Of a DNA stretch of 56,055 nt, positions 1 through 56,055 are shown piece after piece. Numbering within the stretch: the first letter of the stretch is position 1; the number at the start of each line of letters is the position of its first letter. Origin of the DNA: Clostridia bacterium. GTDB taxonomy: Bacteria; Bacillota; Clostridia; TANB77; UBA1234. Both the position numbers and the translations under genes were made by a program. The notes beneath the pieces were generated by a model. The model saw only the letters and a program-made list of their open reading frames with translations. It was not told the origin of the DNA and did no database searches. Location of the stretch: the NCBI GenBank assembly GCA_017521465.1, contig JAFXCN010000014.1, positions 1 to 56,055 on the forward strand. The letters run 5' to 3'.

Positions 1-2252
1 GTACCACTTGCTTTTGGTGTCAATGAAGTTGACGACTCTGAGTTGTTTGATATTACACAATAAAAATATCTATTATTCATATTTCTATTCACTACTACAG
101 AATATTCTGCATTTGTAGCGTTATCTATTTTTGTGCCACCTGTTGAACTATTTGTTGTGTTGTAATACCATTGGTATTGTTTATGTGTTCCCTCTTTTTC
201 ATCAACTTTAAATGTAGCCGTTTCATTTTCTTTTTTCTGTACTGCATTTGGTCCTGTTATTGTTCCTACTGGTATATCTAATATATGCCATGTAAATGTT
301 TTTTTCTCTGTTCCTCTTGTATCACTCCATCTATACGTTGGCTCTGTTCCAGGTTTTAAAGTTGCTGTTGCAGTGTATGTTCCTACATTTGTAGCAGTTG
401 GATTTCCTGAAAGTGTATAATACCCTCTACTGTGTTCCGCAACAGCTCGTATAGAAGTTTCTTTCCATCTATGTATTGTAGTAACTGTTGGCGGTGTTAC
501 ATATATAGAACAATCATGTGAATCTATATGAGAATCACTTCTTGTACACCTTGCATTTGCAGTTCCACATTTTAAACAATTATTTTTATAATTGTGATTT
601 GAAGCATTTATACTTCCCCATTCAGAATTACAAAGAGAACATATTGCCTTTTGAGTACAATTAGCTTGCCTTGTATTACTATTATGCGCTTCATTCGTCT
701 TAGCCGAACAGTCCGAACAAGTTTTACTATGTTGTGATTCACTCACCTTCGCATAAGGAGCCCCCCAATTATGTGCAAGTTTAGCTAAACAGTATATACA
801 TTGATGATGTGTTGAATCTCCCGTGTTATATGTATGAGCAAAATTTTTTCTAGTACTACTTCCGCATATACACAAATATGTTCTTTCATGTTCTGTTACG
901 GGACTAGCACAAGGATAATACTGATCTGTTGCTATGCTATAATCGTGTGTTCCTTGATACTTACACACTGTACATTTGTGATTAGTATCCCACTCATGAT
1001 TTCCAGTAGCGCCACAGCCATTATTACATTTATGTTTTTGATTTCCATCACTTACCCAATTATGTCCCGTTGCAGGAACCGCTCTAGAATTTCGTGTCGC
1101 TGTACAATTTTTTATCGTACAGTGTTGTGATTCCGAACCTGCCGCTGTACATGTCGGTTTTGTATCTACCGTATATGAGTTCGAATATGAATGTGAGCCA
1201 TAATCACCATAGACTTTATTACAAGTTGAACATATTGCTCTTTCTTGACATGTTGCCTTTCCACCACTATGATCAACTTTAGTTCCTAAATATTCATAAG
1301 AACATCCATTATATGAACATGAGTATATCGGCCAATGTTGTGTATCACTAGTATCATATCTTTTTCTACTATTACTATTGCTATGAGTTTGATAAATCAC
1401 GCCACATCCACTTCGAGTACACTTACCGCCATTTGCATGTGTTCCTCCAGTATGATTTAATGGATTTCCATCTTCATACCCACATAATCTACAATATTTA
1501 GCAGTTGTACATGTTGCAGCAACCCAATCATGACTTTCTGTTGGATTAGTAAAACAAACGCTACATGTTTTTTTATGCAAACTTTCTGAGAAATAAGTAT
1601 AATTATACCAAGTATGATCATTGTATCCACCATAAGGCTCTGAGCATACCGAACATATTGCTTTCGCAAAACAACTTTTAGTTCCTCCTGTGTGATCTTG
1701 CGCTGTACCCGTGGTTGAATATGTACAATCCGAACACGAAGTAACTAAAGTATGCGTATCGGCTGTCACTGTATAAGAAGAAGAAAGGCTGTGAGCTTGA
1801 TAAGAATATTGATTTCTACAACCACTTCTCGAACACTTTTTTCTATGTTGTGTATCACTATAATTAACATAACTGCCATAGGAATGTGACGTATAACCAG
1901 TTGTGCCAGAACAAATAGAACATTTTTTCCCGTTACAATATCCATTGTTCTCATAGTTGTGATCACCATAACCGAAAGAATGCTTACACAAGCTACATTT
2001 CTTTTCATTTTTACAATCTCCTGAAGAAATATTACAATCACCTGGTTGTTGATATAAATATCCATCACAATCATTACAGTACGACTTTACATTATGTCTT
2101 GTACCAGATGAATATTCATATTTTTGATACGCTCCAGTTGTTGCTGTTGCTTTACATGTAGAAGTATGTCCAGCATAAACTACTGAAGAATTTAGCTCAT
2201 AAAACATCATTAGTATAAAAATCGCTATTCCAAATTTATATATCTTTTTCAT
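1..2252 (-). CDS. Secreted Cys/His-rich repeat protein with Ig-like domain (3' end outside window)
   Basis: The frame is open from the ATG at 2252 to the left edge, about 750 codons, so the C-terminus is missing. An AAGAGGT ribosome binding site precedes the ATG. Residues 1-27 form a signal peptide ending in VVYA. Residues about 30-540 hold roughly 50 cysteines, mostly as CxxC or CxxxxC pairs, interleaved with His in imperfect repeats. Recurring cores include KAICSVC, RAICSTC and KAICSLC, usually followed by a Tyr-Gly and a His. Residues about 660-750 look like an Ig fold (a Trp-containing strand, then YFYCVISN). Such Cys/His pairs could bind zinc or form disulfides, which is inference. It lies 37 bp downstream of a prepilin-like gene on the same strand and is probably part of that surface locus. 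Overlapping frames on both strands lack these repeats. Function is unknown. Confidence 0.8.
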   Translation of the reverse strand, partial: MKKIYKFGIAIFILMMFYELNSSVVYAGHTSTCKATATTGAYQKYEYSSGTRHNVKSYCNDCDGYLYQQPGDCNISSGDCKNEKKCSLCKHSFGYGDHNYENNGYCNGKKCSICSGTTGYTSHSYGSYVNYSDTQHRKKCSRSGCRNQYSYQAHSLSSSYTVTADTHTLVTSCSDCTYSTTGTAQDHTGGTKSCFAKAICSVCSEPYGGYNDHTWYNYTYFSESLHKKTCSVCFTNPTESHDWVAATCTTAKYCRLCGYEDGNPLNHTGGTHANGGKCTRSGCGVIYQTHSNSNSRKRYDTSDTQHWPIYSCSYNGCSYEYLGTKVDHSGGKATCQERAICSTCNKVYGDYGSHSYSNSYTVDTKPTCTAAGSESQHCTIKNCTATRNSRAVPATGHNWVSDGNQKHKCNNGCGATGNHEWDTNHKCTVCKYQGTHDYSIATDQYYPCASPVTEHERTYLCICGSSTRKNFAHTYNTGDSTHHQCIYCLAKLAHNWGAPYAKVSESQHSKTCSDCSAKTNEAHNSNTRQANCTQKAICSLCNSEWGSINASNHNYKNNCLKCGTANARCTRSDSHIDSHDCSIYVTPPTVTTIHRWKETSIRAVAEHSRGYYTLSGNPTATNVGTYTATATLKPGTEPTYRWSDTRGTEKKTFTWHILDIPVGTITGPNAVQKKENETATFKVDEKEGTHKQYQWYYNTTNSSTGGTKIDNATNAEYSVVVNRNMNNRYFYCVISNNSESSTSLTPKASG

Positions 2253-2289
2253 ATGTACCTCTTTTCACAATTAAGCTTTTTAAATTCGC

Positions 2290-3120
2290 TTATTTTTTTA
2301 CTTCATTTACTTCTAATTCTCCTGAAGGAGGCGTATTGTCTATGTAAAAAGCATTACTTCTTTGGATATATTGTTTTTGTACATCATCTTCTGTATATGT
2401 TACTAAAACCCATATATACCAATTATTTCCTGTTTCATCTACTAAACTCACTGTTGTATTGCCAGAGAAGTTATTGTTTATATCTATTGAAGCTGGCTCT
2501 TTAGCTGTTTTCGTCCATGCATAGCTCATAGAATTTATATTTTCACCAGTTACAGAAATTTCAGCAGAATGTGATCTTGCCCATTCTTTGTTTCCGTTTG
2601 GAGTAAATACAACTTTTATTTCTGAATTTGTTGGTTGCGTTGAATCTATTTTTCCAGATGAAATTAGTGAACCATTATCAATCACGATAACTACTCTATC
2701 TTGATATGAAACTAAATATTCCCTTTTTAATCCACTTACTGATGCAATATCATTATTTCTAAATTCAGAATCAAATCCTGATTGATCTAACAAATAGTAT
2801 TTTCTCAATGGATCTACTGTATCATCATTATTAATATCTTTAATTGTTTGAATTTGATCAGCTGTAAGAATTCCTTTATATTTCGAATCTAATTGTTCGT
2901 CTGATATTTTATATAATGAATTAGGAATAAATTCACCAATCATTCCTTTTGCTTTTGCAATACCTATAACATCCTCAACATTTTTCATTTCTTCCATTAC
3001 ATTTTTCTTTGTAGCATCCGACGTTGTTTTTGTAGTATGATATATTGTAATTGATGAAAGAATTATTATTATAATTATCGTTATTATTAAGGTTATCATG
3101 TTTATTCCTTTATTATTCAT
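2290..3120 (-). CDS. Prepilin-like protein with C-terminal Ig-like region
   Basis: This 276-residue protein begins with a prepilin-type leader, MNNKG followed by INMITLI and a hydrophobic helix to about residue 29. I chose ATG 3120 because AGGAGG sits 8 bases upstream; the longer TTG start would include that ribosome binding site in the coding region. Prepilin peptidase normally cuts after the Gly, leaving the helix to anchor or pack the subunit. The usual Glu at position +5 is Thr here. Residues about 170-265 contain an Ig-like stretch ending in a TPPSG motif, common in secreted Firmicutes proteins. It is the third gene of the minus-strand surface locus, downstream of a structured leader and terminator. 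The exact role, major or minor pilin-like subunit, cannot be told. Confidence 0.75.
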   Translation of the reverse strand: MNNKGINMITLIITIIIIIILSSITIYHTTKTTSDATKKNVMEEMKNVEDVIGIAKAKGMIGEFIPNSLYKISDEQLDSKYKGILTADQIQTIKDINNDDTVDPLRKYYLLDQSGFDSEFRNNDIASVSGLKREYLVSYQDRVVIVIDNGSLISSGKIDSTQPTNSEIKVVFTPNGNKEWARSHSAEISVTGENINSMSYAWTKTAKEPASIDINNNFSGNTTVSLVDETGNNWYIWVLVTYTEDDVQKQYIQRSNAFYIDNTPPSGELEVNEVKK

Positions 3121-3150
3121 TTCTCTATTCCTCCTCAAGTTATAAGAAAA

Positions 3151-3186
3151 ATGAAAATTTAAAAATCAAAGATTTTTAATTTTCAT
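3151..3186 (-). terminator. Hairpin terminator or attenuator before prepilin gene
   Basis: A 16-bp inverted repeat (ATGAAAATT...AAAATC with a 3-base loop and one bulged T) is followed on the minus strand by a U-rich run. It ends 30 bases before the start at 3120. It may end the transcript of the upstream prepilin gene, or act as the expression platform of the structured element at 3230-3305. Confidence 0.55.
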
Positions 3187-3229
3187 GTATCGATTTTTCC
3201 TCGACTTAAATATGTAATTATTCTTGAAT

Positions 3230-3305
3230 AATAGGAAAGATTTTGAGTATATTTTTTACTTGGTACACTTACTCCAGATAAACTGTAATCAAAAACTTTC
3301 CTATT
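3230..3305 (-). other. Candidate structured RNA leader
   Basis: AATAGGAAAG at 3230 pairs with CTTTCCTATT at 3296; after one mismatch the stem continues with TTTTGA/TCAAAA, giving 17 positions with a single mismatch. The roughly 42-base interior can fold into two short arms (UUAC/GUAA and GUGUA/UAUAC). It sits between two prepilin-like genes, followed by the hairpin at 3151-3186 and then the AGGAGG of the downstream gene. I do not recognise it as a c-di-GMP-I, c-di-GMP-II or other known riboswitch. A short frame without a start codon crosses it and looks fortuitous. Confidence 0.4.
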
Positions 3306-3315
3306 ATATAAAAAA

Positions 3316-3780
3316 TTATTTTATTGGTCCAATGACATCTAAAGAATAATAATTAACAATATAAGAATAATTCGTTTTATCGCTTATATTAGTTATATCA
3401 AGCGATAACATATCTGTATAATTAATTATTCTATTATATTCTGAATTGCTTGAATTCTTATTTAAAAAATCATTTATTTCATTTTTTACTTCGTCAGTAT
3501 TTGCCGTTTCTCTTCCAATATTTTCTAGTTGAGTAACAATTTCCGAAGTAGATGTTTTGGCAACCGTTCCTTTTAGAGGATATGTTTCCGAATTTCTCAT
3601 GTATCCTGCAAATCTAGATTGCATTGCCTCTTGTAGCAGTTTTATTTCATTAGCATATTTCGCATTATCTGCTGTTTCTCTTCCATCAGTACTAACAACA
3701 TAAACTATGCTAGATAATATAAGCATGACTATAATTGTAACAATTAAAGTAATCATAGATATACCTTTTGAATTTTTCAT
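3316..3780 (-). CDS. Prepilin-like (type IV pseudopilin family) protein
   Basis: The protein has 154 residues. Its N-terminus MKNSKG-ISMITLIVTIIV is a type III-like prepilin leader with a hydrophobic helix to about residue 27. The following segment (DNAKYANEIKLLQEAMQSRF) is the amphipathic continuation typical of pilin alpha1 helices. Position +5 after the presumed cleavage site is Thr rather than Glu. The C-terminus carries YSYIVNYYSLDV, resembling the IVNY endings of other small prepilins in this window. It lies 17 bp after the GLUG protein gene, so the two are probably cotranscribed. The ribosome binding site is weak (GGTGGTG). No assembly ATPase or prepilin peptidase is in the window. Confidence 0.75.
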   Translation of the reverse strand: MKNSKGISMITLIVTIIVMLILSSIVYVVSTDGRETADNAKYANEIKLLQEAMQSRFAGYMRNSETYPLKGTVAKTSTSEIVTQLENIGRETANTDEVKNEINDFLNKNSSNSEYNRIINYTDMLSLDITNISDKTNYSYIVNYYSLDVIGPIK

Positions 3781-3797
3781 TTGTTCACACCACCATT

Positions 3798-5420
3798 TTA
3801 TTTCTTTTTAGTTAATTCTGTTTGCCATTTGAAATATGCCCTTGTATTTTCACCAACGTTCCAAACATTTGTTAAGTCCCAAGTTGCATACGCTGATTGT
3901 GTTAACATTTCATCTGGTGTTTTAGATTCAAATGTTTTTGTTATATTACTTTGACCAATGTCTTTTAAGTCTTTATCTGTGTATGAGTCTTTTTCCCATA
4001 AACAACCTGTACTAATAATTAAATCATCCGGAAGACTAATTTTACCAACAAATCCTCCTCGTATATTTGTATCTACTGAAACATCAGCTGCAGTATATAC
4101 AGATTCAAACTTTATTGTTGGACCATTTGCAGCATATATATTTCCTACAAAACCACCAGCAACATTGTTTGCAGCTTCTATTGCACCAATAGCATAAGAG
4201 TTTACTGTATTAACAATTGAATTATTTAAAATTTCAATACTACCAATTAATCCTCCAGCGTTTTCTGTAGCTTTAATTCTAGTATCTGCATATGTTTCGC
4301 TTACTTCTGTTTCTCTTGAAGGTTTTATTGCACCAATTAAACCACCAACGTTATTCATGCCAGTAACTGTACCTTTAGAATACGATGCCAACATTCTTCC
4401 TCCATATAATGTTCCAACAAGCCCCCCAACATCTTTTGAACCAGTAACGCTCACATTAGCATATGAATTGCTTATTTGATTACTATTATAAGAACCTACT
4501 AATCCACCAACTGAGTTTCCAGAACTATTAACAATACCTGTTACTGAACAGTTAGAAATTGTTCCTGTACAGTTACCAGCCAATGCACCCGTGTTAGCTC
4601 CACCGTTAACATTTACGTTTTCTAATACAACTTCTGATAAAATAGCCGTATCATAAACTTGTCCAAACAAACCACAATAATTTTCTGAATCTCTATTTAT
4701 TACTAAGTTACTTATTTTATATCCTCTACCTTCAAATACACCGTAGAAATTTTCGATTGGTTTCCAACCATTACCTTGTGAATACATACTCATATCAATA
4801 TCAGCAGACAATTTATAATATCCATTTGGATTTTGTCTAATTAGTTCCATATCTTGTGGAGTATTTATATACACCATAGAATCAGAAGGTGGAACTTCAC
4901 CTTTTGCTAAAGCTGTAATATCCATATTAGAATGATATTTTCTGCCTCCCCATTCTACACCTGCTATATTTATTACTTCACCAGTCGTATAGTTAACAAC
5001 ATATTCTTCACCTTTCTCTGTTAGAGTAGGCATAAACTCATTTACCTCTTGATTAGTCAAGTAATAATATCCATATCTGTATTCTTCTCTTTTTCCATTA
5101 ATATCTAAATGGAATGCATCTTCTTCATTTTCTAATGAAGTCCCAACTAGTTGCACATTATCTATATTGCTACGATATTTTATACCAGTCGTAGCAACTA
5201 ATGTACTCAAGTTCGCAGCATCATTTGCAATATTTTTTATTCTACCCATTTGTTTTGTAGCTATTACATTTTTCAAAATTATTACAACAACTACTACAAT
5301 AACAAGTAATAACGCGGCAACCCCCACGGTTAAAAGCTTCATCGTTTTCTTTGATTTATCTTCAACTAATGAATCTTGCGGATCATCATTTTCAATTAAA
5401 TCAGTTAATTTTATTCCCAT
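3798..5420 (-). CDS. Membrane-anchored GLUG-motif surface protein
   Basis: This 540-residue protein has a short cytoplasmic N-terminus, one transmembrane helix at about residues 27-50 and a long exterior part. From about residue 225 it carries at least six GLUG-type motifs (GGLVGSY, VGGLVGT, VGGLIGA, GGLIGS, GGFVGN, GGFVGK), which in this family build a right-handed beta-helix or beta-roll typical of adhesins. The residues just after the helix (ATKQMGRIKNIANDAANLS) could be a short coiled segment, as in pilin-like anchors. GGAGGAGAG precedes the ATG. It is the first gene of the surface locus that continues with two prepilin-like genes and the Cys-rich protein. The ligand is unknown. Confidence 0.75.
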   Translation of the reverse strand: MGIKLTDLIENDDPQDSLVEDKSKKTMKLLTVGVAALLLVIVVVVVIILKNVIATKQMGRIKNIANDAANLSTLVATTGIKYRSNIDNVQLVGTSLENEEDAFHLDINGKREEYRYGYYYLTNQEVNEFMPTLTEKGEEYVVNYTTGEVINIAGVEWGGRKYHSNMDITALAKGEVPPSDSMVYINTPQDMELIRQNPNGYYKLSADIDMSMYSQGNGWKPIENFYGVFEGRGYKISNLVINRDSENYCGLFGQVYDTAILSEVVLENVNVNGGANTGALAGNCTGTISNCSVTGIVNSSGNSVGGLVGSYNSNQISNSYANVSVTGSKDVGGLVGTLYGGRMLASYSKGTVTGMNNVGGLIGAIKPSRETEVSETYADTRIKATENAGGLIGSIEILNNSIVNTVNSYAIGAIEAANNVAGGFVGNIYAANGPTIKFESVYTAADVSVDTNIRGGFVGKISLPDDLIISTGCLWEKDSYTDKDLKDIGQSNITKTFESKTPDEMLTQSAYATWDLTNVWNVGENTRAYFKWQTELTKKK

Positions 5421-5491
5421 AAAAAACTCTCCTCCTGCCTATTTTTATTATAATATACCTAATTTTAGATTACTATTTTTGTCCCTTTTTG

Positions 5492-6646
5492 TCAATTAAA
5501 ATCAGAAGTTAATTTAGTTAATTTTTCCCATGAAAGACAAGCTTTTCCAAAGTGTCCATAGTTTGTTGTTTTCTTATATATAGGGGCAGTTAGGTTTAAT
5601 GTTTTTATGATGCCATCTGGTGTCATATCAAAATTATTTAAAATTATTTTTTCTATTTCATTTTCCGGAATCATATTTGTACCAAATGTGTCTACATATA
5701 CAGAAATCGGCTTAGCAACACCAATTGCGTAAGAGATTTGTATTTCGCATTTTCTTGCATATTTATTATCCACAATATTTTTTGCGATATATCTTGCCAT
5801 GTACGAAGCACTTCTGTCTACTTTTGTATAATCTTTTCCAGAATATGCCCCGCCACCATGTCTTGCGTAGCCTCCGTAAGTATCTACAATAATTTTTCTA
5901 CCCGTAAGCCCACTATCTCCTTCTGGTCCTCCTATAACAAATCTACCTGTTGGATTAATAAAATATTTTGTGTTTTCATCAATTAAATTTCCAGGAATGA
6001 CAACGTTTATTACTTTTTCTTTCAAATCTTTTTCAATTTGTTCATGCGTAACATCTTCATCATGTTGTGTAGAAATTACAATCGTATCTACGCGTAGTGG
6101 TTTATCATCTTCATACTCTATTGTAACTTGAGTTTTCCCATCTGGTCTTAGGTAAGAAACTTCATTATTTTTTCGAATCTCCATCAATCTTTTAGCCAAT
6201 TTGTGTGCATAGTATATTGGCATTGGCATCAATTCATCAGTTTCATCACATGCATATCCAAAGACCATACCTTGATCACCAGCACCATGTCCTAGCTCTT
6301 CGCCACCTTTTGTTTCTAACGAATTGTCTACGCCTAGAGCAATATCAGAAGATTGTTTTTTTAACTTTACATCTATTTGACATGTTTTATAATTAAAACC
6401 GTATTCATCTTTGTCATATCCAATTTCCTTAATTGCATTCCTAACAACATTTTCAACATCAACATTTGCACTTGTTGTTACTTCTCCCATTACTAATACA
6501 TAATTTCCATTTGCACATGTTTCGCAAGCAACCCTAGCATTTGGGTCTTGTTCTAATATTGCATCTAATACACTATCTGAGATATAATCACAGACTTTAT
6601 CTGGATGTCCCTCTGTAACACTTTCACTTGTAAAAAATTTTCTCAT
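5492..6646 (-). CDS. metK: S-adenosylmethionine synthetase
   Basis: MetK makes S-adenosylmethionine from methionine and ATP in the cytoplasm. The 384-residue length is normal. Visible signatures are GHPDK near residue 15 (ATP and Mg binding), the [12 protein letters not shown] loop near 120, and [17 protein letters not shown] near 265, which holds the phosphate-binding Lys. GGAGAG precedes the ATG. The gene stands alone, and the 358-bp upstream region shows no SAM riboswitch that I can recognise, only a GC-rich intergenic repeat. The assignment is secure. Confidence 0.97.
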
Positions 6647-6693
6647 AAAAAACTCTCCTTTTTCTCTATTTTATTATTCTTTCATACACCGTA

Positions 6694-6826
6694 AGTTTCA
6701 TTTTCATAGCAAATTGCTGTAACGCAGTTCGTTTTCCCAGGGCGCCGCTGCGCGGGCGAAATCACTTTTTCGCCCTGGAAAAAAACTTCCTTCGGAAGCT
6801 TTGAGCCGCACAGAAGTCTTGTACTA
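6694..6826. repeat. GC-rich interspersed intergenic repeat, copy A
   Basis: This gene-free stretch is far richer in GC than its surroundings. It starts with TTTCATAGCAAATTG and CTGTAACGCAGTTCG, then a GC-rich inverted core (CCAGGGCG / CGCCCTGG) and ends with the hairpin AACTTCCTTCGGAAGCTT. The head and tail match the copy at 13184-13301 closely, and parts match those at 24683-24728 and 24787-24850. It lies between the metK start and the end of yqeY. Confidence 0.7.
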
Positions 6827-6843
6827 CATTGACCATCTCACGC

Positions 6844-6881
6844 AAAAAACCGTAGTGCCAAGCGGCACTACGGTTTTTTGT
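6844..6881. terminator. Bidirectional rho-independent terminator
   Basis: ACCGTAGTGCC and GGCACTACGGT form a perfect 11-bp stem with an AAGC loop, flanked by A6 and T6. On the minus strand it would end the rpsU-yqeY transcript. The rest of the 6647-7004 gap holds the GC-rich repeat and no coding region that I can support. Confidence 0.8.
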
Positions 6882-7004
6882 ATTCATCACCCAAAGCGTC
6901 CGCTTTGTCGGTTTTAGCACCTTACTTTTCAGCAGGTTGCTGTGGAGTCTTTGAGCCGATTCTCTCGTCCACTCTTGATAATATTTTTATTCACTTTTTA
7001 TTTA

Positions 7005-7445
7005 TTACCCTAATAATTTCTTTACGATTTCATTTATCGTTCTACCATCTGCTCTACCAGTTGTTTTTGCTTTTACGGCTTGCATAACTTTTCCCATATC
7101 TTTTATAGAAGAAGCTCCTACTTCCGCAATTGTTTCTTCAACAATTTTAGTAAGTTCTTCAACTGATAATTCTTCAGGCAAATATTCTTTAATAACGGCA
7201 ATTTCAGAATTTATTTGAGATATTAAATCTTCTCTACCACTTTTTTCGTAATCAGCTAAAGAATCTTTTCTTTTTTTAGCTTCTTTAGCAATTATTTCTA
7301 TGATGGCATTATCATCTAATTGCGTTTGTGTATCTTTTTCAACTTGAAGAATAGCAGCTTTTATCAATGTAACAGTGCTTTTTCGCACTTCATCTTTTTC
7401 TCTCATAGCAATTTTAAGGTCTTCCATTAACTTTTCTTTAAGCAT
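7005..7445 (-). CDS. yqeY: GatB/YqeY domain protein
   Basis: This 146-residue protein matches the YqeY family through its whole length: an N-terminal helical half and a C-terminal GatB-tail-like domain (EYLPEELSVEEL at about 99, then KDMGKVMQAVKAKTTGRADG). YqeY is related to the tRNA-binding tail of the amidotransferase GatB, but its cellular role is poorly defined. It follows rpsU by 26 bp on the same strand, a linkage widespread in Firmicutes, and ends before a strong terminator. AAGGAGATG precedes the ATG. Confidence 0.92.
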   Translation of the reverse strand: MLKEKLMEDLKIAMREKDEVRKSTVTLIKAAILQVEKDTQTQLDDNAIIEIIAKEAKKRKDSLADYEKSGREDLISQINSEIAVIKEYLPEELSVEELTKIVEETIAEVGASSIKDMGKVMQAVKAKTTGRADGRTINEIVKKLLG

Positions 7446-7471
7446 ACGGTCATCTCCTTTTTATCTAGCTA

Positions 7472-7645
7472 TTAAAATTTTCTCTTTCTAGCTGCCTCTG
7501 ATTTTTTCTTTCTTTTTACACTTGGCTTTTCGTAGTGTTCTCTTTTTCTAACTTCTTGAAGAACCCCATTTCTAGCACAATCTCTTTTAAATCTTTTTAA
7601 CACGTTGTCAATTGATTCATTATCTCTAACTCTAATTTCTGACAT
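7472..7645 (-). CDS. rpsU: 30S ribosomal protein S21
   Basis: This short gene encodes 57 residues beginning [20 protein letters not shown], with the basic tail ([14 protein letters not shown]) typical of S21. S21 binds the 30S platform near the anti-Shine-Dalgarno region. GGGAGGGAAAAAT precedes the ATG at 7645, and the TAA is at 7472. It lies 48 bp after rpsT and 26 bp before yqeY, so rpsT-rpsU-yqeY may share a transcript. Confidence 0.95.
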
Positions 7646-7693
7646 ATTTTTCCCTCCTTCCGAAGTATATCGTTTTGTTATAGGGATTATAAA

Positions 7694-7957
7694 CTATTTA
7701 ACTGTATTTAATGCTTTTGCTAATGAAGATTTTTTTCTTGATGCTGTATTTGCTTTTATAACGCCTTTATCAGCAGCTTTGTCTACAGCTTTTGTAGCTA
7801 TCTTAAATAATTCAGTAGCTTTTTCTTTATTTCCATTTTCAACTTCATTCATAAAGTTTTTTACAGCTGTTTTATATGCAGTTTTAATCATTGTATTTTC
7901 AGTTGTTTTTGTCTTAATAGTTTCTACTCTCTTTATTGCAGATTTAATATTTGGCAT
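7694..7957 (-). CDS. rpsT: 30S ribosomal protein S20
   Basis: The product has 87 residues, mostly Lys/Ala-rich helix (MPNIKSAIKRVETIKTKTTEN at the start, then DKAADKGVIKANTASRKKS). S20 is a primary 16S rRNA-binding protein of the small subunit. The start follows AAGGAGGTG. A promoter-like pair lies about 50-80 bp upstream. Confidence 0.95.
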   Translation of the reverse strand: MPNIKSAIKRVETIKTKTTENTMIKTAYKTAVKNFMNEVENGNKEKATELFKIATKAVDKAADKGVIKANTASRKKSSLAKALNTVK

Positions 7958-8007
7958 GTCGTAGCACCTCCTTTTGTCTATCTTATCTTAATCGATTTAC
8001 GAGAAAC

Positions 8008-8036
8008 AGTTTAGCATAGAAGCTATAAAAAATCAA
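8008..8036 (-). promoter_or_regulatory. Promoter of rpsT
   Basis: On the minus strand TTGATT (8036-8031) and TAAACT (8013-8008) are separated by 17 bp, a good sigma-A spacing. It is about 50 bp before the rpsT start. Confidence 0.5.
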
Positions 8037-8195
8037 GCATTATTTAGGTAAATATTAACAATTTGACCTATTTTTAGCCTATTTTTAAATAAAAATAAAA
8101 AATTTTTTATTTTTTTCAAATTATATAAACCTGTGTTTCCGTAACTTTTTCACACAAAAATCCCAGTTTTTCAAGCTTTTCCCAGTGTTTTTGGT

Positions 8196-8224
8196 TTGAT
8201 TTCTTCCGAATTATGTGTTATAAT
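8196..8224 (+). promoter_or_regulatory. Sigma-A promoter of small membrane protein gene
   Basis: TTGATT at 8196 and a perfect TATAAT at 8219 have a 17-bp spacer and precede the gene starting at 8262 by 37 bp. Confidence 0.65.
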
Positions 8225-8261
8225 TATGTTACACGGAAGATAAACAAAGGGGATGGTTTTT

Positions 8262-8522
8262 ATGATGAGTAAAATTATTAAAAGTTTAAATTCTATAAAT
8301 TCATTTTCTAAGAAAGTTATTATGATTGGTTGTATTCCTGTTTTCACTATGTGCATTGCCGGAATGGCAATAATTGGATATAATGCTTTTGTAGCTCAAG
8401 AATTCGACCTATATCTAATTGGTTCGTCAATGGTTTCTACTTCATGTGTTATTTTTGCACAAGTTGTCATTGCAAGTTTAGTTATGGACTTTTTAAACAC
8501 GGTAATTCAAAATCGTGACTAG
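8262..8522 (+). CDS. Small two-helix membrane protein, unknown function
   Basis: The product has 86 residues from ATG 8262; this start is preferred because AAAGGGG lies 9 bases upstream, whereas an in-frame ATG at 8253 touches it. Two hydrophobic segments (residues about 18-40 and 50-72) suggest two membrane helices with a short loop. It is transcribed from its own consensus promoter and runs tail-to-tail into ogg. Both genes stop at the palindrome CTAG at 8519-8522. I do not recognise the family. Confidence 0.65.
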   Translation: MMSKIIKSLNSINSFSKKVIMIGCIPVFTMCIAGMAIIGYNAFVAQEFDLYLIGSSMVSTSCVIFAQVVIASLVMDFLNTVIQNRD

Positions 8523-9358
8523 TTCTCTCTCTTGTAATAAAAAAGATATTGCTGTGCTATTCCTGCATACATACCGAATCTTTTACTAGCATATTCGTTT
8601 ATTTTAGTTATGTTTGTACTATCTAAGTATAGTTCATTCATAACTTTTTTTATCCATGTATCCACCGGAAAGGCCTCTTTTTTCTTCATTGAAAATAGCA
8701 ATATACAATCTGCAACTTTGGCCCCTACGCCAGGAATTTTCATTAATTCCTTTTTCGCATCATTTAACGGCATTTTTTCAATTTTATCTAAATTAATTTC
8801 ACCATTTACAACTTTTTGGGTTGCCTCAAACACATATTTATCTCTAAAACCTAGATTCAATTTGCGTAAATCTTCTTTAGTAGCTTTTGAAAGTTCCTCG
8901 GGGGTTGGAAACAAATAAAACGTATTACCTTCAAATTCTATTTTTTTACCATATTCTTTCGAAATATTTTCAATTGTTTTTGATATTCTCGGAATGTTAT
9001 TTGCCGCTGAAATAATAAAGCTTATAAGCATTTCCCACATATCCTGGTTTAATATTCTTATTCCTTGACCATATTCTATGGCCTTTTTCATATTTTCATC
9101 ATCTTTGCACAAAATCGTCTGTATGTTTTTGTAATCCGTTTCTAAGTCAAAATATTCTTTACATATTTCTTCTATATCACCTGACAATTCAGCACATATT
9201 TGTGCACAATCATTATCTTTACTTATTTTTATTACACCTTGTTTTATAACACCTATATATGAACCATCATTTTGCTTTTTCCACCTAAAACATTGACCAC
9301 ACTCAAAAATGTGGTCAAGTTCAAAGTTTTTTAAATTATTAATAGTAAACTTTTTCAT
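8519..9358 (-). CDS. ogg: 8-oxoguanine DNA glycosylase (OGG1 type)
   Basis: This 279-residue protein removes 8-oxoguanine from DNA. The N-terminal OGG domain contains QCFRW near residue 22. The helix-hairpin-helix GPD core lies at about 205-240: IPGVGAKVADCILLFS holds the catalytic Lys in the GxxxKVADC context of OGG1, and FPVDTWIKK supplies the essential Asp. The length is close to archaeal and bacterial OGG1 homologues. It is followed closely by the plus-strand membrane gene, and tdk lies 33 bp upstream on the same strand, so the two could be cotranscribed. Other repair genes (ung, nfo) are at 53-55 kb. Confidence 0.93.
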   Translation of the reverse strand: MKKFTINNLKNFELDHIFECGQCFRWKKQNDGSYIGVIKQGVIKISKDNDCAQICAELSGDIEEICKEYFDLETDYKNIQTILCKDDENMKKAIEYGQGIRILNQDMWEMLISFIISAANNIPRISKTIENISKEYGKKIEFEGNTFYLFPTPEELSKATKEDLRKLNLGFRDKYVFEATQKVVNGEINLDKIEKMPLNDAKKELMKIPGVGAKVADCILLFSMKKKEAFPVDTWIKKVMNELYLDSTNITKINEYASKRFGMYAGIAQQYLFYYKREN

Positions 9359-9391
9359 TTCGCGATAATCTCCTTTAATTCAAGAAAACAA

Positions 9392-9952
9392 TTAATCTTC
9401 TTTTTTCTTTGCATTCATTCTAGCAAGCCAATGCTTTCTGCACAATGGAATATATTCGTTATTACCGATAACTATGTCTTTATCCTTTTGTCCTAAGTAA
9501 AAAGAATTAATTGCCTCATCATCATCATTTTTGTCACAGTCAACACAAACAGCAGTCAATTTTTTTACTTCATCGGCAATAGCAAGCAATTCCGGCATCA
9601 AACCAAACGGCTTACCTTCAGCAGTTTTGTCAAGTCCCGCAATAAAAAATTTCTTTCCCTTATTAGCCATGTCATCAATAACCATTACATCACCAGTCAA
9701 AAACTGAAACTCATCAATAATATAGACATCAACATCATAATTTGCAATTTCACCAACACTTGATATGTTAATCGCAGGAATTTCACCATTTTTTCTACTT
9801 CTAATTACATCTTGGCCAAATCTACTATCCATTTGTGGTTTGAATGCCAAAACACTCCTATGAGCAATTTGCGCTCTACCGTATGCAGTAATCAACTCTG
9901 CAGATTTTTCGCTAAACATAGGACCAGCATATACTACAATTTTACCTTTCAT
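9392..9952 (-). CDS. tdk: Thymidine kinase family protein with altered P-loop
   Basis: Type II thymidine kinases phosphorylate thymidine in nucleotide salvage. The 186-residue protein has the expected layout: a P-loop region near residue 10 (GPMFSEKSAEL), a Walker B motif IIDEFQFL near 78 with the catalytic Glu, and a zinc site built from CVDC near 137 and CRKH near 173. The P-loop is unusual: the family has GPMFSGKS/T, but here the last Gly is Glu. The lasso region reads SRKNG where SHNG is usual. It may be a diverged or inactive paralogue. AGGAGGG precedes the ATG. Confidence 0.82.
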   Translation of the reverse strand: MKGKIVVYAGPMFSEKSAELITAYGRAQIAHRSVLAFKPQMDSRFGQDVIRSRKNGEIPAINISSVGEIANYDVDVYIIDEFQFLTGDVMVIDDMANKGKKFFIAGLDKTAEGKPFGLMPELLAIADEVKKLTAVCVDCDKNDDDEAINSFYLGQKDKDIVIGNNEYIPLCRKHWLARMNAKKKED

Positions 9953-10082
9953 TTCTAGTCCCTCCTAATAACAAATGTCTTACCTAATCATATACAAACC
10001 AATTAATATTTTCAAGTGTATTTTTCTATAATTGAAATATATATTAAATTGTTATAAAATAATCACTACAGGAGGCGAATTT

Positions 10083-10727
10083 ATGTCATCATTCGTTTTA
10101 AAAATATTTGCAATTATATTTATGTTTATAGATCATGTTGGTTATGTATTTTTTCCAGAGCAAAGCTTATTTAGAATTATTGGGCGATTGGCATTTCCGA
10201 TATTCGCATTTCAAATTGGTATAGGTTTTAAGCACACAAAAAACAAAGAAAAGCATATCTTATTATTGTTGCTTTTTGCAATTTTATCGCAGATTCCTTT
10301 TTGGTTAATGACTAATATTCATGTAACTTCTTCTATGTTAAATGTATTATTTGCGTTTGTATTCGCATTAACAATAATTTATTGCAACGATAATATAAAA
10401 AGTTATTTTATAAAAATTCCTTTAAGCATAATACTAATATTACTTACTTTTTATATAAAAGTTGACTATGGCGTTTTAGGAATTTTATTAACCGTATTTT
10501 TATATTATTTCGCACACAATAAATTTATAGCTTTCATTATTTTGGCAAGTTTTACATTTTTACATTACGTTATAAATAATTCTATATTACAACTATATTG
10601 CCTAATATCGCTCTTATTTATATGGTTATTTAACGGTAAAAAAGGTCCAAACACAAAATGGTTATTTTATATTTTTTATCCAGCACATATGTTAATACTT
10701 TTTGTTGGATATAAACTTTTTCCTTAA
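10083..10727 (+). CDS. TraX family integral membrane protein
   Basis: The 214-residue product is almost entirely hydrophobic, with seven or eight predicted helices. Its start resembles TraX (LKIFAIIFMFIDHVGYVFFP, then IGRLAFPIFAFQIGIGF), a family named for F-pilin acetylation but widespread in Firmicutes with unknown acyltransferase-like roles. GGAGGCG lies 7 bases before ATG 10083; an upstream TTG would place that site inside the gene. The conserved Asp-His in the first helix is present. It is monocistronic. Confidence 0.8.
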   Translation: MSSFVLKIFAIIFMFIDHVGYVFFPEQSLFRIIGRLAFPIFAFQIGIGFKHTKNKEKHILLLLLFAILSQIPFWLMTNIHVTSSMLNVLFAFVFALTIIYCNDNIKSYFIKIPLSIILILLTFYIKVDYGVLGILLTVFLYYFAHNKFIAFIILASFTFLHYVINNSILQLYCLISLLFIWLFNGKKGPNTKWLFYIFYPAHMLILFVGYKLFP

Positions 10728-10807
10728 AATTTTGCATTAATTTTCACAATATATACACATTCTTATTTTAAAATGTAGCTATAATATAATTTATTGGAGA
10801 TGAAAAT

Positions 10808-11479
10808 ATGAATAATCCTAAAATTTTAGTCGTTGACGATGAATCTCGTATGAGAAAATTAATAAAAGATTTTCTTTCAACAAAAAATTATGAAATATTA
10901 GAAGCCGAAAATGGCCAAAAAGCATTAGATATTTTTTCAGTTAACAATGATATAAAATTAGTACTACTAGACGTAATGATGCCAGTTCTTGATGGCTGGT
11001 CTGCATTACGAGAAATACGTAAAACTTCGACAGTACCAGTAATAATGCTTACCGCTAGAGGTGAAGAACGTGATGAATTATTCGGTTTTGATTTAGGTGT
11101 TGATGAATACATTTCAAAACCATTTAGCTTTAAAATCTTAGTCGCACGAATTGAAGCTTTATTTAAAAGATGTTATCCTGATACTGAAGAAATAAAAGAA
11201 TTCGACGGAATTAAAATTGATCCTGTCGCCCATGTTGCTCTGCTAGATGGAAAAGATTTAGAACTAAGTATGAAAGAATTCGACCTACTTAAATATTTGA
11301 CAGATAATATCGGTGTCGCTTTATCTAGAGAAAAAATATTAAACGCCGTATGGAATTATGATTATTTTGGCGATTCTCGAACTATCGACAGTCATATAAA
11401 AAAATTAAGGAAAAAATTAGGTAAAAAAGGTTCTCATATCGAAACTGTACGCGGTCTCGGTTATAAGTTCGAATTATAA
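10808..11479 (+). CDS. OmpR-family response regulator
   Basis: The 223-residue regulator has a receiver domain (residues 4-118) and a winged-helix DNA-binding domain (about 127-222). The acidic pocket D10-D11, the phospho-acceptor D55 in LLDVMMP, the Thr in MLTARGEERD and the Lys in ISKPFS are all present. The C-terminal domain has the recognition region SRTIDSHIKKLRKK and the wing GLGYKFEL. TTGGAGATG precedes the start. The kinase gene follows after 12 bp. The signal and targets are not known. Confidence 0.95.
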   Translation: MNNPKILVVDDESRMRKLIKDFLSTKNYEILEAENGQKALDIFSVNNDIKLVLLDVMMPVLDGWSALREIRKTSTVPVIMLTARGEERDELFGFDLGVDEYISKPFSFKILVARIEALFKRCYPDTEEIKEFDGIKIDPVAHVALLDGKDLELSMKEFDLLKYLTDNIGVALSREKILNAVWNYDYFGDSRTIDSHIKKLRKKLGKKGSHIETVRGLGYKFEL

Positions 11480-11491
11480 CGGAGGTGTCCT

Positions 11492-12958
11492 ATGAAAAAA
11501 TCAATTAATATCAAATTTTTTATGGCTGTTAGTTGCATTATAATTTTTGTAATACTTTTTGTACTATTACTTAATTGTACAATTCTTGAAAAATATTATT
11601 TAATGCAAAAACGTTCATCTTTAATAGATATTTATAACGACATAAACAAAAATTCTCATTCATTATCTAATATATCTTCTAATTTGGATAAAATTGATTC
11701 ATTACGAAATTACGAAATTGTAATTAGGGACAATTTAGATCATACAATGTATTCAACCTCTAGAGATTTTATGAAAAATAACATTTTTATAAATGCACCT
11801 AGAAAAAATTTAATTATTAATCACAAAAATTTAAGTACTTTTTTTGAAGAAAACCAAAACTATGCTGTTATAACTTTTTCTGATAGCAAGATCGGTTCAA
11901 CTTTTATAGGACTTATCGGAAAACTAGATAATAATTATTTTATTTATATAAGAACTCCTCTAGAATCCATTAGAGAAAGTATAAGCATTTCAAATAGTTT
12001 TTTAATTCTTGTTGGAACTGTAAGTTTGTTAATCAGTTGTATAGTAACATTGATTGTTTCTAAAGCATTTACAAAGCCAATTAAAGAATTAAATATAATC
12101 GCCGAAAAAATGTCAAATTTAGATTTTTCACAAAAATATACTGTTACTACTCAAGATGAAATAGGAACGCTAGGAAATAGCATAAACAAATTATCTGAAA
12201 ATCTCGAAAAAACCATCCAAGATTTAAAAGAAGCTAATATTGATCTCGAAAAAGATATAGAAGAAAAATCTAAGCTAAACGAAATGAGGAGCCAATTTAT
12301 TTCTGATGTTTCGCATGAGTTAAAAACACCTATTGCTCTTATTCAAGGCTATGCAGAAGGACTATCAGATGGTATTGCAGCTACTCTAGATGATCAAAAA
12401 TATTACTGTAATATTATACTTGATGAAGCAAACAGAATGAGTGAATTAACTCGCGACCTACTTGATTTATCGAAACTTGAATATGGTTCCAACGAGATAA
12501 CAATCGAAACTTTCAACATTTCGGAATTGATAAAAAACACTCTAAATAAAATGGAAGTCATATTTAAAGAGAATGATATAGCTATAGAGTTTGAAAACGA
12601 AAACGATATCTTTGTTCAAGGTGATGTTTTCAGAATAGAACAGGTTTTAGATAATTACTTAAAGAACGCAATAAAACATGTAAACGAAAACAAATTAATA
12701 AAAATAAAAATTGAAGAAACTGATAATTCTGTAAAAGTATTAGTTTTTAATAGTGGCGAACACATTTCTGATGAAAATCTACAAAGAATATGGACTAGAT
12801 TTTACAAAACGGATTCTTCAAGGAATCGTGAAAATGGCGGAACCGGCCTTGGTCTTTCGCTTGTAAAAGCCATTATGAATCAGCATCATACAAACTTTGG
12901 AGTTCAGAACGCAGAAGGCGGTGTTGAATTTTATTTTGAACTAAATAAACAAATTTAA
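11492..12958 (+). CDS. Membrane sensor histidine kinase
   Basis: This 488-residue kinase pairs with the preceding response regulator. It has a transmembrane helix at about 8-28, an extracytoplasmic sensor region of about 135 residues, a second helix near 166-188, a HAMP linker to about 240, and a HisKA domain with H275 in SDVSHELKTPIALIQGY. The ATPase domain has the N box NYLKNAIKH and the G box GGTGLGLSLVKAI. GGAGGTG precedes the ATG. The sensor domain has no recognisable ligand motif. A terminator-like hairpin lies about 150 bp downstream at 13109. Confidence 0.95.
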   Translation: MKKSINIKFFMAVSCIIIFVILFVLLLNCTILEKYYLMQKRSSLIDIYNDINKNSHSLSNISSNLDKIDSLRNYEIVIRDNLDHTMYSTSRDFMKNNIFINAPRKNLIINHKNLSTFFEENQNYAVITFSDSKIGSTFIGLIGKLDNNYFIYIRTPLESIRESISISNSFLILVGTVSLLISCIVTLIVSKAFTKPIKELNIIAEKMSNLDFSQKYTVTTQDEIGTLGNSINKLSENLEKTIQDLKEANIDLEKDIEEKSKLNEMRSQFISDVSHELKTPIALIQGYAEGLSDGIAATLDDQKYYCNIILDEANRMSELTRDLLDLSKLEYGSNEITIETFNISELIKNTLNKMEVIFKENDIAIEFENENDIFVQGDVFRIEQVLDNYLKNAIKHVNENKLIKIKIEETDNSVKVLVFNSGEHISDENLQRIWTRFYKTDSSRNRENGGTGLGLSLVKAIMNQHHTNFGVQNAEGGVEFYFELNKQI

Positions 12959-13023
12959 ATATATTTCACTACCAATTCACAACTAATACACAATTTTGCA
13001 ATATCATAATAATGGTAGTTCTT

Positions 13024-13105
13024 AATAAAGAATAAAGAAAAAAGAATATTGAATAAATAAAAAATATATTTATTTATTATTATATATTCTTTATTCTTTA
13101 TATAA
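13024..13105. repeat. A/T-rich inverted repeat of the AAAGAATAAAGAA family
   Basis: The left half contains AATAAAGAATAAAGAAAAAA and GAATATTGAATAAATA; the right half is a near inverted copy (TTATTTATTATTATATATTC then TTTATTCTTTATA). Related copies occur at 21974-22016, 23610-23682 and 53358-53447. It lies downstream of the histidine kinase gene. Confidence 0.55.
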
Positions 13106-13108
13106 CCA

Positions 13109-13158
13109 AGTATGTCGTAATTTTAGGTTCCCCCTTTATGCGACATACTTTCTTTTTT
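13109..13158 (+). terminator. Terminator of the two-component operon
   Basis: AGTATGTCG and CGACATACT form a 9-bp stem around a 23-base loop, followed by TTCTTTTTT. Confidence 0.6.
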
Positions 13159-13183
13159 ATTAACTATTCACTAAAAACCGAAA

Positions 13184-13301
13184 ATTTGATTTTCATAGCA
13201 AATAACTGTAACGCAGTTCGTTTTCGCAGACGGTTAGCTAGCGCGGGCGGCGGTTCGCCCTTTTCCGTCAGCGAAAAAGTTTCCTTCGGAAACTTTGAGA
13301 C
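13184..13301. repeat. GC-rich interspersed intergenic repeat, copy B
   Basis: The copy begins with TTTCATAGCAAATAACTG and CTGTAACGCAGTTCG and ends with the perfect hairpin AAAGTTTCC ttc GGAAACTTT. It matches copy A at 6694-6826 at both ends, and its tail (CGTCAGCGAAAA through GGAAACTT) matches 24683-24728. It sits between two converging genes, the kinase and thioredoxin. Confidence 0.7.
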
Positions 13302-13311
13302 ATACGATAAT

Positions 13312-13623
13312 TTACTCACCTCTTATTATTTTCTCCAACTTCTCTTTCTCAACAAGTCCTACTTGTCTTTCAACTTCTTTTCCGTCCTTAAAGAATATAA
13401 GTGTTGGTACTGAAACTATATCATATCTAATAGCCGTTTCTTGATTTTCATCGACATTTACTTTAAATATTTCAACGTCTTCATTTTCTTTATCTATTTC
13501 TACTAATATTGGTGTTAACATTTGACATGGCATACACCAAGTTGCATAAAAATCCACTATAACAAGTTTATCACTTTTTAAAACTTCACTATTTATTTGA
13601 TTGTTTTCTATATGATGAATCAT
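13312..13623 (-). CDS. trxA: Thioredoxin
   Basis: The 103-residue product has the whole thioredoxin fold. The redox motif is WCMPC near residue 30 (usual WCGPC), with the cis-Pro in SVPTLIFFKDG near 73. A Met in the active-site loop is seen in some anaerobe thioredoxins and may change the redox potential. No thioredoxin reductase is adjacent. AAGGAGGAT precedes the ATG. Confidence 0.93.
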   Translation of the reverse strand: MIHHIENNQINSEVLKSDKLVIVDFYATWCMPCQMLTPILVEIDKENEDVEIFKVNVDENQETAIRYDIVSVPTLIFFKDGKEVERQVGLVEKEKLEKIIRGE

Positions 13624-13766
13624 ATTTTATCCTCCTTACTAATAATTATTTCCTAATGAAGATATTTTAATACATAATCAGCCATATGGCAACTGTAACA
13701 TCTTGTATAAACTACACATATTATATAGCAGAGTGAAAACTCAATATATTGTAAAGGATTGATTTT

Positions 13767-14168
13767 ATGGATAAAATTCATCATGATGATATTGAAGTCG
13801 ATGGAATCTTCGCCACAGGGAAGCAATTTGATTTAGAGATAATTTTACCTGAAGATAATCGAGAAGTAATATATGGTGTTGTAAAAGATGTAAAAGGACA
13901 CCCTATTGAAGATGCAGTAGTAAAACTTGTTGAAGTGATCAAAATGGGTGAAAAAGAATATAGAGCACCAATCTCTCATACATTTACAGACAAAGAAGGA
14001 GATTTTACTTTCGGGCCTTTATGTCCAAATAGAAAATATGAAGTCTTAATCTGGGCAAATGATGTAAAACACAAAAAAAGATGTGTAAGACCAGAAAAAG
14101 ATTTTGACTGTCTAAAAGGATATATTGTACCGTCTTGTAAAATTGACCCAAACCCTTGTGATGATTAA
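13767..14168 (+). CDS. Small carboxypeptidase-regulatory-like domain protein
   Basis: The 133-residue protein has no signal peptide. Residues about 32-115 look like a carboxypeptidase regulatory-like (CarboxypepD_reg) beta-sandwich: VIYGVVKDVKGHPIEDAVVKL, then TDKEGDFTFGPLCPNRKYEVLIW. Such domains serve as adaptor or stalk modules, here free-standing. The C-terminus has a cluster of Cys (GPLC, KKRC, FDC, PSC, NPC). It probably stands alone; murI follows after 52 bp. The biological role is not evident. Confidence 0.7.
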   Translation: MDKIHHDDIEVDGIFATGKQFDLEIILPEDNREVIYGVVKDVKGHPIEDAVVKLVEVIKMGEKEYRAPISHTFTDKEGDFTFGPLCPNRKYEVLIWANDVKHKKRCVRPEKDFDCLKGYIVPSCKIDPNPCDD

Positions 14169-14220
14169 TTTTAATTGATATAAAAATATCACTGTGCTAT
14201 AATTTGCTTGGAGGTGCTTT

Positions 14221-15015
14221 ATGGACAACAGACCTATTGGTATTTTCGATTCAGGCTGCGGCGGACTTACTGTATTAAAAGAATATTTAAATTTATTACC
14301 TAATGAGAACTATATTTATTTTGGAGATACAGCAAGACTTCCTTACGGTTCAAAATCAAAACAAACTATTATAGAGTTTTCTAAGCAAATTGTAAATTTC
14401 TTAATTTCTAAAGATGTTAAAATGATTATAATTGCTTGCGGTACAGCAAGTGCATGTGCATACGATGTATTAAAAGATTTATATGATATCCCGATAAGAA
14501 GCATAATAACTCCAACAGCAAAGGCTGTAGATGATAAAGAAATCGGAGTAATTGCTACAAAAGGAACCATTAACTCAAACGCATGGGAAGAAAGCATTCT
14601 TGCTTTTCACAACGATTCGCTTGTTATTAGCAAAGCTTGCCCTCTATTTGTACCTTTGGTAGAAGAAGGTTTTGCCAATACTGAGGTGGCTAAACTTGTA
14701 GCCAAGGATTATCTTAACGTTTTTGAGAATTCTAATATTTCTTCTTTAATACTTGGCTGTACCCATTATCCAATCTTAGAAAAGACTATTAAAGAGACAA
14801 TTGCAAACAATATAAATATTGTAAATATTGGTTATTATTCAGCATTAGATACTAAAGAATATTTAGAATCTAATTCTATGCTTAACTTAAATCGAGCTTT
14901 AAAAACTGTCGAATTTTACTCTAGCGATGATTCAAAAACCTTTATTGAATACAGTAAATGTTTTGGTAATTTATCTACAAATACTGTTTGTAAAATTGAT
15001 ATTTCAAAATATTAA
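14221..15015 (+). CDS. murI: Glutamate racemase
   Basis: MurI converts L- to D-glutamate for peptidoglycan. The 264-residue protein shows IGIFDSGCGGLTVLKE near residue 7, the first catalytic Cys in IIACGTASA near 72, and the second in LGCTHYPIL near 180. The Asn usually following the first Cys (ACNTA) is Gly here. GGAGGTG precedes the ATG. The transcript ends in the hairpin at 15034. The family assignment is secure. Confidence 0.93.
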   Translation: MDNRPIGIFDSGCGGLTVLKEYLNLLPNENYIYFGDTARLPYGSKSKQTIIEFSKQIVNFLISKDVKMIIIACGTASACAYDVLKDLYDIPIRSIITPTAKAVDDKEIGVIATKGTINSNAWEESILAFHNDSLVISKACPLFVPLVEEGFANTEVAKLVAKDYLNVFENSNISSLILGCTHYPILEKTIKETIANNINIVNIGYYSALDTKEYLESNSMLNLNRALKTVEFYSSDDSKTFIEYSKCFGNLSTNTVCKIDISKY

Positions 15016-15033
15016 TTAATTTTCTAATAAAAA

Positions 15034-15066
15034 TAAGATCCTATTAATCATAGGATCTTATTTTTT
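15034..15066. terminator. Bidirectional terminator between murI and prepilin gene
   Basis: TAAGATCCTA and TAGGATCTTA pair perfectly around TTAATCA, followed by T6 on the plus strand and by a T-rich stretch on the minus strand. The TAA stop of the minus-strand gene at 15044 lies in the hairpin. Confidence 0.85.
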
Positions 15067-15481
15067 CATATAAACTTCCTTCTTCATAATTGTCATTCGC
15101 TAACAATACTACTTCTAATTTATAATTTACTATATATGTTCTTTTATTACCTTCTATTCCCAACTCTTCCAAATGCGCTTCTTCTAGCAAATACCAGTCC
15201 TTACCTGCATGTTGCTCCACATTTGAAGCATCTCTTCCTACAACTGGATTTTCTATTCCTACATATGAATTTCCTGCTGGAAAAAGAATTCCACTAGTAG
15301 AAACTTCTGATTTCTTTCTTCTTACAGCATCCAAAACAGCTGTATATTCTTGTTCGTCTACATGTTCTTTGGATTCCTCAAGTAATGTGTTCCCTGAAAT
15401 AATACTTACAGAAGCTATAATAATTATAACTATTAATACTATTAATACTGATATAAGTGTAACACCTTTATTATTTTTCAT
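15044..15481 (-). CDS. Prepilin-like protein
   Basis: The 145-residue protein starts MKNNKG-VTLISVLIVLIVIIII, a prepilin-type leader and helix to about residue 28, then a charged alpha segment (LLEESKEHVDEQEYTAVLD). The C-terminal half contains YIVNYKLEVVLL, similar to the IVNY ends of the prepilin-like protein at 3316. Position +5 after the Gly is Ser, not Glu. It forms its own unit between murI and rpsR, so pilin-like genes are scattered in this chromosome. Role unknown. Confidence 0.75.
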   Translation of the reverse strand: MKNNKGVTLISVLIVLIVIIIIASVSIISGNTLLEESKEHVDEQEYTAVLDAVRRKKSEVSTSGILFPAGNSYVGIENPVVGRDASNVEQHAGKDWYLLEEAHLEELGIEGNKRTYIVNYKLEVVLLANDNYEEGSLYEKIRSYD

Positions 15482-15554
15482 TCGTTCTCTCTCCTAATTA
15501 TATTTTTCTAATAATTAGTATATATTTTTCATAAAAGTATTGCAATACAAAATT

Positions 15555-15582
15555 TAAACCCGGCGAATATTTTCACCGGGTT
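15555..15582 (-). terminator. Terminator of the rpsF-ssb-rpsR operon
   Basis: CCCGG and CCGGG, extended by GAA/TTC inside, form a hairpin just after the rpsR stop, followed by TTTAAATTTT on the minus strand. Confidence 0.7.
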
Positions 15583-15588
15583 TTCTTT

Positions 15589-15873
15589 TTATTCAACTGA
15601 ATATGGTAATAAAGCAATATGTCTAGCTCTCTTAACAGCTGTCGTAACTTCTCTTTGATGTTTAGCGCAAAGACCTGTTACTCTTCTTGGTAATATTTTA
15701 CCTTTTTCACTAACAAATTTCTTTAATTTATCAGTATCTTTGTAATCTATTACTAAGTTTTTATCTGCACAGTACATGCAAACTTTTTTCTTTATTCTTC
15801 TTTGTCTTGGCATTGAATCATCATCATTGTTGTTATTTCTGTTAAATTTTCTATTTCCTTTTTTGTCAGCCAT
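15589..15873 (-). CDS. rpsR: 30S ribosomal protein S18
   Basis: The 94-residue product has an Asn/Asp-rich N-terminal tail and the S18 core ([11 protein letters not shown]...[30 protein letters not shown]). The CxxC and CAKH residues show the zinc-binding C+ form. S18 pairs with S6 on the 30S platform. It is the last gene of rpsF-ssb-rpsR, 33 bp after ssb. Confidence 0.96.
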
Positions 15874-15906
15874 CTTAGTCTTACCCCCTATCTTAAAATT
15901 TCGGTA

Positions 15907-16329
15907 TTAGAATGGTAAATCATCATCTGTAACTGGTGTAAAGTCACTTTGACCTTCTGTTGCATTGAATGGAGCATCTACTCCTGAAAATGGATTTTCT
16001 CCACCTTCTCTTTTGCTATCAGCAAAATATGTTTCTTCGGCAACAACTTCTGTTACATAAACTTTTTTACCATCTTTATCATCATAATTTCTTGTTTGAA
16101 TTCTTCCTGTTACAGCAACTTGCATTCCTTTTTTGAAATATTTGCTGCAGAATTCACCAGTTTTATCCCAAGCTACGATATTTATAAAATCTGCTTGTCT
16201 TTCTTCACCTTGTCTTGCAAATCTTCTATTTACAGCAATAGGAAATGTTGCTACAAGAGTATTGTTAGTTGTTGTATATCTAACTTCTGGATCTCTAGTT
16301 AATCTCCCCATTAGGATTACTTTGTTCAT
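15907..16329 (-). CDS. ssb: Single-stranded DNA-binding protein
   Basis: The 140-residue protein has an OB fold at residues 1-105 (MNKVILMGRLTRDPEVRYT...FINIVAWDKTGEFCSKYFKKG), then a short acidic linker and the DDDLPF tip that recruits replication and repair partners. It binds single-stranded DNA as a tetramer. The order between rpsF and rpsR is the standard Firmicutes one. GAAGGAGGAC precedes the ATG. Confidence 0.97.
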   Translation of the reverse strand: MNKVILMGRLTRDPEVRYTTTNNTLVATFPIAVNRRFARQGEERQADFINIVAWDKTGEFCSKYFKKGMQVAVTGRIQTRNYDDKDGKKVYVTEVVAEETYFADSKREGGENPFSGVDAPFNATEGQSDFTPVTDDDLPF

Positions 16330-16349
16330 AATTAAGTCCTCCTTCTGAA

Positions 16350-16634
16350 TTAATCTTTTTTAATAACAATGTGTTTTAACACTTCGTCTGTAATATTGTA
16401 AACTCTTTCAAGTTCATCAATAAATTCTGGGTTACTAGAGAAATTTACTAATACGTAATATCCTTCAGAATGTTTCTTTACTGGATATGCTAATTTCTTG
16501 TTACCCCATTCTTCTACAGATTCAACTGTTCCATTTGCGCTTATTAAATCTTTAATTTTTTCAACAGCACTTTTGATAGCAGCTTCTTCCATAGCTGAAT
16601 TAATAATCATAATTGTCTCGTAGTTATTTTGCAT
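16350..16634 (-). CDS. rpsF: 30S ribosomal protein S6
   Basis: The 94-residue S6 (MQNNYETIMIINSAMEEAAI...VEEWGNKKLAYPVKKHSEGYYVLVNF) is first in the operon. AAAGGAGGTG precedes the ATG. S6 and S18 act as a heterodimer on 16S rRNA and, in many bacteria, on their own mRNA leader. Confidence 0.97.
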   Translation of the reverse strand: MQNNYETIMIINSAMEEAAIKSAVEKIKDLISANGTVESVEEWGNKKLAYPVKKHSEGYYVLVNFSSNPEFIDELERVYNITDEVLKHIVIKKD

Positions 16635-16649
16635 ATTTTACACCTCCTT

Positions 16650-16702
16650 TTGGTCTTATGGCCCCGTGCCTTACACGAAGCAAGGCGGTTTTACCGCTCC
16701 GT
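16650..16702 (-). promoter_or_regulatory. Structured rpsF leader, possible S6:S18 autoregulatory site
   Basis: The leader is GC-rich compared with its surroundings. It can form a stem GCGGT/ACCGC and a second stem GCCTT/AAGGC just upstream of the ribosome binding site. Its place matches the known S6:S18 leader RNA of other bacteria, but I cannot align the consensus reliably. Confidence 0.4.
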
Positions 16703-16703
16703 T

Positions 16704-16732
16704 ATAATAGCATATTTTTTCATAAAAATCAA
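16704..16732 (-). promoter_or_regulatory. Promoter of rpsF-ssb-rpsR
   Basis: TTGATT and TATTAT on the minus strand are 17 bp apart, about 70 bp before rpsF. Confidence 0.6.
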
Positions 16733-16760
16733 TAGTTTTTGAGTTTTTTTGCATATAATC

Positions 16761-16806
16761 AAAAAAAGTGCTAAAAATCACACTTTGCGATTTTTAAGCA
16801 CTTTTT
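16761..16806 (-). terminator. Terminator of the 431-residue prepilin-like gene
   Basis: AAAGTGCTTAAAAATC and GATTTTTAGCACTTT pair with one bulge, followed by a T-run on the minus strand. The stem begins 4 bases after the stop codon. Confidence 0.8.
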
Positions 16807-16810
16807 ATTG

Positions 16811-18106
16811 TTATCTTCCAAGAACTGTTCCTAAATTATATTTTGTTGTCAACATATTAAAACTAATTACCTCTGCATCACCGATTACAGTAGCATTCCC
16901 CGCCTGATCCTCTACATATAGCACTAATTGTCCTTGTATTTGATCCGCATTCGAATCGACCAAATATGGATATTCTCTCTTTAGAGATTCTTCCGCGTCT
17001 ACTATATCTTGCATAATTCTTTGATGTTCTTCTAAATTTGCCTCTTGTTCTACTGCTGTTAATCTATTATATCTATCAATTTCAGTATTTCTTTGTTCTT
17101 GAATTGCAGTATATCTGTTATTGTAATTTTGAACATCAAGTGGCATATTTTCTATAAGATTTGCACCTTTTCCACCTAACAAGAAGAAATCCAGTTCATT
17201 TCTTCCTTGACTTTCGCCTTCACCAACATCTTCCGCATATTCTTTATTTCCATCATATTCTGTTCTTGTTTTATAATAAATACCTTTTATACCCGTTTCG
17301 TTGTCCAAAATCTCTACTTGACCTTCTACAACAGAGCATTTCGGCTTAATATCATCAACTTTTGTTACTACAACGTTTATTGTAGTTTCCTTACCTTCTG
17401 AATCCTTAACGTAAATCGTATATACTCCATTCGTTTTTACAACTAAAGTATCACCATATACAAATGATCTAGCCGTACTTGAAGTCTTTATATTTTCTAT
17501 CGACTTAGGTCCAAAATCCCATCTAAATGTCCAATTTTCCCAAAATTCTTCCGCCGTTTCACCCTCATCTTTAGCTGACAATGCTTTTCTTGGAATAACA
17601 ACTCTCATTCTTGCGTTTTTGCTCCACACAATAGGATTTCCTGCTACCGTTATTTCTTCCTCTTGTTCGTGGTATCCAATTTCCCTACCCATAAATTCAT
17701 CTGTTAACGTATAATATTTCTTTTCCTCGTATATAAATGGATTTTTGCAATATACACGTAGTGTTTGTTCATTTACCACAAAACCTCTTTCTCTGTCAAC
17801 TATCGCAACATTTCCTATCTTTGACAAATCTAAATCATAATAATTTTCATTATCAAGTATATCTAATTGTGATTTCATTTCGTCAGGAACACTAATAGGT
17901 GTTTCGGAAAGAATCGGCAAAGTACCTGATTCAGCATAATATTGTTTCACCATTTCTTCCACAGTAGTTAAATCATATATAAAATCAGAAGATTCCATTG
18001 TTTCTCTTGACGTTTTAAGCATTGTTATAGAGACACTAGATAAAATTAATATTACCGCAATAGCTATTACCAAAACTACTAACGAATATCCTTTTTTTAT
18101 TGACAT
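16811..18106 (-). CDS. Large prepilin-like protein with extracellular beta domain
   Basis: The 431-residue protein starts MSIKKG-YSLVVLVIAIAVILIL, a prepilin-type leader with a helix to about residue 28; position +5 is Val instead of Glu. A helical stretch (TTVEEMVKQYYAESGTLPIL) follows. Residues about 165-265 resemble an Ig-like fold (WTFRWDFGPKS...VVKTNGVYTIYVKDSEGKE). Residues about 320-375 are charged and helical. The size and Glu loss recall minor tip pseudopilins, which is inference. GAGGTGAAA precedes the start and a strong terminator follows, so it is a single-gene unit. Confidence 0.72.
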   Translation of the reverse strand: MSIKKGYSLVVLVIAIAVILILSSVSITMLKTSRETMESSDFIYDLTTVEEMVKQYYAESGTLPILSETPISVPDEMKSQLDILDNENYYDLDLSKIGNVAIVDRERGFVVNEQTLRVYCKNPFIYEEKKYYTLTDEFMGREIGYHEQEEEITVAGNPIVWSKNARMRVVIPRKALSAKDEGETAEEFWENWTFRWDFGPKSIENIKTSSTARSFVYGDTLVVKTNGVYTIYVKDSEGKETTINVVVTKVDDIKPKCSVVEGQVEILDNETGIKGIYYKTRTEYDGNKEYAEDVGEGESQGRNELDFFLLGGKGANLIENMPLDVQNYNNRYTAIQEQRNTEIDRYNRLTAVEQEANLEEHQRIMQDIVDAEESLKREYPYLVDSNADQIQGQLVLYVEDQAGNATVIGDAEVISFNMLTTKYNLGTVLGR

Positions 18107-18163
18107 TTAAGTTTCACCTCTAATTTAGTTTATCTGTTTTTAGATTACTTGTAAAGCAAAAAG

Positions 18164-18754
18164 TCATAATTGTGTCCCTATTAACTCATTTATTATCAAT
18201 CTAACTCTTTCACGTTTTATTTCCTTATCTATAAGCAAAAAAACATATATACAAAAGAACAAGAAAAAATAATTTTTAAAATATACTGTAAAAATTATAG
18301 TAGCAACACTTAAAACACAAATTAATATTTTTAAAACAACACCATATGTTTTTATTCCGTTTTTATATCCAAAACATTTTATAAGAATTATCCTTAATAC
18401 TCTACCACCATCTAATGGATATATAGGAATTATATTGGTAATAAAAATAACACTATTAATTGTTGAATACATTCTATTAGATAAAAAAACAGCAAGCACC
18501 AAGCTTGCTATTGGTCCCATAATCGCTATTATAAATTCTTTTAAGCTAGATATATCATCTTCGTATCGCGCATTTACTCCTATAGATAATAATACGACTT
18601 CTTTTACTTTTACTCTTAATATTGTTGCTGTAATTATATGAGCCAATTCATGAATTATTACAAATATATAGAACACGAAGAAATACTCTAATCTATCTAT
18701 TACATATAAGTAAAACACAAATAAAATAAGATAGTAATGAATTTTTATTGTCAT
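18164..18754 (-). CDS. spoIVFB: SpoIVFB-like intramembrane metalloprotease (M50)
   Basis: The 196-residue membrane protein has the site-2-protease motifs HELAH near residue 35 and YPLDGGR near 112, and several hydrophobic segments. SpoIVFB cleaves pro-sigma-K in the mother cell outer forespore membrane. It is shorter than the Bacillus protein (about 288) and lacks a C-terminal CBS domain. Its start overlaps the end of the M23 gene by 4 bases (ATGA), the gene order expected for spoIVFA-spoIVFB. No sigma-K gene is in the window. Confidence 0.85.
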   Translation of the reverse strand: MTIKIHYYLILFVFYLYVIDRLEYFFVFYIFVIIHELAHIITATILRVKVKEVVLLSIGVNARYEDDISSLKEFIIAIMGPIASLVLAVFLSNRMYSTINSVIFITNIIPIYPLDGGRVLRIILIKCFGYKNGIKTYGVVLKILICVLSVATIIFTVYFKNYFFLFFCIYVFLLIDKEIKRERVRLIINELIGTQL

Positions 18755-19596
18755 TTCGCACCCATTTGTGAATAATCTAATACATCTGCAGGATTAACCA
18801 ATTTTCCATCTAATCTAATCTCAAAATGCAAATGCGGACCTGTTGCCCACCCCGTACTACCAACTTTTCCAATCACTTCACCTTGCTTTACCTTTTGTCC
18901 TTTTTTTACTTTTAATTCACTACAATGTGCATATAAAGTAACAACATCATCTGTTTGAATCATAATATACTTGCCATATGCATTATCTGTCGTAGCTGTT
19001 ATAACTTCACCACCAATTGATGCATAAATATTTGTACCTTTATTAGCCGCAACATCAATTCCAGAATGATATGGTGTAACAATTTTATTTTCACTTTCTC
19101 TAACACCAAATTCAGATGTAACTGTTCCAATTATCGCATGCTTTAATTTATAATTTTCTTTTATGTACTCTGCATCTTCAACTAATTGATTAACTCCTTC
19201 CACAGCTTCTTCAAATTTTGTTTCATCACTTATGCCTTCACTTATAATATTTTCATTTTTTATTTGTTCTTCGATAATTTTATCGTTCTCTGGAATCTCT
19301 TTATAATTTTCTAAATTTTGTACAAATCTATTCAATTCTATAATCGCATTTTGTCCATATTCAAAGAATTCTTTTATATCTATTTTTAGCATTACATTAG
19401 AATCAACCCAGGCCATAATAGGTTCAATTTTATAAAGTTTTGCAATTGTTAGAAAAAGAAATATCGATGCGCTAATTAACAATTGATACAAAAATTTTTT
19501 TATTTTCTTTTCAGCATATTTTATATTTTCTTTTTTTATCGGTTTAACCGTAGATATATTTCTTCTATATGCACTTCTGTCAATTACTCGTTCCAC
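18751..19596 (-). CDS. spoIVFA: SpoIVFA-like M23 peptidase-domain protein
   Basis: The 281-residue protein has a basic N-terminus, a transmembrane helix at about 34-55, a linker, and a LytM/M23 domain at about 155-275. The metal ligands look complete: PYHSGID near 177, VTLYAHC near 222 and GPHLHFE near 253. The Bacillus SpoIVFA domain is degenerate, so intact residues suggest a possible active endopeptidase or a SpoIIQ-like role. GTG 19596 is the start, 8 bases after AAGAGGTG. Coupling to the M50 gene supports the sporulation assignment. Confidence 0.8.
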   Translation of the reverse strand: MERVIDRSAYRRNISTVKPIKKENIKYAEKKIKKFLYQLLISASIFLFLTIAKLYKIEPIMAWVDSNVMLKIDIKEFFEYGQNAIIELNRFVQNLENYKEIPENDKIIEEQIKNENIISEGISDETKFEEAVEGVNQLVEDAEYIKENYKLKHAIIGTVTSEFGVRESENKIVTPYHSGIDVAANKGTNIYASIGGEVITATTDNAYGKYIMIQTDDVVTLYAHCSELKVKKGQKVKQGEVIGKVGSTGWATGPHLHFEIRLDGKLVNPADVLDYSQMGAK

Positions 19597-19648
19597 AAAA
19601 CATCACCTCTTTAATAAAATATATTCGCTTGACCAATATTTATGCTTA

Positions 19649-19966
19649 CTATTTTATTAAAGAAATAAAAAACGAAACTATCATAATAAGTATTGCAATC
19701 GTTATCACATTTGCTTTAATTCTTTTCAATTTTTCTCTGTCATTTCTTTCTTGTATCTTTGCAACTTCTTGTTCAACTTCTAATTTATTAGAACAATCTT
19801 TTATAATTTCATTTACTTCTGACATAATAATATCTTTATTTCTTGATTTTATTGAAAAACTTTTTTCTTTACCATTACTTGTCTTTAAAATAAATATTGC
19901 TTCTTCAATTAAATTCGATGGAATATCTTTTATACAAATAACATTCTTATTTATTCTAGTAATCAT
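19649..19966 (-). CDS. Small tail-anchored protein, unknown function
   Basis: The 105-residue protein starts with a beta-rich part (ICIKDIPSNLIEEAIFILK) and a charged helical stretch (about 55-82), and ends with one hydrophobic helix (residues 84-104). This layout suggests a cytoplasmic domain anchored at the C-terminus. AGGAGG precedes the ATG. It lies 52 bp upstream of spoIVFA and may be its first operon gene. I do not recognise the family. Confidence 0.65.
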   Translation of the reverse strand: MITRINKNVICIKDIPSNLIEEAIFILKTSNGKEKSFSIKSRNKDIIMSEVNEIIKDCSNKLEVEQEVAKIQERNDREKLKRIKANVITIAILIMIVSFFISLIK

Positions 19967-20045
19967 AAAACCTCCTACAAATTTATAATGTAAGTTTTTC
20001 CATTTTAATGAAAAATATACATCTCTATTTGTAAGAGGTTTTTAA

Positions 20046-20618
20046 TTATTGTTTGGCTATAAACATTTTATTATCAGTTATTCCAAAAGAACTTTTCATC
20101 ATATTTAGTATAGCTTTATTTTCCAAACTAGATATAGTGAATTTATATCTTTTACCCGACGCTGTTATAACTAATTTTGTAGTAAGCGCATGCTTTTTAA
20201 GGAACTTTTTATTGAAGCTATATATATACATACCTTCAATTGTAGCTATAGGGATTACTATATCAGACTTTAAAAATCTAGATAATATCAATGTGTTTTC
20301 ATTAACAGAAATACTTCTTGATAATTCAATAATATATAGCAAAATCAATACAGTTGCATATACAAAAGGAATCCAAGCTTCTGTCTTAGATATTTCACAG
20401 ACTGCATAAAACATTCCTATTAAAACTGCATTCAAAAGAGTTATTGTCAAAACGTATCTAGGAGCTGGTATGATATCCTTTAAATTTTTAACATTTATTT
20501 CTTTTACGTTACTAAAATAATTAGGGTTTTGTGGTACCATATATAGTTTGGCACCTAAGTAATAATTTGTCACTGTTAAAACTAATGTTACTATTAATAT
20601 TAATGATATCATCCACAT
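20046..20618 (-). CDS. Membrane protein with PH-like domain
   Basis: The 190-residue protein has a hydrophobic segment at 2-23 and a pair at about 57-95. After these comes a beta-rich cytoplasmic part (about 98-180) with ISVNENTLILSRFLKSDIVIPIATIEGMYIY, like the bacterial PH (YdbS/PH_9-type) domains. Function is unknown for this type. It lies 21 bp after the UDP-sugar pyrophosphorylase gene, so it is probably cotranscribed. AAGGAGGAA precedes the ATG. Confidence 0.65.
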   Translation of the reverse strand: MWMISLILIVTLVLTVTNYYLGAKLYMVPQNPNYFSNVKEINVKNLKDIIPAPRYVLTITLLNAVLIGMFYAVCEISKTEAWIPFVYATVLILLYIIELSRSISVNENTLILSRFLKSDIVIPIATIEGMYIYSFNKKFLKKHALTTKLVITASGKRYKFTISSLENKAILNMMKSSFGITDNKMFIAKQ

Positions 20619-20639
20619 TTAGATTTCCTCCTTGGTATT

Positions 20640-21872
20640 CTATAAATTATAATAATCTTTATATAATTTTCTTGCTGTTTCTGGACTATCGTTTCCTTCT
20701 GCATTTTTTATTGGAGCAAAGCATTCTTCTCTTTTATATCTTAACACACCTAAGCTCTCAAGTCTATCAAAAGCATCAAAAATAAATGTTTCAAATTTGT
20801 ATGCATTAGGTTCTTCTGCTATAACCATTTCTCCACTTTCGTTCATATAATTACATTTTTTAAATGCACTATGATATGGTAATTTTTCTTTTGCAATTCC
20901 TTCTATAACATCTATATTGAATAAGTTCATCATTATATGTGCTTCACCATATAAAAATTCATTATTCTCATCAACCGCTTCTGCCATTTCATCTGTTATT
21001 TCTGTATATTCAACAACAGATGGTTTTGCATTTCTTTTACACAATATACCAACACGCTCTTTAGCAGAATTTTTAACAATAGATACTGATGTAGCTTTCA
21101 TATTGTTTTCTGCTGAATATCCAACCAAAAGCGGATCAACTAATTTCGCAAGTGGATTATCAACTGCACAACTAAATATCCATTCAATGCCATTTGCTTG
21201 CATATCTGCTAAAACGCCATTTCGAACCATTGCTTCAAATAATCCACCATGTCCATCGGCCGCTTCTTTTATTAACCCATTTTCGCCTATAATTACTTTT
21301 CCATTTGTATCTATCATTGGAAACTCACCTTGTTTAAAGAAAATCTTAATTCCATCTTTATATCCAAAGTAATCATGTTCTTCAAAAAACTTTACCGTAT
21401 CATCATTATTTTCTTTACTTGTCATTATATACCATGGAATGATAACTCCATATTTATCTTTAGCTGTTTTTAATTTATCACAGAATAGTTCAAACAAACT
21501 TTTGTGAGAATCAAGTCCCATATCAAAAGTTCCTTTAGGACCATTGTGTCCAAGTCTTGTGCCTTGTCCACCAGCAACCATAACAACTGCATATTTTCCA
21601 CTAGCAATTATTTCATCACCTTTTGATAAATAATTTTCTCTTTCATCTTCTGACAACTTATTAGAATCAACATATGAAATTGGTTCTATAATATCATTAC
21701 CTGTTGTAGGTTTTGTTTTTGTCTTTTCATATAGTTCAGCAATCTTTTCAAAATCAATATTTAAAACTTGATTTAAAAGTTCTTCTTTTTTATCATCTGC
21801 TAATCTTTCATAAGCACTTAAAACATGAGTTTGACCATATTTTTCTAAAATTTCTTTAGCATTATTTATCAT
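20640..21872 (-). CDS. UDP-sugar pyrophosphorylase (UTP--glucose-1-phosphate / UDPGP family)
   Basis: The 410-residue enzyme belongs to the eukaryotic-type UDPGP family, which joins UTP and a hexose-1-phosphate (glucose, or N-acetylglucosamine/galactosamine). It has the nucleotide loop VMVAGGQGTRLG near residue 86, then GPKGTFDMGL, HGGLFEAM near 206 and CAVDNPLAK near 232. I chose ATG 21872 because GGAGG lies 8 bases before it; the longer frame adds 20 residues of untranslated leader. It probably feeds envelope polysaccharides. Substrate specificity cannot be read from sequence alone. Confidence 0.85.
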   Translation of the reverse strand: MINNAKEILEKYGQTHVLSAYERLADDKKEELLNQVLNIDFEKIAELYEKTKTKPTTGNDIIEPISYVDSNKLSEDERENYLSKGDEIIASGKYAVVMVAGGQGTRLGHNGPKGTFDMGLDSHKSLFELFCDKLKTAKDKYGVIIPWYIMTSKENNDDTVKFFEEHDYFGYKDGIKIFFKQGEFPMIDTNGKVIIGENGLIKEAADGHGGLFEAMVRNGVLADMQANGIEWIFSCAVDNPLAKLVDPLLVGYSAENNMKATSVSIVKNSAKERVGILCKRNAKPSVVEYTEITDEMAEAVDENNEFLYGEAHIMMNLFNIDVIEGIAKEKLPYHSAFKKCNYMNESGEMVIAEEPNAYKFETFIFDAFDRLESLGVLRYKREECFAPIKNAEGNDSPETARKLYKDYYNL

Positions 21873-21973
21873 AAAATATCCTCCATAAAATTTATCTAAA
21901 ATTATATTTTCATAATATATAATTATCCCCAAAAAGTCAATAATATGTACTTGTGTTTGTTGCTACACCAATT

Positions 21974-22016
21974 TTTTTTCTTTATTATTTATTCAATTTT
22001 CTTTATTCTTTTTATT
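21974..22016. repeat. A/T-rich repeat flanking the GC-rich island, left copy
   Basis: TTTATTATTTATTC and TTTCTTTATTCTTT here match the stretch at 23643-23682 in the same orientation. The two copies bracket the cassette island of about 1.6 kb. Reverse-oriented relatives are at 13024 and 53412. Confidence 0.45.
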
Positions 22017-22017
22017 T

Positions 22018-22103
22018 GTGTCCGCTGAAAAGTGTTTGCTGAGTGAATTTTTGTGTCCGACAGAAAGTGATTGCTGGGTGAATTTTTGTGTCCGACAGAA
22101 AGT
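22018..22103. repeat. 35-bp tandem repeat after cassette 1
   Basis: Two complete 35-bp units (22018-22052, 22053-22087) start with GTGTCCG and contain GAGTGAATTTTT or GGGTGAATTTTT; a third partial unit covers 22088-22103. A related unit and a half lies at 22732-22780, just beyond the terminator of cassette 2. Confidence 0.8.
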
Positions 22104-22119
22104 ATACAAAAAGGCATAA

Positions 22120-22143
22120 AAAAGGGCGCCTCACGGCGCCTCG
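22120..22143 (-). terminator. Terminator of cassette 1
   Basis: Two GGCGCC blocks around a 4-base loop form a strong stem followed by T6 on the minus strand. The TGA stop of the gene lies in the loop. Confidence 0.75.
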
Positions 22144-22514
22144 TAGTGCAAGGTGTATGTATACTCCTTGCTTTTTGTCCACCCTCTTTTGAGAAGCTCT
22201 TGTTCCATAAGGGGATACTTTATTTTGGGAATTTCTTCCCAAAGTTTCCTTGTCCCTACTCTCAAGTAAGTTTTTTGCCCTTCAAAGGCAAAATCCTGGA
22301 AGGACAATGTCACCCTTGGCAAAGCGGGTTTCTGCCCCTCTAATGGGTTCCATGCCAGGAGGGTGAGCTTATACTCTGCTAACTCTACTGCGACTAGAGC
22401 GCAGATCTTATCAGCAATCGCGCTGATAATTTTTTCTACCCGAATTTCTTCGAGTGTTTTGGGGATCTGCTCTTCTTTCCGAATGATATTTCTGAAGATA
22501 TTCATAAATTTCAT
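22131..22514 (-). CDS. Cassette 1: GC-rich ORFan, unknown function
   Basis: The 127-residue protein begins MKFMNIFRNIIRKEEQIPKT; residues about 20-45 are helical and the C-terminal 60 residues are basic and aromatic (LRVGTRKLWEEIPKIKYPLM). There is no signal peptide or recognisable motif. Base and codon use are about balanced, very unlike the neighbouring AT-rich genes. GGCGGAGGTG precedes the ATG. The gene has its own promoter about 180 bp upstream and its own terminator overlapping the stop. It looks like a transferred cassette. Confidence 0.65.
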   Translation of the reverse strand: MKFMNIFRNIIRKEEQIPKTLEEIRVEKIISAIADKICALVAVELAEYKLTLLAWNPLEGQKPALPRVTLSFQDFAFEGQKTYLRVGTRKLWEEIPKIKYPLMEQELLKRGWTKSKEYTYTLHYEAP

Positions 22515-22696
22515 GCTGCACCTCCGCCCAGTTAGTGCGCTCTCATCAAAGTAGGAAACATAGTACTGCTTCTAGCTATGGTGGCACTACCCAAGCGGCA
22601 GTACCCAACCATAGGTATTCTCTACATGTGCGTTTTGCTACTGGTATTATAACACTACATATAGAGCCGAACTAAAGCATAGATTCGTTATATATA

Positions 22697-22725
22697 TTTT
22701 ACCATATTTACATAATTTTTTCAAG
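22697..22725 (-). promoter_or_regulatory. Promoter of cassette 1
   Basis: TTGAAA and TAAAAT on the minus strand have a 17-bp spacer. The segment AATTATGTAAATATG between them is identical in the cassette 2 promoter. A 180-bp leader with hairpins (for example GGTGGCACTACC nearby) separates it from the gene. Confidence 0.65.
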
Positions 22726-22731
22726 TGCTTG

Positions 22732-22780
22732 TCTGCTACAAAATGTTCGCTGAGTGAACTTTTGTGTCTGACGAAAAATG
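22732..22780. repeat. Further copy of the 35-bp cassette repeat
   Basis: The stretch contains CGCTGAGTGAACTTTTGTGT, matching CTGAGTGAATTTTTGTGT at 22038. It lies between the cassette 2 terminator and the cassette 1 promoter, so repeats separate the two units. Confidence 0.7.
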
Positions 22781-22792
22781 CATAAAGAAAGA

Positions 22793-22815
22793 GGGGCACA
22801 CAGCGTGTGCCCCTC
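22793..22815 (-). terminator. Terminator of cassette 2
   Basis: GAGGGGCACAC and GTGTGCCCCTC form an 11-bp perfect stem, followed by TTTCTTTAT on the minus strand. Confidence 0.8.
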
Positions 22816-22828
22816 AGCAACTCCTTTC

Positions 22829-23314
22829 TTATTTGCTCAGACTCTTTATGACCCACATGCGCAGGTCAAAGAAGAATAGCCCATTCTGGCTAGCGTCTTC
22901 ACGCCAGCCCTTTTCATGGAGGAACCGCCGTACCAGCGGTTCCTCCAGATTAACCTCGGTCTTTCCGACCAGAGTCTCAGCATAATACATCGATCTGATC
23001 GCGTGATCGTAGATGACCTCGGAAAGGCCATCTCCGTTTCTTACGCCCTGGCGGATCATCTTGCCCGCCTTTGCCCAGAACCGAGCAAAGTCCAGACAAA
23101 AATCGTACATCATCGGCACTGCTTCGTCGACGGCGCATCCCACCGCAGTGGTTTCGTCGCAGACTTCGAAGCCCTCTTCCAAAATAGCCTTCTTGGCTTT
23201 AGCGTCGGCTTCCACCATAAGGCGATACATTGCCTCAACAGCAGCAGTATCGTCGATGGTGTCGATGGTGTCGATGGTGTCGTTGGTACCGAACAGATTC
23301 TTATTGCTTTCCAT
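22829..23314 (-). CDS. Cassette 2: GC-rich ORFan, unknown function
   Basis: The 161-residue acidic, mainly helical protein has an N-terminal DTIDTIDTIDDT repeat encoded by a 9-bp tandem repeat (23252-23287). Later segments (EAMYRLMVEADAKAKKAILE, RRFLHEKGWRED) are helical; three Cys occur at about 52, 59 and 73. No family is recognised. Codon use is GC-rich, unlike neighbours. AAGGAGGAGCGACC precedes the ATG. It has its own promoter and terminator, as cassette 1 does. Confidence 0.65.
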   Translation of the reverse strand: MESNKNLFGTNDTIDTIDTIDDTAAVEAMYRLMVEADAKAKKAILEEGFEVCDETTAVGCAVDEAVPMMYDFCLDFARFWAKAGKMIRQGVRNGDGLSEVIYDHAIRSMYYAETLVGKTEVNLEEPLVRRFLHEKGWREDASQNGLFFFDLRMWVIKSLSK

Positions 23315-23475
23315 GGTCGCTCCTCCTTGCCCTTTGGGCGGTCCTAGACTAGATAAGAATAGTAACGAGTTGCTTCTGTTATGACTTTAGTTGTCACAAC
23401 TTTTCTGTTCAACGAATTCTCCTTTTAAAGGATATATACGCGACAGAAAGCCAGAAACAATTGGCTATTACTATT

Positions 23476-23504
23476 ATTTTAGCATATTTACATAATTTTA
23501 GCAA
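23476..23504 (-). promoter_or_regulatory. Promoter of cassette 2
   Basis: TTGCTA and TAAAAT on the minus strand have a 17-bp spacer identical over AATTATGTAAATATG to the cassette 1 promoter. The 160-bp leader to the gene has no ORF that I can support. Confidence 0.6.
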
Positions 23505-23516
23505 GAGTATCTAGCC

Positions 23517-23600
23517 ATTGCAACCATTTACGTCGGAGATACTCTGTTCACCCTCCGGGTGTACATTCTATGTCGGACGTAAATTGTTTCTCATTCCATC
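23517..23600. repeat. Mobile-looking hairpin repeat, copy 1
   Basis: TTTACGTC and GACGTAAA at the ends, GGAGATA / TATGTC inside and TTCACCC / GGGTGTA at the centre form a long imperfect palindrome. A copy about 90% identical, in the same orientation, lies at 36230-36305. It is beside cassette 2. No ORF is present. Confidence 0.75.
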
Positions 23601-23609
23601 ATAGAATAT

Positions 23610-23682
23610 AAAATAATAAAGAAGATTGAACACTGAAAAAAATTTTATTTATTATTTATTCCCTATTCTTTATTCTTTATTT
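23610..23682. repeat. A/T-rich repeat flanking the GC-rich island, right copy
   Basis: TTATTTATTATTTATTC and TATTCTTTATTCTTTATT match 21974-22016 in direct orientation. It lies just before the radical SAM gene start. Confidence 0.45.
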
Positions 23683-23710
23683 GTTATATAATCCTTCTTG
23701 GAGGTGTACT

Positions 23711-24586
23711 ATGGGCTGCAATTTGTGTCCTTTTAATTGTAATGTTGATAGAATTGATACTTTAGGCAGATGTAAGTGCGGTATTTTGCCTAAACTTGCT
23801 CTTGCTTCTATCCACAAATGGGAAGAGCCTTGTATTAGCGGCGAAAACGGCTCAGGAACGGTTTTCTTTTCCGGATGCAATCTTAGTTGCATATTTTGTC
23901 AAAATCACGAAATTAGCCATTCTGGTTTCGGGAAAGAGGTTTCTATCGAAAGACTTGCAGATATATTTTTAGAATTACAAGATAAGAATGTAAATAATAT
24001 AAATCTCGTTTCTCCTACTCCATATGTACCTCAAATAATAAAAGCTTTAGATATTGCTAAAACAAATGGATTAAAAATTCCTGTTGTTTATAATACAAAT
24101 TCATATGAGAATGTAGAAACAATAAAAAGATTAAATGGATATGTGGATATTTATTTGCCAGATTTAAAATATTTTGATGATACTGTCGCATTAGAATATT
24201 CAAAGATTCCGAATTATTTTGATACAGCTTCAAAAGCTATTTTAGAAATGTTATCTCAAGTACCAAATAATGTTTTTAATGATAACGGAATATTGCAAAA
24301 AGGAATAATAGTTAGGCATCTAATTCTACCTGGTAATGTAACACAAACTAAAAAGATTTTAAATTGGATTAAAAACAATTTGCCAGAAGATATTTATATA
24401 AGCATCATGGCGCAATATTTCCCAACCTATAAAGCAAAAGAACATAATTTATTAAATAGAAAAATTTCAAAAAAAGAATACGAAATGGTTTTAAATATGC
24501 TTGGAGATTTTGAAAACGGATATATACAAGAACTGTCTGATTGTGAAGAGGAATATGTGCCGAAGTTTGATTTGTCAGGAGTATAA
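23711..24586 (+). CDS. Radical SAM protein of the PflA-like (PflX) family
   Basis: The 291-residue protein has the radical SAM cluster motif CNLSCIFCQN near residue 58, and an N-terminal Cys set (CNLCPFNCNVD...GRCKCG) that could hold another metal site. VVYNTNSYE and DIYLPDLKYFD are typical of the PflA-like family (pyruvate formate-lyase activase-related, COG1313). I chose ATG 23711, 8 bases after GGAGGTG, instead of an in-frame upstream start. No glycyl-radical enzyme is adjacent, so the substrate is unknown. Confidence 0.88.
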   Translation: MGCNLCPFNCNVDRIDTLGRCKCGILPKLALASIHKWEEPCISGENGSGTVFFSGCNLSCIFCQNHEISHSGFGKEVSIERLADIFLELQDKNVNNINLVSPTPYVPQIIKALDIAKTNGLKIPVVYNTNSYENVETIKRLNGYVDIYLPDLKYFDDTVALEYSKIPNYFDTASKAILEMLSQVPNNVFNDNGILQKGIIVRHLILPGNVTQTKKILNWIKNNLPEDIYISIMAQYFPTYKAKEHNLLNRKISKKEYEMVLNMLGDFENGYIQELSDCEEEYVPKFDLSGV

Positions 24587-24596
24587 ATTTAAAAAC

Positions 24597-24672
24597 CATA
24601 GTGAATAGTGAATAATTATCTGAATTTAAATCAGAAGCTAACCATTAATTATTAACTATTCGTTATTCACTA
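24597..24672. repeat. TATTCACTATTC-family inverted repeat
   Basis: ATAGTGAATAGTGAATAATTA at the left is mirrored by TAATTATTAACTATTC and GTTATTCACTAT at the right, around a small hairpin (CTGAATTTAAATCAG). The same TATTCAC repeat occurs at 36134 and 55002. Confidence 0.6.
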
Positions 24673-24682
24673 TATTTATTCG

Positions 24683-24850
24683 CCCTCTTCCGTCAGCGAA
24701 AATGTTTCCTTTGGAAACTTCGATACTCACAAAAATATGAAAAAATCATTCGCATATAAAACTAAACAAGATATACATTTTTTGCCCAGGTCGTCCGTTT
24801 CGCATCTTCGATGCGAAGCCGTGGCTACGCCTTTTCGCCCAGGGCAGAAA
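24683..24850. repeat. GC-rich intergenic repeat copies
   Basis: 24683-24728 matches the tail of copy B (CGCCCTCTTCCGTCAGCGAA, then GTTTCCTTTGGAAAC). 24787-24850 is a separate GC-rich palindrome (GCCCAGG...CCCAGGGC) with an inner TTCGCATC/GATGCGAA hairpin. The 24587-24903 gap holds these repeats and a terminator only. Confidence 0.6.
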
Positions 24851-24867
24851 AATGTTTTTCAAAAGAT

Positions 24868-24906
24868 ATAAAAAGCAAGTAGTGGCTCACCACTACTTGC
24901 TTTTTA
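24868..24906. terminator. Bidirectional terminator
   Basis: AAAAGCAAGTAGTGG and CCACTACTTGCTTTT pair perfectly around CTCA. The stop codon of the HD-GYP gene at 24904 lies at its edge. Confidence 0.85.
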
Positions 24907-25833
24907 TATCTTTTCTATCCAATCTTCGTCACTGATTAATTTTTCTGTTGTTTTTGCTTGTATTCTTAGTTTCTCTTCTTCTTCTTCTAAATCTTTCAAT
25001 TCATTTTGCATTCTTTCCAATTTTTGTTGCTTTATTACTAATAGATTTGCATTCGTACTCATATCGTATCCGCTTTCTAATTCATATTTAGAAAGTTTTT
25101 TTGCAAGTTTTGGTGTAAATCCTTGATCGTATATTTGCTTATATATTTTTTCTAATTCTTTTAATATTTCAATTTCATTATTTACTCCTTTTATAAGCTC
25201 TTCATATTCCTGTAATACGCTCTCTAGCTCTGAAAGAATATTTAAAATTAAATAATACAAATATTTTGGTGCTGTTTTTCCTTTTTCTACATCTTCTAAC
25301 AATATATCAATAGCCTTACTCTTTTTGAACCCTTCTTTATATTGTCTTCTCTTTGTTAGTGCATCATACACGTCAGCTACTTTTATAAGCTTTGCTTCTT
25401 CTGGTATCTCGTCTCCTTTTAATCCATCTGGATATCCGCTTCCATCCAAACTTTCATGATGCGCTCTAACAATAGGTGCCAATTCTCTAAACTGATTATA
25501 CCTCATGCAAATGTCATAACCGTACTCTGTATGTTGTTTCATCTTTGCAAATTCTTCATCTGTAAGTTTCCCATTCTTTTGTAAAATTTCTGATGGTATA
25601 TGTATTTTTCCTACATCATGCAAGTATGCGCACAAAACACACCTTTTCATTTTTTCATATTCCATTCCCATTTCCTCGCAAATCTTAGCAGTTGCGTCTA
25701 CAACCCCTTTTACATGCGCATCTGTAAAAATGTCAAGTCCACCCAATATTGCAATTTCTATTTTTATTTCATTATCCAATTCTGAATAATTTAATTTTTT
25801 CTTTTTAAAGAAGTCATATTTTCTAGATTTCAT
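24904..25833 (-). CDS. HD-GYP domain phosphohydrolase
   Basis: The 309-residue protein has an HD-GYP core at about residues 20-200: YLHDVGKIHIP near 67 and HHESLDGSGYPDGL near 125. Such proteins hydrolyse c-di-GMP or related molecules; the GYP motif is intact. There is no N-terminal sensor. A long charged, Glu/Lys-rich coiled coil fills about 205-300. ATG 25833 follows GGAGGG; the longer frame would include it. It is 21 bp after the nuclease-like gene, in the same operon. The substrate is unproven. Confidence 0.88.
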   Translation of the reverse strand: MKSRKYDFFKKKKLNYSELDNEIKIEIAILGGLDIFTDAHVKGVVDATAKICEEMGMEYEKMKRCVLCAYLHDVGKIHIPSEILQKNGKLTDEEFAKMKQHTEYGYDICMRYNQFRELAPIVRAHHESLDGSGYPDGLKGDEIPEEAKLIKVADVYDALTKRRQYKEGFKKSKAIDILLEDVEKGKTAPKYLYYLILNILSELESVLQEYEELIKGVNNEIEILKELEKIYKQIYDQGFTPKLAKKLSKYELESGYDMSTNANLLVIKQQKLERMQNELKDLEEEEEKLRIQAKTTEKLISDEDWIEKI

Positions 25834-25854
25834 TTTCCCTCCGTATATCACACA

Positions 25855-26655
25855 TTATATTTGTGTATATGTGCCATTTCTTAAGTTAAAAATTGTCCAT
25901 TTATCTTTATTAGATAAAACAAGTTTATATTCTTTATTATCGTTTATTCCATCTAAATGTGCTATGTAAAATTTTATTTCTTCATTCAATTTTTCTATTT
26001 CTTCATCTGTTCTAAAAAATTTAGGTGTCACTATTTCTGCATAAATTATATTTTCATCATATTTCGTATAATCGTCAATTAATTTTCTTATTTTTTCGAA
26101 CAACTTATTTTTTATTTCTATTATATAATCATTTATAGAAACTTCATCATACATAGGTGCTATCACTATGCCACCCCTTATAGAATAAGTTTTTATTCTG
26201 TTTTGAAATTTCCTATATTGAATATATCCTTCTATTTCGTTTTTTCTAAGTTTATATGCCTGAATGTCTTCATTTAATTTTTCTGCAACCCAATCATTTC
26301 CAACATATATTCTTGTAATTTCTATGCCTATCTTTTTGCTATTTCTCTCTAAAACAAAATCTGGCATCTCACTTTTTTCAAGATATCCGCTTCTTATTTT
26401 AAGCTTCTCAAACATTCTAAATATCGAAAGAAATTCTCTAATTTCTTTTTGCATACCTCTATCTTTTTTTATTTCATTATTTATAGTTACGTTCCAACGT
26501 CTAACTTCTTCTTTTGAAGCATTACCTCTAGTAACTCTTAAAGTAAATGTGTTAAGCGGAAGTACTTTGTTATCTATATGAATTTTCTTTATTGCATCTT
26601 CAATATTTCCAGCAGAAGTATGCAAGCCTATAACGTCATCTATAGAATTTAACAT
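25855..26655 (-). CDS. Possible PD-(D/E)XK-like protein, unknown function
   Basis: This 266-residue protein is not matched to a named family by eye. Residues about 105-125 read MPDFVLERNSKKIGIEITRI, close to a PD...E-x-T/K nuclease core in which the usual Lys is Thr. The N-terminal part and residues 140-240 are charged and mixed alpha/beta. ATG 26655 is used because AGGAGGG precedes it. It is first in a two-gene operon with the HD-GYP gene, so a nucleotide-signalling or DNA/RNA-processing role is possible but speculative. Confidence 0.55.
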   Translation of the reverse strand: MLNSIDDVIGLHTSAGNIEDAIKKIHIDNKVLPLNTFTLRVTRGNASKEEVRRWNVTINNEIKKDRGMQKEIREFLSIFRMFEKLKIRSGYLEKSEMPDFVLERNSKKIGIEITRIYVGNDWVAEKLNEDIQAYKLRKNEIEGYIQYRKFQNRIKTYSIRGGIVIAPMYDEVSINDYIIEIKNKLFEKIRKLIDDYTKYDENIIYAEIVTPKFFRTDEEIEKLNEEIKFYIAHLDGINDNKEYKLVLSNKDKWTIFNLRNGTYTQI

Positions 26656-26779
26656 AATACCCTCCTTTTTGTCACATAACAAAATTATAATATACTTTAT
26701 TTTAAAATGCTATACCATTTCAAAATTTTGGATTATTTTGTAAGAAAATTTGTCAATGGTTTTCCTGTTATAAAAACAA

Positions 26780-26808
26780 TTGATTTTTATTTTAGATTAT
26801 AGTATGCT
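26780..26808 (+). promoter_or_regulatory. Promoter of the dCMP deaminase gene
   Basis: TTGATT and TATGCT are separated by 17 bp, 20 bp before the start codon at 26829. Confidence 0.5.
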
Positions 26809-26828
26809 CATTTTATTAGGAGGGTTTT

Positions 26829-27323
26829 ATGAGGATGGAACGTTTATGTAAAAATAATTATTATCTTGGTATTGCTGAAACTGTTGCTGTAAACAGTACA
26901 TGTTTGCGTAGAGCTTTTGGTGCAGTTATTGTAAAAAATGATGAAATAATATCGACTGGATATAATGGTGCACCTAGAGGAAGAAAGAATTGTACAGATT
27001 TATGTTTTTGTATGCGCGAAAAATTAAATATACCTAGAGGTCAAAGATATGAATTGTGTAGAAGTGTTCATGCTGAGTCAAATGCTATAATAAGTGCATC
27101 TAGACAAGAAATGCTTGGAGCAACTTTATATTTAACCGGTATTGAAGTTGAATCTGGTGAATATGTAAAAAATTCTTGTTGTTGTGCAATGTGCAAAAGA
27201 CTTGTAATAAATTCTGGAATTAAAGAAGTTGTAATTCGTGATGACAAAGAAAACTTTAGAGTAATTGATGTTCAAGAATGGATCGATAACGACGAATCAT
27301 TAGAAGAAATCACTGGGTATTAG
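26829..27323 (+). CDS. dCMP deaminase (ComEB-like)
   Basis: The 164-residue enzyme converts dCMP to dUMP for thymidylate synthesis. The zinc site is HAESNAI near residue 79 and CCAMCKRL near 119; the Pro that usually precedes the first Cys is Cys here. SRxxxxGAVIV-like segments and YNGAPRG near 40 match the family. AGGAGGG precedes the ATG. It ends at a strong terminator. dCMP deaminases make dUMP, and Ung (53.4 kb) guards against uracil entry in DNA. Confidence 0.9.
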   Translation: MRMERLCKNNYYLGIAETVAVNSTCLRRAFGAVIVKNDEIISTGYNGAPRGRKNCTDLCFCMREKLNIPRGQRYELCRSVHAESNAIISASRQEMLGATLYLTGIEVESGEYVKNSCCCAMCKRLVINSGIKEVVIRDDKENFRVIDVQEWIDNDESLEEITGY

Positions 27324-27330
27324 TATATGA

Positions 27331-27360
27331 AATAGCCGCCTGAAAATCAGGCGGCTATTG
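27331..27360. terminator. Bidirectional terminator between dCMP deaminase and APH-like gene
   Basis: AATAGCCGCCTGA and TCAGGCGGCTATT pair perfectly around AAA, followed by GTTTTATT. It lies right at the stop codon of the minus-strand gene. Confidence 0.85.
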
Positions 27361-27362
27361 TT

Positions 27363-28115
27363 TTATTCATAGTCTACTACATCTATCCATTTGCTTAAAA
27401 ATTCTTGTTGTTCTTCCTTACCTTTTGTTTTTTGTGTTGCTGCAACAATTGGAACACATCTCAATATTTCTCTTTTACTAATTTCTGCTTTGCTTGAAAT
27501 TAATTCTAAATATTTTTCAGCCAATTCAGTTTTTCCATCCATATTGAATAACAAATATGTTCTTGCCGCGTCAAACACTATGCTTCCCTGTGTTACATGC
27601 GCCCAGTCTATTATATATACACTTCCATCTTCTTTTATAATTATATTTGATGGATTATAATCTCCATGACATACAGAGTCTTCAACAGGCATTCCCTCTA
27701 ATCTATGAAGCAAATCATATTTAGTATTACTTTCTATGTTTTGTGCATTTTTTAATTTTCTCTTCATCTTATCTTTTATTCTTCCCAAAAGTGGCGCTCT
27801 TTGCTTTAATATATTAAGCTGAGTATCTACAAAAAGATTTAAGTACTCATCTTCTTTTTCTGGATTTTCTTTCATTAATGATTCTAAAGTAACACCTTCT
27901 ATATGCTCTAATATTATTGCCCATCTATCTTCTATCTTTTTAACTTCAATTAGTTTTGGCACATTTAAATCAGTTTCTTCTATTCTCGCTTGATTCACCG
28001 CTTCGTTCAAGATGTCTGATTTTGAATAATTCTCTACAAATAGTTTTATTGTTTTTCCATTATCTTTATAAACTGTTTTAGTTGGTCTTTCCGCAATAAC
28101 TTTTTCAAAATTCAT
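27363..28115 (-). CDS. APH/choline kinase-like phosphotransferase
   Basis: The 250-residue protein has the aminoglycoside phosphotransferase fold: a glycine-poor N-lobe with the ILEHIEGVTL hinge near residue 72, the catalytic loop CHGDYNPSNI near 147 and the metal-binding IIDWAHV near 168. Family members phosphorylate sugars, choline, methylthioribose or antibiotics. The start overlaps the adhE stop by one base (TAATG), so it is translationally coupled to adhE. The substrate is unknown. Confidence 0.85.
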   Translation of the reverse strand: MNFEKVIAERPTKTVYKDNGKTIKLFVENYSKSDILNEAVNQARIEETDLNVPKLIEVKKIEDRWAIILEHIEGVTLESLMKENPEKEDEYLNLFVDTQLNILKQRAPLLGRIKDKMKRKLKNAQNIESNTKYDLLHRLEGMPVEDSVCHGDYNPSNIIIKEDGSVYIIDWAHVTQGSIVFDAARTYLLFNMDGKTELAEKYLELISSKAEISKREILRCVPIVAATQKTKGKEEQQEFLSKWIDVVDYE

Positions 28116-30727
28116 TATCTTTCACCTCCGTAATATGCATTTAAATACATTTCTTTTATCTCACTTAACAGTGGATATCTTGGATTTGCACCTGTGCATT
28201 GGTCATCGAAAGCTTTTTCTGTCATATCGTCTAAAGTTTCTAAAAATACTTTTTCATCTATGTCATATTCTTTTATTATTTTCTTAATTCCAATTTTTTC
28301 TTTTAGTTCTTCAATTGCTTTAATCAAGTTTTCTAATTTTTCTTCATCATCTTTTCCGCCAAGGCCAAGATATTCTGCAATTTCTGCATATCTACGAAGT
28401 GTATGTGGATGATCATATTGTGAGAATGTTCCCATTTTTGTTGGCGCTTCTTCAGCATTAAATTTTAGTACTTCTGTTATCAATAGTGCATTTGCAATTC
28501 CATGTGGTATGTGATGATATGCACCAAGTTTATGTGCCATTGAATGGCATACTCCCAAAAATGCATTTGCGAACGCCATACCAGCCATTGTTGCTGCATC
28601 TGCCATCTTTTCTCTAGCTTCTAAATCACTACCATTTTCATATGCTCTTGGCAAATATTCAAAAATAACTTTCAATGCTTTAAGAGCTAAACCATCTGTA
28701 TAATCTGTTGCCATCATAGATGCATATGCTTCTAACGCATGAGTAACAGCATCAATTCCTGAAGCTGCAGTTAATCCTTTTGGTGCACTATCCATAACGT
28801 TTGCATCAACTATTGCCATATTAGGCATCAATTCATAATCTGCAAGCGGATACTTTGTTCCTGTTTTTTCATCTGTTATAACAGCAAACGGTGTAACTTC
28901 TGAACCTGTTCCTGCCGATGTTGGAATTGCTACGAAATATGCTTTTTCACCCATTTTAGGGAATGTATATACTCTTTTTCTAATATCCATAAATCTCATT
29001 GCCATATCCATAAAGTCTACTTCTGGATGCTCGTACATAACCCACATAATTTTAGCAGCATCCATAGCAGATCCACCACCAATTGCAATAATACAATCCG
29101 GTTTAAATTCATTCATTGCTTTTGTTCCTTCGATAGCACTTGCAAGTGTTGGATCTGGAGCAACGTCAAAGAATGTTGTATGCATAATATTTAATTCATT
29201 TAATTTATCTGTAATACATTTTGTAAAACCATTATTATATAGAAAAGCATCTGTTACAATAAATACTTTTTTCTTATCATATACATCTTTTAATTCTTGA
29301 AGTGCAACTGGAATACAACCTCTTCTTGTATATACTTTTTCTGGAACTCTAAACCAAAGCATATTTTTTCTCCTTTCAACTACTGTTTTAATATTTATTA
29401 AATGTTTTACTCCTACATTTTCTGATACTGAATTTCCACCCCAAGAACCACAGCCAAGTGTAAGCGATGGAGCTAGTTTGAAGTTGTATATATCACCAAT
29501 TCCACCATGTGAAGAAGGTGTATTTACAAGAACTCTACATGTTTCCATTTTATTTTCAAATAATTTTAATTTTTCTACTTCTTTATTTGCATTTATATAA
29601 ATTGATGATGTGTGTCCATGTCCACCATCGCAAACTAGATTATGTGCTTTTTCTAATGCATCTTCAAAACCATTTGCTTTATACATTGCTAATACTGGTG
29701 ATAATTTTTCATGTGCAAATTCTTCTGCTATTGTTGTATCTTCTACTTCACCAATTAATATTTTTATTTTTTCAGGAACCTCTATTCCAGCAAGTTGTGC
29801 AATCTTATATGCTGGTTGTCCAACTATCTTTGCATTTAGAGCACCATTTATAATTATTGTTTTTCTTACTTTATCTAGTTCTTCTTCATTTAAGAAATAA
29901 CATCCTCTTTTTGCAAATTCATCTTTTACAGCTTCATATACACTTTCTAAAACAATTACAGATTGCTCAGATGCACAGATCATTCCATTATCAAAAGTTT
30001 TTGAATGAATTATTGAATTTACTGCAAGAATTAAATCCGCAGACTCATCAATAATTGCCGGTGTATTGCCTGCTCCAACTCCTAGTGCAGGTTTTCCACT
30101 TGAATATGCGGCTTTTACCATACTTGGTCCACCGGTCGCCAAAATTGTATCTGCTTCTTTCATTATCATATTTGTAAGTTCTAATGATGGAACATCGATC
30201 CAATCAATAATTCCTTCAGGAGCACCAGCTTCAACTGCCGCTTCTAAAACTATTTTTGCAGCCTCAATAGAAGAATTTTTAGCTCTCGGATGTGGGCTAA
30301 TTATAATTCCATTTCTTGTTTTTAAAGATATTAATGTTTTAAAAATTACCGTAGAGGTAGGATTAGTTGTCGGAATAACTGCTGCAATTAACCCAAGTGG
30401 TTCTGCAATTTTCTTTATCCCATATGCTCTGTCTTCTTCAATCACACCACAAGTTTTTGAATCTTTATAAGCATTATAAATGTATTCTGCTGCATAGTGA
30501 TTTTTAATAACCTTATCTTCAATCACTCCCATACCAGTTTCTTCAACTGCCATTTTAGCAAGCGGAATTCGCATCTTATTTGCTGCCATCGCTGCCGACA
30601 AGAAAATCTTATCAACTTGTTCTTGTGTAAATTTCGAAAACTCTCTTTGAGCTTTCTTCACTCTTTCGATTGCTACTTTTAGACTTTCAACACTATCTAC
30701 TAATTCTCGATTCATATTCAAAGTCAT
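28115..30727 (-). CDS. adhE: Bifunctional acetaldehyde-CoA / alcohol dehydrogenase
   Basis: The 870-residue enzyme reduces acetyl-CoA to acetaldehyde and then ethanol, using two NADH. The N-terminal ALDH half (1-440) has the catalytic Cys in NGMICASEQS; the C-terminal iron-dependent ADH half (450-870) has GGGSAMDAAK near 550 and the His ligands in HSMAHKLGAYHHIPHG near 715. AGGAGG is very close to ATG 30727; ATG 30715 is an alternative. An 18-bp perfect inverted repeat lies about 85 bp upstream. It is a marker of fermentative growth. Confidence 0.96.
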   Translation of the reverse strand: MTLNMNRELVDSVESLKVAIERVKKAQREFSKFTQEQVDKIFLSAAMAANKMRIPLAKMAVEETGMGVIEDKVIKNHYAAEYIYNAYKDSKTCGVIEEDRAYGIKKIAEPLGLIAAVIPTTNPTSTVIFKTLISLKTRNGIIISPHPRAKNSSIEAAKIVLEAAVEAGAPEGIIDWIDVPSLELTNMIMKEADTILATGGPSMVKAAYSSGKPALGVGAGNTPAIIDESADLILAVNSIIHSKTFDNGMICASEQSVIVLESVYEAVKDEFAKRGCYFLNEEELDKVRKTIIINGALNAKIVGQPAYKIAQLAGIEVPEKIKILIGEVEDTTIAEEFAHEKLSPVLAMYKANGFEDALEKAHNLVCDGGHGHTSSIYINANKEVEKLKLFENKMETCRVLVNTPSSHGGIGDIYNFKLAPSLTLGCGSWGGNSVSENVGVKHLINIKTVVERRKNMLWFRVPEKVYTRRGCIPVALQELKDVYDKKKVFIVTDAFLYNNGFTKCITDKLNELNIMHTTFFDVAPDPTLASAIEGTKAMNEFKPDCIIAIGGGSAMDAAKIMWVMYEHPEVDFMDMAMRFMDIRKRVYTFPKMGEKAYFVAIPTSAGTGSEVTPFAVITDEKTGTKYPLADYELMPNMAIVDANVMDSAPKGLTAASGIDAVTHALEAYASMMATDYTDGLALKALKVIFEYLPRAYENGSDLEAREKMADAATMAGMAFANAFLGVCHSMAHKLGAYHHIPHGIANALLITEVLKFNAEEAPTKMGTFSQYDHPHTLRRYAEIAEYLGLGGKDDEEKLENLIKAIEELKEKIGIKKIIKEYDIDEKVFLETLDDMTEKAFDDQCTGANPRYPLLSEIKEMYLNAYYGGER

Positions 30728-30810
30728 CGCCTCCTCTTTCTCTTATTTTCATTTGTATAATATCACAATTTACAAAAAAATTCAATAATTATTATAAGTT
30801 TTTATAATCC

Positions 30811-30859
30811 TTATCATTCATATATGATAATGTCATAAGTAATCATATATGAATGATAA
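30811..30859. promoter_or_regulatory. 18-bp perfect inverted repeat, candidate operator
   Basis: TTATCATTCATATATGAT (30811-30828) and its exact reverse complement (30842-30859) flank a 13-base spacer, between adhE and a divergent plus-strand promoter. It could bind a dimeric regulator or form a hairpin. It does not match the Rex consensus. Confidence 0.65.
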
Positions 30860-30885
30860 TATATAAAATAACCAATACAGTTATA

Positions 30886-30913
30886 TTGACTTTTAATTAT
30901 ACTTTAGTATAAT
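30886..30913 (+). promoter_or_regulatory. Strong promoter without a following ORF
   Basis: TTGACT at 30886 and a perfect TATAAT at 30908 are 16 bp apart. They are followed by about 90 bases and a terminator, without a coding region. Confidence 0.65.
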
Positions 30914-30919
30914 TAAATT

Positions 30920-31012
30920 AAAGATGAGGTGTTGTCACAATGTGACTTGCCCAATTAAAAGTAAAAATCACTCAACCGGTGCAAATGGATAGAGTGATTT
31001 TTGTTTTATTAT
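30920..31012 (+). ncRNA. Candidate small RNA (promoter to terminator, no ORF)
   Basis: The expected transcript of about 90 bases starts near 30920. It contains a GTCACA/TGTGAC hairpin at about 30933-30945 and ends with the hairpin AAAAATCACTC / GAGTGATTTTT (30963-31002) and GTTTTATT. An ATG in the region is followed at once by TGA. I do not match it to a known RNA family. Confidence 0.5.
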
Positions 31013-31080
31013 TTCTTTTTTTCAGATTAGCTCGCACGAAAAATCGAGGAGTTACAAAATCATGTATATATTAAACAGTC

Positions 31081-31153
31081 GGTGTATGCAAAATGGAAGT
31101 GCGACAAAATCGATATAAAAATCGATTTTGTTTCACCTCCAGTTTTGCACACC
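31081..31153. repeat. Long imperfect hairpin near cassette 3
   Basis: Arms of about 33 bases (GGTGTATGCAAAA...ACAAAATCGAT and ATCGATTTTGT...GTTTTGCACACC) pair around ATAAAA with few mismatches, and a T-run follows. It resembles a small mobile-element end or a MITE-like hairpin. It lies just beyond the cassette 3 terminator. I see no ORF. Confidence 0.6.
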
Positions 31154-31171
31154 TCTTTTTAAAAATAAAAA

Positions 31172-31218
31172 GCCAAGAGGCGGAGCACAATAGCTGTGCT
31201 TCCGCCTCTTGGTTTTTG
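31172..31218 (-). terminator. Terminator of cassette 3
   Basis: CCAAGAGGCGG and CCGCCTCTTGG with an inner GCACA/TGTGC stem form a strong hairpin, followed by CTTTTTATTTTT on the minus strand. Confidence 0.85.
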
Positions 31219-31228
31219 AATGATGGCC

Positions 31229-31633
31229 TCATCCGGCGGCAATTATCATTGCCACCAAGACTTCCAGTTCCTTCATTATTGCCATAACCTCCTCCTTCTG
31301 ATGCTGTTTTTCCCACTCTATCCGCTTTTCTTTCCTCTCGTGTTCAGGAAGAGAAGCGATATAATAAGGGGATACATACGGATTCTCCATATTTTCCAAC
31401 ACCAAACGGTTTTCTCTGGCTTTAAGCCAGATACCTTTTTTGTCTTCACGCCCAACGATAGCTTCGAAGTCAGCATACCCATAGTAAAAAGCATTCTCCA
31501 ATTCGAACAAGGAGTCCAACTCCTCTGGGGCAACATCCACCCGGTTTGTAATAATGATCCGGACAGCAACCCGAATAGCTGCATACAGATTCACCTTTAC
31601 TTCTTCCAGATTCACCATCATAGGATTCATCAT
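31229..31633 (-). CDS. Cassette 3: GC-rich ORFan, unknown function
   Basis: The 134-residue protein (MMNPMMVNLEEVKVNLYAAI at the start) is charged and mainly helical, with a Glu/Lys-rich stretch near 95-115 (ERKEKRIEWEKQHQKEEV) and a hydrophobic end (VLVAMIIAAG). I chose ATG 31633 because AAGGAGGG lies 6 bases upstream, inside the longer frame. GC content is well above the neighbours. It has a perfect sigma-A promoter and its own terminator, the same layout as cassettes 1 and 2, but no sequence similarity to them that I see. Confidence 0.65.
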   Translation of the reverse strand: MMNPMMVNLEEVKVNLYAAIRVAVRIIITNRVDVAPEELDSLFELENAFYYGYADFEAIVGREDKKGIWLKARENRLVLENMENPYVSPYYIASLPEHERKEKRIEWEKQHQKEEVMAIMKELEVLVAMIIAAG

Positions 31634-31681
31634 ATAGAAACCCTCCTTAACAATGCACATATTTGTTCATCCTACGCTTAT

Positions 31682-31710
31682 ATTATACCACAATATAACC
31701 CACACTTCAA
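31682..31710 (-). promoter_or_regulatory. Promoter of cassette 3
   Basis: TTGAAG and a perfect TATAAT on the minus strand are 17 bp apart, about 50 bp upstream of the gene. Confidence 0.7.
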
Positions 31711-31825
31711 TAGTTATGTAACCTAATTTTGTATTTTCTACACTTTCTTGCTCTGCAACAAATGAAAGAACTTGTAATATTAACTCATTTATAGAAGTTT
31801 CTAAAATGTCTTTATATTGCGTTGT
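31710..31825 (-). pseudogene. Serine recombinase (resolvase) remnant
   Basis: A minus-strand frame reads ETSINELILQVLSFVAEQES, closely like the helix at the end of the serine-recombinase catalytic domain (usual form: LLxxLSxxAExER). No catalytic Ser or DNA-binding domain remains; similarity stops near 31725, where the cassette 3 promoter begins. It is best read as a broken recombinase interrupted by, or left from, the insertion. Confidence 0.5.
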
Positions 31826-31837
31826 ATCAAGCAAAGC

Positions 31838-31880
31838 AAAAAAAATCACGATTTTGAAAAAACATAACCGTGATTTTTTA
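31838..31880. terminator. Hairpin terminator, probably for spo0A
   Basis: AAAAAATCACG and CGTGATTTTTT pair around an 18-base loop, with T-runs on both sides. It is about 120 bp beyond the spo0A stop. The 31880-31997 stretch holds no gene that I can support. Confidence 0.55.
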
Positions 31881-31997
31881 CTTTTATCTCTAATCATTTA
31901 TATTTCGCATATTGTTTCTAGTAATTTTAAATAATTTTGCGCTGTATTTGGTTCTTTTAACATAGTTTTAACATATAAAGCTATTTTCTCTCATAGC

Positions 31998-32807
31998 TTA
32001 CGCAGATTTTATTTCTAACCTCAACTTATCCGCAATCATCGCTATAAATTCTGAATTTGTTGGCTTACCTTTGTTTGCAGATATTGTATTTCCGAACATA
32101 CTATTATTTACATCTAATTTTCCTCTAGACCATGCTACTTCTATCGCATGTCTTATTGCTCTTTCAACTCTAGATGGAGTTGTTTTAAATTTTCTTGCAA
32201 GTGTTGGATACAACATTTTTGTAATCGAATTTATTATATCAATATCATTTACTGCAAGTGTTATCGCTTCTCTTAAATATTGATATCCTTTTATATGTGC
32301 AGGTACACCTACTTCATGTATTAGGTTTGTTACTTGAGCTTCTAATGTTTCCATAGTTTTTACTGCTGGTACTGTTATGTATGGAGATTTTATTTCTCTC
32401 GATACAAATTTCGGTTCAATGTTTTTATATCCGTCATTTATCTCTTTAATTCTCTTAACTACCATATCTAAATCGAATGGTTTCATCATATAATATTCAG
32501 CACCCATTGCTATTGCTTTTTGTGTTATTGTATCTTGTCCTACAGCAGATAGCATTATACATTTTGGTTTCTTCTTTATAGGAATCGAATATATCTTTTC
32601 TAATACACCTATTCCATCAACATGCGGCATAATCACATCTAATAATGCAACATCAGGTTCTTTTGCCACAATCAAATCTATAGCGGCTTTTCCATCATTG
32701 GCAACTCCAACAACTTCAATCCCTTCTTCATTATTTAAAAACTTGCAAACCATTTTTGCAAACTCTTGATTATCGTCTGCAATAACTACAGTAATTTTAC
32801 TATGCAT
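31998..32807 (-). CDS. spo0A: Sporulation master regulator Spo0A
   Basis: The 269-residue protein has a receiver domain with D11-D12 and the phospho-acceptor D57 in LLDVIMP, then the Spo0A DNA-binding domain (about 150-265) with [32 protein letters not shown] and [20 protein letters not shown], which are diagnostic. Phosphorylated Spo0A commits the cell to sporulation and binds 0A boxes. AAGGAGGAA precedes the ATG. No phosphorelay kinase is next to it. Confidence 0.97.
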
Positions 32808-32914
32808 ATTATTTCCTCCTTAATTATTTTCTTCTCTATCTTACGTTTAAAATTATACTACCAATTTTTGGAAATTACAATATATTTTTGGAATTTTTTT
32901 CCATATTTTATTTT

Positions 32915-33532
32915 TTACGCATAGAAACCACTATTTACAACATTAATATTTGCAGTGCGATTTGATAATTCTTCAATTTTCTTTACAAAATTATCTTCAT
33001 TCTCTTTTTCTACAACTATTTCTAATACTACAACATCCAAAAAAACACTATTTACAATTTTTATATTATTCGTTCTACAATAATATTCTATAGTTTGATA
33101 TAATTCATAATTCATTTTGACTTCATATTGAGAATGTAACACCATCTCTTTTTTCTTAGCATCAGCTATTGCCAATTTTGTCGCATCACTATACGCATGC
33201 ATTAATCCACCTGTTCCAAGCAAAATTCCCCCAAAATATCTTGTAACTACCACAAGCACGTTTTGGAGATTTTCTCCTCTCAAAATAGAAAGTATTGGCA
33301 TCCCCGCTGTGCCGTTTGGCTCACCATCGTCCGAATATCGCTCCGAACCATTTGCAATTCTATATGCGAAAACATTGTGTCTAGCATCTCGTTCTTTTTT
33401 CTTTATCTCGTTTAGCTTCCTCATTGCATCTTCTTCATCAGTTATAGGAAAAACATTTGCAATAAAGACGGACTTTTTTTCTGTTATTTTTGCTTCTACG
33501 TGCTCTGCTATAGTTGAAAAATTCCCCAGCAT
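32915..33532 (-). CDS. yigZ: YigZ/IMPACT family protein
   Basis: The 205-residue protein has the UPF0029 signature YSDDGEPNGTAGMPIL near residue 60 and VTRYFGGILLGTGGLMHAYSDA near 95, then a ferredoxin-like C-terminal domain. The family is linked to translation or nucleotide binding, but the bacterial role is uncertain. AAAGGAGAATGT precedes the ATG. It stands alone on the minus strand. Confidence 0.93.
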   Translation of the reverse strand: MLGNFSTIAEHVEAKITEKKSVFIANVFPITDEEDAMRKLNEIKKKERDARHNVFAYRIANGSERYSDDGEPNGTAGMPILSILRGENLQNVLVVVTRYFGGILLGTGGLMHAYSDATKLAIADAKKKEMVLHSQYEVKMNYELYQTIEYYCRTNNIKIVNSVFLDVVVLEIVVEKENEDNFVKKIEELSNRTANINVVNSGFYA

Positions 33533-33629
33533 ACATTCTCCTTTCTATATGACAGCTATTGTATTATATTATCATATTTTGACGAACTCAATATTTTTTC
33601 ATCGTCCACATTCGACATTTGTCGACACG

Positions 33630-34862
33630 TTACATTAACTTTCCAGCTACATATCCTGTACTAAATGCAATTTGCAAATTAAAGCCTCCTGTATATGCAT
33701 CTACATCTATTACTTCACCAGCAAAATATAATCCACTTATTATTTTAGATTCCATTGTTGATGAATTTATTTCTTTTATATTAATTCCTCCAGCGGTGAC
33801 AATAGCTTCTTCCACTGGTCTGAATTTTTTTATTGTAAGCTTAAAGTGTTTTAAAATTTGTACTAATGATTTTATCTCTGCCTTACTAATTTGATCCACT
33901 TGTTTTTCTGGTTCAATTTTTGAAAGTGATATAACTACTGGTATCATTTTGCTAGGCAGTAAATCACCTAATGAATTTTTAAATTGCTTTTTTGTGAATT
34001 TCTCAAAATCTCTTTGGATTCTTAATTCAAGTTTTTCTTCTGATAATGCTGGTTTTAAATCTATCTCAAAACTTATTTTTTTGTCCATAAATTTTTGTTC
34101 AACATTCTTTACTCGTAGTATGTGACTACTTGAACTCAAAACAACTGGTCCTGAAATTCCATAGTGAGTAAATAACATTTCACCAAAATCATCATATACT
34201 TTTTTGTTTTCATCTTTAACTGTTACCTCAACATTCTTTAAAGATAAGCCTTGCAAATCGTAATTTTCATATATTTCCATGGGAACAAGGGAGCCTTTAG
34301 GTTCAATGTATGTATGTCCTATTTTTTCAGCTAATATATATCCATCTCCTGTCGAACCAGTTGCAGGATAACTTTTTCCTCCAGTTGCCAAAACAACTTT
34401 ATCACAACTAAAAGTATCTTTATTAGTTACAACTGATACTACTCTATTTTCTTCAGTAACAATTTCTTTTACTTCAGAAGTAACTATTAACTTTATTCCT
34501 AATTTATCTATCTCACTTTTTAGCTTATTAACAATTTCTAACGCATCATCTGATTTCGGAAATACTCTCTCTCCTCTTTCAACTTTTGTCTCTATTCCTA
34601 ACTCATGAATAAAATTAATTAAATCAACGTTAGAAAATTGGCTGAAAGCACTATATAAAAACTTCCCATTACCAGGAATATTTTTTATAAAATCGTCAAT
34701 CTCTGCATTATTAGTAATATTGCATCTACCTTTACCTGTAATTGCAAGCTTTCTACCAACACTTCTCATCTTTTCTAGTAATATTACTTCATTACCTTCT
34801 TTTCGTGCAGTTATGGCAGCCATCATTCCAGCTGGTCCACCACCAATTACAACAACTTTCAT
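33630..34862 (-). CDS. BaiN/HI0933-type FAD-dependent oxidoreductase
   Basis: The 410-residue flavoprotein has the dinucleotide-binding GGGPAGMMAAI at residue 7, KGRCNITNN near 44, VLATGGKSYPATGSTGDG near 160 and VTAGGINIKEI near 355. Homologues reduce steroid or unknown substrates; the bile-acid enzyme BaiN belongs here. It is 11 bp after the methionine gamma-lyase-like gene, so an operon is likely. The substrate is unknown. Confidence 0.9.
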   Translation of the reverse strand: MKVVVIGGGPAGMMAAITARKEGNEVILLEKMRSVGRKLAITGKGRCNITNNAEIDDFIKNIPGNGKFLYSAFSQFSNVDLINFIHELGIETKVERGERVFPKSDDALEIVNKLKSEIDKLGIKLIVTSEVKEIVTEENRVVSVVTNKDTFSCDKVVLATGGKSYPATGSTGDGYILAEKIGHTYIEPKGSLVPMEIYENYDLQGLSLKNVEVTVKDENKKVYDDFGEMLFTHYGISGPVVLSSSSHILRVKNVEQKFMDKKISFEIDLKPALSEEKLELRIQRDFEKFTKKQFKNSLGDLLPSKMIPVVISLSKIEPEKQVDQISKAEIKSLVQILKHFKLTIKKFRPVEEAIVTAGGINIKEINSSTMESKIISGLYFAGEVIDVDAYTGGFNLQIAFSTGYVAGKLM

Positions 34863-34873
34863 AAGTTTGCTCC

Positions 34874-36094
34874 TTATTTATTCTCTATATTTTTAACCGC
34901 ATTTATTACTGCTATTTTTCCACTAGCATAAGTAAGTCCACCTTGTAAATAAGCTATATATGGAGGACGAATTGGGCCGTCACAACTTATTTCTATAGAA
35001 GAACCTGCTGTGAATGCTCCAGATGCCATTATAACTTTATCTTCATATCCAGGCATGTCCCAAGGTTCTGGCACTACATGAGAATCAATTGGCGAATTGG
35101 CTTGAATAGCTTGACAAAACTTAACTAATTTATCAGCATCGTTAAATTTTATCATTTGAACTATGTCAGATCTTTTCTCGTTATACTTAGGATATGTTTC
35201 GTACCCTAACTGTTCTAACAAAGCAGATGCAAACACATCAATTTTTAAAGCTTGGCAAACCGTATGTGGTGCCATAAATAAACCTTGCAATATTTGTCTA
35301 TTTAATCCAAATGTTGCTCCACCTTCTTTTCCAAGGCCAGGTGCACTATATCTATCACTAATTAAATCTATAAGATGTTTTTTACCAACTATGTATCCTC
35401 CTGTTGGCGCAATACCTGCACCAATATTTTTAATTAAAGAACCTACCGCAATATCCGCTCCAACATGAGTTGGTTCTTTTACATCTACAAATTCTCCATA
35501 ACAGTTATCTACCATAATTATTACTTCTGAATTAACTTCTCTTATAACTTTAAATACTTCTTCTAGTTCTTCAATAGTAAATGCTTTTCTAAATGCATAT
35601 CCTCTTGAACGTTGAACTATAATCATCTTTATGTCTTTTTTACTTGCTCTTTCTCTTATTGCTTCAATGTCAAACAATCCATCTTTTAAATCTATTTGTT
35701 CATATTTAACACCAAATGCTTTTAATGAACTTGGATTTTCTCTTATACCTATTACTTCATCCAATGTATCATATGGCTTACCATTGATACTAACCACTGT
35801 ATCTCCTGGTCTTAAAATTCCAAATAATGTTGTCGAAATTGTATGTGTGCCTGAAATAAATTGTGTTCTAACCAAAGCCTCTTCTGTTCCAAACAATTCG
35901 CAGAACATGCTTTCAATTGCTTCTCTTCCAACATCACCATATCCATATCCTGTTGTACCATTAAGATGAGCTTCACTTATTTTGTGATTTGAAAAAGCTT
36001 TTAAAACTCTTTCTGTGTTTATTAATTCTATTTCATCTATTTGTTTAAAAATATCTTCAACTTGTTTTTCTGTTTTTTGTATTAGTTGTTGCAT
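34874..36094 (-). CDS. Methionine gamma-lyase-family PLP protein (YnbB/aluminium resistance type)
   Basis: The 406-residue protein is a fold-I PLP enzyme related to cystathionine lyases. The PLP Lys is in AVGSLIKNIGAG near residue 230; NCYGEF near 195 holds a PLP-ring contact region. Family members are annotated as methionine gamma-lyase-like or aluminium-resistance proteins. ATG 36094 follows GAGGAGG; the longer frame runs through the leader hairpin. The shared stem-loop leader at 36109-36170 lies immediately upstream. Confidence 0.87.
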   Translation of the reverse strand: MQQLIQKTEKQVEDIFKQIDEIELINTERVLKAFSNHKISEAHLNGTTGYGYGDVGREAIESMFCELFGTEEALVRTQFISGTHTISTTLFGILRPGDTVVSINGKPYDTLDEVIGIRENPSSLKAFGVKYEQIDLKDGLFDIEAIRERASKKDIKMIIVQRSRGYAFRKAFTIEELEEVFKVIREVNSEVIIMVDNCYGEFVDVKEPTHVGADIAVGSLIKNIGAGIAPTGGYIVGKKHLIDLISDRYSAPGLGKEGGATFGLNRQILQGLFMAPHTVCQALKIDVFASALLEQLGYETYPKYNEKRSDIVQMIKFNDADKLVKFCQAIQANSPIDSHVVPEPWDMPGYEDKVIMASGAFTAGSSIEISCDGPIRPPYIAYLQGGLTYASGKIAVINAVKNIENK

Positions 36095-36108
36095 TATTTT
36101 CCTCCTCT

Positions 36109-36217
36109 GACAAACGCATACGCGTTTGTCTGTACTATTCACTATTCACTATTCATTATTCACTATTCACCGAACTGCGTTACATTTCCTTGAAATGATT
36201 CTCGAATTTTCGGTGTA
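36109..36217 (-). promoter_or_regulatory. 5'-leader module: TATTCAC repeat plus stem-loop (copy 1)
   Basis: On the minus strand, GTGAATAGTGAATAATG and GAATAGTGAATAGTACAG are followed by the stem GACAAACGC/GCGTTTGTC and, directly, by the AGGAGG of the lyase gene. The same order with a different stem sequence occurs at 54986-55034 before nfo. 36171-36217 is an inverted relative of the head of the GC-rich repeats (CGAACTGCGTTACA...TTTTCGG). Confidence 0.6.
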
Positions 36218-36229
36218 CCACTTACCCAT

Positions 36230-36305
36230 TCGCAACAATTTACGTCGGACATACTCTGTTCACCCTTCGGGTGTACATTCTATGTCAGACGTAAATCGTT
36301 TCTCT
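36230..36305. repeat. Mobile-looking hairpin repeat, copy 2
   Basis: This is a near copy of 23517-23600 in the same orientation (TTTACGTCGGACATACTCTG, CACCCTTCGGGTGTACATTC, GACGTAAA). It is palindromic. It has no neighbouring cassette, so the element occurs independently. Confidence 0.75.
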
Positions 36306-36311
36306 TCTGCA

Positions 36312-36367
36312 TAGTTTTGTAGTAAAAAAGGTTGCGGCTTGCCGCAACCCGTTTTACTACAAAACTA
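36312..36367 (-). terminator. Terminator of the ireB-ruvX-DUF1292 operon
   Basis: TAGTTTTGTAGTAAAA and TTTTACTACAAAACTA enclose GGTTGCGG/CCGCAACC around CTTG, a very long stem. The TAA of the DUF1292 gene lies inside it. Confidence 0.75.
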
Positions 36368-36682
36368 TTCTCCATCAACGAAATCGAAATCGTCTTTTGC
36401 TTTTTCTTTAAATGCTAAGAATACTCTTTCTGCTTCAGCTTCGTCTTCTAGTCCGATATATGTTTCGTCTTCGCCTTCACCTTCAATTCTGAATATTACT
36501 ACTTCACCATTTTCAATTTCTTCTACTGGCAATAATATTACGTATTCTTTTCCATCTAATTCCACAACATCAAGGAATTCAAATTCTACTTCATTTCCAT
36601 CTTCATCGTTTAATACGATAATGTTATCTAATTCATCAAATTCCTCCATACCTTCTAATCCATTGTTTAAATTTTCATCCAT
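36365..36682 (-). CDS. yrzB: DUF1292 family protein
   Basis: The 105-residue acidic protein (DNIIVLNDEDGNEVEFEFLDVVELDGKEYVILLPVEE) matches the DUF1292 fold. It lies 20 bp after ruvX in the conserved ireB-ruvX-yrzB cluster of Firmicutes. Its function is not established. GAGAGGAG precedes the ATG. Confidence 0.88.
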   Translation of the reverse strand: MDENLNNGLEGMEEFDELDNIIVLNDEDGNEVEFEFLDVVELDGKEYVILLPVEEIENGEVVIFRIEGEGEDETYIGLEDEAEAERVFLAFKEKAKDDFDFVDGE

Positions 36683-36702
36683 TTTAATTTCTCCTCTCTT
36701 TT

Positions 36703-37110
36703 TTATATTTTATCTAAATACATTTGTAATATATATACTGCTGACATTGTATCAACAATTTGCTTCTTTTTTTCTTTTTTTATACCTAATTCCGTCATTG
36801 TTCTATGTGATGCAACTGTAGTCAATCTCTCATCAACTTTTATTACTTCCAAATGGAACCTCGACTCCAACTCTTTTATGAAACTATCTGTCTTTTGAGC
36901 CCTTGGTCCAACAGTAGCATTCATATTCAATGGATATCCGATAACAATCTTTTCCACTGCATATTCCTTTATTATTTCAGCAATTCTATTCATCAACTTA
37001 AATTTGTTGTTAGAATCAATCGACTCTAATCCTTGAGCCGTTATTCCTAATGCATCTGAAATCGCAACTCCTGTTCTGGCATCACCATAGTCTAAAGCCA
37101 TTATTCTCAT
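36703..37110 (-). CDS. ruvX: Holliday-junction-resolvase-like RuvX (YqgF)
   Basis: The 135-residue RNase H-fold protein shows [15 protein letters not shown] at residue 5 with the catalytic Asp, [16 protein letters not shown] near 58 with the second carboxylate region, and VDERLTT near 95. Homologues process pre-16S rRNA or branched DNA. It overlaps ireB by 4 bases. Confidence 0.94.
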
Positions 37111-37361
37111 TCATTTACTCCTATATATTCTTTTACTAATTCTTCCAACAATTCATCTCTTTCAAGTTGACGAATCAAACTTCTAGAATCTTTATAACTT
37201 GTAATATATGTTGGATCACCTGATAGTATATAACCTACAATTTGATTAATCGGATTATATCCTTTTTCAACTAAAGCTTCATATACTTGTCTTAAAATTT
37301 GTTTAGAATTTACTTTTTTCTCTTTTTCAACTTTAAAAAATATTGTGTTTTCTGAATCCAC
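37107..37361 (-). CDS. ireB: IreB family regulatory protein
   Basis: The 84-residue protein ([45 protein letters not shown]) is an IreB/UPF0297 member; in Enterococcus IreB is phosphorylated by the PASTA kinase IreK and affects cephalosporin resistance. GTG 37361 is the start, 7 bases after AGGAGGAAT. A PP2C-like protein at 47207 could belong to a similar pathway, though no PASTA kinase is in the window. Confidence 0.93.
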
Positions 37362-37376
37362 GTTTATTCCTCCTAA

Positions 37377-40244
37377 CTACTTAAACAATCCTTTTCTCTT
37401 ACCCGAATCATTTCCAGATGGATATATTTTTTGGCAAATTTGATCAATTGCACTTCTAAGTTGTACCGAATAATTTTTGTACACAATTTTATCTTTTGCC
37501 ACATCCTCCGTATACCTAGCGTAATCTTCTATAGTAAGTGGAACTGTTATATATGATTTTATAACTTCAAATTCTTCAGTATATGTCATTTGAGGATCAT
37601 TATAATAAGCTAAGCCTACCTCTACTATTTTTTTAGGTGTAAAAGAACTTTTTACATACTTATTAATAATAACATTCAATTTTGACCAATCTATACTTCT
37701 GTTTTTAAATTCTCTTAGGAATGCTGTTGTTTCTTGTAATTTTATCAAATCCATATCTTGTACAATATAAATTTCTGAAGCTTGTTCAAAATATTCAAGT
37801 GGAGTAGTAAAATCACAATCGATTACAAGTAAATTACAAGTTTTCTTTATAGTATCAACAATTGTTTTATGCTTAAAATTTTTTCTATTTTCACCTAATC
37901 CAGGTAACGAAGTATATACTGCTAATCGTTTTCCTTTTTCCACAGCAACAGGCGTATTACGACCTTCACTTAAGTTTTTAATACAATCAGTTGCAATTTG
38001 TATTTTCCTTGAATCACTCTTATTATATAGATAATATAAACCTTTTGATTTAGTCATATCTAACAAAGCTGTTTGAATCCCTTTTTCAGATGCACAATTA
38101 GCGATTGCATTTGCTAAAAATGTTGTTCCGGCTTTATTCGTTCCTACTAAGGCTACAACTTTTTTATAATCACTTGGTAAAGCATATGTCTTAGCATCAA
38201 AATTACTTTGTAAAGGATCATCATCACCATCTTGTGATATTAGTGCTGAGCTTGCCGTAGGCGTGTTTACAACAGTAGCACTTGCAACAGCAGCTGCTGC
38301 AGCTCTATCGGCTGCAATTTTTTGTCTTAATGCTTCTTGTTCCCTCGCAAGTCTTTCAGCCTCTTCTTTCGCTTTTTGTTCTGCCAAAGCTCTTCTTCTT
38401 AATTCCTCTTGTTCTTGAGCTTGTTTTTGCGCTTGTTCTTCTTTCGCTTTTTGTTCTGCTAAAGCTCTTCTTCTTAATTCTTCTTGTTCTTGAGCTTGTT
38501 TTTGTGCTTGTTCTTCTTTCGCTTTTTGTTCTGCTAGTGCCCTTCTTCTTAGCTCTTCTTGTTCTCTTCTTTGAGCTTCTTCTTTTTCTTTATCCGCATT
38601 ATTGCTTTGCAATGCTGATAAATTTATTTCCACTTCTGCATTACTTTCTTGTTTTTTTGTTTGCGGTTGTTGAGCTTGTTTTTGAGCTTCTTCTCTAGCT
38701 TTTTGTTCTGCTAAAGCTCTTCTTCTTAACTCTTCTTGCTCTCTTCTTTGAGCTTCTTCTTTTTCTTTATCTACATTATTAGCTTGTAATGCCGATAGAT
38801 CTATCTCTACTTCTGTAGTACTTATTGGTTGCTGTTGAGCTTGTTTTTGAGCTTCTTCTCTAGCTTTTTGTTCTGTTAGTGCCCTTCTTCTTAGTTCTTC
38901 TTGTTCTCTTCTTTGCGCTTCTTCTCTAGCTTTTTGTTCTGCTAGTGCCCTTCTTCTTAGCTCTTCTTGTTCTCTTCTTTGCGCTTCTTCTTTTTCTTTA
39001 TCTGCATTATTAACTTGTAATGCTGACAAATCTATCTCTATTTCTGTATTACTTTCTTGTTTTTTTGCTTGCTGTTGGGCTTCTTCTCTAGCTTTTTGCT
39101 CTGCTAACGCTCGTTTTCTTAATTCTTCTTGCTCCTGTTCTTTTCTTAATGCTTCTTCTCTAGCTTTCTGATCTGCTAACGCTTTTTGTCTTAATTCCTC
39201 ATTTGCTCTTTCTAATCGTTCAGCAGCTTCTTTTGCCATTCTAGCTTCTTCTTCTTTACGTTTTAATTGTGCTTCATCAGCAGCAATTCTTTCTTCAGCT
39301 TCTCTCTTTAATCTTTCTGCTTGTTCTCGAGCTTCTCTTTGTGATTCTTCTCTTAATCTTCTAGCTTCTTCCTCTGCTTTTTGCGCTGCCAATCTAGCTT
39401 TTTGTTGCTCTTGTTCTTGCATTCTAGAACTTTCTTCTATTACTTGATTTGAACTTTGATTTTCTTTCTTAGAACTTAAGAAATTTAATATTCCTTTTTT
39501 CTGATTATTTTTTTGCATATTTGGCTTACGTACAGTCTTTTTACTCATTCCAACATTAAACATTGGCGCATATCTAGGATCTTTAGCAATAACTTCTGCA
39601 ACGTTTGGTAAATGCATACATAATCCAACCGCAATAATCATTAATTGCTTTTTAGTATATTGTTCTTCTATTCTTTCAAAACTAGGAACATATTGATCCG
39701 TATTTTCACCTAATTTTTCATAATGTTTTAATATATTGTTAAATTGAGCTTCATCAACTTCGTCATCGGCCAATGATTGACCACTTGTCGGAGCATTAGT
39801 TGCAGGGTTCATATCTAAATATTCCCTAGCTTCTTTTTTAGTCCTAGGCTCTTTTATAACGTCACAAAGCGATGTTATATTTCTATCATTTCCTAGTAAT
39901 ATGCTATATACTCCCAAATTATAAAATCTAGCCATCAACGAATCTGATTTTGTTCTTCTATCTGATCCAATAAATGCTATTGAAGAATTTTGCGCTTCAT
40001 CTGTAAGTACATCCATGTTTGAAAATATAACTTTGTCTATTTCTTCAATTGTAACAGCTTTAATTGGTTCTAATTCTTCACTTACAACTATTCTATCATA
40101 GCTTGAATCTTTTCTTACTTCTTCCAATAATGCTCTAAAATAAAAGACATCTTTATATTCTAATTGTTCACCATATGTTTGAAAATATTTATCTGCTACA
40201 CTTTTAGATGTTTGAGCATTACCTATTGCAAAAAGTACTTTCAT
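37377..40244 (-). CDS. TadZ/ParA-like ATPase with receiver-like and long coiled-coil regions
   Basis: The 955-residue protein has three parts. Residues 1-140 look like a receiver-like domain (MKVLFAIGNAQTSKSVADKY). Residues about 265-655 are a charged Glu/Gln/Arg coiled coil with repeated REQEELRRRALAEQKA units and three inserts of the form EIDLSALQxNN near 399, 477 and 534. Residues 690-955 form a SIMIBI-type ATPase with VALVGTNKAGTTFLAN in place of the KGGxGKTT loop and a LVIDCDF Walker B. Degenerate loops are typical of TadZ/CpaE, which place pilus machinery at the pole. It is 15 bp upstream of ireB. The actual partner is unknown. Confidence 0.72.
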   Translation of the reverse strand: MKVLFAIGNAQTSKSVADKYFQTYGEQLEYKDVFYFRALLEEVRKDSSYDRIVVSEELEPIKAVTIEEIDKVIFSNMDVLTDEAQNSSIAFIGSDRRTKSDSLMARFYNLGVYSILLGNDRNITSLCDVIKEPRTKKEAREYLDMNPATNAPTSGQSLADDEVDEAQFNNILKHYEKLGENTDQYVPSFERIEEQYTKKQLMIIAVGLCMHLPNVAEVIAKDPRYAPMFNVGMSKKTVRKPNMQKNNQKKGILNFLSSKKENQSSNQVIEESSRMQEQEQQKARLAAQKAEEEARRLREESQREAREQAERLKREAEERIAADEAQLKRKEEEARMAKEAAERLERANEELRQKALADQKAREEALRKEQEQEELRKRALAEQKAREEAQQQAKKQESNTEIEIDLSALQVNNADKEKEEAQRREQEELRRRALAEQKAREEAQRREQEELRRRALTEQKAREEAQKQAQQQPISTTEVEIDLSALQANNVDKEKEEAQRREQEELRRRALAEQKAREEAQKQAQQPQTKKQESNAEVEINLSALQSNNADKEKEEAQRREQEELRRRALAEQKAKEEQAQKQAQEQEELRRRALAEQKAKEEQAQKQAQEQEELRRRALAEQKAKEEAERLAREQEALRQKIAADRAAAAAVASATVVNTPTASSALISQDGDDDPLQSNFDAKTYALPSDYKKVVALVGTNKAGTTFLANAIANCASEKGIQTALLDMTKSKGLYYLYNKSDSRKIQIATDCIKNLSEGRNTPVAVEKGKRLAVYTSLPGLGENRKNFKHKTIVDTIKKTCNLLVIDCDFTTPLEYFEQASEIYIVQDMDLIKLQETTAFLREFKNRSIDWSKLNVIINKYVKSSFTPKKIVEVGLAYYNDPQMTYTEEFEVIKSYITVPLTIEDYARYTEDVAKDKIVYKNYSVQLRSAIDQICQKIYPSGNDSGKRKGLFK

Positions 40245-40345
40245 TTTATCACCTTCCTGCTACAAATATAGCGAATAATAATTGTACAACTTTAAATCTT
40301 TATATTTTTTATAAAAACACTTAATGATTTATATACTTATACTTG

Positions 40346-40771
40346 TTATCTACCTGCTACAAATATAGCATATATCAATGGTATTGCTTGAAAAACTATG
40401 GCTCCTATTATTGAACCTATTATGATACTAAAACCTTTTTCTCTTTGTTGTAATTTTTTATTTCCTATGATAAAAAAGTTAAGTGCACCCCATATAAGCA
40501 ATAAGAAAAATACTGGAATACTATATTTTTGTGCTATAGAAATCCAATATGCTACTCTTCCTTCTGTTTCATCTCCATATTTTTCAGTATAATATGCAAT
40601 TTTTTCTTCTTTTGTTGTTAAATTCTCTAGTGTTGTTTCTGATGCATTGCTAAGATTTGTCATTTCTCCAATTATAAGAGTATTTTCTTTTGCCTCTGTT
40701 GCTAATACTATCGTAGCAAACAACATTGTAAGCATCATAATTATAGCCATTGCAATTGATATTTTCTTCAT
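40346..40771 (-). CDS. VirB2/TrbC-like small membrane protein
   Basis: The 141-residue protein has a signal peptide (residues 1-25, ending in VLATEA) and two C-terminal hydrophobic helices (about 85-105 and 115-138) separated by a basic loop (GNKKLQQREKG). This matches VirB2/TrbC-type pilin-like proteins of type IV secretion, but homology is only suggested by topology. ATG 40771 follows GGAGG inside the longer frame. The TadZ-like gene lies 101 bp downstream, so a shared envelope apparatus is plausible. Confidence 0.6.
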   Translation of the reverse strand: MKKISIAMAIIMMLTMLFATIVLATEAKENTLIIGEMTNLSNASETTLENLTTKEEKIAYYTEKYGDETEGRVAYWISIAQKYSIPVFFLLLIWGALNFFIIGNKKLQQREKGFSIIIGSIIGAIVFQAIPLIYAIFVAGR

Positions 40772-40864
40772 TTTTACCTCCATATATTGTTATATGAGTA
40801 TAACATTCCTGTTATTTTAACATTAATATAATACTACATTTTACAGAAAATATCAACAAAAAGT

Positions 40865-41998
40865 TTACAATTTCAGATATTTGCTCATATCATTTAAAAG
40901 ATTTTTTATATAATCCTCAGGGGTCTTTCGTAAAACATTCGAATTATTAATTAATTCAAATGTTTTTAGTAATTTTTCACCACAAAAAATCCTAATATTT
41001 CCAATTTTCTCACCTTTATAAAACGGAGCAGAAAAATTCTTTTCTAGTTCATACATAACATTCAATTTTTCAATTTCTTCATTAGTCATTGGCAAAATAT
41101 ATTCTTCCCCAAAGTCTACTACATAATTTAAGTTTTTACTTTTTTCAACAAAAATTGTATGTTTCTTTTCCACAATTGACGCAACATCAAAAAATTTATA
41201 CGAATCAAATGCATAATTTAGCAGTTTTACGGAGTCAGAAGTTCTTAAATTCTTAGTATCACAGCCTAAAACAACACAAATAAGTTGCCAATCATCTCGT
41301 GTTGCAGAAGTTATAAGACATCTTCCAGCCTTACTTGTATAACCTGTTTTTATTCCATCTGTTCCATCATATACCGATAGCATTTCATTTGTCGTAGTAA
41401 GCGTTTTAGTATAATCATTAATCTTTATATTAGCCATTTTCTTACAAACAATATTTTTTATATACTCAATATTCATAGCATAATCGGCAATAAGCGCTAA
41501 ATCATATGCTGTAGAATAATGATTATCCCTATCAAGACCATGTGGCGTCATAAAATTAGTATTAATCGCTCCGATTTCTTTAGCTTTATCATTCATCTTT
41601 TCACAAAACTCTTCTTCGGAACCACTTACATGTTCAGCAATTGCAACAGCTGCATCATTTCCAGAGCATATTAACAAACCATGCATTAAATCTCCCAAAA
41701 CAACTTTATCGCCCGTTCTTAATCCAACTCTCGATCCCCCTGTATTAGCAGCTTTTTTACTTATCGTTACCGTTTCGTTCATATCTGCATTTTCATATGC
41801 AACAATTGCAGTCAACATTTTAGTTGTTGATGCATTCGGAACTCTTTCATTTATATTCTTTTCATATAAAACTTTTTTATATTTTCTATCATAAACAATT
41901 GCATTTCTCGCATTTATTTTAACTTCTTCTGTAGCAAATGTAATGTTTCTTGCAAGCAACTCAAAAACTATTAAGAATATAATAAAAAATTTCTTCAT
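40865..41998 (-). CDS. dacF: D-alanyl-D-alanine carboxypeptidase (PBP5/DacF family)
   Basis: The 377-residue protein has a signal peptide (1-22). The serine active site is S57-T-T-K60, with SGN near 113 and KTGYT near 218, and a C-terminal beta domain with amphipathic end. It trims peptidoglycan stem peptides. ATG 41998 follows GAGGTGG; the upstream in-frame start would include it. It is monocistronic and divergent from the ABC importer. The dacF symbol reflects family resemblance and may not be the exact orthologue. Confidence 0.9.
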   Translation of the reverse strand: MKKFFIIFLIVFELLARNITFATEEVKINARNAIVYDRKYKKVLYEKNINERVPNASTTKMLTAIVAYENADMNETVTISKKAANTGGSRVGLRTGDKVVLGDLMHGLLICSGNDAAVAIAEHVSGSEEEFCEKMNDKAKEIGAINTNFMTPHGLDRDNHYSTAYDLALIADYAMNIEYIKNIVCKKMANIKINDYTKTLTTTNEMLSVYDGTDGIKTGYTSKAGRCLITSATRDDWQLICVVLGCDTKNLRTSDSVKLLNYAFDSYKFFDVASIVEKKHTIFVEKSKNLNYVVDFGEEYILPMTNEEIEKLNVMYELEKNFSAPFYKGEKIGNIRIFCGEKLLKTFELINNSNVLRKTPEDYIKNLLNDMSKYLKL

Positions 41999-42130
41999 AA
42001 TCCACCTCATGTATACAATATCTTTATATTTATATTGCTTTATTTTTTATAATATACATGCAATATTATTTAACCTTTTTTATCGAAAAACCATATATTA
42101 TAGGGAGATACTTTATACGAGGTGAATATT

Positions 42131-42898
42131 ATGCACAAAGGATTGAAATTAGATAACATCAGCAAAATTTATCAAGATGATAATGGCGAAACTATTGCCA
42201 TAAAAAATTTTGATTACACTTTTGAAAAAGGTACTTTCACCAGCATTGTCGGGCCAAGTGGTTGTGGAAAATCAACTCTTCTTTCAATCATTGCAGGACT
42301 CGAAAAACCATCAACAGGGCAAATCTATATTGATGATGTTGAAGTTACAAATATCTCAAATAGTATTGGTTACATGCTACAAAAGGATTATTTGCTCGAA
42401 TGGAGAACAATTTACAAAAACATTACTTTTGGCTTAGAGATAAAAAAAGCATTAGATGAAAAAGCTCAAGAATATATTTATTCATTACTTAAGAAATATG
42501 ATTTATATGAATTTAAAGATAGATATCCTTCTCAACTTTCTGGTGGTATGCGCCAAAGAGTAGCATTAATTAGGACGCTAGCTATTAATCCAGATATATT
42601 GCTTCTTGATGAAGCTTTCTCTGCCCTTGATTATCAAACGAGATTATCTGTTACCGAGGATGTCTATTCCATAATAAAAAACGAAGGAAAAACTACAATT
42701 ATGGTTACGCATGACATCCCTGAAAGTATAAGTATGTCTGACAAAGTAATTGTTTTAAGCAATAGACCTGCAATAATCAAAAATGTCCATAACATTACTT
42801 TTGATATAAAAAATAGAACACCCCTTCAATGTAGAGAAAACGAAAAATTCAGTAAGTATTTTGACAACATTTGGAAGGAGCTGAATACAAATGATTAA
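42131..42898 (+). CDS. ABC importer ATPase (SsuB/TauB/ThiZ type)
   Basis: The 255-residue ATPase has the Walker A GPSGCGKST near residue 38, the signature LSGGMRQR near 136 and the Walker B ILLLDEAFSALD near 156, with TMVTHDIPES near 190. Its relatives energise uptake of nitrate, sulfonates or thiamine-pyrimidine precursors. ATG 42131 follows GAGGTG. The permease gene overlaps its end by 8 bases and the substrate-binding gene comes next. No riboswitch precedes it. Confidence 0.92.
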   Translation: MHKGLKLDNISKIYQDDNGETIAIKNFDYTFEKGTFTSIVGPSGCGKSTLLSIIAGLEKPSTGQIYIDDVEVTNISNSIGYMLQKDYLLEWRTIYKNITFGLEIKKALDEKAQEYIYSLLKKYDLYEFKDRYPSQLSGGMRQRVALIRTLAINPDILLLDEAFSALDYQTRLSVTEDVYSIIKNEGKTTIMVTHDIPESISMSDKVIVLSNRPAIIKNVHNITFDIKNRTPLQCRENEKFSKYFDNIWKELNTND

Positions 42899-43700
42899 CG
42901 AGTTATCAATTGATAGAAAAAAATATCTTTTAAGCAAGAAACGCGAAAAACTATTGATATTTGCATGTCAAATTTTATCTTTATTTTTACTAATTGTTGC
43001 TTGGGAAATTCTTGCAAATATAGGTATAATAGATTCTTTTATAACCAGCCAACCAAGCAGAATTTGGGAAACATTACTAAATGCTCCAAATAATGATTTA
43101 TTGTATCATTTATGGGTGACATGCTATGAAACAATAATAGGTTTTCTACTCGGAACAACGATTGGAACAATTATCGCTTGTATATTATGGTGGTCTGATT
43201 TTGTATGTAAAGTTGCAGATCCATATTTAGTAATTTTAAATAGTTTGCCTAAAGTCGCACTTGGCCCAGTAATAATTGTATGGGTAGGTGCTGGCGCTCC
43301 AGCCATAATTACAATGGCACTTGCAATTTCATTAGTAGTAACCGTTTTAGAAATGTTAAATGGATTTAAAAATACTGATCCAAACATCATAAAAATGGCT
43401 AAAACTTTTAATGCAAGTAAATGGCAAATATTTTTCAAAATTGTTCTTCCATCTAACATTTCGACATTAATAAACGCATTAAAAGTAAATATTGGCCTAT
43501 CATTAGTCGGTGTTATTTCGGGTGAATTTTTGGTATCTAAAGCAGGTTTGGGCTATTTAATAGTATATGGTGGCCAGGTATTTAAATTAGATTTAGTAAT
43601 GACAAGTGTACTTGTGCTTGGTGTTGTTGCAGCATTGATGTATCAAGCTGTTCTATTGCTTGAAAAATTAATTTTACGATTTATTATGCACAAAAGTTAA
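42891..43700 (+). CDS. ABC importer permease (BPD_transp_1, SsuC/TauC type)
   Basis: The 269-residue protein has about six hydrophobic helices and the cytoplasmic EAA-like loop (MAKTFNASKWQIFFKIVLPSNI, near residue 170), typical of these permeases. GGAAGGAG precedes the ATG. It partners the preceding ATPase. Confidence 0.92.
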   Translation: MINELSIDRKKYLLSKKREKLLIFACQILSLFLLIVAWEILANIGIIDSFITSQPSRIWETLLNAPNNDLLYHLWVTCYETIIGFLLGTTIGTIIACILWWSDFVCKVADPYLVILNSLPKVALGPVIIVWVGAGAPAIITMALAISLVVTVLEMLNGFKNTDPNIIKMAKTFNASKWQIFFKIVLPSNISTLINALKVNIGLSLVGVISGEFLVSKAGLGYLIVYGGQVFKLDLVMTSVLVLGVVAALMYQAVLLLEKLILRFIMHKS

Positions 43701-43754
43701 GATGCTTGCATATAATTTCTTGTGATTATCAATAACAAATTTTAGGAGGTAAAA

Positions 43755-44801
43755 ATGAAAAGAAATCGCATTTTGTTTTTCATGATTAGTATACTACTTA
43801 TTTTAAGTACTTGTTTAATTGGATGCACTCCAAATAATCAAACTGATACAAACATACCAGACCAAACTCAAACAGATAATAAGCAAGAAGAACTTACAAA
43901 AGTTACCGTAAGTGAAGTTACTCATTCAGTATTTTATGCACCACAATATGCAGCTATCAATTTAGGAATATTTGAAAAACACGGTATAGATATAGAATTA
44001 ATAAACAGCCAAGGTGCAGATAAAGTTATGACAGCAGTGCTTGCAGACCAAGTTGATATAGGATTTGCAGGGCCAGAAGCATCTATCTATGTCTATAACG
44101 AAGGAAAAGATGACTACATTCAAGTGTTTGCTCAAATGACACAAAAAGACGGTTCGTTTTTAGTATCTAGAGAAGCTACAGACAATTTTAGTTGGGATGA
44201 TTTAAGAGGAAAACATGTATTGCCAGGTAGAAAAGGCGGCGCACCTTATATGACATTTGAATATGTATTAAAACAAAAAGGAATAAATCCAGCAACAGAT
44301 TTAAATTTCGACAATAGCATAAGTTATGACATGATGAATAGTGCATTTGCTGGCGGCACAGGAGACTATATAACAATATTCGAACCAACTGCAACTGTGT
44401 TTGAAAACGAAGGAAGAGGTTATATCGTCGCATCTATCGGTGCAGAAGCTGGCGAAATCCCATATACAGCCTACTTTGCAAAGAAAAGCTTTTTAGAAAA
44501 AAATCCTGAATTAATCCAAAACTTCACAGATGCAATTTATGAAGGATTGCAATGGGTTGAAACACATACACCAGCAGAAATTGCTGAAGTGGTATTGCCA
44601 TCATTCCCAGAAGTTGATGTAGCTGTACTTGAAAAAGTAGTAGAAAGATACAAAGAAATCGATGCATGGAAATTAGAACCTTCAATGACAGAAGAATCGT
44701 TTAATAGATTGCAAGATGTTATGATTGAAGCTGGCGAGCTTACAGAAAAAGCACCATATGATTTGATAGTAAATAATAGTTTTGCTGAAAAAGTGAAATA
44801 A
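43755..44801 (+). CDS. NMT1/SsuA-like substrate-binding lipoprotein
   Basis: The 348-residue protein has a lipobox LIGC at residues 21-24, so Cys24 is the anchor. FYAPQYAAINLGIFEKHGIDIEL near 55 and the ADQVDIGFAGPEASIYV segment near 100 place it in the NMT1/THI5-like periplasmic-binding family. The ligand (thiamine-pyrimidine, riboflavin, sulfonate or other) cannot be told; no thi or rib genes are adjacent. TTAGGAGGT precedes the ATG. Confidence 0.9.
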   Translation: MKRNRILFFMISILLILSTCLIGCTPNNQTDTNIPDQTQTDNKQEELTKVTVSEVTHSVFYAPQYAAINLGIFEKHGIDIELINSQGADKVMTAVLADQVDIGFAGPEASIYVYNEGKDDYIQVFAQMTQKDGSFLVSREATDNFSWDDLRGKHVLPGRKGGAPYMTFEYVLKQKGINPATDLNFDNSISYDMMNSAFAGGTGDYITIFEPTATVFENEGRGYIVASIGAEAGEIPYTAYFAKKSFLEKNPELIQNFTDAIYEGLQWVETHTPAEIAEVVLPSFPEVDVAVLEKVVERYKEIDAWKLEPSMTEESFNRLQDVMIEAGELTEKAPYDLIVNNSFAEKVK

Positions 44802-44802
44802 A

Positions 44803-44833
44803 AAAATATGGAGGATTTATCCTCCATATTTTG
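44803..44833. terminator. Bidirectional terminator of the ABC and glycosyltransferase operons
   Basis: AAAATATGGAGGA and TCCTCCATATTTT pair around TTTA. The stop codon of the minus-strand glycosyltransferase at 44817 lies in it. Confidence 0.85.
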
Positions 44834-45812
44834 CTGTATATAATTCTTTTACTACTTTTGCATAAACTTCTCTATTCTCAAGGAATAAATATAGTGAAGC
44901 CAATTTATAATTACTCAATACATTTTCGAAAGCATTTTTATCAATATTTTTCAAGATATCATTTATTTTTCTTTCTAATTTTTCAATAATTTCAGAATTC
45001 ATTAATTCTGTATTTCCAGACAAATACGTTCTCTCAATTAACGTTAAGGCATTTCTAATATATCCTGCATTTAACATTTCTTTCATATGAGGAAATCTAT
45101 TAATCAAAAATTCTGTTCTTTCTTCAATTAACAAATAATTATCATTTTGTTTTGAGCTGGTATATTTTGATTCAACAAAACTATCTGGTCTTGTTAAATA
45201 ATAATATAATTCTTCTTCTATTACTACAACTTTGTTTGCAGCACTATACAATTTATAATTGGTTGCAGAATCTTCATAACGTCTACCTAAAGGAAATCTA
45301 ATTCCATCAAAAAGTGTTCTTAAATACATTTTTCCACACGCATAATCATAAAAGTTACTTACACTCATTAAATTGTATATCGTTTCTTCAGCCGTATATA
45401 CATTCACGTTTTCATTAGGCTCAATCTGAAATTCTTCACCTTCTACGAATCTCTTTACCATACAAATAGAAACTTGAGCATTATTATTTAAAATTTCTTT
45501 CAACATTTTTTCACAATAGTCATTAGCAATAAGATCATCACTATCGACAAACGTTATATATTCACCAGTAGCTATATCAATAGCATCATTTCTTGCAGCT
45601 GAAACGCCCCCATTTTCTTTATGTATAACCTTTATTCTTGAATCTTTTTCAGCATATTCGTCACAGATTTTTCCTGTATTATCAGCAGAACCATCATCTA
45701 CTATTATTATTTCCAAATTTTTATAAGTTTGTTCTAACACTGTATTTAAACATTTAGCTAAGTATTTTTCTACATTATATGCTGGTATTATAACACTAAT
45801 TAATTTATCCAT
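44817..45812 (-). CDS. Family 2 glycosyltransferase
   Basis: The 331-residue enzyme has a GT-A domain: SVIIPAYNVEKYLAKCL at residue 5, IIVDDGSADNT near 35 and the DSDD metal-binding motif near 88. The C-terminal 100 residues are a helical extension. ATG 45812 follows GGAGG; a GTG upstream would overlap the previous gene's stop. It is second in the riboswitch-controlled pair and probably builds a surface polysaccharide or teichoic acid. The donor sugar is unknown. Confidence 0.92.
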   Translation of the reverse strand: MDKLISVIIPAYNVEKYLAKCLNTVLEQTYKNLEIIIVDDGSADNTGKICDEYAEKDSRIKVIHKENGGVSAARNDAIDIATGEYITFVDSDDLIANDYCEKMLKEILNNNAQVSICMVKRFVEGEEFQIEPNENVNVYTAEETIYNLMSVSNFYDYACGKMYLRTLFDGIRFPLGRRYEDSATNYKLYSAANKVVVIEEELYYYLTRPDSFVESKYTSSKQNDNYLLIEERTEFLINRFPHMKEMLNAGYIRNALTLIERTYLSGNTELMNSEIIEKLERKINDILKNIDKNAFENVLSNYKLASLYLFLENREVYAKVVKELYTAKYGG

Positions 45813-45823
45813 ATTTTCCTCCA

Positions 45824-46900
45824 CTATTTTAACATTTCTTTATAAAACTCTGTGGTTGGTTTTGACATTTTTTCTCTGTCTTCTTTTGACATATATTTTC
45901 TTATATCAGATATAACTCCACATATATCAATTACATCTTTATATTCACCAGAAACAATTTTATTTATTATTAAACTTAATGATTTTTGGCATGCTGGCAC
46001 ATCTAATTCAGAACTTAATTTATAGAACCATCTCATTTCAGATAATACTTCTATCTTTTCTTCTTCTGTTAATGATACAGAATCTATAAATTTATATAAC
46101 ATATAAGTCATACTTTTGGCATAAAAGAATCTATAATAATCTAATCTGTCATTTTCTAAAAACTTATTATATATACTCTTGTATGCCGAATTAATATTTT
46201 CGAAATAGTTCTTAGAACAATTCCAAGATACCGAAAGTGTTTTACTTGCATTTCTAACTCTATAAAAATAAATTACACTCTTGTTATAATATATTTTGCT
46301 TGCACACATCATTGAAGAATATGAGAAAAATGCATCTTCTGCTGGAACACCTTCTAAGAATCTCAATTCATTCTTTTTCACAAATTCAGCATTAAATATT
46401 TTGTTGCATACAGAAGAATTCAAAACAAAGAAAGAATTAATATAGTCATAAGAATCTAGCAAAAACGTATCATATTTTTCTTGGCTAAAAATTGGTTGTT
46501 CCCACTCTTTTCCGTCTTCATCTGCGTTCTTATAATTCGCTGTAACAAAATCTGCATCCTTTTCTTTTATAAAGTTATATAAAGTTTCGCACGCATCAAG
46601 AGAATAAAAATCATCTGCATCTGTAAACATTATATATTCTCCATGTACATGTTCTAGTCCAATATTTCTTGCATGTCCAGCGACTCCTGTATTTTTTTCT
46701 GTTTTTAACAAAGCTACATTTTCATACTTATCTGAAAATTCTTTTGCAATTTCAAAACTCTTATCTGTTGAATTATCATCAACAATAATAACTTCAAGAT
46801 TTTCAAAACCTATTGTTTGATTCAAAATACTATTCAAACAATCTTTTAAATAATTTTCAACATTATACATTGGAACAATAATACTAACTTTATACATCAT
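45824..46900 (-). CDS. Family 2 glycosyltransferase
   Basis: The 358-residue enzyme begins MMYKVSIIVPMYNVENYLKD, has EVIIVDDNSTD near 35 and FTDADDFY near 90, then a C-terminal helical domain. It is the first gene behind the c-di-AMP riboswitch and ends 11 bp before the second glycosyltransferase start, so they form one operon. GAGGAAATG precedes the start. Confidence 0.92.
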   Translation of the reverse strand: MMYKVSIIVPMYNVENYLKDCLNSILNQTIGFENLEVIIVDDNSTDKSFEIAKEFSDKYENVALLKTEKNTGVAGHARNIGLEHVHGEYIMFTDADDFYSLDACETLYNFIKEKDADFVTANYKNADEDGKEWEQPIFSQEKYDTFLLDSYDYINSFFVLNSSVCNKIFNAEFVKKNELRFLEGVPAEDAFFSYSSMMCASKIYYNKSVIYFYRVRNASKTLSVSWNCSKNYFENINSAYKSIYNKFLENDRLDYYRFFYAKSMTYMLYKFIDSVSLTEEEKIEVLSEMRWFYKLSSELDVPACQKSLSLIINKIVSGEYKDVIDICGVISDIRKYMSKEDREKMSKPTTEFYKEMLK

Positions 46901-46914
46901 TTCCTCCTCAAAAA

Positions 46915-46939
46915 AAGTTATAGAGAGACCCTATAACTT
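46915..46939 (-). terminator. Riboswitch expression-platform terminator
   Basis: AAGTTATAG and CTATAACTT pair around GGTCTCT and are followed on the minus strand by T6, just before the SD and ATG of the glycosyltransferase gene. Confidence 0.8.
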
Positions 46940-46944
46940 CAACA

Positions 46945-47075
46945 AAATTCTCTCTAAAAAGCTTACCAAGTTAGCTGACGGGTTCGGAATAGAAAGTTTC
47001 CTACTATAAATAGATACACCCCAAAAACGGTTCCTCGGCTCTCAAAACGAGATTCAGCCTTTATTAAACTATGCA
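46945..47075 (-). promoter_or_regulatory. ydaO-type c-di-AMP riboswitch
   Basis: Read on the minus strand, GAGCCGAGGAACCG, TTTTTGGGGTGTAT, CTTTCTATTCCGAACCCG and TCAGCTAACTTGGTAAGC occur in the order of the ydaO/yuaA aptamer (GGGAACC, GGGGUG, CCGAACCCGUCAGCUAACCUCGUAAGC). The terminator at 46915 fits the usual OFF-switch. It controls two glycosyltransferases. The identification is by consensus recall, not by a covariance search. Confidence 0.8.
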
Positions 47076-47206
47076 TATTTTATCATATTTTTCTGCAAAA
47101 GGCAATATTTATGTAAATGTTTCTTGTTATCTGCTATATTTATCAGCTATAATTTGCATTTTTTCGACAACTTATGATATACTTACTTGCAAAGGAGTGA
47201 AAAAAG

Positions 47207-48070
47207 ATGTTTAAACTAAAATTTGCAAAAACATATGATTTTGCAATAATGTCAAAACACAATTTAGAACATGTATTAGAAGATTATTTTACAGTTTCTG
47301 AAAATGCTTTTTGCGTGGCTGATGGCGTTACTAGAGATTTAAAAGATGGCACACCTATTGTTTACCCTGAGACTTATGAACAAGCCGTTGAATTAATACA
47401 AAAATATCCTAATCCAAGTGGTGCTACGGCAGCCGCAAAAATATGTGCGGAAGGATTTGTTAGCTTAGCATCTTCCCTTTCTACTGTTTTAGAAATAACA
47501 AATGCGCACATTATGAATGTTTTAAAAACTGTAAATTCTGAAATAGCAACTTTGAATAAAAACAGAAAAATAGATTACGTAAAAAATGACTATTATGCTT
47601 GTGTTGCTGTTGGTGGAATTTTTGTAGATAACATGTTATGGTGTTTTGCAATCGGAGATTCTACAATAAGAATTCTCGATAAAGACTATAATATAGTTTT
47701 TGACTCTAGCGCAACAAATACTGCATTAGTTCCATATAAACCTTCACTTTTCTTAAAGCTTCGCCGTGGAACATGGACTTGGAACAATGCTAAATACAGA
47801 AAATTTTGGAGAAAAAGAGTTAGAAATAACACTTGGCGTTTGTTTACTGGAAAATATACTTTCGGAGCATTAACGGGCGAAAAGAAAGCAATTCCATTTA
47901 TAAAAACATATTCTATAAATTTAGATAATGCCAAATACATACTAGCCTATTCAGATGGTTGTGAAGAATGTTTACGAACAAAAGAACAAATGATTAGTGT
48001 AATTGCAAACCCAGAACAAATCAAAGAAGAAACACATGAAAAAACATTACTAATATATGAAAAAGAATAA
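47207..48070 (+). CDS. PP2C-like phosphatase domain protein
   Basis: The 287-residue protein has PP2C-type motifs: FCVADGVTRD near residue 37, FAIGDSTIRI near 148 and LAYSDGCEEC near 246, with Gly/Asp metal residues. It is shorter and somewhat divergent from typical Ser/Thr phosphatases. GGAGTG precedes the ATG. It diverges from the riboswitch operon. The target protein is unknown. Confidence 0.75.
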   Translation: MFKLKFAKTYDFAIMSKHNLEHVLEDYFTVSENAFCVADGVTRDLKDGTPIVYPETYEQAVELIQKYPNPSGATAAAKICAEGFVSLASSLSTVLEITNAHIMNVLKTVNSEIATLNKNRKIDYVKNDYYACVAVGGIFVDNMLWCFAIGDSTIRILDKDYNIVFDSSATNTALVPYKPSLFLKLRRGTWTWNNAKYRKFWRKRVRNNTWRLFTGKYTFGALTGEKKAIPFIKTYSINLDNAKYILAYSDGCEECLRTKEQMISVIANPEQIKEETHEKTLLIYEKE

Positions 48071-48072
48071 AT

Positions 48073-48099
48073 AAAAAAGCGGTAAACACCGCTTTTTTT
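48073..48099 (+). terminator. Terminator of PP2C-like gene
   Basis: AAAAAAGCGGT and ACCGCTTTTTT pair around AAAC, just beyond the stop codon. Confidence 0.85.
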
Positions 48100-48172
48100 A
48101 TTATCTATTTATCATCATTTTAAACCAGGGTAAAAAGGTAAGAAATGTTACCAAAAGTGGCGGGGCAATTTA

Positions 48173-48907
48173 TTATTTACCCATAAACATCTGAACAAGT
48201 ACCTTTCCATACTTCGGTGACTCCACAATTCCTATTCCTGTATAATTATATGCATTACTTAATATATTCGCTTTATGCCCTTCTGAGTTCATCCACGCTG
48301 TCACTGCTCCTTGTAGTGTCGAGTTTCCTGCAATATTTTCACCAGCAGCCTTATATGTTATCCCGAATGATTTCATCATTTCAAATGGAGAACCGTATGT
48401 TGGTGAGTTATGAGAAAAATAATTATTATCTACTAAATCTTTCGCTTTTGCTCTTGCTACTTTTAATAGTTCTTCGTCAAATTTTAATTCTCCCAACCCG
48501 TTCTTTTTTCTTTCTGCATTTATTAATTTTAACAGTTCTATTTCTTCTGCTGTTGCACTTGTTCCATTTGATGTCTGTGTTTGGTTATTCGTATTGTTTT
48601 CTGTACTCACTCCTGCATTCGCAACTATTTTCTTTACATACTTTGTGCTTACAGCTCCAATTTGATCGCTTGGTGTTTGTACTACATACCAATCCCCTAT
48701 TTTAGCAAACACTCTTATATATTCGTTTTTATATACCGTTCCTATCACTCTATATCCTGTACCAGGACCCGTTCTTACATTTAGTGCTGATGCTGTTACA
48801 AGCCCAGTTACAAAGTCTACTTGCTCATAATGTTTCATTGCAAGTAATATGTTTGACGAAAATAATATTGTGCTTATAATAAGTATACTAATTAATATTT
48901 TTTTCAT
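48173..48907 (-). CDS. SH3b- and CAP-domain secreted protein (YkwD-like)
   Basis: The 244-residue protein has a signal peptide (1-24), a bacterial SH3 domain at about 33-92 (ALNVRTGPGTGYRVIGTVYKN), a Thr/Asn linker, and a CAP/SCP domain at about 120-243 with NAERKKNGLGEL, YFSHNSP and HKANILSNAYNYTGIGI. CAP domains occur in secreted and spore-coat proteins (YkwD, SafA partners). AGGAGGAT precedes the ATG. It stands alone. Confidence 0.88.
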   Translation of the reverse strand: MKKILISILIISTILFSSNILLAMKHYEQVDFVTGLVTASALNVRTGPGTGYRVIGTVYKNEYIRVFAKIGDWYVVQTPSDQIGAVSTKYVKKIVANAGVSTENNTNNQTQTSNGTSATAEEIELLKLINAERKKNGLGELKFDEELLKVARAKAKDLVDNNYFSHNSPTYGSPFEMMKSFGITYKAAGENIAGNSTLQGAVTAWMNSEGHKANILSNAYNYTGIGIVESPKYGKVLVQMFMGK

Positions 48908-48974
48908 AAAAATATCCTCCTTATTGATAATTACTTATTGTAATTATTTCCAATAAAGAGGACTTTATACATTT

Positions 48975-49532
48975 TTACTTTTTAACTGAATATCCGAATT
49001 TTCCTAATTCTTTACCTAATGTATAATATTTGCCATGAGAATATGTGATCAAATTACATTCTTCCATGCAAAATCTATCATTTTCATCAAAGTATTTTTC
49101 ATCTACGTTTACTGCAAGCACTTCTGCCATAAACATATGATGAGAGCCTAATTCTTTTATCTCTACCACTTTACACTCTATTGATACTGGACTTTCTTTT
49201 ATCATAGGGCAATTAACTTTTGTCGCTTTTTCCTTTGTTAGATTTAATTTTTCAAACTTGTTCATGTCTTTGCCGCTTCTAACACCAGCAAAATCCGTAG
49301 CATACGCAAGTTCTTCATTTGTAAGATTTATTACAAATTCCATATTTTCTTTGATAATATCATATGAAAATCTTTCTGGTCTTACCGATATATATGTCAT
49401 AGCAGGATCTGTACATATCGTACCTGTCCATGCAACTGTAAATAGATTTGCATTTTCCATTGTGCCACAACTGACTAATACTGCTGGTATTGGATATACT
49501 AATGTCCCTGGCTTCCATGTAATTTTTCCCAT
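48975..49532 (-). CDS. Flavin reductase-like FMN-binding protein
   Basis: The 185-residue protein (MGKITWKPGTLVYPIPAVLVSCG, then TYISVRPERFSYDIIKENMEFVINLTNE) belongs to the flavin reductase-like/flavoredoxin family. Family members reduce or bind FMN. It starts 1 bp after the upstream stalk-domain gene stops, so it is the last gene of the trmFO operon. Substrate unknown. Confidence 0.9.
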   Translation of the reverse strand: MGKITWKPGTLVYPIPAVLVSCGTMENANLFTVAWTGTICTDPAMTYISVRPERFSYDIIKENMEFVINLTNEELAYATDFAGVRSGKDMNKFEKLNLTKEKATKVNCPMIKESPVSIECKVVEIKELGSHHMFMAEVLAVNVDEKYFDENDRFCMEECNLITYSHGKYYTLGKELGKFGYSVKK

Positions 49533-49533
49533 T

Positions 49534-50811
49534 CTAATCTCCTTTTTCTATTTGTGATGCTTTTGGCATACTCAATTTGATATTGCTATTTATTGAAGAA
49601 AATGTTGACTCTGTTTCTATATTAGCAGATATACTTTCTTCTGTTTCAGAATTCTGCATATAAAAATCAATTTCTGTTTCTACTTTTGATAATCTATCTT
49701 CTTTATATGTTATAGCAATATTTAAATTCATACTTCCTACAGATAAAAACTCCAACAAGTCATTTTGTTTTTCATCAGATGCATTTAGCATCTCAGCCAA
49801 ATCTAATGACAATTCATATTTTTTATTCTTTGTTCCAGTAACTTTAAAATTATCTTCGCCATACATTTTATACAATGATTCTAATACTGTTTGAATTTCA
49901 GAATAACTATTTATATTTAAATTTTCTTCAGGAATTTTTAATTCTTCAACATAATCATTTAAAGAGTATTCTGTATCTGTTGCTATATTAACATTTACTA
50001 AAGATTTTACCCATTTTTTTGTATCTGCATTTGAAGCTTTTGTATATGTTTCATTACCATTTGTTATAAATTCAAATTTATACTCATCATATTGAGCATC
50101 TTCTAATGCCTTTTGAATTTCACCATTTCCTGATAAGTCTATTTCAAAATCAAAATCATATATTCCTTCCTTATTTTTTTGTAAAATTGCTTCTCCATCT
50201 ATCGTTACCTTTTCATTATTCTTTCTATTTTCGTCATCTTTATATGAAACATTACCAGAAATCTTAGTTTTTACCTTGTATGATTCCATTATTTCTTTTT
50301 TCATTTCTAAAAACTCTACTAATGTTGGAGCATTTTTTCTTATTCCGTCTTCTATAAAGGAATAATCAATAATTATAACAGATCTATTTTCATTATCCCA
50401 ACCTACTTGTTTTTCAAGACTTTCAGCGATAAATCTTACAGGAACCATTGTCCTATTGTTTAATATTAATGGTGCACTGTCTAATGTAATTTCTGTTATT
50501 TCATTTGTAACTCTGTCTTGAACACTTGCTTTAGCATTATCAATTTGTAAGTTTATCACTTTTTCTTCTGTTGTAGCAGTTATTTTTCTTTCTTCCCCAT
50601 CCCATTCAATTTGAGCGCCAACTACTTCAAATATTTTTCGCATTGGCACCATGGTTCTATTATTAATCATTTCAGGATTTACAACATTCCCATTTTCATC
50701 TGTAAAATCAATATATTCGCCATTCAATTGTACTGTTATTGGATTTGCAGCATATATAGTGGTGAACATCATCATAAGAATTACAAATAACCAAAATATT
50801 TTTTTATTCAT
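49534..50811 (-). CDS. Secreted protein with copper-amine-oxidase-like (stalk) domain
   Basis: The 425-residue protein has a signal peptide (1-21). Two copies of the stalk-domain repeat follow (NNRTMVPMRKIFEVV near 50 and NNRTMVPVRFIAESL near 120). The C-terminal 270 residues are beta-rich with a LppX/LolA-like or lipocalin-like feel and no recognised motif. Stalk domains are common in Clostridia surface proteins; their binding partners are unknown. It is a paralogue of the next gene and ends next to the flavin reductase. Confidence 0.8.
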   Translation of the reverse strand: MNKKIFWLFVILMMMFTTIYAANPITVQLNGEYIDFTDENGNVVNPEMINNRTMVPMRKIFEVVGAQIEWDGEERKITATTEEKVINLQIDNAKASVQDRVTNEITEITLDSAPLILNNRTMVPVRFIAESLEKQVGWDNENRSVIIIDYSFIEDGIRKNAPTLVEFLEMKKEIMESYKVKTKISGNVSYKDDENRKNNEKVTIDGEAILQKNKEGIYDFDFEIDLSGNGEIQKALEDAQYDEYKFEFITNGNETYTKASNADTKKWVKSLVNVNIATDTEYSLNDYVEELKIPEENLNINSYSEIQTVLESLYKMYGEDNFKVTGTKNKKYELSLDLAEMLNASDEKQNDLLEFLSVGSMNLNIAITYKEDRLSKVETEIDFYMQNSETEESISANIETESTFSSINSNIKLSMPKASQIEKGD

Positions 50812-50820
50812 ATATACCTC

Positions 50821-52065
50821 CTAGTTTATATTTAACTTTATAGTATAAACTATTTTTTCGTCATATTCATTTGTTCCCGTAAAAGTTATAATTGAATTTT
50901 TTCCATTATTATTTAATGTTCCATTTATTGAAATATTATTCATATCATATAGCATTTCTTCTAGTATTACATCATAATTAAAAATTTCTTTATTTATTAC
51001 ATTATAAATTTTGCTTATAGCATTTCCATAAATGATATTATCTAATTTCGTTAAATCGAAATATTTGTTATTATGCGAATGAATATTTGAAATATTAAAT
51101 GTAGCATTTCCATTTAAATTTTTATATGACAATGCATTAACAAATTTGTTCCATTCATTATTTATAGCATTAGCCGTGCTTACATTTAATTGAGCATCTT
51201 TTACATTAATTAGATTTTGAATTAATTCCGCAAAATTATCATTTGCATTTCCAGTTAAATTTAATTCTTTATAACTAACATTTTTTTCTTGATTAATGCT
51301 GATTCCTAACATTTTAGCAAAAGTTGTGTTAGTTGTTGAATATTTTATAGCTGTATCATTATATTGTGTTTTTAAATCAATATTATTCCATCCTTCTTCT
51401 GCTATTTCTTTCATAAGCTCATTGCTTCCACTAAAATTAATTTGTGTATTATAGTTTTCTCCAACTTTTATCACATTTGCTTTTACAATAGCTGTATTGT
51501 TATTTCTACTATCCACTTGATCATAATAATTTCTTGTTATTTCAATATCAAAGTTATCATAATTGTCACTTACTATTTCGTATAATGCTGACGCTTTTGA
51601 TTTTAAATTGTTTGCAAAATATTCGTAATCTATTATTATAGCCGTGTAATTAGCTGCATCCCAACCTACTTGTTTTTCCAAGCTTTCTGCTATAAATCTT
51701 AAAGGAACTAAAGTTCTATTATTGTATATTATAGGTGCTGTATCTAATGTAATCTTAGATTCTTTATCATTTACTATTTTTTTAGCTACTTTATTATCAA
51801 TTTGCAAAATCAAAGTTGTATCATCTTTTGTTGCTGTAACAGTTCTTGTATCTCCATTCCAATCAACAGTACAATTTAATACTTCAAATATTTTTCTAAG
51901 AGGCACCATTGTCCTACTGTTAATTATTTGCGCATCAACCTTAGCACCATTACTATCAGTAAAATCAATTACATTTCCGTTAATTTGCACTTTAGCTGTC
52001 GCTGCAAGTGTTGATGTACAAATTAGAAATAGCATTGTTAGAATCAAAAAAATTTTTTTATTCAT
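50821..52065 (-). CDS. Secreted protein with copper-amine-oxidase-like (stalk) domain
   Basis: The 414-residue protein is a paralogue of the 49534 gene: signal peptide 1-22, the repeats [16 protein letters not shown] near 50 and [16 protein letters not shown] near 117, then a long Asn-rich C-terminal region. It begins inside the end of trmFO (8-base overlap) and is 9 bp before its paralogue, suggesting translational coupling and tandem duplication. TTTAGGAGGTAATC precedes the ATG. Confidence 0.8.
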
Positions 52066-53332
52066 GATTACCTCCTAAATTTCCAAAATGATTTAATGAT
52101 CTATTTGCTAAGTATTCATATTTTTCAACTTTTCCTTTGAATTTCTTATCACATGTTAATAATCCAAAGTTTGCATTCATTGGTTGAAAATCTTTATTTG
52201 GTGTCGAAATATATTTTGAAAGCGCTCCTATAATTGTTTGTTCTGAAAATGTTATTTTTTCAGTTTTATTTAATTTACTTACTGCATTCAAAGCTGCAAC
52301 CATGCCTGACGCAATCGATTCAACATATCCTTCAACTCCTGATATCTGTCCTGCAAAAAATATATCTGTATCTTTTAAATTAAATGTTTCATCTAATAGT
52401 TCCGAGGAATTGATATATGTATTTTTATGCATAACACCATATCTTACAAAATCAGCGTTTGCTAAAGCTGGTATCATAGAGAATACTCTTTTTTGTTCTC
52501 CAAATTTTAAATTAGTTTGGAATCCAACTAAATTATATAATGTTCCTTCCTTATTATCTTGTCTTAATTGAACTACTGCATAATATTTTTTATCAAAGCC
52601 CACTGGTTTAAGAGGTCCATATGTAAGTGTTTGAGAACCTCTTCTTGCCATTTCTTCTATCGGCATACACCCTTCAAATAAATTTCCTTTTTCAAATTCG
52701 TGTTTATTTACTACTTCTGCATTTATAAGTTCATTATAAAAGGCTTCATACTCTTCTTTCGTCATTGGACAGTTGATATAATCACTATCACCTTTTCCAT
52801 ATCTATCTGCTGTAAATGCTTTTTCCATATCAACAGATTCTTTTGTAACTATTGGTGCTGCTGCATCATAGAAGAATAGTTTTTCACCAGTTATTTTTGA
52901 AATTTCATCTAATAATCCTTCTGATGTTAAAGGTCCTGTTGCAATAATTGTTATTCCTTCTGGAAGTTTTGTTACTTCTTCATTTATTACTTCTATATTT
53001 TCATTACTTTTTATTTCTTCAGTAACCATTTTTGCAAATTCTTCACGGTCAACTGCTAAAGCTTGCCCTGCCGGTACTTTTGTTTTATCAGCACATCTGA
53101 TTAATAATGAATCTAGTCTTCTTAACTCTTCTTTTAAAAGTCCACATGCATTTGTAATACTTGCGGATTTAAATGAGTTACTGCAAACTATTTCGGCTAA
53201 ATTCTCATTTGAATGTGCTGGCGAATATTTTATTGGTTTCATTTCATATAGTTTTACTTTTATGCCTCTTTTTGCAATTTGGTGAGCAGCCTCGCATCCT
53301 GCAAGACCGCCTCCGATGACGTTAATGTACAT
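52058..53332 (-). CDS. trmFO: TrmFO, folate-dependent tRNA (uracil-54-C5) methyltransferase
   Basis: TrmFO methylates U54 in the T-loop of tRNA using methylene-THF and FADH2. The 424-residue protein has the FAD motif [14 protein letters not shown] at residue 3, [22 protein letters not shown] near 50, and [19 protein letters not shown] near 325. TAAGGAGAAG precedes the ATG. It is the first gene of the trmFO-stalk-stalk-flavin reductase operon. Confidence 0.95.
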
Positions 53333-53357
53333 ACTACTTCTCCTTATACTTAAATTA

Positions 53358-53447
53358 TTAAAGAATATTGAATAAAGAATAGAGAATAAATAATAATTGC
53401 TTCATTAATTTATATTTGTTCATTATTCTTTTTTCTTTATTCTTTAC
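53358..53447. repeat. A/T-rich inverted repeat of the AAAGAATAAAGAA family
   Basis: AAAGAATATTGAATAAAGAA on the left and TTCTTTTTTCTTTATTCTTT on the right are nearly inverted. The right half, read in reverse, is close to 13024-13060. It separates ung from trmFO. Confidence 0.55.
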
Positions 53448-54124
53448 TTTTGTATGTTTTCTATTTGCCAGTCGATTGGTTCTTGTCCTGTGCTTTTTAA
53501 TATTTCGTTTGCTTTTGAAAAATGCTTGCATCCAAAGAATCCTCTATATGCTGATAGTGGGCTTGGATGTACTGTTTTTAATATGTAGTGATTTTTATTT
53601 GTTATTAACATTTCTTTTTGTTTTGCACACGAACCCCACATTAAAAATACTACTGGTTTTTCTCTTTTATTTAATTCTACTATTATTCTGTCCGTAAACG
53701 TTTCCCATCCACATGTTTTGTGTGAATTTGCTTGATGTGCTCTTACTGTTAATACATTATTTAATAATAGTACCCCTTGTTTTGCCCATTTTTCTAAAAA
53801 ACCATTGTTAGGTATATAGCATCCCAAATCTTCCTGAAGTTCTTTATAAATATTTACAAGTGATGGCGGAATATCTATATCTGGTTTTACAGAAAAAGAT
53901 AATCCATGAGCTTGTCCTTCTTCGTGATATGGGTCCTGCCCTATTATAACTACTTTTATATTATCATAATTGGCATATTTTAAGCTATTAAAAATATCAT
54001 TCATATTAGGATATATTTTATAATGACTATATTCATATTTTAAAAATTCTCTAATTTTTAAATAATATTCTTTTTCAAATTCATCTTTTAAAAGTTCATC
54101 CCATTTGTTTCCTATACAAACCAT
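53444..54124 (-). CDS. ung: Uracil-DNA glycosylase
   Basis: The 226-residue enzyme removes uracil from DNA. It has [17 protein letters not shown] with the catalytic Asp near residue 62, a [13 protein letters not shown] segment near 120 and [18 protein letters not shown] near 187, the DNA-intercalation loop. It lies 12 bp after nfo on the same strand, so both are cotranscribed. Confidence 0.97.
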
Positions 54125-54136
54125 TTTATTCCCTCA

Positions 54137-54970
54137 TTATTCTTTATAGTTTTCTTTTAATATTTTTATTTCATTTGCATATCCATCCAACTCATTTGGG
54201 GTTTCTAAGAAAAATGGTAAATCTTTAAGTTTTGGATGATTTATTATTCTCACAAACGCTTCTAAACCTATACTTCCATCACCTATTTTTTCGTGTCTAT
54301 CCTTATGACTTGAAAATGGATTTTTGCTATCGTTTATATGAATTGCTTTTAATCTATCTAATCCTATAACTTCATCAAATTTATTCAAAACACCATCTAA
54401 ATCATTTACAATGTCATATCCAGCGTCATACACATGACAAGTGTCTAAACATACACCTAATTTTTCATTTAATTTTACACCATCTATAATTTGCTTAATT
54501 TCTTCAAAGCTTCTTCCAATTTCCGAACCTTTTCCAGCCATTGTTTCTAATAGAACTGTAGTTGTTTGCTCTGGTTTTAATATATCGTTTAGAGCTTCTA
54601 TAATTAAGTTAATTCCTACTTCAACACCTTGGTTTACATGACTACCAGGATGAAAGTTATACAAATTGTTTGGAGTATATTCCATTCTTTGCAAATCATC
54701 CTTCATTGTATCTATTCCAAATTTTCTTGTATCTTCATTTGCTGAACATATATTGATTGTATATGGCGCATGAGCCAATATCTTTGTAAAATTATTTTCT
54801 TTTACTATTTTATTAAATTCTTCTATATCTTTTTCGCTAATGTCTTTTGCGGTTCCACCTCTAGGATTTCTTGTAAAAAATTGAAACGTATTTGCATTTA
54901 TTGATATAGCTTCTTTTGCCATATGAGCATAACCTTTAGAAGCTGATAAATGACACCCTATATTTAACAT
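54137..54970 (-). CDS. nfo: Endonuclease IV (AP endonuclease)
   Basis: The 277-residue AP endonuclease has the zinc-binding motifs [11 protein letters not shown] near residue 106, [12 protein letters not shown] near 142, [12 protein letters not shown] near 178, [16 protein letters not shown] near 212 and FLETPN near 257. It acts on abasic sites left by Ung and Ogg. A stem-loop leader (54986-55034) lies directly before its SD. Confidence 0.96.
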
Positions 54971-54985
54971 ATTCCTTACCTCCTT

Positions 54986-55046
54986 CAGCGCACTTGTGCG
55001 CTGTACTATTCACTATTCGTTATTCACTATTCACTTTTCGCAAATG
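54986..55046 (-). promoter_or_regulatory. 5'-leader module: TATTCAC repeat plus stem-loop (copy 2)
   Basis: On the minus strand, GTGAATAGTGAATAACG and GAATAGTGAATAGTACAG are followed by CAGCGCAC/GTGCGCTG and then by AAGGAGG of nfo. At 36109-36170 the repeat and placement are the same while the stem is different. A second hairpin (TTTTCGC/GCGAAAA) lies at 55034-55050. Confidence 0.6.
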
Positions 55047-55048
55047 CG

Positions 55049-55092
55049 AAAACACACTTACGATAAAGAAATTTTATCATAAGTGTGTTTTT
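55049..55092 (-). terminator. Terminator of the SLH protein gene
   Basis: AAAACACACTT and AAGTGTGTTTT with an inner CGATAAA/TTTATCA form a long stem, 17 bp beyond the stop codon. Confidence 0.65.
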
Positions 55093-55108
55093 CTGTACAC
55101 ATTTTTAA

Positions 55109-55723
55109 TTAATTATTACCATTTAAATATGTATAAATTATTTTAGCTGATTCGCTTCTTTTTAATCCATCATTTGGTCTAAATGTTCCTTCTGGATCTC
55201 CACTAATTACACCTATACCAACTGCATGATTTAAATAGATTATTTGATCTCCATCTAATTCTTGTGTATCTGTGAATACTTTATCAGAAGATTTTTGTCC
55301 GTTTTCTCTAACCATAATATCGCATCTAGATAATATTTTTACAACTTCAATTCTTGTAATTTCTCTATTCATATCTTCTAAAGTATATTCATCATCTTCT
55401 AAAACTCCGAAATTTTCTGCTACTTTTACATATTTTGCTGCCCAATGTTCAAAATCAGGTTCTATTAAATTATATTTTATTGTTGGAGCTGAAGCTGCAA
55501 TTATTAATTTTGTAAATTCTGCCACTGTTACTTTTTTATCTGGTTTATATACAGATGCACCATTCTCTTCATATCCATTTATAATACCTTTTTCTGCCAA
55601 ATCATATACATATGATTTGTACCATGCATTTTCAGCTACATCATTAAATGTGATTGCAAAACTTGTCATTGTAAAACTTGCTAATATTACAATAGTCATA
55701 ATAATTGTAATTAGTTTTTTCAT
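55109..55723 (-). CDS. S-layer homology (SLH) domain protein
   Basis: The 204-residue protein has a signal peptide (1-24) and three SLH units (FNDVAENAWYKSYVYDLAEKGIINGY near 26, EHWAAKYVKVAENFGVL near 92, and a third ending VISGDPEGTFRPNDGLKRSESAK). SLH domains bind secondary cell-wall polymers. ATG 55723 follows AAGGAGG; the longer frame adds untranslated leader. It has no further domain, so it may anchor a partner or be the cut-down end of a larger family. Confidence 0.9.
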   Translation of the reverse strand: MKKLITIIMTIVILASFTMTSFAITFNDVAENAWYKSYVYDLAEKGIINGYEENGASVYKPDKKVTVAEFTKLIIAASAPTIKYNLIEPDFEHWAAKYVKVAENFGVLEDDEYTLEDMNREITRIEVVKILSRCDIMVRENGQKSSDKVFTDTQELDGDQIIYLNHAVGIGVISGDPEGTFRPNDGLKRSESAKIIYTYLNGNN

Positions 55724-55742
55724 ATTATTTTCCTCCTTATTT

Positions 55743-56055
55743 TTAATGTGTTCCTGCAATTTCATAATTTCCACTTGCACGAACTGCTACGTCATATATT
55801 GCTACTGGGTATGCCGTTCTGCCTTCAAGTGGTAAATTTACTTCTTGTGTTCCAACATCTGATAATCTTGGCATTATCAATTTCATTGTTGATGCCTCTC
55901 CTAATTTTGCTCCACCTTCATTCTTCCATTGATTTCCAACTGGTTGGTCCTTATATACCAAGTATTGGTCTTCTTCATGTTTTGTTACACTTGTTGTATC
56001 TCTTGTTACTATTTCAAACATTACTATTATAAATCCTTCTTTGTATTGATGCTCA
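55743..56055 (-). CDS. C-terminus of an unidentified protein (5' end outside window)
   Basis: The frame is open from the right edge (56055) to the TAA at 55743, at least 103 codons. The visible end reads EHQYKEGFIIVMFEIV, then KHEEDQYLVYKDQPVGNQWKNEGG and a C-terminal beta-rich part (PLEGRTAYPVAIYDVAVRASGNYEIAGTH). No family is recognised; it could be a surface protein. It precedes the SLH gene by 19 bp on the same strand. Confidence 0.6.
   Translation of the reverse strand, partial: EHQYKEGFIIVMFEIVTRDTTSVTKHEEDQYLVYKDQPVGNQWKNEGGAKLGEASTMKLIMPRLSDVGTQEVNLPLEGRTAYPVAIYDVAVRASGNYEIAGTH

Follow-up and report, generated by a model that had tools for sequence, protein, structure and literature searches.

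Two orphan genes of a Clostridia bacterium as probable members of a promoter-sharing class of single-gene cassettes

Among described kinds of element, the genes considered here come closest to minimal mobile elements (Saunders and Snyder 2002, as cited in PMC4269198), in which, as far as that citing account presents it, related genomes have different acquired genes within the same gap between conserved genes, and neither a transposase nor an integrase accompanies them. The cassettes of these elements in Neisseria are, in the same account, mostly restriction systems, unlike those described below. Swapping between conserved flanks was seen in relatives of our source genome at three loci, as for minimal mobile elements; the present units differ, however, in that most consist of a single short gene under a conserved promoter of its own and followed by its own terminator, and in that they occur at many loci and in arrays. 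Phage morons are single genes of foreign composition, with their own promoter and terminator, inserted between conserved genes. The units in the window, i.e., the whole stretch of 56,055 nucleotides that was analysed, likewise have their own promoter and terminator and a differing base composition, but they are chromosomal, lie between family-conserved genes and not in a prophage, and have no viral matches. Integron gene cassettes, too, are single genes without known function that form arrays, whereas the units here have promoters of their own and neither an integrase nor attC sites. Acinetobacter dif modules (PMC10132070) are small gene modules as well, and the core of the promoter element discussed below resembles the XerD arm of their sites; here, in contrast, the half-site lies within a promoter, with no XerC arm and no inverted pair of sites.

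We consider that the two orphan genes of the window are probably acquired single-gene cassettes of a promoter-sharing class found across an order of gut Clostridia. The combination of a lineage-wide promoter with a self-contained single-gene form is new, and a pool of exchangeable single genes in gut Clostridia is apparently undescribed; our literature search found nothing relevant on the promoter spacer, nor on such cassettes. If the assignment is right, a short promoter pattern provides a handle for listing a large pool of exchangeable genes in uncultured gut Clostridia, and both the spread of orphan genes together with their expression signals and the control of cassettes by a host regulator or host Xer protein become testable.

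Two orphan genes between conserved neighbours

The source genome comprises 26 contigs and 1.40 Mb, is 98% complete and has about 31% GC; the window is a single contig of it. Counts for this genome are based on the stretches around repeats and on sample stretches with about 281 kb of readable sequence, N being read in some. The genes and their predicted signals are:

20640-21932, minus strand: UDPGP gene, conserved flanking neighbour
22125-22140, minus strand (22140-22125): gene 1 intrinsic terminator
22131-22514, minus strand: gene 1 (P0001), orphan ORF of 127 aa, candidate cassette gene
22515-22689, minus strand: gene 1 leader with Shine-Dalgarno sequence (SD), fold z -2.1 against shuffles
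22696-22724, minus strand (22724-22696): gene 1 promoter TTGAAAAAATTATGTAAATATGGTAAAAT, TTGAAA-17-TAAAAT
22791-22815, minus strand (22815-22791): gene 2 intrinsic terminator
22829-23314, minus strand: gene 2 (P0002), orphan ORF of 161 aa, candidate cassette gene
23315-23469, minus strand: gene 2 leader, GCCC-AAA-GGGC hairpin directly 5' of the SD, fold z -2.3
23476-23504, minus strand (23504-23476): gene 2 promoter TTGCTAAAATTATGTAAATATGCTAAAAT, TTGCTA-17-TAAAAT
23681-24586, plus strand: radical SAM gene, conserved flanking neighbour
31229-31633, minus strand: another GC-rich single gene, the third in the window, 134 aa, GC3 0.50

The original prediction had pointed to two adjacent ORFs with GC-balanced codons, outside known families, each equipped with a 17-bp-spaced promoter of shared sequence, an SD and a terminator, and all of these features were found for both genes. 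GC is 0.43 in the 127-aa gene and 0.52 in the 161-aa gene, and GC3 is 0.51 and 0.64, respectively, against a median of 0.18 in the sampled genome. Both promoters are predicted to be of the sigma-A type, with 17-bp spacing and a TG preceding the -10 element, and they have the 15-mer AATTATGTAAATATG in common. The promoter of the third GC-rich gene lies at 31710, with TTACATAA immediately upstream of it. Terminator-like sites number 7 in the region against 1.5 expected, and promoter-like sites 11 against 4.2. The leaders of about 155-175 nt fold somewhat better than their shuffled counterparts and matched no RNA family in Rfam. A small C-rich/AAA/G-rich hairpin directly before the SD was seen in the gene 2 leader and also in those of L009, L013, L097 and L098, and no Rfam family matches it.

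Neither protein gave anything usable in Pfam, PHROGs, NCBIfam or the PDB sequences, or had relatives among 385 genomes of the order. No relative worth naming was obtained for P0001 from phages and the 85,000-species contig set or for P0002 from phages and plasmids. The predicted structure of P0002 is useless (pLDDT 49); that of P0001 has pLDDT 75, and its top fold matches have E values of 0.54 (PDB) and 0.012 (an unnamed entry of a viral library). As neither protein has a known relative, no donor can be named. Each unit in the window thus holds one orphan gene, and a mobility gene of its own is absent.

The UDPGP and radical SAM genes on either side are conserved across the family, and a comparison of this locus in relatives, proposed with the original prediction, found the two genes absent from the junction in 9/9 family members in which the fetched stretch has both flanks, all of them from other genera. 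The flanking genes are adjacent and in the same direction in five of these (G003, G005, G007, G008, G012) and head to head, 0.12 kb apart, in G010, while the remaining three (G001, G006, G009) have between them what we take, from reading the sequences, to be an aspartyl-tRNA synthetase gene with or without a formate-THF ligase gene. The stretches from G002, G004 and G011 do not show both flanking genes and are outside the nine. What is seen at the window's own junction is therefore presence against absence or core genes, and, because the relatives belong to other genera and no same-genus genome appeared in the searches, loss elsewhere is formally possible instead of gain here.

Several further features of these stretches were recorded. 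The radical SAM gene appears split into two frames in G001, G002, G004 and G006 (L049-L054), possibly by frameshifts or a programmed event. Elsewhere in the window, a 955-aa ORF (37377-40244, minus strand) has an AT skew of -0.5 to -0.6 across 38001-39500, which suggests that a segment of the protein is repetitive or strongly biased, and there are a SAM riboswitch at 6881-6984 and a c-di-AMP riboswitch at 46945-47069.

A promoter shared across the order

With one mismatch allowed, the pattern TTGNNNNNNTTATGTAAATNTGNTANAAT has matches in 107/191 genomes of the order; the reversed pattern matched in 0 genomes and a shuffled-spacer control, which was one base shorter than intended and had one fixed base fewer, in 16. 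The exact promoter form was found in at least 112 stretches of named genomes, nearly all labelled as Clostridia or Clostridium MAGs, with a single Treponema and a single Erysipelotrichaceae; the promoter matches in named genomes are nearly all from gut Clostridia. There was no exact match in 2.9 million viral contigs. Conservation stops at the -35 and -10 elements across 82 promoters, and for that reason the idea of a wider, fixed and mobile promoter module was rejected.

The 8-mer TTATGTAA/TTACATAA also overlies core promoters at different phases, in one orientation or the other. In the source genome, TTATGTAA lies upstream of 8/27 GC3-rich genes versus 11/264 ordinary genes (p=7e-5) and ranks first among 280 anagrams upstream of the GC3-rich genes. 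That it is a generally over-represented word was rejected, 47 occurrences being seen versus 37.8 expected. Its shifting position and variable orientation would suit an operator for a common regulator, as judged from its placing in the sequence. The promoter is not private to the cassette class, as it also precedes the core genes radA, NAD kinase, PGK and EF-P.

Of 97 genes picked solely for having the promoter, 89 have a higher GC3 than the genes around them (medians 0.333 versus 0.178, p=6e-17). The first 71 of them have a median length of 137 aa, and a crude scan detected a terminator for 42. Pfam matches are few, with 27 families, nearly all in one member only; matches in PADLOC among the 97 proteins are few as well, so that no general defence role is claimed. 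A common small domain with pairwise identities of 19-39%, for which no Pfam name was seen, occurs in cassettes of different species (L085, L124, L159, L173, L185).

Exchange of cassettes in relatives

Three swap loci are clear and independent. At the first, the match between L013 and L097 extends over -1483 to +29 on the left (83%) and resumes at +347/+294 on the right (91%); the ORFs between these matching flanks are unrelated, and L098 has a third ORF there. At the second, L139 matches L184 and L212 as far as about +109, and the match resumes at about +435/+420/+462 (92%); the ORF of L139 differs from theirs. The third has a single 62-aa cassette in L178 and several units together with a 512-aa gene in L216. 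A systematic pass gave 15 pairs with the same flanks and different cassettes, which represent few independent loci because some contigs occur twice. The right-hand ends fall together with an adjacent gene or promoter and may thus only mark where selection resumes. Homologous cassettes were also found in unrelated surroundings, where the match runs from the -35 element onward (L128/L176, 0 to 838; L131/L167, 0 to 671), and tandem arrays such as that of L198 contain repeated copies of promoter and leader, separated by different ORFs.

The proposal that the genes of the window resemble mobile gene cassettes is partly supported by these data. It is right in kind for the class, given the swaps at three loci and the cassettes in unrelated surroundings; mobility of the window's own genes we only infer, because the searches gave no same-genus genome and no relative of either protein. 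Each of the two genes has the anatomy of a complete transcription unit of promoter, leader, SD, ORF and terminator within the gap between the UDPGP and radical SAM genes, and as acquired cassettes they would have arrived in the same way as the swapped cassettes of relatives. Members of the class share a sigma-A promoter with TTATGTAA, a putative operator for a common regulator, in or beside the -35/-10 region, and their proteins are probably accessory. Since each unit has its own signals, we propose that it could be expressed in any intergenic position. Exchange would most likely use the homology of the flanks, together with the shared promoter and leader, for ordinary recombination.

A different route would be provided by the host Xer system, with the TTATGTAAAT core as a XerD half-site at which host Xer moves one-site cassette circles to give integron-like arrays. 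We regard this route as unlikely, and likewise the wider idea of a XerD-arm-like sequence within the promoter that serves at once as a platform for expression and as the site of recombination, with host Xer shuffling cassettes across the order without an integrase of their own. The TTATGTAAAT core does resemble TTATGTTAAAT, the XerD arm of pdif (PMC10132070), the sole tyrosine recombinase recognised in the genome is a Xer protein, in the tandem arrays every cassette has one promoter site, these sites being in direct orientation, and the right junction of L139/L184/L212 starts with AAATTATGTT. However, a XerC arm is absent upstream of the core, the sequence read has no dif-like or palindromic site, and single cassettes occur without a second site alongside. 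Furthermore, the core is found in both orientations and at shifting positions within promoters, and the shared part extends to +109 in one of the swaps. The Xer gene itself (G000:C21:15958-16470, L024) is the only tyrosine recombinase gene found, where one would expect both a XerC and a XerD; directly downstream of it lies an R35 repeat array.

The genes could also be old, fast-evolving residents under one regulator, with a composition due to selection and not to transfer. The operator-like character of the element and its presence before core genes would agree with such a regulon, which we nevertheless hold to be rather improbable: conserved flanks enclose different genes in different relatives, and cassettes related to one another occupy unrelated loci. 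Moreover, GC3 is low in core genes for which strong expression is to be expected (EF-Tu 0.20, EF-G 0.22, S7 and S12 0.19, EF-P 0.13), so that the raised GC3 of the class is not accounted for by expression level.

Dispersed repeats around the two genes

The repeats at the locus are:

21976-22011, plus strand: A/T-rich heptad-type repeat, left copy
22019-22105, plus strand: R35 repeat array, REP-like bystander
22730-22780, plus strand: R35 repeat between the two candidate cassettes, bystander
23516-23595, no strand: HP palindromic dispersed repeat, fold z -5.0
23643-23678, plus strand: A/T-rich heptad-type repeat, right copy

The original prediction took the 35-bp repeat as separating or following the units and the A/T-rich direct repeats as bracketing the island. 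The repeats are indeed at these positions, but both belong to dispersed families, so that neither brackets the island specifically, and as cassette ends both were rejected. The two A/T-rich copies, of 36 nt and 89% identical, are members of a common TATTCTT heptad family found in many places. R35 forms period-35 arrays at about 16 places in the genome, and the stretches read contain 43 units, distributed over 14 places that are mostly intergenic. A Y1_Tnp gene (E 8.8e-10) lies between inverted R35 arrays in L022, which is the layout described for RAYT genes flanked by inverted REP repeats (PMC2817692). The 35-bp repeat is accordingly a dispersed, RAYT-linked, REP-like family and a bystander rather than a cassette end.

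R35 resembles REPs (PMC2817692, PMC3733652) in being a dispersed intergenic repeat, in the Y1_Tnp gene between inverted copies and in the CGTC that adjoins a small stem. The length of 35 nt lies within the 20-40 nt of palindromic REP units. R35 differs from REPs in its head-to-tail arrays of 35-nt units and in the weak palindrome of the single unit, whose fold is not better than that of shuffled sequences (z 0.1 and -0.2). PMC3733652 does not report any RAYT with CGTC-type repeats on its flanks, whereas one is present here. Transposition of GC-rich genes by a RAYT that uses the 35-bp arrays as ends is very improbable. Arrays do adjoin GC-rich genes in the window and in L017, L027, L029 and L030, but most arrays have no GC-rich gene and most cassettes no array at one end; in addition, R35 is tied to the RAYT gene itself, and the cassettes of relatives have promoter-defined ends and no R35.

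That the units are integron cassettes with unrecognised attC sites can be given almost no weight. They are single genes in array-like order with few known relatives, but each has its own promoter and a 3' end without an attC-like repeat. As the original prediction had it, neither an integrase nor an attC-like site was found: the 98% complete genome has no integron or phage integrase, its one Phage_integrase-family protein being the Xer. An assembly chimera or contamination, which a sharp composition change within a metagenome assembly might suggest, is scarcely credible, since host repeats lie between and beside both genes and many GC-rich single genes with the same element are surrounded by native DNA, both on other contigs and in numerous independent genomes.

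Three observations concern the repeats themselves. HP, which the original prediction does not mention, contains a 67-nt palindrome (23522-23588) and has further copies at 36227-36304 and on other contigs. Two RAYT-like Y1_Tnp genes (L022:3602-4375; L233) are each flanked on both sides by their own, different repeat family; in PMC2817692, RAYTs with abundant REPs were found only in gammaproteobacterial relatives. Finally, CTATTCAC is the most over-represented 8-mer in the sample of the source genome (53 occurrences versus 22.5 expected) and probably belongs to the TATTCTT heptad repeat family.
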